Shown here piece by piece: positions 1-50,967 of a stretch of DNA of 50,967 bases. The first letter of the stretch is position 1. Each line of letters opens with the position of its first letter. Under the pieces are notes generated by a model. The model saw nothing but the letters and a program-made list of their open reading frames with translations. It searched no databases and was not told the origin of the DNA. A program made the translations under genes and the position numbers. Location: NCBI GenBank assembly GCA_007125545.1, contig SLDA01000240.1:1-50967 (forward strand), in the 5' to 3' direction. The DNA comes from Thermoflexales bacterium. Lineage in GTDB: Bacteria; Chloroflexota; Anaerolineae; B4-G1; SLSP01.

Positions 1-431
1 ACCGCATCCGGAATCGAATGCGCCACCGCGAAGGGGCTCACCCGGAATGGACCGAAGGGAACCGTCATACCCGGCGCGATCTCTCGCAGGTCTGCTTTCT
101 CGAGCAAATGATGCTCCTCCAGCACCCGGGAGACCAATCCCAGCGTCAGGCGCGTGCCATAAATGGGCACGTTAACCTCGCGCAGTAGGTAGGGCAAAGC
201 GCCGATATGATCCAAGTGTCCATGGGTCAGGACGATCCCACGGAGGGTGTCCTTGTTTTCAACCACGTAACTAAAATCCGGCAACACCAAATCGATGCCG
301 TACATATCGTTGGCAGGGAACATCACCCCGCAATCCACAACTAACAAATTTCGGCCATACTCATATACGGTCATATTCTTCCCGATGCCCCCCAGGCCGC
401 CGAGGGGCGTAATCTGCAAATTCTTACTCAT
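1..431 (-). CDS. rnj: Ribonuclease J, N-terminal part (runs off the window)
   Basis: RNase J is a metallo-beta-lactamase/beta-CASP exo- and endoribonuclease that matures rRNA and degrades mRNA in the cytoplasm. Seen: the reading frame starts at an ATG (complement of 429-431), six bases after AGAGGA, and stays open to the window edge for about 143 codons. It begins MSKNLQITPLGGLGGIGKNM, followed by VVDCGVMFP and the zinc-binding HGHLDHIG motif at about residue 70, which is the classic RNase J N-terminus. Only the first quarter of the usual ~550 residues is present because the gene continues beyond base 1. A clear promoter lies about 250 bases upstream, giving an unusually long leader. Identification is firm; the C-terminal part cannot be judged. 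Confidence 0.93.
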   Translation of the reverse strand, partial: MSKNLQITPLGGLGGIGKNMTVYEYGRNLLVVDCGVMFPANDMYGIDLVLPDFSYVVENKDTLRGIVLTHGHLDHIGALPYLLREVNVPIYGTRLTLGLVSRVLEEHHLLEKADLREIAPGMTVPFGPFRVSPFAVAHSIPDA

Positions 432-682
432 ATCGTCCTCTAGTTGTTACCTCTATCCTTGGTTCCAGGCGCGCGACTAGATTGATGGGGCTTGACAGCC
501 CAAAAGGGAATCCCAGACGCAGGCGTATAGCCAAGTCTGAGCGTTTCTGAACACAAAAGTGGGTACAGAAAGGTCAAGACGCCATCACTGTGTCGTCGCC
601 AGTCCTCAGCACATCACAGTTAACGTCTAACCATACCGCTGGGGGAAACTGCCGCCTATGGAACTCTAATTTCACAGTCAAC
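432..682 (-). other. Long 5' leader of rnj
   Basis: Apart from the promoter, the 355-base gap between the methyltransferase gene and rnj contains no credible coding frame. If the promoter at 683-710 is used, about 245 bases form an untranslated leader. I see no intrinsic terminator and no recognisable riboswitch in it. RNase J and RNase E genes in other bacteria can be regulated through their own leaders; that is only an analogy here. Confidence 0.4.
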
Positions 683-710
683 AGTATAGCACATTTGCGC
701 GAGTTTTCAA
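683..710 (-). promoter_or_regulatory. Promoter of rnj, extended -10
   Basis: On the minus strand TTGAAA (705-710) is followed after 16 bases by TATACT (683-688), with TGC directly before the -10 hexamer. This is a good sigma70-type extended -10 promoter. Transcription should begin near 676, leaving a leader of about 245 bases before the rnj start codon. Confidence 0.7.
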
Positions 711-786
711 GCAACGGGTGAACTGGGAAGCAAAACGCGCCCGATAAGCACGGGCGGAGTGCGCCAGACGACCTTCGCAGACGCGC

Positions 787-1581
787 TCACTTGCGCGCGA
801 TCAGGCGCCCCCGGCCTACCTTGCCGCGGCCGGCAGCATCACGCCACAAGGTGATACCGGATAGGACCTCAGCAACCATCTCCGGACCGTAGTTACTAAC
901 GAGAGTGGACCGGTGGCGCTCGCGAAGCTCGCGCAAATAGCGATCGAGGTGCGCCGCAAAATCTGAGCTCAGGTCCTCGGCGTCGATGACCGTCAACCCA
1001 TTTTGAGTGATCAGAGCGCTATATCCCTTCAGCGTCTCCATATAGGGGAAGACCATAAAGCTATGAACCGCTTCCCACTCCATCTTGTTCATAGAGCCGG
1101 TCTCAAGCCAGTCGGTGAAGGCCACGATCCCACCAGGCTTTACCACGCGGGCGCACTCAGAAATCAGGCGCGCTTTATCGGTTACGTAGCACCAGGCATC
1201 CTGACCGATTACGACATCGAAGCTCGCTGCCGGAAAAGGAAGCGCCAGTGCATCACCGAGCTGAAAACTAACCCGACCAGCAAGCCCAGCCTTTCGCGTG
1301 CGTCGCACCGCCTCGTTGACCATACGTGGGGTCGCATCCAACCCTGTGACCCGGCAGCCGATTCTTCGTGCCAGCGAGCGTGCAGGCCCGCCGAGCGCGC
1401 TGCAAACGTCTAAAACTTGACTGGCAGCGCATATCCCAGCGCGCTCCGCCAGCACTACTGTATCCGCCTCGCCGCCCACGTGAATCTGGTCACCCATTAG
1501 CAGCTCCCACAGCTCTCCGCCCGGTCCCGCGTAGACTGCTTGCACGTCCGCCAAGTTCACATTCGATATACGCCCAACCAT
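787..1581 (-). CDS. Class I SAM-dependent methyltransferase
   Basis: A 264-residue soluble methyltransferase. Seen: the N-terminus VYAGPGGELWELLMGDQIHV is typical of the UbiE/sarcosine-dimethylglycine-methyltransferase-like group. Motif I is VLDVCSALGGPA (about residue 57), with the acidic ribose-binding residue in TGLDATP, then GDALALPFPAASFDVV and VKPGGIVAFTDW. The usual motif I Gly is replaced (DVCSALGG), but the SAM-binding fold looks intact. Substrate is unknown. It is the last gene of a run glycosyltransferase - radical SAM - methyltransferase, 72 bases after the radical SAM gene, so it may modify the same product. It lacks the clear cysteine pattern of ArsM arsenite methyltransferases. 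Start chosen at the ATG because homology begins at once; GGAGG lies about 10 bases upstream. Confidence 0.82.
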   Translation of the reverse strand: MVGRISNVNLADVQAVYAGPGGELWELLMGDQIHVGGEADTVVLAERAGICAASQVLDVCSALGGPARSLARRIGCRVTGLDATPRMVNEAVRRTRKAGLAGRVSFQLGDALALPFPAASFDVVIGQDAWCYVTDKARLISECARVVKPGGIVAFTDWLETGSMNKMEWEAVHSFMVFPYMETLKGYSALITQNGLTVIDAEDLSSDFAAHLDRYLRELRERHRSTLVSNYGPEMVAEVLSGITLWRDAAGRGKVGRGRLIARK

Positions 1582-1653
1582 AGTAACCTAGCCTCCATAC
1601 CCGAAATCCCGTTCCCAGTTATCCACTAAGCACGATTCAGCCAGCCCAAAGGT

Positions 1654-2808
1654 TCACCCAATGCACGCCTCCCCAACTCCCCTGTCCCCTTCACTCCTAC
1701 CCATCCGCGCCCAATTCGCCGCAATCAACCAGCACTTCGGATCGAGGCCTTCGACATCGCCCGAGTAGTTGTAAGCACTGGAGCGGCAGCCCCAGCAGTG
1801 ATCATTGTGGGCGCAAAGGTTACAGGGCGCAGGTAAGCTGCGGGTGTCGTGAAGCGCGGCGTGAACCAACGTCTCGCGATGTTCTGCAATAATCTCCCGC
1901 AGCGGCGTACGACGAATGTTGTCGACACCCTCGCGGATGACAGAGCAGGGCGTCACTTCACCCGTGTACGTCACCGTCACAAGTGTGCCACAATAGTATT
2001 TGTCTGTATCCATAGCACCAATCGTTGTTCCAGGGTCATAACATAGCCGATCCCGCTCTTCGTAAACGCGGCGCGTCTCCTCCAGCCCCGGTTCGAGGCT
2101 CCGCCAGTCGGCGCCCATACCCGATGGGTTGAACATCGTCAAGCACGTGCGCAGTCCGCGCTCCTCGAACCACCAACGCATTGTGGCGGCAGCATCCTCC
2201 GGGCCCTGGCGCGCTGTATACGTGATGCAGTTGATCATCCGGTCGGCAGGCTTTCCGAGGCTCAGCAGCCGATCCACTCCGGCTGTGATGGTGGCGATAT
2301 TCTCGGCACAGCCTCCATAGTGCAGTTGCGCATAGACCTCGGGTGTCAAGGAGTCGACGTGCACCGAGACGAAACCCTCAGCAGTCACTTCGACCACACG
2401 ACGTGCCACGACCTCGTCGGCAAGTGGTAGACCGCTCGTCCAGACGTTGTTGATCAAGCCCAGCGACCGTGCCTCCACCATCAACTCATACCAGTCACGC
2501 CGCAGGAGTGGATCGCCCCCAAGCCAATCGATGGCGCGGATGTCGAGCGCCGCCGCATCCGCCAACAACCCGCGAATCTCGTCCGAGGTCAGCCCGTGCT
2601 GCTCTTGAGGTGTCGATCCGGCGTAGCAATAGATGCAGCCCTGATCGCAGGCATCAGTGGACTCGATCTGCAGAGCGTAGATCCTGTTCTCATCGAAGTA
2701 GCTTTTCTGTTCCGCCGACTGGGCACCTGCTAACCCGCCGTACGCCGACAGTTTCTGCTTGCCGCATCCGTTCACATTCCCCCCACCATATCCACAATCA
2801 GCTTTCAT
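1654..2808 (-). CDS. Radical SAM protein with SPASM-like C-terminal domain
   Basis: A 384-residue radical SAM enzyme. Seen: the SAM-cluster motif CDQGCIYC (Cys54, Cys58, Cys61); the barrel with DWLGGDPLLRRDWYELM; and a C-terminal cysteine-rich region (CSVIREG, then CNLCAHNDHCWGC and a late CW) that fits a SPASM or twitch auxiliary-cluster domain. The first 30 residues are unusual: Gly-rich with two Cys (CGYGGGNVNGCG). The ATG overlaps the stop of the upstream glycosyltransferase (ATGA) and GGAGGG lies just before it, so the two are translationally coupled. SPASM proteins often modify peptides or small metabolites. The TIGR04283 neighbour recalls arsenosugar clusters, but this protein is not an evident ArsS. 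It is also not an evident sulfatase-maturating enzyme. Product unknown. Confidence 0.85.
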   Translation of the reverse strand: MKADCGYGGGNVNGCGKQKLSAYGGLAGAQSAEQKSYFDENRIYALQIESTDACDQGCIYCYAGSTPQEQHGLTSDEIRGLLADAAALDIRAIDWLGGDPLLRRDWYELMVEARSLGLINNVWTSGLPLADEVVARRVVEVTAEGFVSVHVDSLTPEVYAQLHYGGCAENIATITAGVDRLLSLGKPADRMINCITYTARQGPEDAAATMRWWFEERGLRTCLTMFNPSGMGADWRSLEPGLEETRRVYEERDRLCYDPGTTIGAMDTDKYYCGTLVTVTYTGEVTPCSVIREGVDNIRRTPLREIIAEHRETLVHAALHDTRSLPAPCNLCAHNDHCWGCRSSAYNYSGDVEGLDPKCWLIAANWARMGRSEGDRGVGEACIG

Positions 2809-3521
2809 CTTCCCTCCACAATACGAGTTCCTGGTCGATCCCTTCGAGTGTTACGATAGTCCCGCGCCAAGGCCTCGGGACTGGCGCCGAGGTAGAGGTA
2901 GCGGAACACGAGCGTGAGCACGAGGCAAAGCTGGCGGAGAGGTCCGCGTTCGAGAAAACGACGACTGGAGGTTGTAACCCGCAACGGCAGGCGAACAACC
3001 TTGCCATGGCGGCGCAGCCGCCGCATCATCTCCACGTCTTCCATCAACGGGATCTCAGCATACCCACCTACCTGATCGAAAGTCTCCCGTCGCATGAATT
3101 GCGCCTGATCCCCATACATCGTGCGCCAGTCATAGAGAAGGGGCAGGTGATTAACAATCTGCAGAATACCACGCGCCGGCTGCAGGTTGAGCCAGAAAAC
3201 ACCACCTGCAACAGTGGGGCGGCTGAGCGCTTTGACCAGCGCCTCACGCCAGCCGAACGGGAGTTGCGAATCTCCGTGGCAGAAGAGTAGAACCTCGCCG
3301 CGCGCCGCAGCAGCACCATAGTTCAACTGCCCAGCCCGTCCAGGAAATGCGCGCAGCAGCAGCACGTCGGAGGGTATCAGGTCGGAGGTCCCGTCGCCGC
3401 TGCCGCCATCGACGACGATGATCTCGACCTGGTCGGGTCCATAGTCTCGCCGGGCTGCTTCCAGGGTCAACACAATCTGAGACGCTTCATTCAGCACCGG
3501 AATCACGACGGATACCAGCAT
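2805..3521 (-). CDS. Family 2 glycosyltransferase, TIGR04283 (arsenosugar-cluster) type
   Basis: A 238-residue GT-A glycosyltransferase. Seen: the start MLVSVVIPVLNEASQI, the nucleotide-binding VDGGSGDGT (residues 38-46), AFPGRAGQLNYGA, the metal-binding region LLFCHGDSQLP (Asp84), then GDQAQFMRRETFDQVGGY and LMEDVEMMRRLRRHG. This series of motifs is diagnostic of TIGR04283, named from arsenosugar biosynthesis clusters, although members also occur elsewhere. It is the first gene of a three-gene run and overlaps the radical SAM gene by four bases. The start has only a weak GAGG upstream. A TATGAT hexamer at 3554-3559 could be its -10, but no -35 is visible. No signal peptide or membrane segment is evident, so it acts in the cytoplasm. 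Confidence 0.88.
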   Translation of the reverse strand: MLVSVVIPVLNEASQIVLTLEAARRDYGPDQVEIIVVDGGSGDGTSDLIPSDVLLLRAFPGRAGQLNYGAAAARGEVLLFCHGDSQLPFGWREALVKALSRPTVAGGVFWLNLQPARGILQIVNHLPLLYDWRTMYGDQAQFMRRETFDQVGGYAEIPLMEDVEMMRRLRRHGKVVRLPLRVTTSSRRFLERGPLRQLCLVLTLVFRYLYLGASPEALARDYRNTRRDRPGTRIVEGR

Positions 3522-3740
3522 GAATCCTCACTTTCATCGCTCAACTGTCCCTGATCATACCCCAGTCTGCTACATTCGCCCAGCGCATAGGTGCATTGCA
3601 CGAGAGGCGTGCGAGGGGTCAAGCTCTACCGGGCAGCCGTTATTCCGTTTTCATACCCGTGGGAGATGTGTGATTGTTGGGTCTTAGGGAATCGAGTAGG
3701 TTGGGAGACGACGCCCTCGTGCCTCATATCGCACGCCTTG

Positions 3741-3749
3741 TGCTACAAT
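3741..3749 (+). promoter_or_regulatory. Extended -10 promoter of the GH-A glycosidase gene
   Basis: TGC followed by TACAAT (3744-3749) lies 34 bases before the start codon. A strong -35 is not visible, as is common with extended -10 promoters. A GGGGAGG ribosome site follows six bases before the ATG at 3784. The remaining 3522-3740 gap has no gene that I recognise. Confidence 0.5.
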
Positions 3750-3783
3750 CGTTCTCGGCGATCACGAAAAGGGGAGGCATAGC

Positions 3784-5712
3784 ATGGAGACGAACATCCT
3801 GACCACACCGGGCACCTTCGTTGTGGGGTGCAACTACTGGGCATCACATGCGGGAACGGCTATGTGGTCTGACTGGCAGCCACAGGTGGTAGACGCGGAC
3901 CTGGCGCAGTTAGCCAGAGAAGGGCTACAAGTGCTGAGAGTCTTCCCGCTTTGGCCAGACTTCCAGCCGCTGAGTCAGCTCTACGGCGGCACCGGCAGTC
4001 CGGTAGAGCTGCGCTTCGGCGAAACGCCACTCCCGGCAACGGAGGCGGGACGCGCTGGAGTCGCAGAGGAGATGATTGAGCGGTTCCGATTACTAGCAGA
4101 CCGGGCGAGCGCGCACGGCTTGCAGTTGATCGTAGGGCTGGTGACAGGCTGGATGAGCGGGCGCCTCTTCGTGCCCCCCGCCTTCGAAAGACTCAACGTG
4201 CTCACGAATCCCCGGGCGGTGATGTGGGAGGTCCGTCTCGTGCGCTTTCTGGTTCGCACCTTTAAGGATCACAGCGCGATCCTGGCCTGGGACCTGGGCA
4301 ACGAATGCAACTGTATGGCCCCAGCAACCCGGGAGGAAGCTTGGATCTGGACTCACGCCATCACGAGCGCGATCCGGCAGGAGGATGTCGAACGGCCCAT
4401 CGTCTCTGGCATGCACAGCCTGGCACCGAGTCAGGGCGCGGCATGGCGCATGCAGGATCAGGCGGAGCTGACAGACGTGCTGACAACCCACCCCTATCCG
4501 ATCTTCACACCCCACTGCGATCAGGACCCGATCAACACGCTGCGCAACGGGCTCCATGCAACGGCAGAGACGCGTTACTACGCCGATGTTGGCGGCGCCC
4601 CCGGATTAGCGGAAGAGGTAGGCACGCTCGGCCCCTTTGTCTGCAGCGAGGATGTAGCGGCCGATTACGTGCGCATGATACTGCCCTCGCTGTGGGCCCA
4701 CGATTGCCACGGGCTACTCTGGTGGTGCGCGTACGATCAGAAGCACCTCAGCCGCGCCCCTTATGATTGGGATCCCTACGAGCGCGAGTTGGGGCTGATC
4801 CGCGAGAATCGTGAGCCCAAACCCGTGCTACGCGAGATCGGCGCATTCAGGGCACGGATTGAGGCACTGGGCCTCGACCACCTTCCGCCCCGCTCCACGC
4901 AGGCAGTGTGCATACTGAGCGAGGGCCAGGACTCGTGGGGTGCCGCCTATAGCGCCTTCATCCTGGCCAAGCAGGCCGGTTTCGATCTGACCTTCCAGTT
5001 TGGAGACCAGCCGCTACGGGATGCCGACCTATACCTCGTGCCTAGCATGTCCGGGTCGCGCTATTTCTCGCGCCGCGCATGGCTCGACCTGTTGGCGCGC
5101 GCCAAAGCGGGCGCCACACTCTATATCTCGCATAGAGACGCGATGTTCGTACCTTTCGTGGAGCATTTCCAGGTAGATGTGGTGACGCGCGAGCGTCGTG
5201 TGACAGATTCTGTAGTCGCCTTCCCTGAGATAGCGGGGCTGGATTCCCTGCCGCTCTCGGGCCCCGTCCGGCTCACGCTGCGCTCGACCGGCGCCGAGGT
5301 GCTGGGCAGCGAGCCCGGCGGGAACCCGGTCTTCACGCGCACCACCTATGGCGCGGGAACCCTCTATTTTCTCTCACGCCCGCTCGAGACGGCGCTGAGT
5401 GAGACGCCGGGTGTCTTTCACAGCGACGACGCCCCCCCGTATTGGCGGCTCTACGCAGAGGTTGCAGGGCAACAGATCGCGGCTCGCGTCCTGCGGAAGA
5501 CTCATCCGATGGTCGGCGTCACCGAACACCCTGAGGAAGGGGGTAGCCGCATCGCGGTGCTGATCAACTACAGTCCGAAACCAGTCGAGACGCAGGTTAC
5601 GCTGGCAGCGGGTTGGTACGTAGCCGAGGCATTGGTGGGGAATGGACCCATGGAGGGGACTCTGAGACTTCCGGGCAACGACGCCGTCGTCCTGCGCCTC
5701 TTGATTCAATGA
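3784..5712 (+). CDS. Clan GH-A (GH5-like) glycoside hydrolase with C-terminal GATase-like and beta domains
   Basis: A 642-residue glycosidase. Seen: an N-terminal TIM barrel beginning near residue 10 (VVGCNYWAS, LRVFPLWPDF). The acid/base signature is LAWDLGNECNC (Asn173-Glu174) and the likely nucleophile is Glu278 in GLAEEVG, the two-glutamate arrangement of retaining clan GH-A enzymes. From about residue 365 there is a domain resembling the GH42 trimerisation/glutaminase-like fold (AVCILSEGQDSWGAAYSAF ... DLYLVPSMSG), then a small beta domain near the end. No signal peptide is present, so the enzyme is cytoplasmic. GGGGAGG six bases before the ATG fixes the start. Exact family (GH5-like, GH2-like or GH42-like) and substrate (beta-mannoside, beta-glucoside or beta-galactoside) cannot be read from motifs alone. 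Confidence 0.82.
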   Translation: METNILTTPGTFVVGCNYWASHAGTAMWSDWQPQVVDADLAQLAREGLQVLRVFPLWPDFQPLSQLYGGTGSPVELRFGETPLPATEAGRAGVAEEMIERFRLLADRASAHGLQLIVGLVTGWMSGRLFVPPAFERLNVLTNPRAVMWEVRLVRFLVRTFKDHSAILAWDLGNECNCMAPATREEAWIWTHAITSAIRQEDVERPIVSGMHSLAPSQGAAWRMQDQAELTDVLTTHPYPIFTPHCDQDPINTLRNGLHATAETRYYADVGGAPGLAEEVGTLGPFVCSEDVAADYVRMILPSLWAHDCHGLLWWCAYDQKHLSRAPYDWDPYERELGLIRENREPKPVLREIGAFRARIEALGLDHLPPRSTQAVCILSEGQDSWGAAYSAFILAKQAGFDLTFQFGDQPLRDADLYLVPSMSGSRYFSRRAWLDLLARAKAGATLYISHRDAMFVPFVEHFQVDVVTRERRVTDSVVAFPEIAGLDSLPLSGPVRLTLRSTGAEVLGSEPGGNPVFTRTTYGAGTLYFLSRPLETALSETPGVFHSDDAPPYWRLYAEVAGQQIAARVLRKTHPMVGVTEHPEEGGSRIAVLINYSPKPVETQVTLAAGWYVAEALVGNGPMEGTLRLPGNDAVVLRLLIQ

Positions 5713-5729
5713 CCGCTACCTGGTATAGT
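5701..5729 (+). promoter_or_regulatory. Promoter of the thioredoxin-VKOR gene
   Basis: TTGATT (5701-5706), 17 bases, then TATAGT (5724-5729) with TGG before the -10 hexamer. It overlaps the last codons of the upstream glycosidase gene, so the next gene can be transcribed independently. Confidence 0.7.
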
Positions 5730-5762
5730 ATGAAAGTTGGATTGCCGACAAGGAGGTCAACG

Positions 5763-6812
5763 ATGCGTCATGCGCGATGGTTGTTTATTGTATTCGTCCT
5801 CGCGGCGCTGTTGGTTCAGGCTGCGCCACTCAATGCACAGGAGCCGGTGGTTCAGATCGCCTACTTTTACACCCTCACCTGCCCAAATTGTATCGAGCTC
5901 TCAAGAAACGACCTGCCGCCGCTGCGCGAGCGGTGGGGCGAGCAACTCGAAATTGTCGAGATCGACATTACTGTTCCAGAGGGTAATGCGCTCTTCCAGA
6001 GCGCCGTCGACCGCTATGTGATCCCTCCTACCCGGCAAGGTGTGCCGCTGATGATCATTGGCGAGACGGTATTGGTCGGCTCCTTCGAGATTCCCCAGGT
6101 CCTGCCGGGATTGATCGAGATGCATATGGCAGCAGGCGGCGTCGGCTTGCCCGACCTGCCGGGCATTGCGGCGTGGGCTGCACGCCCACCCGCCCCACCG
6201 ACTTTCGAGCAACGCTGGGCCCAGGACCCCTTGGGCAACACAACAGCGGTAGTGCTCCTTGCGGCAATGGGAATCATGCTGCTGTTCGTGATCCGACCGG
6301 CGCGCTGGCAGCAGCGGTTGGCACGGCGCGTCCCCGTCTGGGGGACCTTCGCGGTTGAGGCGGTGGGACTCGGAGCTGCACTTTACCTCACGATTATGGA
6401 ATTGCAGGAGAAAGAGGCGTTCTGTGGGCCGGTGGGGCGGTGTAACATTGTCCAACAATCACAGTACGCGCTTATATTCGGCGTCATACCGCTCGCGCTT
6501 GTGGGTGTTGTAGGCTACATCGCCCTGATGAGCACCCTCGCTTACGGGAAATGGGGTAAAGGCAAGCTCGCGAGCTACGCGCCGCTCGCCTTCTTCGGTA
6601 TGTCGTGGTTCGGATTCCTCACTTCGCTTGGCTTGACGTACCTGCAGCCTTTCGTGATCGGGGCTGCTTGCTCCTGGTGCTTGATCTCGGCCGTGAGCAT
6701 GAGCTTGACGCTCCTTTTCAATGCTGCGCCCGGCTGGGTAGCGGTGAAGGACTGGCAGCGGCAGCAACGGCGTGGACACCGTCGTCGCTACAGCCGGCGC
6801 CAACGGGTATAG
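5763..6812 (+). CDS. Secreted thioredoxin-like domain fused to a VKOR membrane domain
   Basis: A 349-residue disulfide-bond enzyme. Seen: a signal peptide/anchor (about residues 6-25, ending at LNAQ); a thioredoxin-like domain with CPNC (Cys40, Cys43) and a cis-Pro-like GVPLMIIG; a membrane segment near 160-176; then a VKOR four-helix domain. The VKOR domain has loop cysteines in FCGPVGRCNIVQQSQYA (Cys221, Cys227) and the quinone-facing active site CSWC (Cys303, Cys306). In the family, VKOR reoxidises a partner thioredoxin-like protein using quinone; here both parts are one chain and the thioredoxin part is N-terminal. The start is ATG 5763 because AGGAGG lies five bases upstream and a signal peptide follows; a longer in-frame extension lacks these. 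The promoter at 5701-5729 fits this start. The C-terminal tail is strongly basic. Confidence 0.9.
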   Translation: MRHARWLFIVFVLAALLVQAAPLNAQEPVVQIAYFYTLTCPNCIELSRNDLPPLRERWGEQLEIVEIDITVPEGNALFQSAVDRYVIPPTRQGVPLMIIGETVLVGSFEIPQVLPGLIEMHMAAGGVGLPDLPGIAAWAARPPAPPTFEQRWAQDPLGNTTAVVLLAAMGIMLLFVIRPARWQQRLARRVPVWGTFAVEAVGLGAALYLTIMELQEKEAFCGPVGRCNIVQQSQYALIFGVIPLALVGVVGYIALMSTLAYGKWGKGKLASYAPLAFFGMSWFGFLTSLGLTYLQPFVIGAACSWCLISAVSMSLTLLFNAAPGWVAVKDWQRQQRRGHRRRYSRRQRV

Positions 6813-6831
6813 CTCAATCGCGCTTCCTTCC

Positions 6832-6873
6832 AGAGCCCGCGCCGGGCCCACGAGCAACTCCGGCGCGGGCTCT
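6832..6873 (+). terminator. Perfect 14-bp stem-loop after the VKOR gene
   Basis: AGAGCCCGCGCCGG (6832-6845) pairs perfectly with 6860-6873 across a 14-base loop, 20 bases after the stop codon. There is no strong T-run after it, so it may stop transcription weakly or protect the mRNA 3' end. Confidence 0.6.
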
Positions 6874-6918
6874 GTCGTGTCACCCAATTCGTCTCTCGCA
6901 CACGAAGCCGGTACCAAT

Positions 6919-6946
6919 TTGACAGGCGGCGCTTTCACAGTACACC
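6919..6946 (+). promoter_or_regulatory. Possible promoter of the UroD-family gene
   Basis: A perfect TTGACA (6919-6924) is followed after 16 bases by TACACC (6941-6946), a weak -10. It lies 47 bases before the start codon, at an ordinary distance. Confidence 0.35.
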
Positions 6947-6992
6947 TACCGTAACGAAGCTGACTTAACGATTAGCATCGGTGGAGGTACAT

Positions 6993-8102
6993 ATGACCCG
7001 AGAATCGCTGACCTCACGAGAGCGCGTCGCCAGAGTACTGGCCGGAGAGATTCCCGACCAGGTGCCTATGTTTGATAGCTACTGGATACCAACCATCGAG
7101 CGCTGGCAACGGGAGGGCATGCCCACCGGTGTCTCAGCTCACTCCTTCTTCGGCACGGAAGATATCGTACGCATTGGCGGCGACTACAGTATGCAATTCC
7201 CCGAACGTGTCCTGGAAGAGGCCACACACAGCCGCCTGTACTGGGATACGGACGGCGCACTCCGGCGCGACCTCCATGTAGAGGAGGGATGGACCTCCCA
7301 GTGGCTTGAGTTCACTATTAAGACCCGTGACGACTGGGCACGGTATCGTGAGCTGATGGCTTTCAGCCCCTCGCGATTACCAGAGAGTGCTATCGAATCA
7401 TATCGGCGTGCGCGCGCCGCCGACCGCTTCATCTGCTACACTGCACATGCATGCTTCCACCCCACCTGGATGCGAATCGGGATGGAGCAGATGCTGATGT
7501 TGATGCTCGATGACCCGGACTTCATCCATACGCTGTTTGCCGATCACGTTCAACTCGTTATTGACATTTACGAAGGCTTTGTGGAACGAGGCCTTGCCTT
7601 CGACGGTGCATTTATGGCTGATGACCTGGGCTACCAGGTGGCACCGCTGATCTCGCCCAAGCTCTATCGGGAACTGGTCTATCCGCATCATAAGCGGCTT
7701 TGCGATCGCTTTGCGGAAGATGGGCTGAAGACCATCCTGCACTCGGACGGGAACATCACGCCTTTAATCCCGCATTTCCTAGACGCGGGCTTTGCCGGCC
7801 TGCATCCACTGGAGGCCAAGGCTGGTCTCGATGTGCGCGAGCTGAAGCCGCGCTATGGTCGGCAGCTGGTCCTGATTGGCAACATCGATGTACGCAAGCT
7901 GGTGCGCTCCAGAGGAGAGAGTGAGGCTGAACTGCGGGCACGGATCGAGGCCGAGATCGGCGAGAAGATAAGTGCGGCCAAGGAGGGGGGCGGCTATATC
8001 TACCACAGCGATCACTCCGTCCCCAACGACGTCTCGCTGGAGGCCTACGCCTACGCAATCGAGATGGTCAAGCGGTATGGAGCATACCGGGTGTCAGCGT
8101 AG
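6993..8102 (+). CDS. Uroporphyrinogen decarboxylase (UroD/MtaA) family protein
   Basis: A 369-residue TIM-barrel protein of Pfam UroD. Seen: the N-terminus SRERVARVLAGEIPDQVPMFD, the conserved IRIGGDYSM and FMADDLGYQ regions, and late motifs ILHSDGNITPLIPHFLDAG, GLHPLEAKAGLDVRELKPRYG and LVLIGNIDV. The family includes haem-pathway decarboxylases and corrinoid/coenzyme M methyltransferases. In the methyltransferases the barrel carries a zinc-binding His-x-Cys-Gly; here it reads His-Ser-Asp-Gly, so classical zinc-thiolate methyl transfer is doubtful. No corrinoid protein or haem gene is nearby. The start is ATG 6993, with GGAGG five bases upstream; the GTG four codons earlier overlaps that ribosome site. 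Function beyond the family is open. Confidence 0.8.
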   Translation: MTRESLTSRERVARVLAGEIPDQVPMFDSYWIPTIERWQREGMPTGVSAHSFFGTEDIVRIGGDYSMQFPERVLEEATHSRLYWDTDGALRRDLHVEEGWTSQWLEFTIKTRDDWARYRELMAFSPSRLPESAIESYRRARAADRFICYTAHACFHPTWMRIGMEQMLMLMLDDPDFIHTLFADHVQLVIDIYEGFVERGLAFDGAFMADDLGYQVAPLISPKLYRELVYPHHKRLCDRFAEDGLKTILHSDGNITPLIPHFLDAGFAGLHPLEAKAGLDVRELKPRYGRQLVLIGNIDVRKLVRSRGESEAELRARIEAEIGEKISAAKEGGGYIYHSDHSVPNDVSLEAYAYAIEMVKRYGAYRVSA

Positions 8103-8232
8103 TGCGAGGCAGGTTAGCGGAAACTATCCGGGAAGCGCTTTCGCGAATGGGTGGACCGGAACCACCTCCCGTCTGGTTGCAACTTAGCAGCGCCCTGTCC
8201 CTGGAGCACTGAGCGCTATCACCCGAGGTGGC

Positions 8233-8262
8233 GTCATTTGACCTGGCTGTCATTTGACAGCC
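8233..8262. terminator. Small palindrome between convergent genes
   Basis: GGCTGTCA (8245-8252) and TGACAGCC (8255-8262) form a compact stem over the stop codon of the minus-strand methyltransferase. The decamer GTCATTTGAC occurs twice, 16 bases apart (8233 and 8249). No T-run follows. It could be a weak bidirectional terminator. Nothing else is visible in the 147-base gap 8103-8249. Confidence 0.3.
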
Positions 8263-9254
8263 GTGATCGTCGGATCGATTTCCAGGGGCGCGGGGAGATC
8301 TACGACGGCGATGATGATAGGCGCCAGGTAGGCGTCGATGGCCTGAAGGGTGTCGGGACGGTCATCATCGGGTATGTGGTCAAACAGCGATGACACGAAG
8401 CTAATCCCGTCATGGCTCGGCAGGACCTGCCGGAAGCCAATCTCTGCGAGCCAGCGGGTAAGCGTGCGACCGGAAGTGTGTACTGTGGTGCTGATGCCTA
8501 CATCCAGGACCGCTGCCCGTAGGCTTTCGAGACCCGCGATCGTCACATCCTCCATGGTCAGCGCCTCTTCTTCTACGCTAAAAGCTTGAAGGACTTCTGC
8601 CGCCGGGAGAGCATAGGTGATGCCAACCTGCACGGCATACTCCTCATTAATGTGTCGATCATATAGAATCAGGCGCGTGGTATCTTCAGCGTCGCCGGAT
8701 AGCCCGACTTCCTGCTCACCGCCACCCTCATAACGGTTCAGTGACTCGTATCGCAAGCGTACTCGCCCGCCCGGTCGTAGCACACGATAGAACTCCGCTA
8801 GTGTGACCTGGGGATCCGGGCTTTGCTCCACTGAAGAAGCTGCCACGACCGCATCAAAGCTGTTGTCGTCGAACGGCAACGGATCGCCGGGCTCGACAAA
8901 GCGGAAGGTGACGTTAGTGATGTCGAGTCGCTCCGCATTAGCGCGGCAAACGGCCACTCGCTTCTGGGCACCCTCAATACCGACGACCTCACGGACCCAT
9001 GGTGCGATAATGAGTGAGGGCCAGCCGTCACCGGGACCGAAATCGAGCACACGCCCGCCCCCGCAGCGGGTGGAGGCTACAAAATCAAGTGCTGCCGCGC
9101 GATCACGCCAATGCGCACGGTTGGCGGGGTTGAAAGGTTCGTAGATGATGGGGAGCGAGTGCCCAGACTGGGACTCCATATGCTCATAGATAAGTTGCTC
9201 GGTTGTCACGGGCTTAGGATCGAGTTCCGCCGTGATCCAATCAAAGAGATTCAT
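8250..9254 (-). CDS. Class I SAM-dependent methyltransferase
   Basis: A 334-residue protein. Seen: the SAM-binding core RVLDFGPGDGWPSLIIAP (motif I, about residues 69-86), the acidic ribose residue in VVGIEGAQKRV, the post-motif PFDDNSFDAVVAASSVEQS and LRPGGRVRLRYESL. An N-terminal helical extension and a long C-terminal region of unknown role flank the core. The start is ATG 9254, supported by AAGGAGGG about 10 bases upstream; the longer open frame runs back through the preceding gene and is not needed. The first codons overlap the end of the trmH-like gene by 14 bases, so the two are co-translated. The substrate cannot be inferred. Confidence 0.78.
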   Translation of the reverse strand: MNLFDWITAELDPKPVTTEQLIYEHMESQSGHSLPIIYEPFNPANRAHWRDRAAALDFVASTRCGGGRVLDFGPGDGWPSLIIAPWVREVVGIEGAQKRVAVCRANAERLDITNVTFRFVEPGDPLPFDDNSFDAVVAASSVEQSPDPQVTLAEFYRVLRPGGRVRLRYESLNRYEGGGEQEVGLSGDAEDTTRLILYDRHINEEYAVQVGITYALPAAEVLQAFSVEEEALTMEDVTIAGLESLRAAVLDVGISTTVHTSGRTLTRWLAEIGFRQVLPSHDGISFVSSLFDHIPDDDRPDTLQAIDAYLAPIIIAVVDLPAPLEIDPTITAVK

Positions 9255-10119
9255 GCCCCCCACCCTCCTTTTCAGGTTGTATGCGGTCGAGATTGTCCGC
9301 AAGCCAGGCATACATAAGCACACCCCCAGCAATAGAAACGTTGAGCGATTCAGCTTTACCCACGAGGGGTAGCCGCGCCCATTCCTGCACCTGCTCGCGG
9401 ACATCCTCCGAGAGGCCCTGTGCCTCATTTCCGAGTACCAGGGCGACACCTCCCTCCCATAGGCCTCGGCCCCATAGAACCCCCTCGTAGGGATCCGCCG
9501 CTACAGATCGCAGCCCGGCGCCATGGAGAGACGCGAAGACCGGTCCCACACTTTCGGAGACGACAATCGGCACATTAAAAAGCGAACCCATGCTGCTGCG
9601 CACAGCCTTTGGATCGAAGGCACCGGCGGCGGGCAGCAGCGATATAACAGCGCTCGCACCCGCGGCATCCGCAGCGCGAATCAGCGTGCCAATATTCCCC
9701 GGATCGCGCAGCCGGTCGAGCACCACAACCAGTTCCCCACCCGTGAACGAAAGCGATTCGAGACGCGTATAGTGGCGCTTGTAGACGGCAACAATGCCCT
9801 GCGAGGCGCTACGCGAGGCAAGGCTATCGAGCACCTCTTCCGAGACGGGGATCAAAGCCGTATCCACATCAGACCCGCCGGATACACCGGCTCGCAGGCG
9901 GTCCATCAGTTCTTCGGCCGCGCGATTGCGGAACAGCGACTCGCAGTAGAAGACCTCGACCGGCATCATGCCCGCTTCCCAAGCCATATAGATTATCTGG
10001 AGCCCCTCCACCAGGAAGCTGTCGGTGCGGTCGCGATACTTGCGCTGCCGCAACTTGCGCGCATCGACGATGCGTCGATTGCTCGTGCTGGTGATCACGG
10101 GTAGCTCATGCGTTGTCAA
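9241..10119 (-). CDS. SpoU/TrmH-family RNA 2'-O-methyltransferase
   Basis: A 292-residue rRNA or tRNA ribose methylase. Seen: an N-terminal substrate-binding domain (RIVDARKLRQRKYRDRTDSF, the typical start of RlmB/TsnR-like proteins), then the three SPOUT motifs: VVVLDRLRDPGNIGTLIRA (motif 1), SSMGSLFNVPIV (motif 2), LVLGNEAQGLSEDV plus LPLVGKAESLNVSIAGGVL (motif 3, cofactor knot). I chose the TTG start at 10119 because AGGAGGAGG stands just upstream and the conserved domain begins about a dozen codons later; a longer ATG-started frame (10227) would run through that ribosome site. It methylates RNA in the cytoplasm; the exact nucleotide is unknown. Confidence 0.88.
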   Translation of the reverse strand: MTTHELPVITSTSNRRIVDARKLRQRKYRDRTDSFLVEGLQIIYMAWEAGMMPVEVFYCESLFRNRAAEELMDRLRAGVSGGSDVDTALIPVSEEVLDSLASRSASQGIVAVYKRHYTRLESLSFTGGELVVVLDRLRDPGNIGTLIRAADAAGASAVISLLPAAGAFDPKAVRSSMGSLFNVPIVVSESVGPVFASLHGAGLRSVAADPYEGVLWGRGLWEGGVALVLGNEAQGLSEDVREQVQEWARLPLVGKAESLNVSIAGGVLMYAWLADNLDRIQPEKEGGGHESL

Positions 10120-10297
10120 GATCTTCCTCCTCCTGTCGTACCCACCCTGCCCCAAGGATACACCCGGTTGCCTCAGCCGAAAACCGCCTCGTGGCAAATG
10201 AAGGGGGTCAGTCTCAATTGGAAGCATTTCAAGGCGAGCCCATAGCTGCGCGCGACTGACAAGCAGCTTCTGCCTTGTCGTCCTGCCAACGGTTGCT

Positions 10298-10325
10298 TTG
10301 ACGTCACATCATCTTCAGCTATACT
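10298..10325 (+). promoter_or_regulatory. Promoter of the phosphofructokinase gene
   Basis: TTGACG (10298-10303), 16 bases, TATACT (10320-10325). Predicted start of transcription is near 10332, giving a leader of about 85 bases. The rest of the 297-base divergent gap (10120-10416) shows no gene. Confidence 0.7.
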
Positions 10326-10416
10326 GGATCGTGGTTTGGCCTATTCACAGCGGAAGGGCCCACCTAAACAAGTACAATGCAGGTATTCACCTCAATATGC
10401 AAATGGGAGAGTCAGC

Positions 10417-11706
10417 ATGGGCATAGTTTATGAATCCAGACACGGAAAGCTGGGCATTCTCGTTGGTGGAGGACCGGCACCGGGCATTAACGGCGTCATC
10501 CACGCCGCCACAATTGAAGCGCTGAACAACGGCATGGAGGTCATTGGCATTCGCCAGGGCTTCCAGCATTTAATGGAGGGCAAGGTCGTCGGCCAAAAGC
10601 TGACCTTTGATGACGTTACGCGCATCTACAGCCGCGGCGGCTCTATCCTCTATACCTCCCGCGCCAACCCGACGAAGGACGATGCCCTTTTGCGCAAGTG
10701 CGGTGAGGCGCTCATCGAAGCCGGCATCAGCTCGCTGCTTGCCATCGGTGGTGATGACACGGCTTATTCGGCCTACCGCGTTGCCCGCTATGCTGACGAA
10801 AACCTGGGTGTCCGCATCCGCACAGCACACGCCCCCAAGACCATCGATAACGACCTCCCACTTCCCTATGAGATCCCCACCTTCGGTTTCGAGACCGCGC
10901 GCGATTTGGGCGCTCGCATCGTCCTCAACTTGATGGAGGATGCATTAACGACGCAGCGTTGGTACCTGGTTATCGCGATGGGCCGCAAGGCCGGACATTT
11001 GGCACTCGGGATTGGGCGCAGCTCCGGCGCCACCGTGACGCTGATCCCCGAAGAGTGGCGGGGTCGCAAGATCCGATTGCAGGAGGTCGTGGACGTGCTG
11101 GCAACCTCGATCCTGCGCCGTCGCGCAGAGGGGCGACACTATGGGCTCGCCGTGGTCGCCGAAGGTGTTATCGAGCGTATGGAAATTGAGGACCTAGATC
11201 AGCTCAAGGAAGCCGAGCGCGATGAGCACGGGCATGTTCGCCTCGCCGAGATCAACTTCGGAGACGTGTTACGAAATGCGGTTCGTGGCGAGATGAGGAA
11301 ATTGGGGCTGGATATGCGGATGGTAAGCCAGAACGTGGGCTACGAGCTGCGCTGCGCCGACCCCAGCCCGCTCGATATCGACTACACCCGCGCCATTGGG
11401 CAGGCTGCAACAGAGTTCCTGATGGGAGGCGGCAGCCACGCCACGATCACCATTCAACAGGGCAAGGTTGTGCCCATTCCATTTGCTGACATGATGGATC
11501 CGGAGACCGGACGCACGGAGGTGCGGATGGTGGATGTGGACTCAGCACAGTACCATTCTGCGACCAAGCTGATGGTCAGGCTTAAGGAAGAGAACGCTGA
11601 CGATGATATCCTGATCTCACGGATGGCAGGGCTGACTAACCTGACGCCGGAGCAGTTTAGGGCGCGCTTCGGCTACCTGATGGGAGCCGGAGAGCGGCCG
11701 TTCTAG
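10417..11706 (+). CDS. pfp: 6-phosphofructokinase family, PPi-type signature
   Basis: A 429-residue phosphofructokinase that phosphorylates fructose 6-phosphate in glycolysis. Seen: GGGPAPGINGVI (residues 17-28), GGDDT (111-115), PKTIDND (140-146), MGRKAGHLALG and EGV in the substrate region. In this family Asp at the second position of GGD-D and Lys before TIDND mark pyrophosphate as phosphoryl donor; ATP enzymes have Gly at both places. Asp114 and Lys141 are both present, so diphosphate:fructose-6-phosphate phosphotransferase is the best call. The start is ATG 10417, with GGGAGA six bases upstream and the conserved domain following; an earlier in-frame ATG at 10336 lies almost at the predicted transcription start and is unlikely. 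Confidence 0.88.
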   Translation: MGIVYESRHGKLGILVGGGPAPGINGVIHAATIEALNNGMEVIGIRQGFQHLMEGKVVGQKLTFDDVTRIYSRGGSILYTSRANPTKDDALLRKCGEALIEAGISSLLAIGGDDTAYSAYRVARYADENLGVRIRTAHAPKTIDNDLPLPYEIPTFGFETARDLGARIVLNLMEDALTTQRWYLVIAMGRKAGHLALGIGRSSGATVTLIPEEWRGRKIRLQEVVDVLATSILRRRAEGRHYGLAVVAEGVIERMEIEDLDQLKEAERDEHGHVRLAEINFGDVLRNAVRGEMRKLGLDMRMVSQNVGYELRCADPSPLDIDYTRAIGQAATEFLMGGGSHATITIQQGKVVPIPFADMMDPETGRTEVRMVDVDSAQYHSATKLMVRLKEENADDDILISRMAGLTNLTPEQFRARFGYLMGAGERPF

Positions 11707-11740
11707 CCCCAGCCATAAACGGCAGATAAGAGCTCCAGTA

Positions 11741-11778
11741 AGACCCTTAGGATTTGGCGAAATCCTAAGGGTCTGTTG
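11741..11778. terminator. Strong bidirectional terminator between convergent genes
   Basis: A perfect 15-bp stem (11741-11755 with 11760-11774) closed by a 4-base loop is followed on the plus strand by GTTGTTTT. The stop codon of the minus-strand gene (11765-11767) lies within the stem, so both neighbours end in the same hairpin. Confidence 0.9.
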
Positions 11779-13279
11779 TTTTGCCGAGAAAGACGGGGGC
11801 AAGCATCTGCTCGACGGGTGCGTAGCGATCGGAGAGTGTAACCGGGCGGGACTCTTCCAGCAGCTCCGCGACGACTTCAGAGGAAAGAACGCTGGAAGCG
11901 AAACGAGAATCGGGCGCGAACGCATTGATATCTACAGGAATGTTGCCGGCGACGATGACGTAAGTATCACGCGAGACGCTCCGCCACTGACTCGTATTGG
12001 GCACCACGTAAACATAGTCGAAGGTCTGAGCCAGGGTCCGAACGTAGGCGGTCAGGAAACGGAGCAATGCGCCGTCAATGATGTTGACCACATAGATGCC
12101 GTCATCGTCCAACCAGGCGCGCACACGCTCGTTAAACTCTCGCGTCGTCAGGTGGTAGGGAACGGAGAAATCATTGAAGGCATCCCCGAAAATAATAGCG
12201 TAAGACTCGGTCACCGGCCGTTCCAGAAACATCCGCGCATCCTCATTGTAGCTCGTAATACGGGTCTCCCGCGATAGTCCCAGCAGCTCGTAGGCCACCT
12301 CGGTTACGCCAGGATCAATTTCCACCACGTCGATCTCGCTCCCGGGGTACACCGCTTCCATATAACGAGGGAAAGTGTACCCGCCGCCGCCGATGAAGAA
12401 GGCGCGCATATCAGGACGCCCCTCCGCCTGATATGCGGTCAGCTCGGCGTAGGTCTGCTCGTAGCCATATACAAGATGCGTTGGGTCCTCCAGCGAGCTA
12501 TAGCTGTGGACGAGACGATCGAGGACAAGCTTGCGGACGGGCCGGCCATCGCGTTCATCGTCCTGGACCTTGATGCAGAAATAGTTGGTTTCATAGAGGC
12601 AGGGACTGGCAGTCAGGCCACTGGAGGTCACCGCGAGGGCAAGAAGGATGATGGCGCCCAAACTCACCGCACTTGCCACGCTACGCTCAGAGAAGAGGAA
12701 GAGCGCGCCCATCAAGAGCAGAATTAGCGCCACCCCCAGTACCACGGTGTGTGTGCCCAACCAAGAGATCAACCAGAAGCCCGTCACGAAGGTACCCAGA
12801 ATACTGCCTGCCGTGCCCGCTGCTGAGATGCGCCCGACGGTGCGCCCCGCCTCACCCAGGTTACGCAGCGCCAGCTTGACGACCAGGGGCGAGATGGCGC
12901 CGAGGATGGTCGCGGGCAGAAAGAAAAGGGCCGTAATCAGCAAGAGAATCTCTGCCATCATCGACCACTGCACGAGATTGAGCACGTTGAGCGTGTTGAT
13001 GCTCAGGACTGCCATCGAGGCGATGCCTGCGAGCAAATAGAGGCACCCAAGCAGCCGTAATGAGGCGTAGCGATCCGCCAGGCGCCCTCCCAGATAGTTG
13101 CCCAGGCTCATACCTGCCAACACGACGCCGATCACACTCGTCCACGTGTAGAGCGAGACGCCGACGGTCGGAGCGATGATCCGCCCGGCAACCAGTTCGA
13201 GGGTCATAATGCACGCATTCGAAACAAATACAACGAGACCAGGTCGCCAGTACCAGGGGAATTGCGGTCTTTCGCTCAT
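11765..13279 (-). CDS. Membrane protein fused to a spermidine-synthase-like domain
   Basis: A 504-residue protein of the fused MFS/spermidine synthase type. Seen: an N-terminal membrane half with about seven hydrophobic helices (LVVFVSNACIMTLELVAGR, then LGNYLGGRLADR, a transporter-like loop), followed from about residue 290 by a soluble SpeE-like Rossmann domain with FIGGGGYTFPRYMEAV and VDVVEIDPGVTEVAYE-like SAM/aminopropyl-donor motifs. True spermidine synthases use decarboxylated SAM; membrane-fused versions have no proven reaction in most cases. Three ATGs occur in a row at the start. The last (13279) is chosen because GGAG lies six bases before it; the frame remains open further upstream without a ribosome site. 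The gene is the last of a run SRPBCC - ADH - xylB and ends in a strong terminator. Confidence 0.82.
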   Translation of the reverse strand: MSERPQFPWYWRPGLVVFVSNACIMTLELVAGRIIAPTVGVSLYTWTSVIGVVLAGMSLGNYLGGRLADRYASLRLLGCLYLLAGIASMAVLSINTLNVLNLVQWSMMAEILLLITALFFLPATILGAISPLVVKLALRNLGEAGRTVGRISAAGTAGSILGTFVTGFWLISWLGTHTVVLGVALILLLMGALFLFSERSVASAVSLGAIILLALAVTSSGLTASPCLYETNYFCIKVQDDERDGRPVRKLVLDRLVHSYSSLEDPTHLVYGYEQTYAELTAYQAEGRPDMRAFFIGGGGYTFPRYMEAVYPGSEIDVVEIDPGVTEVAYELLGLSRETRITSYNEDARMFLERPVTESYAIIFGDAFNDFSVPYHLTTREFNERVRAWLDDDGIYVVNIIDGALLRFLTAYVRTLAQTFDYVYVVPNTSQWRSVSRDTYVIVAGNIPVDINAFAPDSRFASSVLSSEVVAELLEESRPVTLSDRYAPVEQMLAPVFLGKTTDP

Positions 13280-13356
13280 CATCATCTCCAATGCAGTCGC
13301 ACATCCCGGCGGGTCGGGCTTCAGGCCCCGTTGCAGATATGCACACACCTGGGGCG

Positions 13357-14883
13357 TCAGATATATGATTTTGCCAATTGATGATCGATATGCACCAAGG
13401 CTCCATACAGATCGGCGAAGAGAGCGGCTTGGCTCGCGTAGATTCTAGCACGAACCGGATCCGGCTCAACCACGTATTCGTGGTGCTGGACCACGCGGGC
13501 GATGGCGTCGGCGGCGTCCGTGTAGATTTCGGTTCCGATGCCTGCCAACATCGCAGCGCCCGTAGCAGCAGCCTCCAGCGTACGGGTACGGTGAATCGGG
13601 AGACTGTAAATATCTGCTTGAAGTTGCAACCAGAGAGGATGCTGGGTCGCACCACCCGACGCGACAACCGTCTCTACCGGGATGCCCAAACTACGCACCA
13701 GGTCTAAGCCTTGACGCATCCCGAACACTACGCCCTCCATCACGGCGCGAATTAGGTGCGCGCGCGTGTGACGAATGGTCAATCCGACGAAACTGCCGCG
13801 CGCTGCAGGATCCATATGCGGCGTACGTTCGCCGGCAAGATAGGGCTGGAAGAGAAGACCCTCGCTTCCCGCCGGTACTGCAGCGGCGGCATCCGCCAAC
13901 TCGGCGTAGGGGGTGCCATCCAGCACCTGATCGCGAAGCCAACGCAGTGAAAGGCCTGCCGCAAGCATCGCCGTCTCGACGTGCCAGCGGTCCGGCAGGA
14001 CGTGGCAGAAGCTGTGCATGCGCAAGCCCGACGCATCCGGTCCAGGCCAATCGACAACCGCACGTTCCGTAGGAGCGAAGAGCTGCCCGCCCGTCCCGAG
14101 GGTCGAAGAGAGAACGCCGGGGGCCACCACACCATTGCCCAGCGCCTGCAAAGCCTGATCACTCCCACCGAAGATGATCGGAGTGCCGGCGGCAAGCCCC
14201 ATCTCGGCTGCTATATCGGGCAGTAAGCCCCCGGCAATATCTGCCGAAGGATATACCGGCGGTAACAGGTCGGGGTCCAAACCAAGTGCCCGTATCAGAG
14301 GTTGACTCCAAGCGCGAGCCGCCGGATCGAAGAGCCCCGTCGAGGCGGCGTCACTCGGCTCAGTCCCGATCTCACCTGTTAGCCGATAGCGCACATAGTC
14401 CTTGGGCAGCAGCAGCCAGCGGGTGGCTGCCGCGAGTTCGGGCATGTGAGACCGCAACCACAGCCATGTCGGCAGCATAAAACCGGTCGCCAATGGATTA
14501 CCGGTCCACGCCGCGAGCTGCTCACGACCCAGGGTTTGGGTGACGGTGGCAACCTCGGCGCTACTGCGCTGATCGGCCCAGATAATGGCAGGACGAAGGG
14601 GTTCGCCTGCCGCATTCAAGCAGACAGTACCATGCATCTGGCCCGAAAGCGCGATGCCCTGCACGGCGGCGGGATCGATGCCGGCACGTTCTCCAGCCTC
14701 GCGCACGGTAGCCACTACGGCAGTAAGCCATTGGGCGGAGTTCTGCTCCGCCCAACCGGGCCGCGGTGTGTCAACCGGATACTCGCGCGCCGCGACAGCG
14801 CGCAACTCACCGCTTGCCGTGAGCACAACAGCCTTTGTACTGGACGTACCGACATCGGCACCAATCAGAATCGGGTCATTCAT
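13357..14883 (-). CDS. xylB: Xylulokinase (FGGY carbohydrate kinase)
   Basis: A 508-residue sugar kinase of the FGGY family that phosphorylates D-xylulose to xylulose 5-phosphate for the pentose phosphate pathway. Seen: N-terminal phosphate-binding DVGTSSTKAVV (residues 10-20); ALSGQMHGTV, the xylulokinase-type substrate motif; WADQRSS; the central EPSDAASTGLFD; the adenosine region SSTLGTGGQLF; and the C-terminal VVASGGATQHPLW. Length is normal. The ATG has GGGGAGG seven bases upstream. It sits 66 bases after an alcohol/polyol dehydrogenase gene, so the pair could oxidise a sugar alcohol to a ketose and phosphorylate it. Related FGGY kinases act on other ketoses, so exact sugar is inferred. 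Confidence 0.88.
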   Translation of the reverse strand: MNDPILIGADVGTSSTKAVVLTASGELRAVAAREYPVDTPRPGWAEQNSAQWLTAVVATVREAGERAGIDPAAVQGIALSGQMHGTVCLNAAGEPLRPAIIWADQRSSAEVATVTQTLGREQLAAWTGNPLATGFMLPTWLWLRSHMPELAAATRWLLLPKDYVRYRLTGEIGTEPSDAASTGLFDPAARAWSQPLIRALGLDPDLLPPVYPSADIAGGLLPDIAAEMGLAAGTPIIFGGSDQALQALGNGVVAPGVLSSTLGTGGQLFAPTERAVVDWPGPDASGLRMHSFCHVLPDRWHVETAMLAAGLSLRWLRDQVLDGTPYAELADAAAAVPAGSEGLLFQPYLAGERTPHMDPAARGSFVGLTIRHTRAHLIRAVMEGVVFGMRQGLDLVRSLGIPVETVVASGGATQHPLWLQLQADIYSLPIHRTRTLEAAATGAAMLAGIGTEIYTDAADAIARVVQHHEYVVEPDPVRARIYASQAALFADLYGALVHIDHQLAKSYI

Positions 14884-14949
14884 TGTACAACCTCCCCCTC
14901 AATCTGAGTGAGATTATACAATGACAGCAAAGGGAAACTACAAGCTTCG

Positions 14950-16140
14950 CTAGGAACTGGCCCAGTACGCCGCTGGTTGCAGTACCACCTTCACGCAGCC
15001 ATCTTCCTTGTGCTTGAACATCTCATACGCCTGTGCGGCATCCTCCAAACTCATACGATGCGTGATGATAAACGCGGGATTGAGCCGGCCTTGCTGAATG
15101 TGCTCCAGAAGCGGGCGGAGATACTTGTGCACATGCGTTTGTCCCATCTTGAAAGTAAGGGCCTTGTTGAACGCCGCACCCATAGGGACCTTGTCGATCA
15201 CGCCCCCATACACACCCGCAAGCGAGAGGACGCCGCCCTTACGACAAGCCTGGATGGCCTCACGCAGCGCATGAGGTCTTCCCGTCTCAAGGCGCACAGC
15301 TTGTTTCACCTTATCATAGAGGCCCTCAAGACCACCGTGGCTGGCCTCCATACCTGCGGCATCGATGCAGGCATCAGGTCCCCGTCCGCCGGTAAGTTCC
15401 TTGAGCGAGGCTACCACGCTAGTTGCTTCATAGTCCAGCGTCTCAGCGCCTGCGTGTTCGCGGGCCATAGCCAGTCGTTCGGGTACAGTATCGATGCCTA
15501 TCACACGTTCAGCACCCAGGAGATAGGCACTGAGGATAGCGAACTGCCCGACTGGGCCACACCCCCAAACCGCGACCGTATCACCCGCCTTGATAGCGCA
15601 GTTTTCGGCAGCCATATATCCGGTGGGGAGCGTGTCGGTTAGAAAGATGGCCTGCTCGTCGACGACGTCCTCGGGTACCTTCATAGGGCCCACATCAGCG
15701 AAGGGAACGCGCACATATTCAGCCTGCCCGCCGGCGTAGCCGCCCATTAGGTGAGAGTAGCCATAGATCCCGGCGGGACTGTAACCATAAACAGCTTCAG
15801 CCATCCAAGCTTTTGGATTGGAGTTGTCACAGAGCGACCACATCTCGTGCCGGCAGAAGTAGCATTGGCCACACGCGATTGGAAACGGGACAACCACGCG
15901 ATCTCCAATCTCGAGATTCTGCACCTCACCGCCTACTTCGACAACCCGGCCCATAAACTCGTGGCCCAGAATGTCGCCAGGAAGCATGCTTGGAACGTAT
16001 CCATCATAGAGGTGCAGGTCGGAGCCACAGATGGACGTGAGGGTCACCTGGATGATAGCATCACGGGGATTTAGAATGCGCGGCTGCGGGACCGTTTCGA
16101 CCCGCACATCGTGAACACCGTGCCAGCATACTGCTCTCAT
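14950..16140 (-). CDS. Zinc-dependent medium-chain alcohol dehydrogenase
   Basis: A 396-residue NAD(P)-dependent dehydrogenase of the zinc MDR superfamily, in the formaldehyde/threonine dehydrogenase-like branch. Seen: catalytic-zinc ligands in [12 protein letters not shown] and GHEFMG; structural-zinc cysteines in [16 protein letters not shown]; the nucleotide-binding [11 protein letters not shown]; and a long inserted loop after the structural zinc typical of glutathione-independent aldehyde-dismutating types. AGGAG lies nine bases before the ATG. It follows an SRPBCC gene by 41 bases and precedes xylB. With xylB downstream the substrate may be a polyol, while the SRPBCC-ADH pairing is common for formaldehyde-type enzymes; the two readings cannot be separated here. 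Confidence 0.87.
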
Positions 16141-16181
16141 AGTTCACCGCTCCTTTTTTGGGTCAGATAGGAAATTCTGAG

Positions 16182-16922
16182 CTACCAGCACTCGACCTCG
16201 ACATCACTCCGGCCCGAACTCTGTCCCTCCACTGTAGCAATCTCGCCCGTTTCGAGCAGTTGTTTGGCGTGGCGCAGATACTGCTTGACGCGTTTAGCCG
16301 CGATAGAGTCAAACAATCCGGCGACCGCAGCACCGACAGCACCCCCAGGTGGATATACCTCAAACCGCAGTCTGGTCTCGACACCGCGTTCGCCGGGTGC
16401 AGGTGTGAAGGTAACAGACGCGTGGCTATCGATATCTGCATCGGGCGCCACTCGCCACACAATTCGCTCACCGGGCCGGTCCTCCACAATATCCTCATGC
16501 CATACGACCTCAGCGCCAGGAATGGGTTCGGCGATCCAACGGAACCAGCCCTCACCTTGCACCTCTACGGATTCCACAGAGTCCATAAGACGGACCAAGT
16601 TCTCGGGATTCCGGAAGAACGTGTACACTTCGTCGGCGGACTTGTTGATCGTGATCGTCTCCTCAACAACCATGGGCTGTTCAGCCGGAGACATCACCAG
16701 ACTTAATCCTTCACGCACGGGGGCATGCCCGGTTGCACTGCGATAGATCGCGTAGCCGCCGACAGCCGCTGTCGCAAGCCCCAACAAGGATCGGCGAGAG
16801 AGGCCGTACCACGCGAGTGCACCTCCGCCCACAATCGTCAACAAGCGCTCCCCAACGGTTACATCTAGATCCGACCGATCCTGACTTTCGGTGTAGCCAT
16901 TTATGTTCGCTACGTCTGACAT
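16182..16922 (-). CDS. SRPBCC-domain membrane-associated protein
   Basis: A 246-residue protein. Seen: an N-terminal hydrophobic part (about residues 25-62, two short helices with LTIVGGGALAWYGL and LLGLATAAVGGYAIY, resembling the YgaP-like membrane domain), then a START/SRPBCC fold beginning VEETITINKSADEVYTFFRN and ending in an amphipathic helix (AAKRVKQYLRHAKQLLE). SRPBCC folds bind hydrophobic ligands, and this sub-group is annotated as cyclase/dehydrase; no enzyme activity is implied. GGGAGG sits six bases before the ATG. It is the first gene of a run leading to the dehydrogenase, xylulokinase and spermidine-synthase-like genes. Confidence 0.8.
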   Translation of the reverse strand: MSDVANINGYTESQDRSDLDVTVGERLLTIVGGGALAWYGLSRRSLLGLATAAVGGYAIYRSATGHAPVREGLSLVMSPAEQPMVVEETITINKSADEVYTFFRNPENLVRLMDSVESVEVQGEGWFRWIAEPIPGAEVVWHEDIVEDRPGERIVWRVAPDADIDSHASVTFTPAPGERGVETRLRFEVYPPGGAVGAAVAGLFDSIAAKRVKQYLRHAKQLLETGEIATVEGQSSGRSDVEVECW

Positions 16923-16959
16923 CTCTTACCTCCCTTATTTGTGGGTGTCCACCATCATC

Positions 16960-16971
16960 GAGCCATGGCTC
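16960..16971. promoter_or_regulatory. 12-bp palindrome upstream of the SRPBCC gene
   Basis: GAGCCATGGCTC is a perfect 12-bp palindrome, 37 bases before the SRPBCC start codon, in the gap that it shares with the divergent gltX promoter. It may be an operator or chance. I could not find a confident -10/-35 pair for the SRPBCC gene. Confidence 0.25.
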
Positions 16972-17063
16972 CTTCTAGCGAGTCTAGTAAGGCCCATGTT
17001 GGCAGCGGGTGGAATGAGATGGAGAGCGTTACCATCGCATTGGTAGAATTAGACACACTGACG

Positions 17064-17091
17064 TTGACATTTTCCCGATCCTTGTTACATT
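17064..17091 (+). promoter_or_regulatory. Promoter of the gltX leader
   Basis: A perfect TTGACA (17064-17069), 16 bases, then TACATT (17086-17091) preceded by TGT, an extended -10. Transcription should start near 17098, about 190 bases before gltX. Confidence 0.75.
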
Positions 17092-17097
17092 TTGACT

Positions 17098-17260
17098 ATC
17101 AAGGCAAACGGAAGAACAGGTATTGATGAGATCAACAGTAGTGTTCGAGCAAGAGCAGCAGCCCATCCCTCGCAACCCGCGGGACGGTTGATGCTACCTG
17201 TTTAGCTCACAATCCGAGTCCAAGCAGCCGGCTCCCGCAAGGGGCCGGTTTTTTTGTTTT
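17098..17260 (+). ncRNA. Structured leader or small RNA before gltX, possible attenuator
   Basis: The transcript from the promoter at 17064-17091 passes through paired elements and ends in a strong terminator before gltX. Seen: AACAGGTA (17115-17122) pairs perfectly with 17195-17202, and inside it ATCAAC pairs with GTTGAT. A competing pairing exists: GCGGGACGG (17179-17187) can pair with 17228-17230 plus 17233-17238, which is the left arm and loop of the terminator, so it could act as an antiterminator. I see no T-box consensus (AGGGTGGnACCGCG) and no obvious leader peptide rich in Glu codons. It may be an attenuation leader or a free-standing RNA of about 160 bases. Confidence 0.5.
17228..17260 (+). 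terminator. Intrinsic terminator inside the gltX leader
   Basis: CCGGCTCC (17228-17235) pairs with GGGGCCGG (17241-17248) across CGCAA, with one G-U pair, followed by seven T, G and four T. It is a textbook intrinsic terminator placed between the promoter and the gltX start at 17289. Confidence 0.85.
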
Positions 17261-17288
17261 CAGTCTGTACCGATGATAAGGGGATGCG

Positions 17289-18845
17289 ATGACTAGTGCA
17301 CATAGACCCGTCCGAGTTCGGATCGCGCCAAGCCCAACCGGCAATTGCCATGTCGGCACGGCGCGTGGAGCGCTGTACAACCTGTTGTTTGCACGGCAGC
17401 ACAACGGCATCTTTGTGCTGCGGATCGACGATACCGATCAGAAACGCTCGACTGAGGACTCCGAGACCGGCATCTATGCAGGACTACGCTGGTTGGGCTT
17501 GACGTGGGACGAAGGGCCGGACGTGGGCGGCCCCTACGGGCCGTACCGGCAATCCGAGCGGTTGGACCTCTACGGCGATGCGGCACGGCACCTCCTTGAG
17601 GTGGGGCGCGCTTATCGCTGCTTTTGTACGCCCGAAGAACTGGAGGCCGAGCGCCGGTCAGCACTGGCCCGCGGGCACCCCCCACGCTATAGCGGGCGCT
17701 GCCGTCACTTGACAGCGCGCAAAGTGCGAGCCAAGCTCGCGACTGGGGCTGAGCATGTCGTACGGCTGCGAATCGAGCCGAAGCTGATGGTCGTTGATGA
17801 CCTAGTCCAGGGCAAGGTTACGCAGGATGCCGCGCTTCTGGGCGATCCCGTCATCGTCAAGTCCTCTGGCATGCCGGTCTACCACTTCGCCACCGTCGTG
17901 GATGAGCATGCCATGGACATCTCGCACGTTATCCGCGGCGCCGAGCACTTGAACAACACCTTTCCACAGATTCAAATGTACGAGGCACTGGGTTACTTAC
18001 CGCCGGCTTTCGCGCACATCGGCCTTCTGCTCAATCCCGATCGCTCCAAGATCGGCAAGCGCAACGGCGCCGTCTACATCGGCGAGTTTGCAGCGCTGGG
18101 CTACCTGCCGGAAACACTGATCAACCATCTGGCATTAAGCGGATGGAGTCCCGGAACCGATGCCGAAATCTTCAGCTTTGATGAGCTCCTACACTATTTC
18201 TCGCTCGAACGTTGCAGCGCCTCCAACGCCATCTTCGACCGCGATAAGCTGCTCTGGCTCAACGGCGTCCGCATCCGCGAACTGCCGGTCAGCGAACTGA
18301 CCCGGCAGGTACGCCCCTTCCTGGTCAATGCCGGACTGCTCGCCGAGCCCGAGAGGGGCGTACGTCTGGAAAGCATCATCGCGCTGGAGCAGCAGCGAAT
18401 GAAAACGCTGAACGAGGCGCCCGAGCTACTTGGCTTCTTTTTCCACGATCCGGATCCGGTTACTGCCGCCGCACTCTTGGGCCGAGACCGCTTCACGCGC
18501 AAGCGGTCGGGCCACGCGTTGCGGGAGGGGCTAGAGTCTACGCTCCAGGCACTGGAGGCGTTGGATGCTCGAAGCTGGACGGTGATCAAGCTGTCGGAGG
18601 TGCTTGACGATCTCGTAGTCGCTCTGGGTTGGAAGCGAGGTGAGTTTTTCATGACACTGCGCATCGCCGCAAGCGGAAAACAGGCAACACCCTCACTTTA
18701 CGAGACGCTGGAGGCGCTCGGACGCCCTGCGACGCTTCGGCGCTTGAGAGCCGTTGTGGGCGCTCTGCCGGCGAGAAACGATAGGACACTGCCCAGTAAC
18801 GCTCAAGAGACGGCTTCCTTGCTACCCTCAAACCCTATGCTATAG
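17289..18845 (+). CDS. gltX: Glutamyl-tRNA synthetase
   Basis: A 518-residue class I aminoacyl-tRNA synthetase that charges tRNA with glutamate. Seen: APSPTGNCHVGTARGALYN with the HIGH-type HVGT (residues 21-24); LRIDDTDQKRST; the four-Cys-like region reduced to CFCTPEE; YHFATVVDEHAMDISHVIRG; and the KMSKS-type loop SKIGKR (about 253-258). In most GluRS this loop reads K-x-S-K-R; here Ser is Gly. Length is normal for GluRS, and the C-terminal anticodon-binding region is present. A purine-rich AGGGG lies seven bases before the ATG. A terminator-bearing leader precedes it. Many bacteria lacking GlnRS use this enzyme to mischarge tRNA-Gln as well; not decidable here. Confidence 0.93.
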   Translation: MTSAHRPVRVRIAPSPTGNCHVGTARGALYNLLFARQHNGIFVLRIDDTDQKRSTEDSETGIYAGLRWLGLTWDEGPDVGGPYGPYRQSERLDLYGDAARHLLEVGRAYRCFCTPEELEAERRSALARGHPPRYSGRCRHLTARKVRAKLATGAEHVVRLRIEPKLMVVDDLVQGKVTQDAALLGDPVIVKSSGMPVYHFATVVDEHAMDISHVIRGAEHLNNTFPQIQMYEALGYLPPAFAHIGLLLNPDRSKIGKRNGAVYIGEFAALGYLPETLINHLALSGWSPGTDAEIFSFDELLHYFSLERCSASNAIFDRDKLLWLNGVRIRELPVSELTRQVRPFLVNAGLLAEPERGVRLESIIALEQQRMKTLNEAPELLGFFFHDPDPVTAAALLGRDRFTRKRSGHALREGLESTLQALEALDARSWTVIKLSEVLDDLVVALGWKRGEFFMTLRIAASGKQATPSLYETLEALGRPATLRRLRAVVGALPARNDRTLPSNAQETASLLPSNPML

Positions 18846-18846
18846 T
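18819..18846 (+). promoter_or_regulatory. Promoter at the 3' end of gltX for a structured RNA
   Basis: TTGCTA (18819-18824), 16 bases, TATAGT (18841-18846) with TGC before the -10. The -10 hexamer covers the gltX stop codon. Transcription would begin near 18853, directly before the closing helix of the candidate RNA. Confidence 0.55.
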
Positions 18847-18871
18847 GCCAGGCAGCGTTGTTGCCTGGCAC
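18845..18871 (+). terminator. Stem-loop at the end of gltX
   Basis: GTGCCAGGCA (18845-18854) pairs perfectly with 18862-18871 over a seven-base loop, starting in the gltX stop codon. It lacks a T-run. In a gltX read-through transcript this hairpin would compete with the closing helix of the downstream RNA, because both use 18863-18871. Confidence 0.45.
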
Positions 18872-19095
18872 CAAATGCTGGATAGAGCCACTTGGGTCGT
18901 CGCCGGCAACCACGAAGACTATTACCTTAGGTATGATCGAGGGAGGGCGCTCAAGCTGTGAAGCGGCGGCCGGCAGGGGGCCGGCATTCGATGGTGCTAC
19001 AGTTGTCTCTCCAGATCAACACTGTACTCAACGAAGCTGCGACCGAGTGTGCGTAAGGTGCCAGGCCATCGAGTGTAGACCTTTCCGGAGTCTTT
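18853..19095 (+). ncRNA. Candidate structured non-coding RNA of about 215-240 bases
   Basis: This 323-base gap after gltX has no convincing gene but strong nested long-range pairing. P1: GCCTGGCACC (18863-18872) with GGTGCCAGGC (19057-19066), ten perfect pairs closing about 200 bases. P2: 18889-18899 with 19040-19049, ten pairs including one G-U and one bulged G. Local hairpins occur inside: GCCGGC (18969-18974) with 18980-18985, and TACAGT with ACTGTA near 18998-19026. An extended -10 promoter lies just upstream, and a weak stem (19077-19093) followed by TTATTTAT could end it. Closing stem plus internal loop recalls 6S RNA in size and layout, but I recognise no family consensus. tmRNA, RNase P RNA and SRP RNA signatures are absent. 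Confidence 0.55.
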
Positions 19096-19099
19096 ATTT
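19077..19099 (+). terminator. Weak terminator after the candidate RNA
   Basis: AGACC pairs with GG(A)GTCT, with one bulged base, between 19077 and 19093, and is followed by TTATTT. It would place the 3' end of the candidate RNA near 19095. Confidence 0.35.
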
Positions 19100-19153
19100 A
19101 TGCCTGGATTTAATAGCCCGGCGTAAGGAGGCGCAAGACAACATGCCTCAGCG

Positions 19154-19162
19154 TGGTATAAT
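19154..19162 (+). promoter_or_regulatory. Consensus extended -10 promoter for a leaderless transcript
   Basis: TGG followed by a perfect TATAAT (19157-19162). The expected start of transcription (about seven bases after the hexamer) falls on the GTG start codon at 19169. No good -35 is visible, as is usual for strong extended -10 promoters. Confidence 0.7.
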
Positions 19163-19168
19163 GACTTT

Positions 19169-20206
19169 GTGAAGAAGCGAGCATTTCAAGTAATCCTAAC
19201 ACTTTTGCTGAGTGCGGCTGCCTTATATGTCGCGCTACGCGGCATCAGTTTTGCTGATGTGGGTGAAGCCCTCGCACAGGTGGATTGGGGCGGAATGATC
19301 ATTGCCCTAGTCCTGATCCTGGGAACGCTGGTGATTCGAGCTCAGCGTTGGCGCGTCTTGCTTGGACGGACGGTTTCGCTACCCGATGCGTTCGGGCTGA
19401 TCGGAATAGGCTATTTGATAAGTGGCGTACTTCCGCTACGCGCCGGGGATCCCGCGCGTGCGGTTGGTGCCAGCCTGCGAGGGCCGATTTCGGCGCTGGC
19501 AGCACTCTCCACGGTGGTGGTCGAACGCGTTCTCGACATGCTTCTCGTTGTGATCGTATTAGTCGCGACACTGCCCTTTGTGCCCGGCCTTCAAGACTAC
19601 CTAGCGGCAGGCCAAGCCGACCAGTTTCTGTCCTTTAACCTGCTGCTGATCCTGAGCGGGGTGCTTGCATTCGGCCTGCTGTTGGCCTTCATACTGGTCG
19701 CTGTCTTCCCGACTACCACCGAGATGTTGGCTCTGCGGCTGCTCTTAGCTCTGCGGATTCGCAACACGGATCGGTGGTTGAAGCCGCTGCGGAGCATCCT
19801 GCACGGGCTGACGGCCCTGCGCTCGCCGAAGGATGGCCTGGCTATCGGCCTCTGGTCGATTGCGCTGTGGGGCACGACAGGGGCCTACTTCGCCATCATT
19901 ATGTGGGCCTGCCGGGCATTCCTTCCAGCGGTCTCACTGCTGCGGAGTCTGGTAGCTATGTGGGCTAGCGCATTCGGCATGGTATTTCCGGCACAGGGAG
20001 GGATTGGAGCCTTCCATTTCGCGGTCAGGACCGCACTCTTCTGGGGCTTCGATGTTGCCGAGGAGCTGGGATTCGCGTATGCAGTGGTAGTACACGCACT
20101 ACCCTATCTCGCGGGCATCACGCTTGGAGCGCTGACCCTTCTATTCTGGGGTATGTCCGTCAAGAGCCTGATCAACCGCGGCGAGCATATCGAGGTTGAA
20201 AGTTAA
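19169..20206 (+). CDS. Flippase-like membrane protein (lysylphosphatidylglycerol synthase TM family)
   Basis: A 345-residue integral membrane protein of the UPF0104/AglD-like family, related to the membrane half of MprF, which moves lipids or lipid-linked sugars. Seen: about eight hydrophobic helices, the family motifs IRAQRWRVLLG and GYLISGVLPLRAGDPARA near residues 55-100, VVVERVLDMLLV, and a late FPAQGGIGAFHFAVRTALF. There is no ribosome binding site before the GTG, and the -10 hexamer ends only six bases upstream, so the mRNA should be leaderless. No downstream in-frame start has a ribosome site and the family N-terminus fits this GTG. It precedes an NDP-sugar epimerase and a glycosyltransferase, suggesting a role in glycolipid or surface glycan export. 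Confidence 0.82.
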   Translation: MKKRAFQVILTLLLSAAALYVALRGISFADVGEALAQVDWGGMIIALVLILGTLVIRAQRWRVLLGRTVSLPDAFGLIGIGYLISGVLPLRAGDPARAVGASLRGPISALAALSTVVVERVLDMLLVVIVLVATLPFVPGLQDYLAAGQADQFLSFNLLLILSGVLAFGLLLAFILVAVFPTTTEMLALRLLLALRIRNTDRWLKPLRSILHGLTALRSPKDGLAIGLWSIALWGTTGAYFAIIMWACRAFLPAVSLLRSLVAMWASAFGMVFPAQGGIGAFHFAVRTALFWGFDVAEELGFAYAVVVHALPYLAGITLGALTLLFWGMSVKSLINRGEHIEVES

Positions 20207-20328
20207 GGCATCCGACGGACGCATTAGAGCAAGAACAACTGTCACATCCCGTAAACCTTGCCACGCTCCGATGGTCCGATCCGCTCCGCGCGCGGCGCTG
20301 TTGGGTGGTGGTTCATCTTGGAGGATTG

Positions 20329-21402
20329 ATGCATTATTTAATTACCGGCGGAGCCGGCTTTATCGGCTCGAACTACGTGCGGCGCCTGCTCGAGCGGGGA
20401 GAGCGGGTCACCGTCTACGACAACCTCTCCCGCAAGGGCGCCGACGCTAACCTTCGCTGGCTACAGGCAGAGTTCGGACACGATAACTTCACATTCATCA
20501 GGGGTGATATACGCGACGCAGCCTTGATGACGATCACGGCTCTGGATGCGGATGTCATTGTGCATCTGGCTGCCCAAGTCGCGGTCACAACCTCGGTCGA
20601 GCGTCCCAGAGAAGATATTGAGATCAACGCGATGGGCACCTTCAATGTGCTGGAAGCTGCGCGTTACTCACCCTCACGACCGATGGTTCTGTATGCTTCC
20701 ACAAACAAAGTATACGGAAGTATGGAAGGCGTCATCATCGAGGAGAGGGATACCCGTTACGCCTATCGTGACTATCCATACGGCATCCCGGAGAGCTACC
20801 CCACTGACTTTCACTCTCCCTACGGCTGTTCCAAAGGCGCGGGCGATCAGTACGTCCGCGATTATGCCCGTATCTACGGTATGCCGACAGTGGTTTTCCG
20901 CCAAAGCTGTATCTACGGACCGCGCCAGTTCGGCGTCGAGGATCAAGGATGGGTCGCCTGGTTTATCATTGCGGCGCAGTTAGCCAAGTCCATCACGATT
21001 TTCGGCAACGGAAAGCAGGTGCGCGACCTGCTCCATGTCGAGGATCTGCTCGATGCTTACGATGCCGCCGTCGGCAGTATGGACCGCATTTCCGGACAGA
21101 TTTACAACTTGGGGGGAGGTCCGGAGAATCAGCTTTCGATTTGGGCTGAATTCGCTCCGATCCTCGAGGAACTCCGTGGTGAACCGATTCCGACCGCTCG
21201 AGGGGGCTGGCGCCCCGGTGATCAACGGATCTTTGTCGCTGATATTCGCAAGGCAGAACGCGATCTGAATTGGCGTCCCAAGATCGACGTCAAGACTGGA
21301 ATTGAGAAGCTCTATCATTGGGTCGCAGCCAACGAAACCCTCCTGGAAGCCTATGTGGGCGAAGGCAGCCGGAAGCCCGTCGCCGGGAGCCGGGTACCGT
21401 GA
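20329..21402 (+). CDS. CDP-paratose 2-epimerase-like NAD-dependent sugar epimerase
   Basis: A 357-residue short-chain dehydrogenase-type sugar epimerase. Seen: the NAD-binding MHYLITGGAGFIGSNYV start (GGAGFIG at 7-13), YDNLSRKGADANLRWL, VHLAAQVAVTTSVERP, YASTNKVYGSMEG, the catalytic YGCSK (Tyr165, Lys169), VVFRQSCIYGPRQFGVEDQG and GNGKQVRDLLHVEDLL. This chain of motifs closely follows Tyv/RfbE, which converts CDP-paratose to CDP-tyvelose for O-antigen. Other enzymes making CDP-dideoxy sugars are not in the window, so the true substrate may be another CDP- or NDP-sugar. The ATG at 20329 has GGAGG four bases upstream; an earlier ATG at 20305 has none. It overlaps the next gene by four bases (GTGA). 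Confidence 0.85.
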   Translation: MHYLITGGAGFIGSNYVRRLLERGERVTVYDNLSRKGADANLRWLQAEFGHDNFTFIRGDIRDAALMTITALDADVIVHLAAQVAVTTSVERPREDIEINAMGTFNVLEAARYSPSRPMVLYASTNKVYGSMEGVIIEERDTRYAYRDYPYGIPESYPTDFHSPYGCSKGAGDQYVRDYARIYGMPTVVFRQSCIYGPRQFGVEDQGWVAWFIIAAQLAKSITIFGNGKQVRDLLHVEDLLDAYDAAVGSMDRISGQIYNLGGGPENQLSIWAEFAPILEELRGEPIPTARGGWRPGDQRIFVADIRKAERDLNWRPKIDVKTGIEKLYHWVAANETLLEAYVGEGSRKPVAGSRVP

Positions 21403-22616
21403 ATCCTATGGACGTCCCTGTGGCGAACGCCTCCTCTACGGCGCGGGCTATGAAAGTCTTGGTGGTGCTGACGTATTACAGGCCGCATACGAGTGGGCTC
21501 ACGATCTATGCTGAGCGGCTGGCCCGGGGTTTGGCAGCACGCGGTCACCACGTGACAGTCCTGACATCACGCTACGACCCCCAGTTGCCCAGCCACGAGC
21601 AACTGGATGGGGTTCACATTGTGCGGGCCCCGGTCCTATTCCGGGTAAGCAAGGGGGTCATTATGCCCACCTTTGGGCTGCTTGCCTGGAAGTATGTCCG
21701 GGAAACGGATCTGATGAGCCTGCATCTGCCGCAGTTCGATGCCGCCGGTGTCGCCCTACGCGGAAGGATGCTGCGCAAGCCCACGCTCCTCACCTACCAT
21801 TGCGATCTGCTGATGCCTCCGGGCGTCTTCAACCGCATTGTCAATCGCATCGTGCTCCAGATGAATGCGCTTGCAGGTCGGTTCAGTCACGGCGTCGTAG
21901 CCTATACGCAAGACTTCGCAGACCATTCACCCTTCCTACAGCGCTTCTCGCAGAAGCTGCATATCATCCCCCCACCGGTCGAGCTACCGGATATGACTCA
22001 ATCGGGAATTGTTGCCTTCTCCCGTATGCACAATCCTTCGAACAAGCATCCGGTCATCGGTATGGCAGCCAGGCTCGCGACAGAGAAAGGGGTTGAGGTG
22101 CTGCTGCAGGCCTTCCCAAGAATCCTGGAAAGATATCCGAACGCGATGATTCTCTTCGCCGGTCAGTACATGAAAGTCTTAGCGGAAGAAGGCTATGCGC
22201 AACGCCTTTTGCCGAAGATCAGACTGTACGAGGAAAAAGGTCAGTGGAAGTTTTTGGGCGTGCTGGATCCTGTGAGGATGGCTGCTTTCTACCCAAATCT
22301 GGACGTCATTACTGTCCCGAGTCTGAATTCCACGGAGTCCTTCGGGTTAGTCCAAGTAGAGGCTATGTTGTGCGGGACACCCAGCGTCGCCAGCGACCTA
22401 CCGGGTGTACGCCAGCCCGTCCTGCAAACGGGAATGGGCGAAATTGCCCCCATTGGCGACCCGCAGGGCCTTGCAGATGCGATACTGCAAGTCCTCGATA
22501 ATCCGGAAAAGTACAGACGCTCGCCGCAGGAGATCGCCGCACGATTCTCAACCGAGCGGACCGTAGATGAGTATGAGCAGCTGTTCTCACGTATGTTGTC
22601 CGAGGAGACGCACTGA
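21399..22616 (+). CDS. Family 4 glycosyltransferase
   Basis: A 405-residue GT-B glycosyltransferase. Seen: the N-terminal MKVLVVLTYYRPHTSGLTIY with the acceptor-side glycine loop, HHVTVLTSRYD, LLTYHCDLLMPPG, then the C-terminal donor domain with PVIGMAARLATEKGVEVLLQ, FLGVLDPVRMAAFYPNLDV and the E-x7-E region STESFGLVQVEAMLCGTP that binds the nucleotide sugar. It adds a sugar to a lipid-linked or surface glycan in the cytoplasm. The start is uncertain: a GTG at 21399 forms a four-base overlap with the epimerase stop and has GGGAG nine bases upstream; ATG 21408 or 21450 are possible. The gene ends before a 24-bp hairpin. Confidence 0.85.
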   Translation: MNPMDVPVANASSTARAMKVLVVLTYYRPHTSGLTIYAERLARGLAARGHHVTVLTSRYDPQLPSHEQLDGVHIVRAPVLFRVSKGVIMPTFGLLAWKYVRETDLMSLHLPQFDAAGVALRGRMLRKPTLLTYHCDLLMPPGVFNRIVNRIVLQMNALAGRFSHGVVAYTQDFADHSPFLQRFSQKLHIIPPPVELPDMTQSGIVAFSRMHNPSNKHPVIGMAARLATEKGVEVLLQAFPRILERYPNAMILFAGQYMKVLAEEGYAQRLLPKIRLYEEKGQWKFLGVLDPVRMAAFYPNLDVITVPSLNSTESFGLVQVEAMLCGTPSVASDLPGVRQPVLQTGMGEIAPIGDPQGLADAILQVLDNPEKYRRSPQEIAARFSTERTVDEYEQLFSRMLSEETH

Positions 22617-22673
22617 TCCCGCGACACCATCAAGGCTCACCGGGAGCTGCAATTGGTGCATTAGATAAAAAGG

Positions 22674-22731
22674 CGAGGTTCTCGGACTGAGCGTGCTCGA
22701 TGCATCAAGCACGCTTAGTCCGAGAACCTCG
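22674..22731. terminator. Long stem-loop between convergent glycosyltransferase and ABC genes
   Basis: A 24-bp stem with a single G-T pair (22674-22697 with 22708-22731) and a 10-base loop. On the minus strand it is followed by CCTTTTTATC, so it is a strong terminator for the ABC transporter operon; it can also fold at the end of the plus-strand glycosyltransferase mRNA. Confidence 0.85.
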
Positions 22732-22756
22732 GAGCGTATACGTCGCGCACTGCCGA

Positions 22757-23461
22757 TCAGGTGGCGAGCTGACCGTCTTTCAACTGCAAGATCATGTCCA
22801 CGTAGTCATCGACCAGGGGATCATGCGAGGCCATAAGCATGGTGATCTGTTCTTCATCGACGATCGTCTGAAAGAGTCCCAAGATTTCGCGTGCGGTCTC
22901 GCTGTCCAGTTCACCGGTCGGTTCATCCGCCAGCATCAAGCGCGGCTCATTCGCCAAGGAACGAGCAATCGCGACACGCTGTTGCTGACCGCCCGAAAGC
23001 TCGTATGGGCGGTGATCCGCCCATTTGCGCAACCCTACCAGATCTAGACAGTACATTGCCCGCTTGTGCCGTTCGCGAGCAGGGGCGCCTTTGATACGTA
23101 GCATAAGTTCAACATTCTCATAGGCAGACAGCGTCGGCAGCAATCCAAAGGATTGGAAGATGAAGCCCAATTGCTCGCGGCGCCAACGTGTGAGTTGCCG
23201 GTCATTCATTTCCGAAAGGTCATAGCCCAAGACGCGAGCACTCCCGCTGGTAGGCCGATCAAGGCCGCTCAGGCAGTTGAGCAGCGTCGTCTTGCCGCTA
23301 CCCGACCGCCCCTTGAGTGCAATGAAGTGACCGGGTTCGATCTCCAGATTCAAGCCGCGGAGGGCTTGCACCTCAATATTATTGCCGATCTTGTAGACAC
23401 GCCACAGATCCTCAGTCACAATCGCTAACTTGGTATCAGTCACTGCTAACCTAGTCGCCAT
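22757..23461 (-). CDS. ABC transporter ATP-binding protein (MacB/LolD type)
   Basis: A 234-residue ATPase subunit. Seen: Walker A GRSGSGKTT (51-59), Q-loop GFIFQSFGLLPTLSAYENV, signature LSGGQQQRVAIARSLAN, Walker [16 protein letters not shown] and the switch His in MLMASHDP. Length and the LFIFQ-type Q-loop region are those of the MacB/LolD/FtsE family, which power FtsX-like permeases without moving substrate through a channel themselves. GGAG lies six bases before the ATG; the upstream ATPase gene ends one base before it. It is the last gene of the adaptor - permease - ATPase - ATPase set and is followed by a strong terminator. Confidence 0.9.
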   Translation of the reverse strand: MATRLAVTDTKLAIVTEDLWRVYKIGNNIEVQALRGLNLEIEPGHFIALKGRSGSGKTTLLNCLSGLDRPTSGSARVLGYDLSEMNDRQLTRWRREQLGFIFQSFGLLPTLSAYENVELMLRIKGAPARERHKRAMYCLDLVGLRKWADHRPYELSGGQQQRVAIARSLANEPRLMLADEPTGELDSETAREILGLFQTIVDEEQITMLMASHDPLVDDYVDMILQLKDGQLAT

Positions 23462-23462
23462 A

Positions 23463-24587
23463 CTAATCTCCACGCTTATTCTTGAGCTCGCCGCGCGCGA
23501 TCCGAGCGAGAAGGCCGCTCAGTCCACGTCCCTTCTTGGCCTCCTCAAGGCCTGTCGCCAGTATCTCCGCGTCACGAACATGATCCAGATCAGTCGTATC
23601 AGTCGGCAACACCAGGATGCCGTCCTCAGTAAGCTCCAGGCGCACCCGACCTCGGATGCCAAACTGCTCCAAATACTCTTTGGGAATCTGCAGTCGTCCG
23701 GCAGCGTCCAACACAGTCAGTTCCTCGAAGACCTCTTCCTGCACCTCGTGCTCGGCCTCGATACTTTCCTTTGCACGAAGGCCCCGAACCCCATTGTTGG
23801 ACTTCGATCGGACCGTTTCCGTTGCCATGCGCCCATCGCGAATCGCGACAACACGGTCTACGTGGCGGGCGATACTGGGATCGTGACTAACAATTAGCAT
23901 AGTCAAGCCGAATTGACGATTGAGATCGCGGAATAATTCGTAGACCGCCAGGGCGGTGACAGAATCCAACTCTCCAGTGGGCTCGTCGGCCAGGACGAAC
24001 TTGGGGTTGTTCGCCAGGGCTACGGCAATCGCTACACGCTGCTGCTCACCACCCGATAACTCGGAGAGTTTGTGGCGCATCCGGTCTCCCAACCCGACGA
24101 CATCCAGCAGCTCTCCGGCTCGCTGGTTGACACGTCGTCCCGCCTGACCTGCTAATGTCATTGGGAGCTTGACGTTTTCCAGAGCATTGAGGTAGGGGAT
24201 CAGATTCCGAGCGCCATGTTGCCAGACAAACCCGACCTCCTCGCGCCGGTATTGATTGAGATCGCGGTTCGACAACTTGAGCAGATCCTTACCATCGACC
24301 CAAGCACGTCCGGCGGAGGGCCGGTCCAGGCCACCGAGCACATTCATCAAGGTGGACTTGCCGCTCCCGCTGGCTCCAACGATTCCAAGAAGCTCGCCCG
24401 TTTGGACGACCAGATCCAGGCCCTGCAAGGCCACCACCTCCAGATCCGCGACCTTATAGATTTTGACCAGGTTGTCGCAGACAATGAACGGCTTGGACCC
24501 TTCACTGCTTTGCGAACCATTTCGGTCAAAGCTGGTCTGGATAGAAGGCGTATTCAGCACAGGTGTCTCTATACGTTCTGCCATCAT
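23463..24587 (-). CDS. ABC transporter ATP-binding protein with C-terminal AbrB-like domain
   Basis: A 374-residue fusion. Seen: an N-terminal tail of 30 residues; a complete MacB/LolD-type ATPase with Walker [10 protein letters not shown] (71-79), signature [17 protein letters not shown], Walker [13 protein letters not shown] and switch SHDP; then a linker rich in acidic residues. A swapped-hairpin AbrB/SpoVT-like domain follows at about 289-328 ([20 protein letters not shown], then [15 protein letters not shown]), and a basic tail. AbrB-like domains usually dimerise and bind DNA (MazE, SpoVT). Here it could dimerise the ATPase or regulate the operon. The start is ATG 24587, with AAGGG upstream; a GTG two codons earlier is the alternative. 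It acts with the FtsX-type permease 62 bases upstream. Confidence 0.88.
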
Positions 24588-24649
24588 TCTCACCCTTCAC
24601 ACAAGATCGAACTAGCATTCATACCGTTTCCACCAGATAGACCGCCCGG

Positions 24650-27538
24650 TCAGGCAGTCTCACCCAGTTTGACGGCCTCAAAAATCCTCATACGCCGCAA
24701 CATAATACCCAGCGCCACGAGCGCAACAACAAAGAGCATCGCAAATAGTTGATAAATCCGGAAAATCTCTGCCCAAGCGATATCGACGACATACGGCGGG
24801 ATACGGGAGGCCTCATCGACGCCGATCTGGAGAAAGGGAATGAAGAACTGACTGACGAAACCACCCAACGCGGTGCCCAGCCCTCCTCCGATCAAAATCA
24901 GGAAAGCCAATTCCCATGTCAGAAAAGCTGTCATATGCCGTGATGACAATCCGACAGCGCGCAACACACCGAACTCGATAAACCTACGACGGAAGGAAAA
25001 GAGCGCATACAACAAGAAACCGATGACCGTCAGGGCAGCTGCAGCGGCAAAGCCGACGGACAGAAGACCGAACAGCCCCTGGCGCTCCGGAAGCTCCTGT
25101 TCACGGGCGATAGCGACACCTGGGGCCAGCCAGTCGTGCACGAAAATATTGAGCTCTTCCTCGACAAGGACGGGAATGTCGGCCTCTGTGGAGAGACCCA
25201 TCCACACGCCGTAAGGCAGCTGCTCACCGGCTTGCTCGAAGAAATAGTCAGCATCACCGACGAAGAGTGGACCCTGCGAAGGATACCAGGTCGGAAAATA
25301 CTTGAACGTCCCAACAATCTGCGTATCGAGGGTTGTCCGCTGTCCATAGGCAGTCACCTCAAGACGCACCGAATCGCCAAGGGTAAGGATGTTCGCGTCT
25401 AAGAATTCTTCATTCACGAGGATGCCATTGCGCTGCAGTGCCAGTTTGTTCATCAACACACCAAGATTCTGAGAAGCGAAGTCATCCCGCCAGAAACCGA
25501 TGCCGGGGAATTGCGCACGGTCGAGGCCCATAAAGGATCCGAGCTCCCTGCCCGTCGTCGCACTTGCGATGGCGGGATAGACGACCACCCGTGTCACAGC
25601 CTCAACACCTGGAGCATTGAGGTACTCCGAGACGGGCAAGAAGTACCAGCGCGGCCCATCGTCCTCTTCCGTGTTGGTGTTGCCGCCCGCGCCGAAGAAT
25701 CCGCCCAATCCTCCGGAACTGGTGCCTTCGCCTCGATCCATAAAGCGCATATCGGCTCCGGCTGCATAGTAAGTCTTATCATAGAGGTGTTGATCCAGTG
25801 TGTGCGCGAGCGATGCAGTGAACGCGGACAGACTGAGGGTCAGCACAAGAAGAATCAGCGGTGTATTGTAGAAGCTCGGTGTTCGCGCCAGGTGACGAGC
25901 CGCCATTAAAAGGCCAACCGACTTCGTTCGCGCCGCAATCCAGGCGACTCCCGACATAAAGATAGGCATGAGGCGCAAGAAGAAGAGGGTCATCGCGAAA
26001 ATACCAAGAGCCGGGAACAGGAAGAGTAGGGGATTCTGCAATGGAGCACCACCGAGGCCACTCTCCAGTTCAACCACAGTACCCTGGTTTCGCAGCAGAT
26101 AGGCACCATAGCCAGCCGGAATAAGCAGGAGCACGTCTAGCCACATTCGCTGCCACCACGGCTTGCGCAGCATTCGAGCCACTTCCCGTTTGTACGACAC
26201 AACGGTGTGTCCTGCGGCACCGACGGTCGGGAGAATTTGTGCCGCGATGCCGATGAGTACGCCAACGGCGCCAAACCGTAACGTAGTTGCACTCAGCGAC
26301 ACGCGCAGCGAGGCCAACCCGGCAGAAAAATCCAGGAAGCTTCGTGCCTGACCGATCAACTGCGCGATGAACATCGCAACCGGAGCACTCAGCGCCAATG
26401 CGATAGCTCCGAGAAGCAGGCCCTCTAACGTCGCAATCCCCACCATCTGCGCTACCATTGCACCACGACTGCGAAGAACGGCGACCTCATTGCGACGCCG
26501 CTCCGTAGCTAGCGCTGCGGTGAGCGTGATGAAGGCCAGCAGCAGTCCCAGAATGGGAATGCTGAAAGCGTACAGGAGTATCGTCAGCAAGTTGGCCGAA
26601 CGCTGATAACTCACCAAGGCATCCAGCGGCGACCTACCTAGCGTCGTGTTCGGCAGCAAACCGGCAGCACGCTGTCGAACGGAGAGTGTACGCCGCACCA
26701 GGGGCATCGCGTCATTGTGATTAACGCTCTCTCCATCCAACATGATATTCCAGACAGCGGTGTAAACTTCCTTGTCCATCCTCGCACTGATGTTCGAGGC
26801 AAAGGTTTCTTCAGAAACCATCAGACGTTCGGAGAAGGCCCGAGGGCGAAAAAACCAGAAGCCGTCGTAAGGATCCTCGGGGATCCACACACCGACGATA
26901 CGCACCGGAAACTGTAAGTCCTTGACAAACCCATCATCGGCTCGGACCCGCGCATACGCGATATAGATCTCGTCAACCTGGAGTCCAAGCGTCGTCGCCA
27001 GATCCTCATGGATCATCGCCTCGATGGCAGAACCATCATCCGGCGCTGTGAAGCCGGGAAAGCGTCCTTCTGTGATATGAATATGGTTTTCGATGTCGCT
27101 AATGAAGGCGAAACCAGCCCAGACGAGAGGAGACGACGTGTTACTGAAAGCAGAATCGCGGTCGGCGAAGAGACCGAAGGGATCCGTGGTCATGTAGCGC
27201 ACGACCGACTGAAGCGGCAGGCCAAACCGCTCGCCAGCCTCGTGGGTCAGATAGGCGTCAACCGCCTGTAAATCCTCCCATTCCTTGCTGCCATAGATAC
27301 TGCCGTCGTAACGGAAGAGAAAACTAAAAGCAGGAATGGTGCCCTCGGGTGCACCTTCTTCTGTGATGTTGCGCAGGAAAACACGATGATAGACTGCATC
27401 CGCATAGGTTGGGATGCTCATCATCAAGGCGATAGCAACCACCAGCCCTAGCGTGGTTGCCACCACGAGCCAGGGCTGGGAGGTCACCCGTTTTGCTACA
27501 ACAACGAGAATCGCCCGAAGTCGGTTCAGGAATTTCAT
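24650..27538 (-). CDS. Large FtsX/MacB-type ABC transporter permease
   Basis: A 962-residue permease. Seen: an N-terminal membrane helix (WLVVATTLGLVVAIALMMS) followed by a large extracytoplasmic domain of about 270 residues; a first FtsX block with helices near 310-460 (LTILLYAFSIPILGLLLAFI, ERRRNEVAVLRSRGAM); two further helices near 490-530; a second extracytoplasmic domain; and a second FtsX block at the C-terminus (RRRFIEFGVLRAVGLSS). The two Glu/Arg-rich coupling loops are the typical ATPase contact of FtsX permeases. It is a double-FtsX permease working with the ATPases downstream and adaptor upstream. Its ATG starts one base after the adaptor stop and no clear ribosome site precedes it, so translation is probably coupled. 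Confidence 0.87.
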   Translation of the reverse strand: MKFLNRLRAILVVVAKRVTSQPWLVVATTLGLVVAIALMMSIPTYADAVYHRVFLRNITEEGAPEGTIPAFSFLFRYDGSIYGSKEWEDLQAVDAYLTHEAGERFGLPLQSVVRYMTTDPFGLFADRDSAFSNTSSPLVWAGFAFISDIENHIHITEGRFPGFTAPDDGSAIEAMIHEDLATTLGLQVDEIYIAYARVRADDGFVKDLQFPVRIVGVWIPEDPYDGFWFFRPRAFSERLMVSEETFASNISARMDKEVYTAVWNIMLDGESVNHNDAMPLVRRTLSVRQRAAGLLPNTTLGRSPLDALVSYQRSANLLTILLYAFSIPILGLLLAFITLTAALATERRRNEVAVLRSRGAMVAQMVGIATLEGLLLGAIALALSAPVAMFIAQLIGQARSFLDFSAGLASLRVSLSATTLRFGAVGVLIGIAAQILPTVGAAGHTVVSYKREVARMLRKPWWQRMWLDVLLLIPAGYGAYLLRNQGTVVELESGLGGAPLQNPLLFLFPALGIFAMTLFFLRLMPIFMSGVAWIAARTKSVGLLMAARHLARTPSFYNTPLILLVLTLSLSAFTASLAHTLDQHLYDKTYYAAGADMRFMDRGEGTSSGGLGGFFGAGGNTNTEEDDGPRWYFLPVSEYLNAPGVEAVTRVVVYPAIASATTGRELGSFMGLDRAQFPGIGFWRDDFASQNLGVLMNKLALQRNGILVNEEFLDANILTLGDSVRLEVTAYGQRTTLDTQIVGTFKYFPTWYPSQGPLFVGDADYFFEQAGEQLPYGVWMGLSTEADIPVLVEEELNIFVHDWLAPGVAIAREQELPERQGLFGLLSVGFAAAAALTVIGFLLYALFSFRRRFIEFGVLRAVGLSSRHMTAFLTWELAFLILIGGGLGTALGGFVSQFFIPFLQIGVDEASRIPPYVVDIAWAEIFRIYQLFAMLFVVALVALGIMLRRMRIFEAVKLGETA

Positions 27539-27539
27539 G

Positions 27540-28898
27540 CTACGGCGCGATAACGAGTTGTCCTTCGGTCACACCATCCAAGATTTCCAGACGCTCAGGA
27601 GAGCGGAGGCCAAGTCGAACATCAACCCGCCGCTGCGCGCCGGCTTCCTGAATGACCACAAACGAACGTCCTTCAAATGTACGCACAGCCTGTGGTGGAA
27701 GCCACAGAGTACCCTCGGAACGGTCTAACTCAACCGTCATACGAAATCGATCACCAATATTGTAGCCCGCCTCAACCGGATCGATATCGACCAGACTAAC
27801 GCGGACGGACTTATCCGCATCATCGACAGCCGACGAGCCTGAACCACCGCTGTAAGGATAGGGCAATCTACGAATTAATCCCGGTAACACCTCGCCGGGG
27901 CGGTTCATAAACTCAGCCGACAACTCCATACCTTCCGATAATTCGCTCTTCTCGCTGTCCGTCAAGTCAGCGATGATCTCGAGTTCGGTTGGATCTGCAA
28001 GGACGAGCATAGGCCGGTAGCCCTGAACTTGATTGCCTTCCGTGAGGTTGATCTGCAAAACCACACCGCTGAACGGAGCGACAATCCGCGCGTCGTTAAG
28101 CTGATCCTTCAAACGATTGACCGAGAGCACGGTACGGGTAATGTCAAGCCCTGCTCCTATCTCTGCGGCCCGGAGTTGTGCCATATCCAGAGCCATCTCT
28201 GCCATCTCGATATCATAAGCGGTGCGTTGGAGGCCGCGCAGGATGTCATTATATTGAGCCTCCGCGAGTTCCAGATTCCACTGCGCTTCCTGCACAGCAT
28301 TGGCGTAGGCTACGCGGACGTCTTCGCTTTCCCAGGAGCGGTCCAACGACTTATTGTACTCGTCCTGAGCGTGCGCAAGCCGCGTGCGTGCCCGTTCCAG
28401 ATTCTGGCGGGCGCTAAGCGTAGCGGCATCGCTGTTGCTGGCTCGAAGCTTGGCAAGGTTTAGCTCGGCAGTACGCACGCTGTTCTGTGCCTCTGTCATT
28501 CGCCGCTCGTGGTCCATCTGCACAGATCTCAGTTCAGTTTCCTGCTGGACAATCTGGTTCTTGAGATCTGTCACCTCAAGCTCAGCCAGCAGATCGCCTT
28601 CCTCGACCTCATCATTGCGGCGCACGTAGACGGACTCTACGTAACCGTTGGTCCTGAAGAAGAGCTCCTCCTCAAGGACCGGGGCGACACGTCCCGAGAA
28701 CTGCAGCAGTCGAATGACATCGCCCCGCTGCACCTCATAGGTGGGATTCGTCGGGACTACCGAGGTCGGAATAGGTGTGGGGGTTGCACTCTCACCGCTG
28801 CCGGTACCGACTGTCCCGGACGCACATGCACCTAACCCGACCATAATGCTAATCAAGACGAGAAAAGAGAGTGGTGTGGCTAGTCTCCATCGAGCCAT
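27540..28898 (-). CDS. HlyD/MacA-family adaptor lipoprotein
   Basis: A 452-residue membrane-fusion (adaptor) protein. Seen: a lipoprotein signal MARWRLATPLSFLVLISIMV with lipobox LGAC (Cys25); a Ser/Thr/Pro-rich linker; the biotinyl-lipoyl-like half FRTNGYVESVYVRRNDEVEE; a long alpha-helical coiled coil (about 115-280); the second lipoyl half IVAPFSGVVLQINLTEGNQV; then a beta-barrel and membrane-proximal domain. It is a partner of MacB-like permeases. The lipoprotein start ATG 28898 is preceded by AGGAGG about 10 bases away; the frame extends further upstream without merit. In a bacterium with a single membrane it would stay on the outer face of that membrane. It has its own promoter. Confidence 0.88.
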   Translation of the reverse strand: MARWRLATPLSFLVLISIMVGLGACASGTVGTGSGESATPTPIPTSVVPTNPTYEVQRGDVIRLLQFSGRVAPVLEEELFFRTNGYVESVYVRRNDEVEEGDLLAELEVTDLKNQIVQQETELRSVQMDHERRMTEAQNSVRTAELNLAKLRASNSDAATLSARQNLERARTRLAHAQDEYNKSLDRSWESEDVRVAYANAVQEAQWNLELAEAQYNDILRGLQRTAYDIEMAEMALDMAQLRAAEIGAGLDITRTVLSVNRLKDQLNDARIVAPFSGVVLQINLTEGNQVQGYRPMLVLADPTELEIIADLTDSEKSELSEGMELSAEFMNRPGEVLPGLIRRLPYPYSGGSGSSAVDDADKSVRVSLVDIDPVEAGYNIGDRFRMTVELDRSEGTLWLPPQAVRTFEGRSFVVIQEAGAQRRVDVRLGLRSPERLEILDGVTEGQLVIAP

Positions 28899-28940
28899 CA
28901 GATTGAATCCTCCTGCGTAAATGATATAGCCTAGGACATA

Positions 28941-28949
28941 ATCATACCA
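28941..28949 (-). promoter_or_regulatory. Extended -10 promoter of the adaptor-permease-ATPase operon
   Basis: On the minus strand TGG is followed by TATGAT (28941-28946); transcription should begin near 28934, some 36 bases before the adaptor start codon. The -35 region is poor. Confidence 0.45.
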
Positions 28950-29017
28950 CGAATGAGCGCAAAAAACAGCCACTCTTTCCGCGGCCTGGGAACTAATGAT
29001 TGTGTCCGGGGTGGGCC

Positions 29018-29040
29018 GGGGCGGCTGCAAAGACCGCCCC
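29018..29040. terminator. G+C-rich stem-loop after the third ABC exporter gene
   Basis: GGGGCGG (29018-29024) pairs with CCGCCCC (29034-29040) across nine bases, just after the stop of the exporter gene. No T-run is present on the minus strand. It may reduce read-through into the next operon. Confidence 0.4.
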
Positions 29041-29066
29041 ATCCATCGCCTAAGTGCTCGCCAATG

Positions 29067-30860
29067 CTAAACGCGTGTACCTGCAGCAACCTGCCGTCGT
29101 TCACGGATCTCAGCGTAACGAGGCTCCAACTCATTCTGTACCTCGTTCAACTGACGGTAAAGCCCCATCTCTGCCATCAACCCTTCATGCGTACCTTGCT
29201 GCGTGATGTGACTTTCCTCCAAGACCACAATCTTATCAGCACTTCGAATAGTTGACAAGCGGTGCGCGATGATGATTGTCGTTCGCCCTACCATTAATCG
29301 TTCCAGCGCCTCCTGGATCAGAAGCTCGGTCTGCGTGTCTACTGAGGAGGTGGCCTCATCAAGAATCAAAATCGGCGCATCCTTCAATACCGCCCTCGCG
29401 ATTGCGAGTCGCTGCTTTTGACCACCGGAGAGCTTCACACCTCGTTCGCCGATGATTGTCTCGTAGCCGTCCGGAAGATCGATAAGGAATTGGTGAGCGT
29501 TAGCGATCTTCGCAGCTTCAATCAGTTCGTCGTCTGTCGCATCCGGTCGTCCAAAGAGAATGTTCTCCCGCGCAGTACCATGAAAAAGGAAAACATCCTG
29601 CAGCACGATACTAATTTGGCGACGCAAGCTCCTCAAGGTGTAGTCGCGAATGTTGCGACCATCCAACCAAATGGCGCCCTCTATCACGTCATAGAAACGG
29701 GGAATCAAGCTAGCCAGCGTACTTTTCCCTACTCCCGTGGGTCCTACCAATGCAACCACATTGCCGGCAGGAATCTCGATGTTGATATCTTCCAGCACCG
29801 GCTGTCCAGGAACGTAGTGGAAGTTAACATTCTCCAGTTTGAGATAACCCTTGGCTCGCCCCTGAAGATCCAACGCATCGGATCTTTCTACGACATCTGC
29901 CTGTTCCTGCAACAGCTCAGCCACCCGTTCGGCCCCGGCCATAGCGTGCTGAACATTCTCCCAAGCCCCACTTAGCGCACGGACCGGCGTGTAGAAGTAG
30001 TTGAGGTAGAGGAAAAAAGCCACAAGTTCATCCAGGGGCAGCGTCTGCTGCAGCACCATTCGTCCACCGAAGTAGATCAACACCACTGTACCCAGTGACG
30101 AGGAAAAGCCGACGAAGGGCTGGAAAGTCGCCATCAACCGGAGCGCTTTGAGCAAGGAATCACGATAGCGGCTGATGTGCTTGCCGATACGATCCGCCTC
30201 GATATCCTCACGCGTGAATGCCTTGATCTCGCGAATGCCCGAGAGATTGTCATTCAGCGTGGCGTTTAGGTCACCGAGTTCCTTCTGCCGCTCCCGAAAA
30301 GCTGGACGAACGTACGTTGAGAATCCCCGCGCCGCAACCACAATGAACGGAATCGGAATGAGCGTCAGCAGCATCAGGGTCGGGCTGTAGCTGAATAGAA
30401 TTACGGCTACGCCGACAAACATCAGGACATTAACCACTGAATCGGGAATCGCGTGCGCGATCAATGTCTCGAACATATCGGAGTCATTGACCATTCGCGA
30501 CATCAAGTCGCCTGTCTTGCGGTCCTCATAGAAGCGGAGTGAAAGCAGCTGTAAATGACGGTATACATCGCGGCGAGCATCAGCAACTGCCCCCCACCCA
30601 GCCACGTGCGACATATAACTGCGGACGAACTGCAGAACACCTATGAACAGGTAAATGAACAACGACGCAATCGCCAGGCGGCCAATCACCCCCATCGATT
30701 GGGTCAGTTCACCCGGTTCCTGGATAAGCGCAATCATCCGCCTGATGATCTGCGGTTCCACCAGTTGTGCACCGGTCAATAGAAACATGGCGACAACAGT
30801 AAGCACCAAGGCTTTTCTATAGTTCCTAGTATAGCCAAAGAGAAATTTGAGCGTCTTCAT
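29067..30860 (-). CDS. ABC half-exporter with canonical ATP sites (third of three)
   Basis: A 597-residue MsbA/LmrA-type half-transporter: six-helix membrane domain followed by an ATPase domain. Seen: membrane helices from residue 15 onward; coupling region GIREIKAFTREDIE; Walker A VGPTGVGKST; Q-loop VLQDVFLFHGTARENI; canonical signature LSGGQKQRLAIARAVL; Walker B LILDEATSSVDT with the catalytic Glu; and switch His in IIIAHRLST. All motifs are intact, so it can work as a homodimer. The start is ATG 30860, with AAAGG six bases upstream; a TTG two codons earlier is possible. It follows the second exporter gene by 66 bases and belongs to the MarR-headed operon. Confidence 0.9.
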   Translation of the reverse strand: MKTLKFLFGYTRNYRKALVLTVVAMFLLTGAQLVEPQIIRRMIALIQEPGELTQSMGVIGRLAIASLFIYLFIGVLQFVRSYMSHVAGWGAVADARRDVYRHLQLLSLRFYEDRKTGDLMSRMVNDSDMFETLIAHAIPDSVVNVLMFVGVAVILFSYSPTLMLLTLIPIPFIVVAARGFSTYVRPAFRERQKELGDLNATLNDNLSGIREIKAFTREDIEADRIGKHISRYRDSLLKALRLMATFQPFVGFSSSLGTVVLIYFGGRMVLQQTLPLDELVAFFLYLNYFYTPVRALSGAWENVQHAMAGAERVAELLQEQADVVERSDALDLQGRAKGYLKLENVNFHYVPGQPVLEDINIEIPAGNVVALVGPTGVGKSTLASLIPRFYDVIEGAIWLDGRNIRDYTLRSLRRQISIVLQDVFLFHGTARENILFGRPDATDDELIEAAKIANAHQFLIDLPDGYETIIGERGVKLSGGQKQRLAIARAVLKDAPILILDEATSSVDTQTELLIQEALERLMVGRTTIIIAHRLSTIRSADKIVVLEESHITQQGTHEGLMAEMGLYRQLNEVQNELEPRYAEIRERRQVAAGTRV

Positions 30861-30926
30861 CTCCAACCTTTCATTATTATTGGTCGAAACCGACCGGCAG
30901 GGCGGATGGGTTAGGCAGGAGCCGTA

Positions 30927-32762
30927 TCAAGCCCCCAAGGAACCGGCCTCGACAAACTGTCGCTCATACAAGTCGCGATAGAGGCCCTTCTGCGCCAATA
31001 GCACTTCGTGAGATCCTTGCTCGACGATTTGCCCATCCTCAATTACGCAGATAAAGTCTGCTTTCCGGATGGTACTAAGCCGGTGGGCGATGACAATGGC
31101 CGTGCGCCCAGCTAGCAAACGATCTAGTGCGTCTTGGATCAGAGCTTCGGTCATCGTATCCACACTCGAAGTCGCCTCATCGAGTATCAGAATCCGCGGA
31201 TCGGCCAAAACCGCCCGTGCGATGCAGAGCAACTGACGCTGCCCCAAAGAGAAGTTAACCCCGCCTTCTTGGATCTGCGTCTGATAGCCCTCCGGCGTCT
31301 GCATAATGAACTCATCAACATTTGCCAGACGGGCCGCTTTTTTGACCTCTTCATCCGATGCATCAGGGTCGCCGAAGCGTATGTTGTCAGCAATTGTACC
31401 AGAGAAAAGAAAAGGGTCTTGGGGCACAATGCCCATCTGCCGGCGGAGCGATCGCTGTTTGACGTCGCGAACATCCATGCCATCGACCAGTACAGTCCCT
31501 TCGGTCACGTCATAGAAGCGCGCGATCAGGTTCGAGATCGAAGTCTTCCCGGCACCGGTTGGCCCCACCAGCGCCACCGTCTGTCCCGGCTCGATCGTCA
31601 GATTGATGTTGCGAAGGATGGGCTCATCTTGACGATAGGCAAAGGTGACATCCCGCAGCTCGACGCGTCCCTCGACTTGGGGCATCTCCTCCGCGTCCTC
31701 TCGATCTGGCACGCCCGGCTCTGTGTCGAGCAGGTGCAAAACTCGCTCGCCACCGGCCATCGCCGTCTGCATTGTCGTGTAGAGCTGGCTCAGTTCCCGA
31801 ATCGGCTGGAAGAAGTTGGTGACATACGCGAGAAAGGCAATCATCACACCTAATGTCAGCGTGTTGCCCGCCACCGCTCGCCCACCAAACCACAGGACGA
31901 TGGCGGTCGCCAGTGCGCCCAAAAACTGAACCACGGGCATGAAGACAAAGGACAAGGACATCGCCCGAACGTGAGCATCACGGTTGGAGCTATTCACCTG
32001 ATCGAAACGGTCTTGAGTTGCATCCTCCTGAGCGAACGCCTGGATCACGCGCATACCGGCCAAATCCTCAGCCAGGTCGCCCACAACCTCGGCAACAGCA
32101 GCGCGCGTCTCCCGGTACGCCCGCTTCGCGAACCGTGCATAGATAGCCGTCACCAGGACCATAAGTGGTACCACGCTGAAGGTAAGCAGAGCTAATACAG
32201 GGCTCATCGACATCATCACGATTACGATACCCACCAAGGTAAAGATATCGCTGGCGATGGTGATCAAACCCTGGGAGAGCAGGTCGTTGATCACACCGAC
32301 ATCGCTGAAGACCCGCGACAACGTCACACCAATGATATGGGTGTCGTGATAGCCAAGATGAATATCTTGAAGGTGGTGTACCAACTGCTCACGCATATCG
32401 GCCAGGACATTCTGCCCGGTCTTTGACAGCAGGTATTGCTGTGCACCCGAAGCCACATAGAGTCCTATGAACGCGCCTGCCGTGAGCATCGCGATGCGAT
32501 CCAGCCCGGCCAGATTGCTATCCATTATATGCTCATCCACGGCGACCTTGATCAGATAAGGGGTAGCCAAGCCCAGACCAGAGGTGATTACCATCAGAAA
32601 GAACGCAGCCACCATACTACGCCAGTACGGCTTGATAAAAACGAAGAGCCGCAAGATGATGCGGATATCGAGCGCACGCTGCTCTTCTTCGTCCCCCCCC
32701 AGCCGTCGTAACAGACCGCCGGGGCCGCCGCCCATACTCGTTGATCCGATAGAAAAACTCAT
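30927..32762 (-). CDS. ABC half-exporter with altered signature motif (second of three)
   Basis: A 611-residue half-transporter: a cytoplasmic N-terminal tail of about 30 residues, a six-helix membrane domain and an ATPase domain. Seen: coupling region GMRVIQAFAQEDAT; Walker A VGPTGAGKTS; Q-loop GIVPQDPFLFSGTIADNI; signature changed to FSLGQRQLLCIARAVL instead of LSGGQ; Walker B LILDEATSSVDT with the catalytic Glu; switch His in VIAHRLST. A degenerate signature with intact Walker B and His is the mark of one partner in heterodimeric exporters such as TM287/288 and BmrCD. The other partner is the adjacent upstream gene. GGGAG lies a few bases before the ATG; gap to the upstream gene is 11 bases. 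Confidence 0.92.
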   Translation of the reverse strand: MSFSIGSTSMGGGPGGLLRRLGGDEEEQRALDIRIILRLFVFIKPYWRSMVAAFFLMVITSGLGLATPYLIKVAVDEHIMDSNLAGLDRIAMLTAGAFIGLYVASGAQQYLLSKTGQNVLADMREQLVHHLQDIHLGYHDTHIIGVTLSRVFSDVGVINDLLSQGLITIASDIFTLVGIVIVMMSMSPVLALLTFSVVPLMVLVTAIYARFAKRAYRETRAAVAEVVGDLAEDLAGMRVIQAFAQEDATQDRFDQVNSSNRDAHVRAMSLSFVFMPVVQFLGALATAIVLWFGGRAVAGNTLTLGVMIAFLAYVTNFFQPIRELSQLYTTMQTAMAGGERVLHLLDTEPGVPDREDAEEMPQVEGRVELRDVTFAYRQDEPILRNINLTIEPGQTVALVGPTGAGKTSISNLIARFYDVTEGTVLVDGMDVRDVKQRSLRRQMGIVPQDPFLFSGTIADNIRFGDPDASDEEVKKAARLANVDEFIMQTPEGYQTQIQEGGVNFSLGQRQLLCIARAVLADPRILILDEATSSVDTMTEALIQDALDRLLAGRTAIVIAHRLSTIRKADFICVIEDGQIVEQGSHEVLLAQKGLYRDLYERQFVEAGSLGA

Positions 32763-32773
32763 TCGTTATCTCC

Positions 32774-34729
32774 CTACCTATTCCCGGCGGCAGGTGCGCC
32801 GGTGGTCGTAACCGAAGTGGCTTCAGTGTCCTGGGCTATCGCTTGCTCGTCGCCCACGTCATCCTCACCAGGGCGATCGCCCTGTCCATTGTTATGTACG
32901 TCGACTTCCTGAACTCCGTCTTTACCCAAGGTGGCGGACTGAAGTGCGGTCAACGCCTCAACTTCCCGAGGGCGTAATTGCCGTTCGTAGATGTCGGCAT
33001 AGAGCCCTGACGTGTGCAGGAGTTCAGCGTGCGTACCACGAGCCACGATCTCGCCCCGATCGAGCACCACGATCTGATTTGCCATCCGCACGGTACTGAG
33101 CCGTTGCGCAATGACGAAAGAGGTACGGCCCTGCATCAACCGCTCCAGTGCTCTCTGAATCAAACGCTCCGTCTCTGTGTCCACGCTGGCCATGGCATCG
33201 TCCAGAATGAGGATTCGGGGGTCCTTGAGCAGCGCACGCGCGATCGCTACGCGCTGTTTCTGCCCACCTGAAAGCGTTGAGCCACGTTCACCAACGTGAC
33301 TTTCATACCCATCAGGCATTTCCATAATGAAATCGTGAGCCTGGGCAGCCTTCGCAGCTTCAACTACTTCCTCCAGCGACGCACCGGGCCGTCCAAAGGC
33401 GATGTTCTCACGCACGGATGCTGCGAAGAGCGTCGTCTCCTGGAGCACAATCCCGATCTGTCCGCGCAGCGATTCCAGCGTCAGATCGCGCACGTCGTAA
33501 CCGTCGATCGTAATCCGCCCTTCGGTCGCATCATAGAAGCGGGGCAATAGGTTGATGATGGTAGACTTTCCGGAACCGGTCGTGCCAAGCAAGGCCAGAA
33601 TCTGGCCGGGGGCCACCTCAATGTCAATATCGCGCAACACCTTCTTGCGTCCCAGGTAAGCGAAAGAGACGTTCTCAAAAGCCACATGGCCCTGAACATC
33701 GGGCAAATCGATGGCATCCGGCGACTCCTTGACATCCGACTCGGCGTCAAGGATCTCGAAGATGCGCTCGCCACTGGCTGCCGCTTCCGTGAGGAAAGGT
33801 ACCATGCGTCCAAGGGTCCGGATGGGTCCCGCCAGCTGACCTATGTAGGCGTTGAACGCGATCAGCTCTCCTAGCGTCAGTGCACCCTGAATGACCAAAC
33901 GTCCGCCGTACCAGATGATGAAGATCGTGCTGATGTTCACCAGCAGCACCACTGCGGGATCGTTGAGCGCGCGAATCAAGACGGACTGGCGGGCGAGTTC
34001 GAGCCAAGTTTTGTTTTCCTCTTCAAACCGTGCGAGTTCAGCATCTTCCTGCGCGAATCCCTTGACAACACGCGCGCCGCGTAGATTCTGCTCCACCCAA
34101 GAGGTCATCGATGAAATCTGTTCACGGATCTCGCGCCAGAGGGGCCGCATCTTCTTCGAATAATAGTAGGCCTGCACGAGCAAGATAGGCATTGACACCA
34201 TCGCGAGGAGCGCCAGCCTGGGATTCATCGCCACGATGAAAATGCTCGTGACAATCAGGAGAATGACACCTTCGAGCATGCGCATCGTCGCGCGCCCGGC
34301 AAGAAAGCGCATCCGCTCCACGTCGTGCATGGCGCGGGCTAGGAGTTGTCCGGCTTCAGTGCGGTCATGGTAGGAAAAGGAGAGCGAAGACAATTTGCTG
34401 TAAAGCTGGTTCCGTAAATCGTATGCCACGCCCTGCGATGCCTTTTCGATCCACCTACCCTGGAAAAACCCCAATACACCCTGCGCAACCCACAGCCCCA
34501 GAAAACCGAGCACCGCCCAGGTCAGGAATTGTGTGTCGTTAGCCGAAATACCACGGTCCACAATCCCGCGGATAAGCTGCGGACTCACATTAGCCAGGAT
34601 ACTGACTAAGAGCACGAGCAGGTATCCCCCCGTCACCGTCTTCCAATGTCCTCTCAAATACCCATAACCGCGCATCAATATGCGAAAATCGGTTGGATTT
34701 CCTCCCGAACTTCGTCTGTCAGAACTCAT
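32774..34729 (-). CDS. ABC half-exporter with degenerate catalytic site (first of three)
   Basis: A 651-residue half-transporter. Seen: a six-helix membrane domain (residues about 30-310), coupling region GARVVKGFAQEDAE, Walker A LGTTGSGKST (about 381-390), Q-loop VLQETTLFAASVRENI, canonical signature LSGGQKQRVAIARAL. However, the catalytic Glu after Walker B is Asp (LILDDAMASVDT, Asp511) and the switch His is Gln (VIAQRLST, about residue 542). This is the degenerate-site partner of a heterodimeric exporter; the next gene has the matching altered signature. A hydrophilic C-terminal tail of about 50 residues, rich in Asp, Gly and Thr, is unusual. The gene overlaps marR by 11 bases; GGAG is about 10 bases before the ATG. 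Confidence 0.93.
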   Translation of the reverse strand: MSSDRRSSGGNPTDFRILMRGYGYLRGHWKTVTGGYLLVLLVSILANVSPQLIRGIVDRGISANDTQFLTWAVLGFLGLWVAQGVLGFFQGRWIEKASQGVAYDLRNQLYSKLSSLSFSYHDRTEAGQLLARAMHDVERMRFLAGRATMRMLEGVILLIVTSIFIVAMNPRLALLAMVSMPILLVQAYYYSKKMRPLWREIREQISSMTSWVEQNLRGARVVKGFAQEDAELARFEEENKTWLELARQSVLIRALNDPAVVLLVNISTIFIIWYGGRLVIQGALTLGELIAFNAYIGQLAGPIRTLGRMVPFLTEAAASGERIFEILDAESDVKESPDAIDLPDVQGHVAFENVSFAYLGRKKVLRDIDIEVAPGQILALLGTTGSGKSTIINLLPRFYDATEGRITIDGYDVRDLTLESLRGQIGIVLQETTLFAASVRENIAFGRPGASLEEVVEAAKAAQAHDFIMEMPDGYESHVGERGSTLSGGQKQRVAIARALLKDPRILILDDAMASVDTETERLIQRALERLMQGRTSFVIAQRLSTVRMANQIVVLDRGEIVARGTHAELLHTSGLYADIYERQLRPREVEALTALQSATLGKDGVQEVDVHNNGQGDRPGEDDVGDEQAIAQDTEATSVTTTGAPAAGNR

Positions 34730-35207
34730 TTGGATTTATCTCCATTATCTCTATCAAGCTGCTCAGGGCCTCGTCAATCAGCGCCAACTGGTCAGGCGGT
34801 AGCACTTTCATGCGCTCGCGCAGAAGTGGTATGCCGCCCAGTGGAGTATCCTCGGCCAACTGCTTGCCTTTCTCCGTGAGTTCGACGAAAACCACCCGAC
34901 TGTCTTCTGTAGATCGACGCCGCATTACATAGCCGGCTTCTTCCATACGAGAAACTAACTCCGAGGCAGAACTGGCGCTTAGGAAAAGATACTCGGTAAC
35001 CTGACCTATAGTTCGAGGTCCGGTGTCCTTTAGATAGCGCAACGTCGAAATCTCGCGCCCGCGAATCCCCTGACAATGCGTCTTTCGGGCGTAGTGACGA
35101 ATGTACCGGTACAGGACGATGAACTTCTGGATGACATCCAAAGTTGAATTCTGCAATTCTCCAATCATCCCGCTCCCCTCAGTCACCAGCGCGATACTCT
35201 CTTCCAT
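34719..35207 (-). CDS. MarR-family transcriptional regulator
   Basis: A 162-residue winged-helix regulator. Seen: an N-terminal dimer helix, the DNA-binding part ISTLRYLKDTGPRTIGQVTE and LSASSASELVSRMEEAGYV (recognition helix), and the wing RRRSTEDSRVVFVELTEKGK, all standard MarR signatures. MarR proteins bind palindromes as dimers and release them with small ligands, often drugs. It heads the three-exporter operon, which it probably represses together with itself: two 12-bp palindromes lie at 35231-35257 on its own promoter. The start is ATG 35207, with GGAGG four bases upstream; the open frame extends further upstream through the promoter and is not real there. Confidence 0.92.
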   Translation of the reverse strand: MEESIALVTEGSGMIGELQNSTLDVIQKFIVLYRYIRHYARKTHCQGIRGREISTLRYLKDTGPRTIGQVTEYLFLSASSASELVSRMEEAGYVMRRRSTEDSRVVFVELTEKGKQLAEDTPLGGIPLLRERMKVLPPDQLALIDEALSSLIEIMEINPNEF

Positions 35208-35230
35208 AATCCCTCCACATATGACAGTAC

Positions 35231-35257
35231 TTCGGTACCGAACCATTCGGCACCGAA
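35231..35257. promoter_or_regulatory. Tandem palindromic operators of the MarR regulator
   Basis: TTCGGTACCGAA (35231-35242), a perfect 12-bp palindrome, and TTCGGCACCGAA (35246-35257), the same with one changed base, lie 15 bases apart centre to centre. They cover the predicted transcription start of marR, so a bound dimer pair would block transcription of the operon. Confidence 0.8.
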
Positions 35258-35259
35258 GC

Positions 35260-35287
35260 AGTTTATCACGTCCCAGGTCGATGTCAA
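35260..35287 (-). promoter_or_regulatory. Promoter of the marR - ABC exporter operon
   Basis: On the minus strand a perfect TTGACA (35282-35287), 16 bases, TAAACT (35260-35265) preceded by TGA. Transcription should begin near 35253, inside the distal operator palindrome. Confidence 0.75.
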
Positions 35288-35352
35288 GAGGGAATGGTTG
35301 GTTTATGCGGCGGGAGGGGATTGAGTTGCAATGGAATTGCATTGGAACGCGC

Positions 35353-35374
35353 GGGGCGCCGCGAACGGCGCCCC
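35353..35374. terminator. Perfect 9-bp tetraloop hairpin after the aldolase gene
   Basis: GGGGCGCCG (35353-35361) pairs with CGGCGCCCC (35366-35374) across four bases; on the minus-strand RNA the loop is UUCG, a very stable tetraloop. It lies 13 bases after the aldolase stop. No T-run follows. Confidence 0.6.
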
Positions 35375-35387
35375 GGGGCGCACCAGG

Positions 35388-36281
35388 TTACATCTCGGCA
35401 AGCTCTGAGAAACCAGTTTGCCGCAAAGCTCTATGAAAAGCAGCACGGCGCTCTGACGATAGCGAGGCGCGCGGCATCCGCGGTTCGCCACACTCAAAGC
35501 CCAGCATACGCATCATCTCGAATAGCGCACCATACGCGCCAAAGGTATGGAGGACACGCGTGACCCTATTCGCGCGAAGCTGTAGATCGACGGCGTCAAT
35601 CCCGTCACCTGCTTTGTAGCGGGCCCGCATCGTCTTGTAGACACCGGGCATAAAATTGAGTGTGGTGCCGATATTGCCGGGGGCTCCGACCATCGCGGCA
35701 AAGATGCATTGCTCATCCATGCCTGAGAAAATGCTCCAGCCCTTCTGTAACTCGAGAATCCCCTGCAGCTCGTACATATTTGAGCCGGTGTACTTGGCTC
35801 CCGCCAGATTAGGGCACCGCTCTCGCAGCGTCTGCATCAGCGAGAGCGCATCCACCTCACCCCCAAACAGGTAAGGCAGGAAAGGTGTCTCGGGAACAGC
35901 AGCAGCAATGGCCTCGTAGTGCGAGTAGATCTCGGCGACGTTCCGGGAAAAAGGCGGCAGAATGCTCGCCACGCCGGCAGCCCCCACATCCTGGGCATGC
36001 AAGGCCAGCGCCACGGCTTCGCGCGTCCCTACAGCGCCCACATGCACGATGACAGGCACGCGTTTCGCCACGACATCGATGACGGTCTCGGCTACCAAAC
36101 GACGTTCGGACTCGGTCAGGAAGACACCCTCACCTGTCGAACCACAAAGATAGAAGCCATCCACCCCTTTGTCGAGAAGATAGGTGGTGACCTCCCGAAG
36201 CGCGCTCACCCCAACACCGCCGTCGGGCGTGGAGGGCGTCAGGAGCGCGGGCCAAACCCCGAAAAACTGCGAGCTCATCAT
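35388..36281 (-). CDS. DapA/N-acetylneuraminate-lyase-family aldolase
   Basis: A 297-residue class I (Schiff-base) aldolase of the dihydrodipicolinate synthase superfamily. Seen: GVWPALLTPST near the start, GFYLCGSTGEGVFLTESER (the pyruvate-carboxylate-binding GSTGE), VIVHVGAVGTREAVALA, the catalytic Tyr in PYLFGG (about 137), and the Schiff-base Lys163 in GAKYTGSNM. The family includes N-acetylneuraminate lyase, DapA and 2-keto-3-deoxy sugar-acid aldolases. Its place at the end of a sulfatase/glycosidase cluster favours a sugar-acid or sialic-acid substrate over lysine synthesis. Two ATGs in tandem follow GAGGTGAG; the second (36278) has slightly better spacing. Length is normal. Confidence 0.85.
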   Translation of the reverse strand: MMSSQFFGVWPALLTPSTPDGGVGVSALREVTTYLLDKGVDGFYLCGSTGEGVFLTESERRLVAETVIDVVAKRVPVIVHVGAVGTREAVALALHAQDVGAAGVASILPPFSRNVAEIYSHYEAIAAAVPETPFLPYLFGGEVDALSLMQTLRERCPNLAGAKYTGSNMYELQGILELQKGWSIFSGMDEQCIFAAMVGAPGNIGTTLNFMPGVYKTMRARYKAGDGIDAVDLQLRANRVTRVLHTFGAYGALFEMMRMLGFECGEPRMPRASLSSERRAAFHRALRQTGFSELAEM

Positions 36282-36327
36282 CTCACCTCACAGATCAGTA
36301 AGTATGCATAGGTCGACAGCCGGGCAT

Positions 36328-37800
36328 CTAGACTTCATCAGGATGGAGCTGCGCTAACCGGTCGGCATGATGAGCTCGCCCGGTGGCACGCAAGCGGTTC
36401 AGATAGGCCGGAAGTTGATAGCGCGTGTGCGAGGGACCGCCTTCCCGCAAAACGGTCATCAGGGGATCGATATTGGATTGGCTGCGGAGCATCATCCTGT
36501 GCTGCCAGTCCGCCAGGAAACCCATCGCTTTGTCCACAAGGTCAGGACGCTCGACGGACAGATCAACCTGCTCGTAGGGATCCTTGGAGAGATTGAAGAG
36601 CATCACCGGCTCCATGTTTTTGTGCCCATCGTGATAAGTGCGCAAGCAGATGAAAGACTCGCCCTCATGCTCGAAGCGAATGCCCCGCTGAACGGCCCAA
36701 GCGCCTTGACTGAGCACCAGATACTCGCGACCAGCCTCCTCGCCGGCCCTGAAGGCGCCGGCAAAAGAGACGCCATCCCAATTAGCCGGGACCTCTCCGC
36801 CCACCATTTCGATAACCGTTGCCGCCCAGTCAAAATGGTAGTGCAGGGACGTATCGACACGCCCGCCCTCCGTCAGCCCGGGCCATTTAATCAGCAGCGG
36901 TACACGGCAGACAGACTCATCGGCGGTCTGATGGTCGCCCCAGATATCGAACTCACCCTGTGCCTCCGAGTGATCTGAACTAACGATAATCACGGTGTCG
37001 TCCAGGACACCGGCCTTCTCCAGCGCATCGAGCAGCTTGCCTACCCACAGATCGGCATACCAGATCCCCATATCATAGCCGTCGATCCACTGTTTGAGGC
37101 TGTCCATAGAATCCAGTTGCAGCGGCACACGCGGCCAACGCGGATCAGGATTGGGTTCATAACCCCCGGGTTCCTGGGCACTGTGTGGTCCAAAGCTCTC
37201 CCACGTCTTTTGCCGCATCTCCTCCGTCATCCACGCGGGCAGGGGATCGTTCTCAAAACGGTTCCCGTGCTCGGCCGGCGCACGGTAGGGCGTATGAGGG
37301 TCCCATACATTTACGTGGAGAAACCAGTCGTCGCCTTCGCCGTTACGCTCGATCCACTCAATCGCGGTGGGCACAACCTCTTCGGCGCTCTCGACCCCAC
37401 CCTTGCCGGGATTGTGCACTTCACGGTAGCCGGCATACCATTCCCAAGCCGCGTGCCGTTCACCGAACGGGCTGATCGTCGCGGTGTAGAGACCGGCGCG
37501 GCGGAGGGCACTCATCCAGGACGTCGCATCAAAGCTATCGCGGAAACCCCGGGTCTCGCCGTCGTTAAAAGGATCGGCCGAGGAGCCCATATGCCCCACA
37601 ACGCCGGTACGGAAACCATGCCGCCCGCTCCAGAGAGCGGTCCGCGACGGCAGGCAGGGCGCATCACTCACGTAGTTATTCTTGAATCGAACTGAGTTCT
37701 CGGCAAGACGATCGAGGTTGGGACTCGTCTCGCGATGATAGCCATAGCAGCCAAGATGATCCGGACGCAGTGTATCGATATCTATAAACAGAATACGCAT
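36328..37800 (-). CDS. Sulfatase, cysteine-type, cytoplasmic
   Basis: A 490-residue type I sulfatase. Seen: metal-binding start MRILFIDIDTLRPDHLGCYG; the catalytic motif CLPSR (Cys49-Arg53), in which the Cys must be turned into formylglycine; VNVWDPHTPYRAPAE; and the second metal site VSSDHSEAQGEFDIWGDH. No signal peptide is present. Sulfatases of this family remove sulfate esters from glycans; phosphonate monoester hydrolases look alike. The maturation enzyme is not in the window. The start is ATG 37800, with GGAGG 10 bases upstream; in-frame ATGs further upstream are less likely because the metal-binding motif begins at once. It stands 46 bases from each neighbour in a six-gene run. Confidence 0.88.
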   Translation of the reverse strand: MRILFIDIDTLRPDHLGCYGYHRETSPNLDRLAENSVRFKNNYVSDAPCLPSRTALWSGRHGFRTGVVGHMGSSADPFNDGETRGFRDSFDATSWMSALRRAGLYTATISPFGERHAAWEWYAGYREVHNPGKGGVESAEEVVPTAIEWIERNGEGDDWFLHVNVWDPHTPYRAPAEHGNRFENDPLPAWMTEEMRQKTWESFGPHSAQEPGGYEPNPDPRWPRVPLQLDSMDSLKQWIDGYDMGIWYADLWVGKLLDALEKAGVLDDTVIIVSSDHSEAQGEFDIWGDHQTADESVCRVPLLIKWPGLTEGGRVDTSLHYHFDWAATVIEMVGGEVPANWDGVSFAGAFRAGEEAGREYLVLSQGAWAVQRGIRFEHEGESFICLRTYHDGHKNMEPVMLFNLSKDPYEQVDLSVERPDLVDKAMGFLADWQHRMMLRSQSNIDPLMTVLREGGPSHTRYQLPAYLNRLRATGRAHHADRLAQLHPDEV

Positions 37801-37846
37801 CGGCAGATAACCTCCACTCTTCATTGATAACGATTCCGGCACCAGT

Positions 37847-40546
37847 CTACCTAAAGGCTCCACGAATCACAAGCCGGCTGCGATCATCGAGACGCAGCGG
37901 CGTCTCAAACACCAAGCCCTTGTCGATGAGCTGGCAAGCCGCTTCAGCTCCGCAAATCGAGGCTTCTTGAATAGCGCCGGTAGCCAAGAAGGGCAGATTT
38001 AGCGCTTTCAAGGTTAAGGTGCCTTCGATGACAGACAATGTGATGGACTCTGGCGCCAGTTCGAAGGTACCCCATCCCGAATCCAACGACCAGAGGCAAC
38101 GGAAGCGCCCCCCTTCGCGATCCAGCGCGACCGGATTGAAACCGATCTCGCCCTTGACCATGTCGAAGCTGAACCCACTGAAGGCATTGAGTAGCGCATA
38201 GCTCGCGAGGGAACGCGCATAGTTGCTGCCGCACTCAAACTCATTCCACGGATTACGTCGCTCGCCATCATACCGATCTCGAATCGCCGTCACGACAGCC
38301 ATACCTTCGTCGACCAACCCCGCCTGGATCATATGAATGGCAGCCGCATACTCGAATCCATGCATAGCCTCCTGAGCATAGGGTACGGGTATAACAGGCT
38401 TGCGCCGTCCTTCAGGCCAGTCACAGATCACTAACCCTGCCTCGTCGTTCAGAGCAAAGACCCGGCAAGGGTTGAAGTACTGGCGCAGGGGTTGATTCGA
38501 AGCCCCACCCTTGAAATTGTAGCGAAAGATAGATGCGAGAGCCGTGGTAGTCTGAGCCGGATCGAAGATCTCGCCAAGACCGTACAGATTGGCGTGCCAC
38601 TGTGCCAACACCTGGTCTATGCCGCAGCCTTCGCCGATCTGATACTTCAATTCTCCGTGCTCCTCGTCCCAATAGGCGTCCAGTGTATCGCCTACCATCG
38701 AGCCTGCGCCCTTGGAAAAAGGTAGGAGGATATCACGATCCTCCAAGTTGATCCGCTGATCGTAGTACTCGCCATTAAAGAGGTTAGCATCGGCCCACGC
38801 TTTGCCCCGCTCAAAGAGAGCGCGATATGCGCCCGCTGCATCTTCGTCGCCGAGGTGGGCACCCATTTCAGCCCCGGCCTTAAGCGCGCCCAGATAAAAA
38901 CCCGTCAGCCAGGCATTCGGTCCAAAAAGCTCCATATCCAGCGTGTGGTGCTGCCGTCCCTCGAGAACACCTGTCTTCTCCGGGTCCCAGCGATCCTCGT
39001 TGTGCTCGGCCCACGCGAACTCGATCGAGTGCTTGATGGCAGGCCAGAGCTCCCGCAGCCAGGAAGTGTCACCGCTGATCTTCCAATCGCGATAGACCTT
39101 CATTACGTTGCCGAACTGCCCGTCGGCACAGGGGCGAAAGAGAGCGGGACCAACGCCCAGAGGGAGTTGCAGCCGGAAAGGCATACCGCCGTCGGGGCGC
39201 TGATTGTAGACATAGTCGGCATCGCGCATGGAGCGCTCCAATGCAGGAAAGAGGAAGGGCAGCGCCTGCGCATAGTTCCAGACGTGTGTGCATGAACCCT
39301 CACAGCAACCGGCATCGGGATGACAGCCCTCGAATCCGTAGAAGGTTCCGTCCTCCAAACGCATCACGGTCGGGCTCTTCAGAATCGAGAGATTCGCAGA
39401 GATGGCATCCAGTGCGGCAGCAGGTAAATCGGAGCTGAAGAGCTCATACTGGAAACGGCGGGTCCGGGCATAGAGCTCATCCCAATATCCGAGCGCATAC
39501 CGGGCGCTGGCGTCGGAGTCGCGGAATTGAAAGGCATAATAGTTGCGCCAGTGATTGGATAGACCTTGCCTCTGCGCCGCTTCTACTACAGTAGGATTCC
39601 AGGTATTGGCGCGATTGGGGAAGTGCCAGGCAATAACAAACCGCACCCGCACAGTCTCTCCCGGCGCGGCATGAACCCGTACCGCCAACGTTGCCGCATT
39701 ATCACTGCCCGCCACGTCAACAGGATAGCGTCGATTCTGGAAGCCGCCGGGTTGCGTAAAATCGTGCCAGTAGACTTCAAGATCATCAAACCAGCGCCCC
39801 CGGAACCAGTACTCCTGATAGCTAACGTCGTTGGGCGGAAGTGTCGCGTAATCACCGCAGGCAGCGGGCTCGCAGGCCATGTCTGAAGTAGCCCCCGTGG
39901 CGAGGGTCAACGTGCCATAGTCGATATCATCTGGGTCCGACCCCTCGGAGCTCAAGTGCATCCAGTGTGCACGGTAGGTCCTGTGGTAGCGATTGAGGTT
40001 GGGCGCGGCAAGTGGGTTATTCAGCGTCGCGGCTACAGTATAGGCGATCGGCCCACCGGTAGGATTCTGCACGGCGATCTCGAAGAAAGCCGCAGGGATT
40101 CCGGAGTCGCGGTCGTTCAATGGGATGAAAGGATTGAACGCCGTCATTGATACCGTACCAGGAAAGGTGTCGTCCAAGAAGGAAAGCTCCGCCACTGGGT
40201 ATCGACCGTGGAACACGACCTCGCGGAAGTGCGGCACACCACTTAGTGTCTGCCGGGGTGGACCGAAGCCGAAGCTCTGAAACTGCTGGGCGCGGAGCAT
40301 CCCTGTATAAGGGGGGTGGAGGTCTCCATTCAGGACGCGCGCATCGAGCACCTCGCCCTCGCGCTCCGCTTTGATAGCGAAGTGCGAGAAACCGTTAACG
40401 CTACCCTTGTTTGGGCGGTTGAAGATCTCCCAATCCACCAGCCGTCCATTTCCGGCGAGTCCAATACAGCCGGTTCCAATGCCGCCCAGTGGGAAAGAGA
40501 TCTCGTTGGTCTTCCTACCGCGATAGATAAAGCGTTCTTCTGTCAT
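37847..40546 (-). CDS. GH116-family beta-glucosidase (glucosylceramidase-like)
   Basis: An 899-residue glycosidase of family GH116, related to non-lysosomal glucosylceramidase GBA2. Seen: an N-terminal beta domain starting with [20 protein letters not shown]; the (alpha/alpha)6 catalytic domain from about residue 390 with [18 protein letters not shown] then [15 protein letters not shown], a GH116 hallmark; [14 protein letters not shown]; and [14 protein letters not shown], ending with a small beta part. No signal peptide, so cytoplasmic. GH116 enzymes are retaining beta-glucosidases or beta-xylosidases. AAGGAG lies a few bases before the ATG. Within the cluster it would trim beta-linked glucose or a related sugar from a partly desulfated oligosaccharide. 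Confidence 0.88.
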
Positions 40547-40768
40547 AGACTCCTTTTTGCCGGCTGGTGACGCTCTTAGATACTGACCCCTGCCGAGACA
40601 CTCGGATGATTATAGCCCCAGGTTGGGGCAGTACAACACATCAGTCTCACATCCTCACCCATTCCGGGCAGGCTAAGCAGCGGCTGTCTCAACACCGAAC
40701 TCGGTGCGGATATGGGCCAGCGATCAGAATCATGGAAGGCATCCTCGAGCGACTTGAAAACTGATCCA

Positions 40769-42730
40769 TTAGGAATGGCTAACAGCTTCGTACGCAAAGA
40801 GCACAAAGGTGTGAGGCACTGCCAGGCGCATCCGTATCTCACCATCCGCTCCGACGTCCGTCTCAAAATCATCACCGGCGCCCAACACACGGCGGAAGGC
40901 TACGGTCTGGTCTGCCAGCCCCCATAGCCGCAGGGTGGCTGTTTCGCGGTCATTGTACTCACGGAAGACCAACAGGTAACCTCTGCCCTCACCTAACGAC
41001 TGAAACCCCGTCCAGCTAACGCCGGAGGGTTCCTCGCCAACCGGGAAGATCTGCCCGGCGTGGATCTCAGCTTGGTGCTCGCGGTACGTGCGGATCATAC
41101 TCGCGATCTTAAACGCCTCCTCAGGCAGCGCAGTAGCCTCGAACCAGGCAAGCGGCTGTGCCATCATCGTGACAGCGAAGGCGTACGCGAAGGGTACATT
41201 GGATGGGGCGAGGGGATCGGTGGCTGAATACTTGTCGACGTTGCGGCAAACGTTAAGAAACTCGATTTGCAGGTTCTGCGCCGGTACGTAGCGTGCCAAC
41301 ATCCATAGATTGCGCAGCGTCCAATGGGGATAGTAGTTGGACCAGTCAGTGTAGCGGTTCTCCAGGAAGATATTGCCATATTCGTTAAACGTGTGATAGC
41401 CATAGCGTTGGCCTGCGGTCACATCGAGATTGAGCACCGCTTGATCACCGGTCGCAGCGGACACGGCATCGAACATCCGCCGCAGGTTGATCTCAGCCTG
41501 CTTATCAGGCACCTGGACGCCATCGATCTTAAAGGTCCGGATCCCGTGCTCGCGGTAGAGGCCGATCAAGGTTGCCGCGTCGTCCTCCCAATGCACGTAG
41601 CTGTCATCCTTGCTGGGATTGAACCACAGACAGACCTCGATACCCAGCTCGCGCCCTCGGGCAACTACCGGGGCCAAACCACGTGGGAAACGGTCAGGAT
41701 GGGGCTTCCAGTAGTCGGGTGTGCGCCAGATGCCCTCCAGCGATCCACCTGCAAAGGCGGAATTGCTTGAACGTCCCGCTTGCCAGCCGTCATCGAGTTG
41801 CAGGTGAGTGATGCCCAAGCGCGCGCCCGCCTCCAGTTCCGCGAGCACAAAGGACTCGCTGATCCGGGTATCCTGTCCCCGGTCTCCCCACGTGTTCATC
41901 AATACCATGTCGTCCCTGTCGGGCTGATGCAGCCGGATCTGATCCTGATAGGTGCGCACCGCCTGCAGGCGCCCCAATTCGCCGTCGCCGGTAACGCCCA
42001 CAACTACACTATAGGCACGGGTCCAAGACTCAAGCTGCACATCCTGCGGCGCGACGCCCAGCCCCACTGCGCGCACCTCGCCGATCCTGACGGCGAAGTC
42101 CTGGCCTGGGTAGGCAAGCTGCGCAGCTGCTCCAGGCGCCTCTTTGAGAATGAAGAGCCCCCGGTCGCGAAGGACCTCATCGATGAAGAGCAGATTGCCC
42201 ACCAGCGGCGGAACGGCGGCATCGTCCGTACCGGAGGTGTAGGGCAGCATAGCGCGCGTGTACACGAGCGTATTATTGCGGTCTGTAACATCGCAGAACT
42301 CCACCACAGAGGCGCGCCAGTGGATGCCTGGCAGGCAGAGGCGTTCTAGTGCAACCTGGGCATTCAGAGCATCAGACTCCCCCTTGAGATAAGTATCGCA
42401 CGCAATCGCCGGACAGTCGGGATAGAGGCGAAAGACCCGCTTCACGGCCAACCCCTTCATTGAGGTCAAGACCTCGGCTCGCAGGTGAGCGGGGGTGACT
42501 GACGTCGCTGCCACTTCGTGAACAAATAACTGACCTGCCGGCTTGGATGCTGGAACGGGCGTCCAAGCTAGATCCGGTGCACGACCTTCCAAGTTCCAGC
42601 CGTGCCCACGCACCACATCCTCGATCCGCAAGCCACGCAAATTGCCCGCATTCCAGCGGTAACGGCGGCGAATCCGCGCCGTTTCCAGCGTGAGCACATC
42701 ATCCTGTAACCACACCTGACAGTCAACCAT
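40769..42730 (-). CDS. GH36-type alpha-galactosidase
   Basis: A 653-residue clan GH-D glycosidase. Seen: an N-terminal beta-sandwich; then MVLMNTWGDRG; THLQLDDGWQ, the LDDGW-type motif; GIEVCLWFNPSKD; the nucleophile region TFKIDGVQV (Lys-x-Asp); LNLDVTAGQRYGYH; and the acid/base region FLENRYTDWSNYYP. These are the alpha-galactosidase family 36 signatures, though GH36 also contains alpha-N-acetylgalactosaminidases. No signal peptide. The start is ATG 42730, with AGGAGG seven bases upstream; a longer frame includes that ribosome site. The 222-base gap to the GH116 gene (40547-40768) contains no gene that I recognise. Confidence 0.87.
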   Translation of the reverse strand: MVDCQVWLQDDVLTLETARIRRRYRWNAGNLRGLRIEDVVRGHGWNLEGRAPDLAWTPVPASKPAGQLFVHEVAATSVTPAHLRAEVLTSMKGLAVKRVFRLYPDCPAIACDTYLKGESDALNAQVALERLCLPGIHWRASVVEFCDVTDRNNTLVYTRAMLPYTSGTDDAAVPPLVGNLLFIDEVLRDRGLFILKEAPGAAAQLAYPGQDFAVRIGEVRAVGLGVAPQDVQLESWTRAYSVVVGVTGDGELGRLQAVRTYQDQIRLHQPDRDDMVLMNTWGDRGQDTRISESFVLAELEAGARLGITHLQLDDGWQAGRSSNSAFAGGSLEGIWRTPDYWKPHPDRFPRGLAPVVARGRELGIEVCLWFNPSKDDSYVHWEDDAATLIGLYREHGIRTFKIDGVQVPDKQAEINLRRMFDAVSAATGDQAVLNLDVTAGQRYGYHTFNEYGNIFLENRYTDWSNYYPHWTLRNLWMLARYVPAQNLQIEFLNVCRNVDKYSATDPLAPSNVPFAYAFAVTMMAQPLAWFEATALPEEAFKIASMIRTYREHQAEIHAGQIFPVGEEPSGVSWTGFQSLGEGRGYLLVFREYNDRETATLRLWGLADQTVAFRRVLGAGDDFETDVGADGEIRMRLAVPHTFVLFAYEAVSHS

Positions 42731-42797
42731 CGTGCCTCCTCCTACGTGTGCTTGCATTTCCCTCCGGCTTTTCTTGAACTATGAGGAGCGCCAGGTC

Positions 42798-43901
42798 TCA
42801 GCCATAGAGCCGTCGCACCAGGGGGCGCCACGCCGAATCGGAGAGCAAATCGGTGCTGTCGCTAAACTGGTCCAAGCTGCCGATGAGCGGGAGGCGCGCG
42901 ATACGCTGCACCTCAGGGTCGTGGATCGCAGCCAGGAGCTCATCGGAGAACCCGTGCAGCGCCATCACCTTGAAGGGACGTCCGAAAAAGTGAGTGGCGT
43001 CCTCGGGCATCAAGCGGGTGACGCCGAGCGCATTGTGAAGCTGTGCGACGATTTTGTAGGCCCGCACCAGGTGGCTCTCGCGCGCCTGCCAGTTCTCCGC
43101 GGCGAGCGCGGCCTGCAGCTGCGGAGCCAGCGCCGGACCACACGCTAGCCGCCCGAATGCAGTGCCGAACCACTTGGGATAGGGCGCATAGACCCTCTCC
43201 ATCAGGAAGCACAGGTGCATCAGACTGCGCACCAGACGAGCTCCGATCAGAGCTGAGCCGATCTCATCCCCGACGCTGCCCGCACGTCCCATAAGATGCT
43301 CCTCCTGACCGATGCGATGCCAATCAGCCGCCATCAGATAGAGCCAGAGGTCGTTCGGATAGGTGGCAAAGCGTGCAAGCGCCGCCGCAAGCCCCACAGC
43401 ATCATGGTAAATGGCTCCCGCTGTCACCTCCAACAGCCGCTGATCTGAGAAGGAGAGCCAGTCAGCCGGGTGCAACTGCTGTTGTAAGTCGAAATTCAGA
43501 TAATGGAGAAAGTAGCCTTGCACGGTCCAGATCTCGACCCGGTGGTTGATCGGGCCATTGTCCACCTCAGCCAGGAGCTGCGTACCGTTATCGGTGGGGT
43601 CGGGTTCGGTGAAGTTCGTTGGGTATCCGAGGAACTCATAGGGTAACCAGCGGGCAAGGGTGTCGTGAATGGCACCTGCCAACCGACTATGATCCGCGTC
43701 CTGCAGGAAGAGCAGCAGACGCGGTCCCCAGTCATGATCCGAGGAGACCACGTCGTCGAAGCCAAGAACCTCCGAGCCGCCGCCAATGAGGGCGGCGGCA
43801 TAGGAGAGCCCCGCGAAGCGCGCCTCGAGTATCGGACCCACCAGTTCCCGATAGAACCTCGCAGACAGCTTCAGACCGGGCACAAAAGCGGGTGTGCGCA
43901 T
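42798..43901 (-). CDS. DUF4037 protein, nucleotidyltransferase-like
   Basis: A 367-residue protein of the DUF4037 family. Seen: an N-terminal GLKLSARFYRELVGPIL; then IGGGSEVLGFDDVVSSDHDW (about 39-58), a Gly-Ser plus Asp-x-Asp pattern like the metal site of minimal nucleotidyltransferases; and a helical C-terminal half with AADWHRIGQEEHLMGRAG. No reaction is established for the family. It might transfer a nucleotide to a small molecule or RNA. Its ATG follows the sulfatase stop codon directly (TAGATG), without a clear ribosome site, so the two are translationally coupled. Why it sits among glycan-degrading genes is unclear. Confidence 0.78.
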   Translation of the reverse strand: MRTPAFVPGLKLSARFYRELVGPILEARFAGLSYAAALIGGGSEVLGFDDVVSSDHDWGPRLLLFLQDADHSRLAGAIHDTLARWLPYEFLGYPTNFTEPDPTDNGTQLLAEVDNGPINHRVEIWTVQGYFLHYLNFDLQQQLHPADWLSFSDQRLLEVTAGAIYHDAVGLAAALARFATYPNDLWLYLMAADWHRIGQEEHLMGRAGSVGDEIGSALIGARLVRSLMHLCFLMERVYAPYPKWFGTAFGRLACGPALAPQLQAALAAENWQARESHLVRAYKIVAQLHNALGVTRLMPEDATHFFGRPFKVMALHGFSDELLAAIHDPEVQRIARLPLIGSLDQFSDSTDLLSDSAWRPLVRRLYG

Positions 43902-45374
43902 CTACGGTGCCAACCCCAGTCGCTCGAACTGCTCGGCAGGGGCGTCGTTGGCCTTCATCAGCTTGATCAGCAGTGCAACCATCCGCGCCTCGATCTCGAC
44001 GTTACGAATAGGATGCTCCTGCTTGGGGTCTGCCTCCAGATCGAAGAGCATCGTGCCAAAGCGGTGGACGTCGCGCCACGAACCACTGCCGCGCGCCGGG
44101 ATTTTCATCGTCTTGCAGCCCTTGGTGAACATAAAAGGCGCGGCCAGCTCGATATCCTGTAACTCCTCGACGTCGAAGGTATGATGCATATGCGTCGGCA
44201 TCAGCGTGTATTCGTAGAGTGGCCCATTCTCTTCTCGTATAGGCGCACGCATATAGACATAGCGACCATCGGTCACGTTGACGTGCCCACCGTGCAAACC
44301 GAAAAGCATCCCCTCACGGAGTGCTTCCTCGGATGCGAGACTGTGCGTCAGCGGCAGGCCCTCCATATCGGGTGTCAGGGGGATACCGAAGAACTCCAGT
44401 AGCGTCGGGCCCCAGTCGATATTCTGCACGAGGGCGGCGCTGCGCTCGCGCCTGCGACCGGTCCTGGGGTCCCAGAGGAAGAGCGGCGTGTGGGCTACCT
44501 CTCCGTAGAAGGGCTGCACGCACTTGGCCCACCAGTCATGCTCGCCAAGCAGAAAGCCGTGATCCGTGCACACAATCAGCAACGTGTCCTTCCACATATC
44601 CTGCTCATCCATCAGGTCCAGCACCTCGCCGAGATAAGTGTCGCACATACTGATCAAAGCTGCGTTCTGCATCCTCATATGCTCAACTTGCTCGGGAGTC
44701 TCGGTCACCTCGCTGTAAGGAGGCCAGTCGAAGTGCGGACCGTCATAGTCATGCGGGTAGAGGTCCTTGTAGTGTTGCTGAGTAAAATAGGGCTCGTGGG
44801 GATCGAAGGTCTCGATTTGTAGGAACCAGCGATCTTGATCGGCGTTCGTGCGCATGAACTCCAATCCCATTGCGAAGGTCTTGGCCTGGGGCTGATCCTT
44901 CTCTTCTTTCAAGTGACCGCGGTTAACCCAATCCTGGCGCCACGGCTGTCCAGAACGGGGACTGACACTCTCGGGAATCTCAGGATCGGCCACTTGGCCC
45001 TTCCAAGGATCGCCCTCCTGCCCACGGCTAATCTCCCAACTGCTGTAGCGCGTGTGGTACGTGCAGCCCCCCTCCTCCCAGTAATGGAGGTGATCGCTGA
45101 CGAGATGTGTATAGACCCCGCGCTCCTTCAGAATCTCGGGCACAGAGTCGTCGAAGGGCTCCAGCGGCCCCCAACTCCGATGCAGGAAGTTGTAGCGTCC
45201 CGTATGCAGCTCGCGACGACAGGGCATGCAGGGCATGCTGCCGACGTAGCTGTTATCGAAGGTCACGGTCCGCTCGTGGAGCCTTTCGAAATTGGGTGCG
45301 TGGACCCAGTCAGCACCGTAGGGCGGCAGCATGTGACGATTCAGAGAGTCGAACATAACCATTATGGCACGCAT
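43902..45374 (-). CDS. Sulfatase with CxPCR motif, cytoplasmic
   Basis: A 490-residue type I sulfatase. Seen: metal-binding MVMFDSLNRHMLPPYG; catalytic CMPCR (Cys49-Arg53) followed by RELHTGRYNF; the FDPHEPYF metal region; and VCTDHGFLLGEHDWWAK. The first Cys can be matured to formylglycine because the minimal maturation motif is Cys-x-Pro-x-Arg; having a second Cys instead of Ser or Ala is less common. It has no signal peptide and equals the other sulfatase of this cluster in length and in Cys position, although the sequences differ, so they probably cleave different sulfate positions. AAGGAGG five bases before the ATG gives a firm start. It is the first gene of the glycan cluster. I could not find a clear promoter just before it. 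Confidence 0.88.
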   Translation of the reverse strand: MRAIMVMFDSLNRHMLPPYGADWVHAPNFERLHERTVTFDNSYVGSMPCMPCRRELHTGRYNFLHRSWGPLEPFDDSVPEILKERGVYTHLVSDHLHYWEEGGCTYHTRYSSWEISRGQEGDPWKGQVADPEIPESVSPRSGQPWRQDWVNRGHLKEEKDQPQAKTFAMGLEFMRTNADQDRWFLQIETFDPHEPYFTQQHYKDLYPHDYDGPHFDWPPYSEVTETPEQVEHMRMQNAALISMCDTYLGEVLDLMDEQDMWKDTLLIVCTDHGFLLGEHDWWAKCVQPFYGEVAHTPLFLWDPRTGRRRERSAALVQNIDWGPTLLEFFGIPLTPDMEGLPLTHSLASEEALREGMLFGLHGGHVNVTDGRYVYMRAPIREENGPLYEYTLMPTHMHHTFDVEELQDIELAAPFMFTKGCKTMKIPARGSGSWRDVHRFGTMLFDLEADPKQEHPIRNVEIEARMVALLIKLMKANDAPAEQFERLGLAP

Positions 45375-45426
45375 GTAGTCCTCCTTGATTTCAAGTTGGT
45401 GTTTGGATACAAAGACAACACCTGAG

Positions 45427-45645
45427 TCAGACAGCCTTTGCCCGAGCGATCAGCTCCTCTTGTTCGATGGGAGCCAGATCAACGAAGCGTGCATTGAAGC
45501 CGGCGACACGAACCAACAGATCTTTGTGGTGCTCGGGGTGCACTTGGGCATCCCGCAAGGTCCTCGCGTCAAGTGCCGCCGGTTGAAGTTCCTGGCCACC
45601 GGCGGCGAAGAACGTCTCCACCAATTCCAGCAGCGTCTCAAGCAT
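45427..45645 (-). pseudogene. Orphan glycyl-radical domain (fragment or spare part)
   Basis: A 72-residue frame that matches only the C-terminal glycyl-radical domain of pyruvate formate-lyase-type enzymes. Seen: LVETFFAAGGQELQPAALDA, TLRDAQVHPEHHKDLLVRV, then the radical-Gly loop RVAGFNARFVDL and a final IEQEELIARAKA. In complete enzymes this is preceded by some 700 residues with the catalytic Cys; here the frame closes at a TGA about 30 codons upstream of the ATG, and no related sequence is visible there. It is either the relic of a deleted gene or a stand-alone spare part like YfiD/GrcA, which restores damaged pyruvate formate-lyase; GrcA is longer (about 127 residues). No activase gene is in the window. 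Only a weak GAGG stands before the ATG. Confidence 0.6.
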
Positions 45646-45765
45646 CTCGGGTCGCCTCGCACCTCGAATCGTGAATTCATCATACCACCGAGAGGCCTTT
45701 TCGCCTACAGATCGACGAGGGTATCATTCTGTCTTGCTGAGCGAGGCGCTCCGAGGTCGGCTGTA

Positions 45766-45790
45766 GGCCAGCGCACTGTGCTGGTCTTTT
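45766..45790 (+). terminator. Stem-loop with T-run upstream of the ferredoxin gene
   Basis: GGCCAGCG (45766-45773) pairs with TGCTGGTC (45779-45786), including two G-T pairs, over a five-base loop and is followed by TTTT. It may insulate the ferredoxin/oxidoreductase operon from upstream transcription. The rest of 45646-45850 holds no gene. Confidence 0.4.
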
Positions 45791-45850
45791 AGTACAGTTC
45801 ACAGTAAGATTGCCGGGGCAACAGAATATCCAGAGGAGCTGAATCCGACT

Positions 45851-46357
45851 ATGAACCTGAATCTCAACCAGAAGCCTGTGCCTCCGAAGCGATCAGGCGT
45901 TATCGCCGTGGACAGAGAGCACTGCCTCGCGTGCCGTGAGTGCGAAGTGGCCTGTTCGCTCTATCACGAGGGGGAATGCAATCCGTATCTATCGCGCATC
46001 CGCATCGAGTTCAGCGACTTCGACCCGGGCGCGCCTTCCATCTTGGTCTGCAAGCAATGCGATTGGCCCGCCTGCGCCTTCGCCTGCGCCGCACTGTGGG
46101 ATGAACCAGCCCTGCATATCGACCCGGAATCCGGCGCTCGCACGATCGATCCCGAGCTGTGTCGCGGCTGTGGAGCCTGCTTGCGTGCCTGTCCCCTGAC
46201 ACCTGAGCGCACTGTTATCGGCATCGACAATCGCGAGCGACGCCCCTTGTACTTCAAGTGCGATCTGTGTAACGGACGTACTGAAGGGCCGGCGTGTGTG
46301 CAGATATGTCCAGGAGAGGCGCTGACCTTCATCCCGGCAGAAAAGCGGCGGAGGTAG
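45851..46357 (+). CDS. Four-cluster ferredoxin subunit for aldehyde ferredoxin oxidoreductase
   Basis: A 168-residue electron-transfer protein of the HycB/AorB-like type. Seen: four cysteine quartets, each able to hold a [4Fe-4S] cluster: CLACRECEVAC; CKQCDWPACAFAC; CRGCGACLRACPL; and CDLCNG with CVQICPG. That is 16 ligand cysteines. It lacks a signal peptide and membrane segments. It ends five bases before the aldehyde ferredoxin oxidoreductase gene, so it is the electron acceptor for that enzyme or links it to another redox partner. The ATG has GAGGAG upstream at a rather long spacing of about 12 bases. Family and partner are clear; its final electron acceptor is not. Confidence 0.9.
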   Translation: MNLNLNQKPVPPKRSGVIAVDREHCLACRECEVACSLYHEGECNPYLSRIRIEFSDFDPGAPSILVCKQCDWPACAFACAALWDEPALHIDPESGARTIDPELCRGCGACLRACPLTPERTVIGIDNRERRPLYFKCDLCNGRTEGPACVQICPGEALTFIPAEKRRR

Positions 46358-46362
46358 GCACC

Positions 46363-48342
46363 ATGACATACGGATGGACAGGGAAAATCCTACGCGTCGA
46401 TCTCACATCGGAGACCCTATCGACGATTGACACGGCACGCTACGTGCCCGACTTTGTGGGCGGGGTGGGCATTGCCGCCCGCATCGCCTGGGAAGAACTG
46501 GTACCTGGTATCGGTGCCTTCGACGAGGGAAATATCCTATTCCTTATGACCGGTCCCTTGACCGGTACGCTGGCATCGGGCGCGGGCCGGGTGGAGGTAC
46601 TGGGCATAGCTCCACAGCAGAATCCTGCAGTCTTCTCACGCTCCTCGATGGGAGGGCACTGGGGCGCCGAGCTCAAATATGCCGGCTTCGACGGTATCGT
46701 CATCCACGGAGAAGCCGCGCGGCCTGTCTACCTGTGGGTCTCGGACGGCAAGGCCGAGATCCGGGACGCATGCTCGACCGGCGCCAACGTCTGGGGCAAA
46801 GGTACTTATGGAACCACGGCAATCCTGCGTGGGATCCACGGGCCGCAGACGCGAGTCGTTGCCTGTGGACAGGCAGGCGAAGTGAGGTCCCGAATTGCCG
46901 TCATCCAGACGGAGACGGGTAATGCAGCCGGGCAGGGTGGTTTTGGCGGCGTGATGGGTGCCAAACGGCTCAAGGCCGTTGCGGTGCGCGGTACACAGGG
47001 CGTCAGAGTAGCCGATCCGCAGGGCTTGATGGATCTCTGCATGCACAGCAGCCGGGAGGGGCAGAGCCCCCATAGTGGGAACTATCGTAAGTGGATCGAG
47101 CAGAGGCAAGGCAAGGACGGGCCATCCCTGCGCCTGAAGAAGTGTGGCTTCTGCGCCACCCCATGCTCTTACGTCAACGCGGAGAATGCCGGACTCCCGA
47201 ACGGGCCGACTATTCCGAGTGTAGCGCTTCAGTGTTGGGGTTACGAGCGTCTGTCACGCGAGGCCGATGCGGTGATGCGCGCGATGACCAGTGACTACGG
47301 TCTCAACGGGTGGGAGATCTCCTACGGCATTATCCCCTGGTTACAGCTCTGCAAACAGCACGGGCTTGTAGACAGCATCGAGGGTTTCACGATCCCTATG
47401 CCTGAGAAACCCATTCTATATCGCCGGGACGCGATCCCTCCCTCGCCAGAGTTTCTTGAGATGTTGATCGGAAAGATCGCGCTTAGAGAGGGGGAGTTTG
47501 GTGATGCGCTGGCGGATGGCGCGTGCTATGCTGCGGAGCGGCTGTTCGATGGACAGGGCGCGCCCCTTCTCGACCGCATCTATCCCCGCCGAGCCGGGCA
47601 GACTTCCCACTGGACCGGACATTGGGGAACGGGCGGCAATATCTATTTCCCCCACTGGCTCGTTCCTATCTTACAGTGGTGCGTCGACACTCGCGATCCT
47701 GCAAGCGATTCGACCCATCAATGGGCGGAGCATGTCCTGCAATATGTCGCCGGAAATGCCGGACCGCGTCCTGGGCCGATCTCTGACGAACAGGCCCGGC
47801 ATGTATCCGCCACGGTCTATGGCCATCCCGATATCTGCGATCCGACGCTGACTTACGAGACGCCGGAGGTCAAGACGATACCGGCGCTATGGCATAGCCA
47901 TCGCGCCATGCTCGTCAATTCCCTCATCCTGTGCGATCGTGAGCACTCACGCATCTTCAGCATGTTGACCGAAGATCACGTGGCGGATACCAAGATTATG
48001 GCAAAGCTATTCCGTACGTGTACGGGGTTCGAGCTCAGTCAGGACGATCTGGACCGGGCGGGCGAACGCATCTGGAACCAACTCCGGGCCGTGGACGTGC
48101 GCAACTTTGGCCGAAACCGAACGGTCGATCTCTCCAGCCTCAACGCCTTCGTGTTCCCCGGGAAAGACGATGGCGTGGCACTTGATCAGGAGAGGTTCGT
48201 GGGCCTGCTGGACAACTACTACGAACGCAGCGGATGGGACCCGGCGACCGGGTGGCCCACCCGTGGGCGTCTTGAGGCACTGGGACTCGATGATGTCGGT
48301 GCCGAACTGACCGTGCCTGAAGAGGGGATAGTGACCGGATAG
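46363..48342 (+). CDS. aor: Aldehyde ferredoxin oxidoreductase (tungsten/molybdopterin)
   Basis: A 659-residue AOR-family enzyme that oxidises aldehydes to carboxylic acids, or runs in reverse, with a bis-pterin tungsten cofactor and one [4Fe-4S] cluster. Seen: the N-terminal domain MTYGWTGKILRVDLTSETL; VGGVGIAARI; GPLTGTLASGAGRVEV; SRSSMGGHWGAELKYAGFDG; GQGGFGGVMGAKRLKAVAVR; and the cluster ligands CGFCATPC (Cys261, Cys264, Cys268) with a later Cys in FRTCTGF. Length is normal (about 600-700). GGAGG eight bases upstream supports ATG 46363; a longer frame overlaps the ferredoxin gene. The pair AOR + ferredoxin is typical of anaerobes. Substrate sub-family (AOR, WOR or benzoyl-CoA-related) is undecided. 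Confidence 0.93.
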   Translation: MTYGWTGKILRVDLTSETLSTIDTARYVPDFVGGVGIAARIAWEELVPGIGAFDEGNILFLMTGPLTGTLASGAGRVEVLGIAPQQNPAVFSRSSMGGHWGAELKYAGFDGIVIHGEAARPVYLWVSDGKAEIRDACSTGANVWGKGTYGTTAILRGIHGPQTRVVACGQAGEVRSRIAVIQTETGNAAGQGGFGGVMGAKRLKAVAVRGTQGVRVADPQGLMDLCMHSSREGQSPHSGNYRKWIEQRQGKDGPSLRLKKCGFCATPCSYVNAENAGLPNGPTIPSVALQCWGYERLSREADAVMRAMTSDYGLNGWEISYGIIPWLQLCKQHGLVDSIEGFTIPMPEKPILYRRDAIPPSPEFLEMLIGKIALREGEFGDALADGACYAAERLFDGQGAPLLDRIYPRRAGQTSHWTGHWGTGGNIYFPHWLVPILQWCVDTRDPASDSTHQWAEHVLQYVAGNAGPRPGPISDEQARHVSATVYGHPDICDPTLTYETPEVKTIPALWHSHRAMLVNSLILCDREHSRIFSMLTEDHVADTKIMAKLFRTCTGFELSQDDLDRAGERIWNQLRAVDVRNFGRNRTVDLSSLNAFVFPGKDDGVALDQERFVGLLDNYYERSGWDPATGWPTRGRLEALGLDDVGAELTVPEEGIVTG

Positions 48343-48459
48343 GGCCCTTTTCATCTCAAACCTGCCGCTGATGTTCCAAAGCTGAATTTCTCCGTTCCGG
48401 GAGAAGAACCTGCACCTTCTTTATGAGAACCGTGCTAACGAATTCTCTATGAGAATAAG

Positions 48460-48526
48460 GATCGAGAGGTGGTGCGTAGCGATCGCCGTGATCATCCACG
48501 CTCCCCTCCAACACCACCTCTCGATC
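48460..48526. terminator. Inverted repeat between convergent genes
   Basis: A perfect 15-bp inverted repeat (48460-48474 with 48512-48526) encloses 37 bases, midway between the oxidoreductase and Gfo/Idh genes. The loop is long for an intrinsic terminator and there is no T-run, so it may be a transcript-end stem or a repeat element. The rest of the 233-base gap (48343-48575) shows no gene. Confidence 0.45.
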
Positions 48527-48575
48527 ACATCACTATCTCCGGATGCCGGATCCAGAGCGTCCTAGCTTGACAACG

Positions 48576-49625
48576 TCATACTTCAGGAACAGATACCTCT
48601 ACCTCGCGACCCGCAGCCGCCGAGTCAATCAGACCCTGGATGATCACATTGGTGATCAGCATCTCCTCGGCGGGGACAGGAGAGGGCGTTCCTTCCCAGA
48701 TAGCCTCGGCAAACGCCATGTTTTTGGCCAGGAAGAGATCCCCATCCTTACCGGCAGGCGCCGGTGTGATGTCTATGAGCCGATTGTAATCCTGAGTGAA
48801 GAGGGTCAACGGATTCATCTTTATGCCGGCCTTGGTGCCGAGCACGAGGGTGTGGCCCAAGGAGTCCATGTTCATGACCCAAGAAGTTTTGAAGACCAGG
48901 AATGCACCGTTCTCAAAGCGCACGGACGCCGCACCAAAGTCCTCAACTTCCAGAGCCTCCGGATCCCACTTCCAGCATCCCATCGCCTGGCTGGCGTACT
49001 TGGTACCCAGCATATTGTTGGCGATGCCTGACACCGCCACGGGCTTCGGGTGTCCCATAAGATGCAGCGCCTCATCCAAGGCATAGACGCCGATATCAGC
49101 AGTGGTCCCGATGCCGCCGGTCTCCTTGGCGAGGAAGCTTCCACCGGGGATACCACAGCGGCGACAGGCCACTGCTTCCGCATAGTAGATGTCGCCCAAA
49201 GTCCCGGCATCGACGATGCTCTTCGCGGTCATGCGCGCAGAGCCAAAGCGGGGCTGGACGCCGACCATCAGGACGAGTCCAGTTTCGTGCACTGCCTTCG
49301 TCATCGCTGCAGCATCGACGAGTGTGGCGGCCATAGGCTTCTCGACCAGCACATGCTTGCCTGCGTGGAGCGCGTCCACCGCAGGGTCTTTGTGGGCCTG
49401 GTTCCACGTGCAGATGTTCACAGCCTCGATTTCGTCCATCTCAAGGATGTCGTGGTAATCCGTGAATACATGAGGAACGCCGAACTCCTTCGCCGTTCGC
49501 TGTGCCTTCTCCTCGACGATATCGCAGACAGCGACAACCTCAATCTGTTCTGTCTTGGCGAGGGCACGCATGTGCACCTGGGCAATGCCACCGGTTCCAA
49601 TCAGCCCGATTTTAAGCCGTTTCAT
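48576..49625 (-). CDS. Gfo/Idh/MocA-family NAD(P)-dependent oxidoreductase
   Basis: A 349-residue dehydrogenase acting on sugars or cyclitols. Seen: the nucleotide-binding KIGLIGTGGIAQVHMRAL, VVAVCDIVEEKAQRTAKEF, the catalytic Lys in HVLVEKPMAATL, and the C-terminal domain with DIGVYALDEALHLMG, where the His/Asp of the family sit. Substrate is unknown; family members act on myo-inositol, glucose-fructose, 1,5-anhydro-fructose and sugars bound to nucleotides. The start is ATG 49625 with GGAG four bases upstream; a TTG one codon earlier is possible. It is monocistronic here, and the nearby glycan cluster makes a sugar substrate plausible. Length is normal. Confidence 0.87.
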   Translation of the reverse strand: MKRLKIGLIGTGGIAQVHMRALAKTEQIEVVAVCDIVEEKAQRTAKEFGVPHVFTDYHDILEMDEIEAVNICTWNQAHKDPAVDALHAGKHVLVEKPMAATLVDAAAMTKAVHETGLVLMVGVQPRFGSARMTAKSIVDAGTLGDIYYAEAVACRRCGIPGGSFLAKETGGIGTTADIGVYALDEALHLMGHPKPVAVSGIANNMLGTKYASQAMGCWKWDPEALEVEDFGAASVRFENGAFLVFKTSWVMNMDSLGHTLVLGTKAGIKMNPLTLFTQDYNRLIDITPAPAGKDGDLFLAKNMAFAEAIWEGTPSPVPAEEMLITNVIIQGLIDSAAAGREVEVSVPEV

Positions 49626-49654
49626 CAATCTCCTACCCTTTCTGAAATATGATT

Positions 49655-49681
49655 AGAATACAACGAGAAGCGAGGCGTCAA
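49655..49681 (-). promoter_or_regulatory. Possible promoter of the Gfo/Idh gene
   Basis: On the minus strand TTGACG (49676-49681) and TATTCT (49655-49660) are 15 bases apart, slightly short of the optimum. They lie about 30 bases before the start codon. Confidence 0.4.
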
Positions 49682-49965
49682 AGCCTGATACTCATTTACT
49701 CATGCAGGTCGTTCGCCACCCATAGAGCACGCCGTCGGGATTGCACAGACCCTCTCAGCTCCTAGCACCTTGAGAGCCGCGACAAGCGTGCTGCATTGCG
49801 GGGCGACCACCTCAGCCAATAAAGTGTTTCTCGCCCGGCCTCATTACACATCATATGCCTGTGAGGGTAGGCGTCAAGAGATCCCCCGCTCCAAGCAGCC
49901 ACCTCCGCCTCCGGCGGTGGAGTGCATTTCGTCTTCGGGGCAGAGTCGCAGTTTTGGCAGTGACG

Positions 49966-50148
49966 AAAATGGGTTTGTTTCGTAATGGGGGTTTGTGGCG
50001 GGACGACTGTGTCCCAAAATGGGTTTGTTTCGTAATGGGAGATCGTGACGGGAGATCGTGCCCCAAAATGGGTTTGTTTCGTTCTGGGAGTTTGTGGCGG
50101 GACGGCAGCGCCGGAAGCCCGGCGGACGAAAATGGGTTTGTTTCGTAA
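49966..50148. repeat. Four spaced copies of a 24-base direct repeat
   Basis: The unit AAAATGGGTTTGTTTCGT plus (A/T)(A/C)TGGG starts at 49966, 50016, 50065 and 50129. The first 18 bases are identical in all four copies; the last six are complete in copies 1 and 2, changed in copy 3 and replaced in copy 4. Spacers of 26, 25 and 40 bases are related to each other: two begin with GTTTGTGGCGGGACG (49991 and 50090) and each can fold a short G/C stem. Shared spacer sequence and non-palindromic units speak against CRISPR; no cas gene is near. Confidence 0.85.
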
Positions 50149-50416
50149 AAACGGTTTAGATCCACCCGCAAGCGGACTACGGGCGGAGAAGGGGGAGCTT
50201 GTCTTCGCCACTTGTAACCGGGAGCCGCTGCGGATGGGATATAGGTTGTCACGGGTCGGCCCTCCTGGTGGGTACTGTTGATTCTATTGTAGGGAGGATT
50301 CGGGGCGACTTCAACAGAGCAGGGTGGGCAATGTGTGCGTCAGTTTTCCTCAACCGCGTGGCCCTGCTCGTGACAGTAGTGGTGCACTGCGCACATCCCG
50401 GGTCGAGTCGGGCCTC

Positions 50417-50434
50417 GCAAGCAAGGCTGCTTGC
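50417..50434. repeat. REP-like hairpin followed by CTACG
   Basis: GCAAGCA (50417-50423) pairs with TGCTTGC (50428-50434) across AGGC and is followed by GCTACG. The same 3' flank (CTACG) follows the second hairpin at 50601-50638. Confidence 0.45.
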
Positions 50435-50600
50435 GCTACGACGGGCGGGCGCATCAGGTAGTGCAAACCGGGCTGGTGGCACAGCTTGGGAGGGTCGCGA
50501 GGCTGGACCGCGCGCGGGATCGGCTTTTTGAGCACGGGTGATGCGGAAATCTGCCGTGCAGCCGGTTGGGTAATCTATGCTGGGGTTGGGTGCGAACTAC

Positions 50601-50638
50601 CCGCGGAGGCAAGTCTTGTCGACGACTTGCCCCTACGG
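50601..50638. repeat. Imperfect 15-bp inverted repeat, REP/MITE-like
   Basis: The arms 50601-50615 and 50624-50638 match at 12 of 15 positions, with a perfect inner GGCAAGTC/GACTTGCC stem and an eight-base loop. The right arm ends CCCCTACGG, a form seen in intergenic repeat hairpins of many G+C-rich bacteria (from memory, unchecked). Confidence 0.5.
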
Positions 50639-50672
50639 TGAGATGTATCCGGCGGTGGCGCGCTCCGGATCA

Positions 50673-50963
50673 GACGGTATACTCGAGGATGGACGCTACG
50701 AAAACGATTCCGGCATAAGCTGGAGCAGATCGGAAAATGGAGATAGGTATGAAGGAGAGTGGAAATAATGTCTCAAGCACGGTTAAGGAACTGATATTTT
50801 TGCCAATGGAGATGTATATACAGGTGAATATAAAGATGGAAAGCCTGATGGAAAGGGCTAGTACACTTGGAAAAATGAATCCTTTTATATAGGTGAATTT
50901 AAAAATGGTTTGAAGCATGGTAAAGGCTGATGGAAAAGCGGTAAAGGGCCTCAATGCAATTAA
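50673..50963 (+). pseudogene. Decayed MORN-repeat gene
   Basis: One continuous frame spells degenerate MORN repeats: ENGDRYEGEWK; ANGDVYTGEYKDGKPDGKG; then YTWKNESFYIGEFKNGLKHG and KG. It is interrupted by TAA (50766), TAA (50784), TAG (50859), TGA (50928) and TAA (50961). Two of these stand directly after a GKG where MORN repeats continue with an ordinary residue, so the frame itself is conserved but the gene is dead. MORN repeats bind membranes or act as scaffolds. The DNA is visibly A+T-rich, unlike all genes of the window, which suggests acquisition from another source followed by decay. The upstream start is not recognisable. Confidence 0.75.
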
Positions 50964-50967
50964 TACG

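Follow-up and report, generated by a model that had tools for sequence, protein, structure and literature searches.

MetN and MalK are ABC ATPases in which a C-terminal domain regulates the transporter. The ATPase gene described here was found in a 50,967-nt stretch of DNA (the window, meaning the whole stretch that was analysed; contig SLDA01000240.1 of assembly GCA_007125545.1) from a Thermoflexales bacterium of the phylum Chloroflexota, and it likewise carries behind a complete ATPase a small C-terminal domain that could pair subunits or regulate, but the fold of this domain is different, the ATPase is of the exporter and not the importer type, and only one of two ATPases is tailed. With the MacB/LolD/YbbA-type (type VII) transporters the locus shares the sequence and fold of the nucleotide-binding domain (NBD), an FtsX permease with large ectodomains and a HlyD/MacA-like adaptor, and differs from them by its separate NBD, its two different ATPases, a fused double permease and an AbrB tail. 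The tail resembles AbrB, SpoVT, MazE and MraZ in profile, in predicted fold and in the core motif D-x-x-G-R-L-x-(I/L)-P; unlike these it is fused to an ATPase, lacks most of the basic DNA-face residues and has a loop two residues shorter ('GD' turn lost). The parts themselves are of known kinds, and the novelty lies in how they are combined, in a DNA face that has been lost and in the lone-engine arrangement described below. A search of open-access journal papers found none on an ATPase-AbrB fusion.

Our main reading, to which we give a probability of roughly 0.55, is that the fusion gene would encode the tailed subunit (A) of an asymmetric two-ATPase engine in a type VII (MacB/FtsX-like) transporter, with the tailed ATPase in one seat of the double-FtsX permease and the neighbouring plain ATPase (B) in the other, and that the tail, as a swapped-hairpin half-barrel of the AbrB superfamily with its core kept and its basic DNA-contact face mostly lost, would pair two such transporters. 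Such pairing would most likely join two A/B transporters through their A subunits at the cytoplasmic face, perhaps coupling the ATPase cycles of both.

The genes share the minus strand and look like an operon, in the order HlyD-type adaptor, double-FtsX permease, fusion ATPase and plain ATPase (ATP2) (Table 1), with two ABC-membrane exporters upstream (29067-32762). The context preceding ATG 24587 of the fusion ATPase is AGGGTGAGAATG, and an alternative start (GTG 24593) would make the protein 2 aa longer. The ATG of ATP2 begins one base past the stop of the fusion, with a GGAG within the last codons of the latter. The true start of the HlyD/MacA-like protein is probably the internal Met ahead of MARWRLATPLSF. 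By analogy, the adaptor and the MacB-like permease suggest that an envelope-associated or amphipathic compound may be exported or extracted.

Table 1. Features of the locus, with positions in the window
Feature	Position	Strand	Basis and remarks
Partner plain ATPase (ATP2), without AbrB tail	22757..23461	minus	ATG 23461; ORF list has GTG 23473
Fusion ATPase CDS, 374 aa	23463..24587	minus	ATG 24587, stop TAG 23465-23463
C-terminal helix, residues 335-365	23493..23585	minus	AF2 model and alignment; kept in closest relatives only
AbrB-type swapped-hairpin domain, residues 286-328	23604..23732	minus	Profile, alignment, AF2 and fold comparisons
MacB/LolD-type NBD, residues 35-255	23823..24485	minus	PF00005, TIGR02211, motifs; bears the W-Q...RNLxPYL Q-loop of its clade
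Permease, 962 aa, two FtsX halves	24650..27538	minus	PF02687 in two stretches, hydropathy
HlyD/MacA-like membrane-fusion protein, lipoprotein-like signal	27540..29042	minus	PF16576, PF13533

The complete MacB/LolD-type ATPase proposed in the earlier note was borne out, the NBD scoring 235 bits with TIGR02211 and 2.7e-31 with PF00005 and having all catalytic motifs (Walker A, LSGG, Walker B-Glu and H-loop). The nearest family is MacB/LolD, and the top Foldseek match of the NBD was the MacB NBD (42% identity). The protein stays below the NCBIfam cut-off for the LolD equivalog (235.1 versus 307.75 bits) and is not a MacB proper, with ATPase and permease encoded by separate genes and 207 versus 966 bits for PRK10535. 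The permease follows the type VII (FtsX/MacB) plan twice, with two PF02687 matches and a hydropathy pattern in which the unit TM1-ectodomain-TM2-4 is repeated with an extra TM in between; as both units lie in one chain, the permease should offer two ATPase seats.

The earlier note had also recognised an AbrB/SpoVT domain at about residues 289-328, and an AbrB-like match was indeed found in the C-terminal region. Taken alone, the tail of the window protein is below the curated HMM cut-offs (TIGR01439 5.1e-5, 22.9 versus 28.3 bits; PF04014 E 0.0025, 18.2 versus 24.7 bits). For the homologous tails as a family, the best values were 8.8e-8 with TIGR01439 and 1.9e-5 with PF04014, and at E <= 0.01 these profiles matched 19 and 20 of 44 tails, respectively. 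Scores of single tails against a small AbrB HMM profile were only weakly separated from those of shuffles (23/104 beat the best shuffle), and the domain call therefore rests on profile-profile and fold comparisons. Alignment of the tails to stand-alone AbrB proteins using hhalign gave a probability of 95.1% (E 2.9e-8) over the entire domain of about 40 aa, the sole gap being two residues missing at the 'GD' turn. In the AF2 monomer model of residues 278-374 the core of the AbrB domain has a pLDDT of 84-93 and the beta-beta-alpha-beta-beta half-barrel fold of the AbrB/SpoVT superfamily, and the top PDB matches in Foldseek (2w1t, 1z0r, 1yfb and 9a4b) are SpoVT, AbrB and their relatives; with VIA-align included, the best matches comprise SpoVT, AbrB, VapB and MazE. 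VIA-align placed AbrB models first (Z 4.5 and 4.2), with 1.8 A over 49 residues for 9a4b (Z 4.5), a low score being expected for a 45-residue domain. E289, D294, G297, R298 and P302 are invariant across 69 Chloroflexota relatives, and conservation of the tail in more than one phylum rules out chance. A sequence search of the PDB also returned SRP54 over the VLDxAGRLxI motif of the tail. We consider it extremely improbable that the AbrB likeness is just this motif, common with SRP54-type GTPases, in an otherwise unrelated linker, and the motif was rejected as the source of the match, since the alignment continues beyond it through the helix and both later strands and the predicted fold resembles AbrB-superfamily structures. 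Judged by profile comparison and predicted structure, residues 286-328 belong to the AbrB/SpoVT swapped-hairpin superfamily.

In Bacillus subtilis AbrB the proposed DNA face consists of R8, R15, R23 and R24, and an R15A exchange made binding fivefold weaker without abolishing it, and also altered the oligomer state (PMC4022651). The corresponding residues were compared between 104 distinct fusion domains and 32 stand-alone Chloroflexota AbrB proteins, the latter being canonical AbrB proteins selected by HMM and not MraZ proteins, whose sequences are no less close. AbrB positions 9, 13, 23 and 24 are basic in 0, 0, 9 and 3% of the fusion domains versus 50, 88, 100 and 59% of the stand-alone proteins. 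The main residues of the fusions at positions 8, 9, 13, 23 and 24 are Val/Ala, Val, Ala, Leu and Glu/Asp, and of the AbrB basic set (R8/K9, K13, R15, R23, R24) only Arg15 is retained (96%). The mean net charge of the equivalent stretch is -0.9 in fusions and +1.2 in stand-alone AbrB (P 5e-5), alone a modest signal, for which reason the comparison was made by residue position. The core positions 10, 16, 18, 22, 26, 28, 34, 36, 43 and 45 are hydrophobic in 95-100% of the fusion domains.

A tail that retains the barrel but little of the canonical DNA face fits protein-protein pairing better than gene control. We read the tail, from its residue pattern, as a dimerisation or docking module, and a non-DNA protein-pairing function of some kind is highly probable. 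The earlier note had left the choice between a DNA-binding and a dimerisation module, of which dimerisation remains the best functional reading, and its suggestion that export could be coupled to gene control found no support in the residues at positions 9, 13, 23 and 24. Continued binding of DNA or RNA by the tail, with export coupled to gene control or the transporter tethered to the nucleoid, would accord with the origin of the tail in the AbrB superfamily, with Arg15, with basic residues at 303 (72%) and 314 (99%) that might permit binding by another face, and with the Arg23 kept in 9/104 domains; we nevertheless judge it improbable, given the lowered net charge, the absence of the basic residues at the four positions from 91-100% of the fusions when they are mostly present in the controls, and the lack of a single fusion with a basic residue at 9 or 13. 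Apart from Arg15, the tail has mostly lost the basic DNA-face residues of an AbrB-type transcription factor. The most degenerate tails were seen in divergent fusions of Actinomycetota (L162-L164; genomes G350 and G321), where Asp11 and the Arg of Gly-Arg are lost ('VVGPTGSLHLP').

In Chloroflexota, a search with the tail recovered the fusion from 88 of 301 genomes sampled; it is also present in 9 of 296 Actinomycetota genomes and is not a local accident. In all, 40 named Chloroflexota loci carry it. There was no match in 149 Acidobacteriota and 141 Myxococcota genomes, where an empty result is no proof of absence. The full-length profile detected the fusion in 28/101 Chloroflexota genomes and split tailed (E <= 6e-94) cleanly from tail-less ATPases (E >= 1.7e-83). 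In a tree of the ATPase domain only, the fused ATPases form one clade with support of 97/89 (59 fusions and one row, L069, for which no tail was called and whose gene is close to the end of its contig), and a 99/99 branch separates this clade from the partner ATPases. A single gain of the AbrB tail, with hardly any later loss, is probable. The fusion, which the earlier note called unusual, is so among ATPases in general; within its own clade it is the standard. A DNA-binding fold appears in this case to have been joined to a transport ATPase a single time and maintained in two phyla, with most of its DNA-binding face lost, and the tail could lead annotation pipelines to miscall the fusion ATPase as a regulator. 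Elsewhere in the genome of the window, a 431-aa radical-SAM/SPASM protein (L083:1435-2730, contig C432), encoded behind a membrane permease gene, has an N-terminal AbrB-like domain (TIGR01439 sub-threshold, E 0.001) and provides a second case of this fold joined to an enzyme.

Of the 106 distinct fusions for which the downstream sequence suffices, 101 are directly followed by a plain ATPase on the same strand, and the remaining 5 lack an adjacent same-strand partner. With few exceptions, fused and partner ATPases alike have Walker A, Walker B and the H-loop, and the W-Q...RNLxP Q-loop marks the fused ATPases and is absent from every partner; together with the AbrB tail, the longer form of this Q-loop given in Table 1 is a sequence signature of a two-ATPase subtype among MacB/FtsX-like transporters. 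The second copy in Litorilinea is a natural single chain of ATPase A, AbrB and ATPase B (681 aa; L181:1880-3925, G306 contig 39) downstream of the end of an FtsX permease gene, which indicates that A and B work together, as far as one metagenome-assembled draft genome can tell. This chain is flanked on both sides by oxidoreductase-like genes. We infer an A/B heteromer and regard an asymmetric two-ATPase engine as likely. The reading of long open frames (490-930 aa) at some of the fusion loci as permease-ATPase fusions was rejected, since the upstream parts of these frames miss the permease profile and probably reflect frame overlap.

Two copies are needed to complete the barrel, so that pairing of A subunits from two transporters is the most likely role of the tail; that such a dimer would bridge two whole transporters is proposed tentatively. 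The tail could instead act in a single copy, as a docking or regulatory domain that binds the permease, the partner ATPase or a ligand within one transporter. Each A/B pair has one tail only, the Litorilinea chain could put it between both ATPases, E289 (97%) and R314 (99%) are conserved family-specific positions, and the linker from the ATPase to the tail is short (median 19 aa across fusions), all of which a single-copy domain would accommodate. However, AbrB barrels are known as obligate dimers, conservation of the entire core would be superfluous in a lone half-barrel, and the tails of ATP2 (up to 140 aa in Dehalococcoidia) showed by eye no AbrB-like sequence that could serve as a partner. 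We consider the single-copy alternative rather unlikely, and retain pairing between two A subunits as the preferred reading.

In four genomes (three Dehalococcoidia and one SAR202) the A-B pair is apart from any permease, and each of these genomes has 2-4 double-FtsX permeases of 1080-1235 aa with no neighbouring ATPases. Where read, these orphan permeases are adjacent tandem or divergent pairs (G305 C228 and C267; G304 C24; G892 C14 and C12); the arrangement of the pair in G893 C151 was deduced solely from hit positions. At E <= 1e-50 the remaining MacB-type ATPases of the four genomes adjoin permeases of their own. With no other free MacB-type ATPase at this threshold, the A-B pair may drive the orphan permeases, a conclusion by elimination from draft genomes, and one shared A-B engine serving them is suggested for Dehalococcoidia. 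The paired orphan permeases fit a tail dimer bridging two permeases and are no proof of it. More generally, the lineage might be a paired type VII machine in which the half-barrel, stripped of DNA binding, joins two A/B modules and with them two permeases, and the Dehalococcoidia engine serves several permease pairs, a proposal we hold to be doubtful. A precedent for sharing is MsmK of Streptococcus suis, reported to be a single ATPase shared by several permeases (PMC4519317); there the permeases belong to sugar importers, whereas the Dehalococcoidia case concerns a two-ATPase pair and FtsX permeases and is argued by elimination only. With the lone ATPase pair and the orphan permeases, the sharing of an engine can be put to the test for this class of transporter.

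In the Dehalococcoidia loci L053-L066, a pst/phoU phosphate cluster and a small unassigned membrane protein (approximately 190 aa, no Pfam match) are found upstream of the lone A-B pair, as read in L053 and L056. The partner ATPases of L052-L066 have a conserved acidic C-terminal extension of 110-140 aa ending in RPxWARP, which was observed in this Dehalococcoidia group alone.
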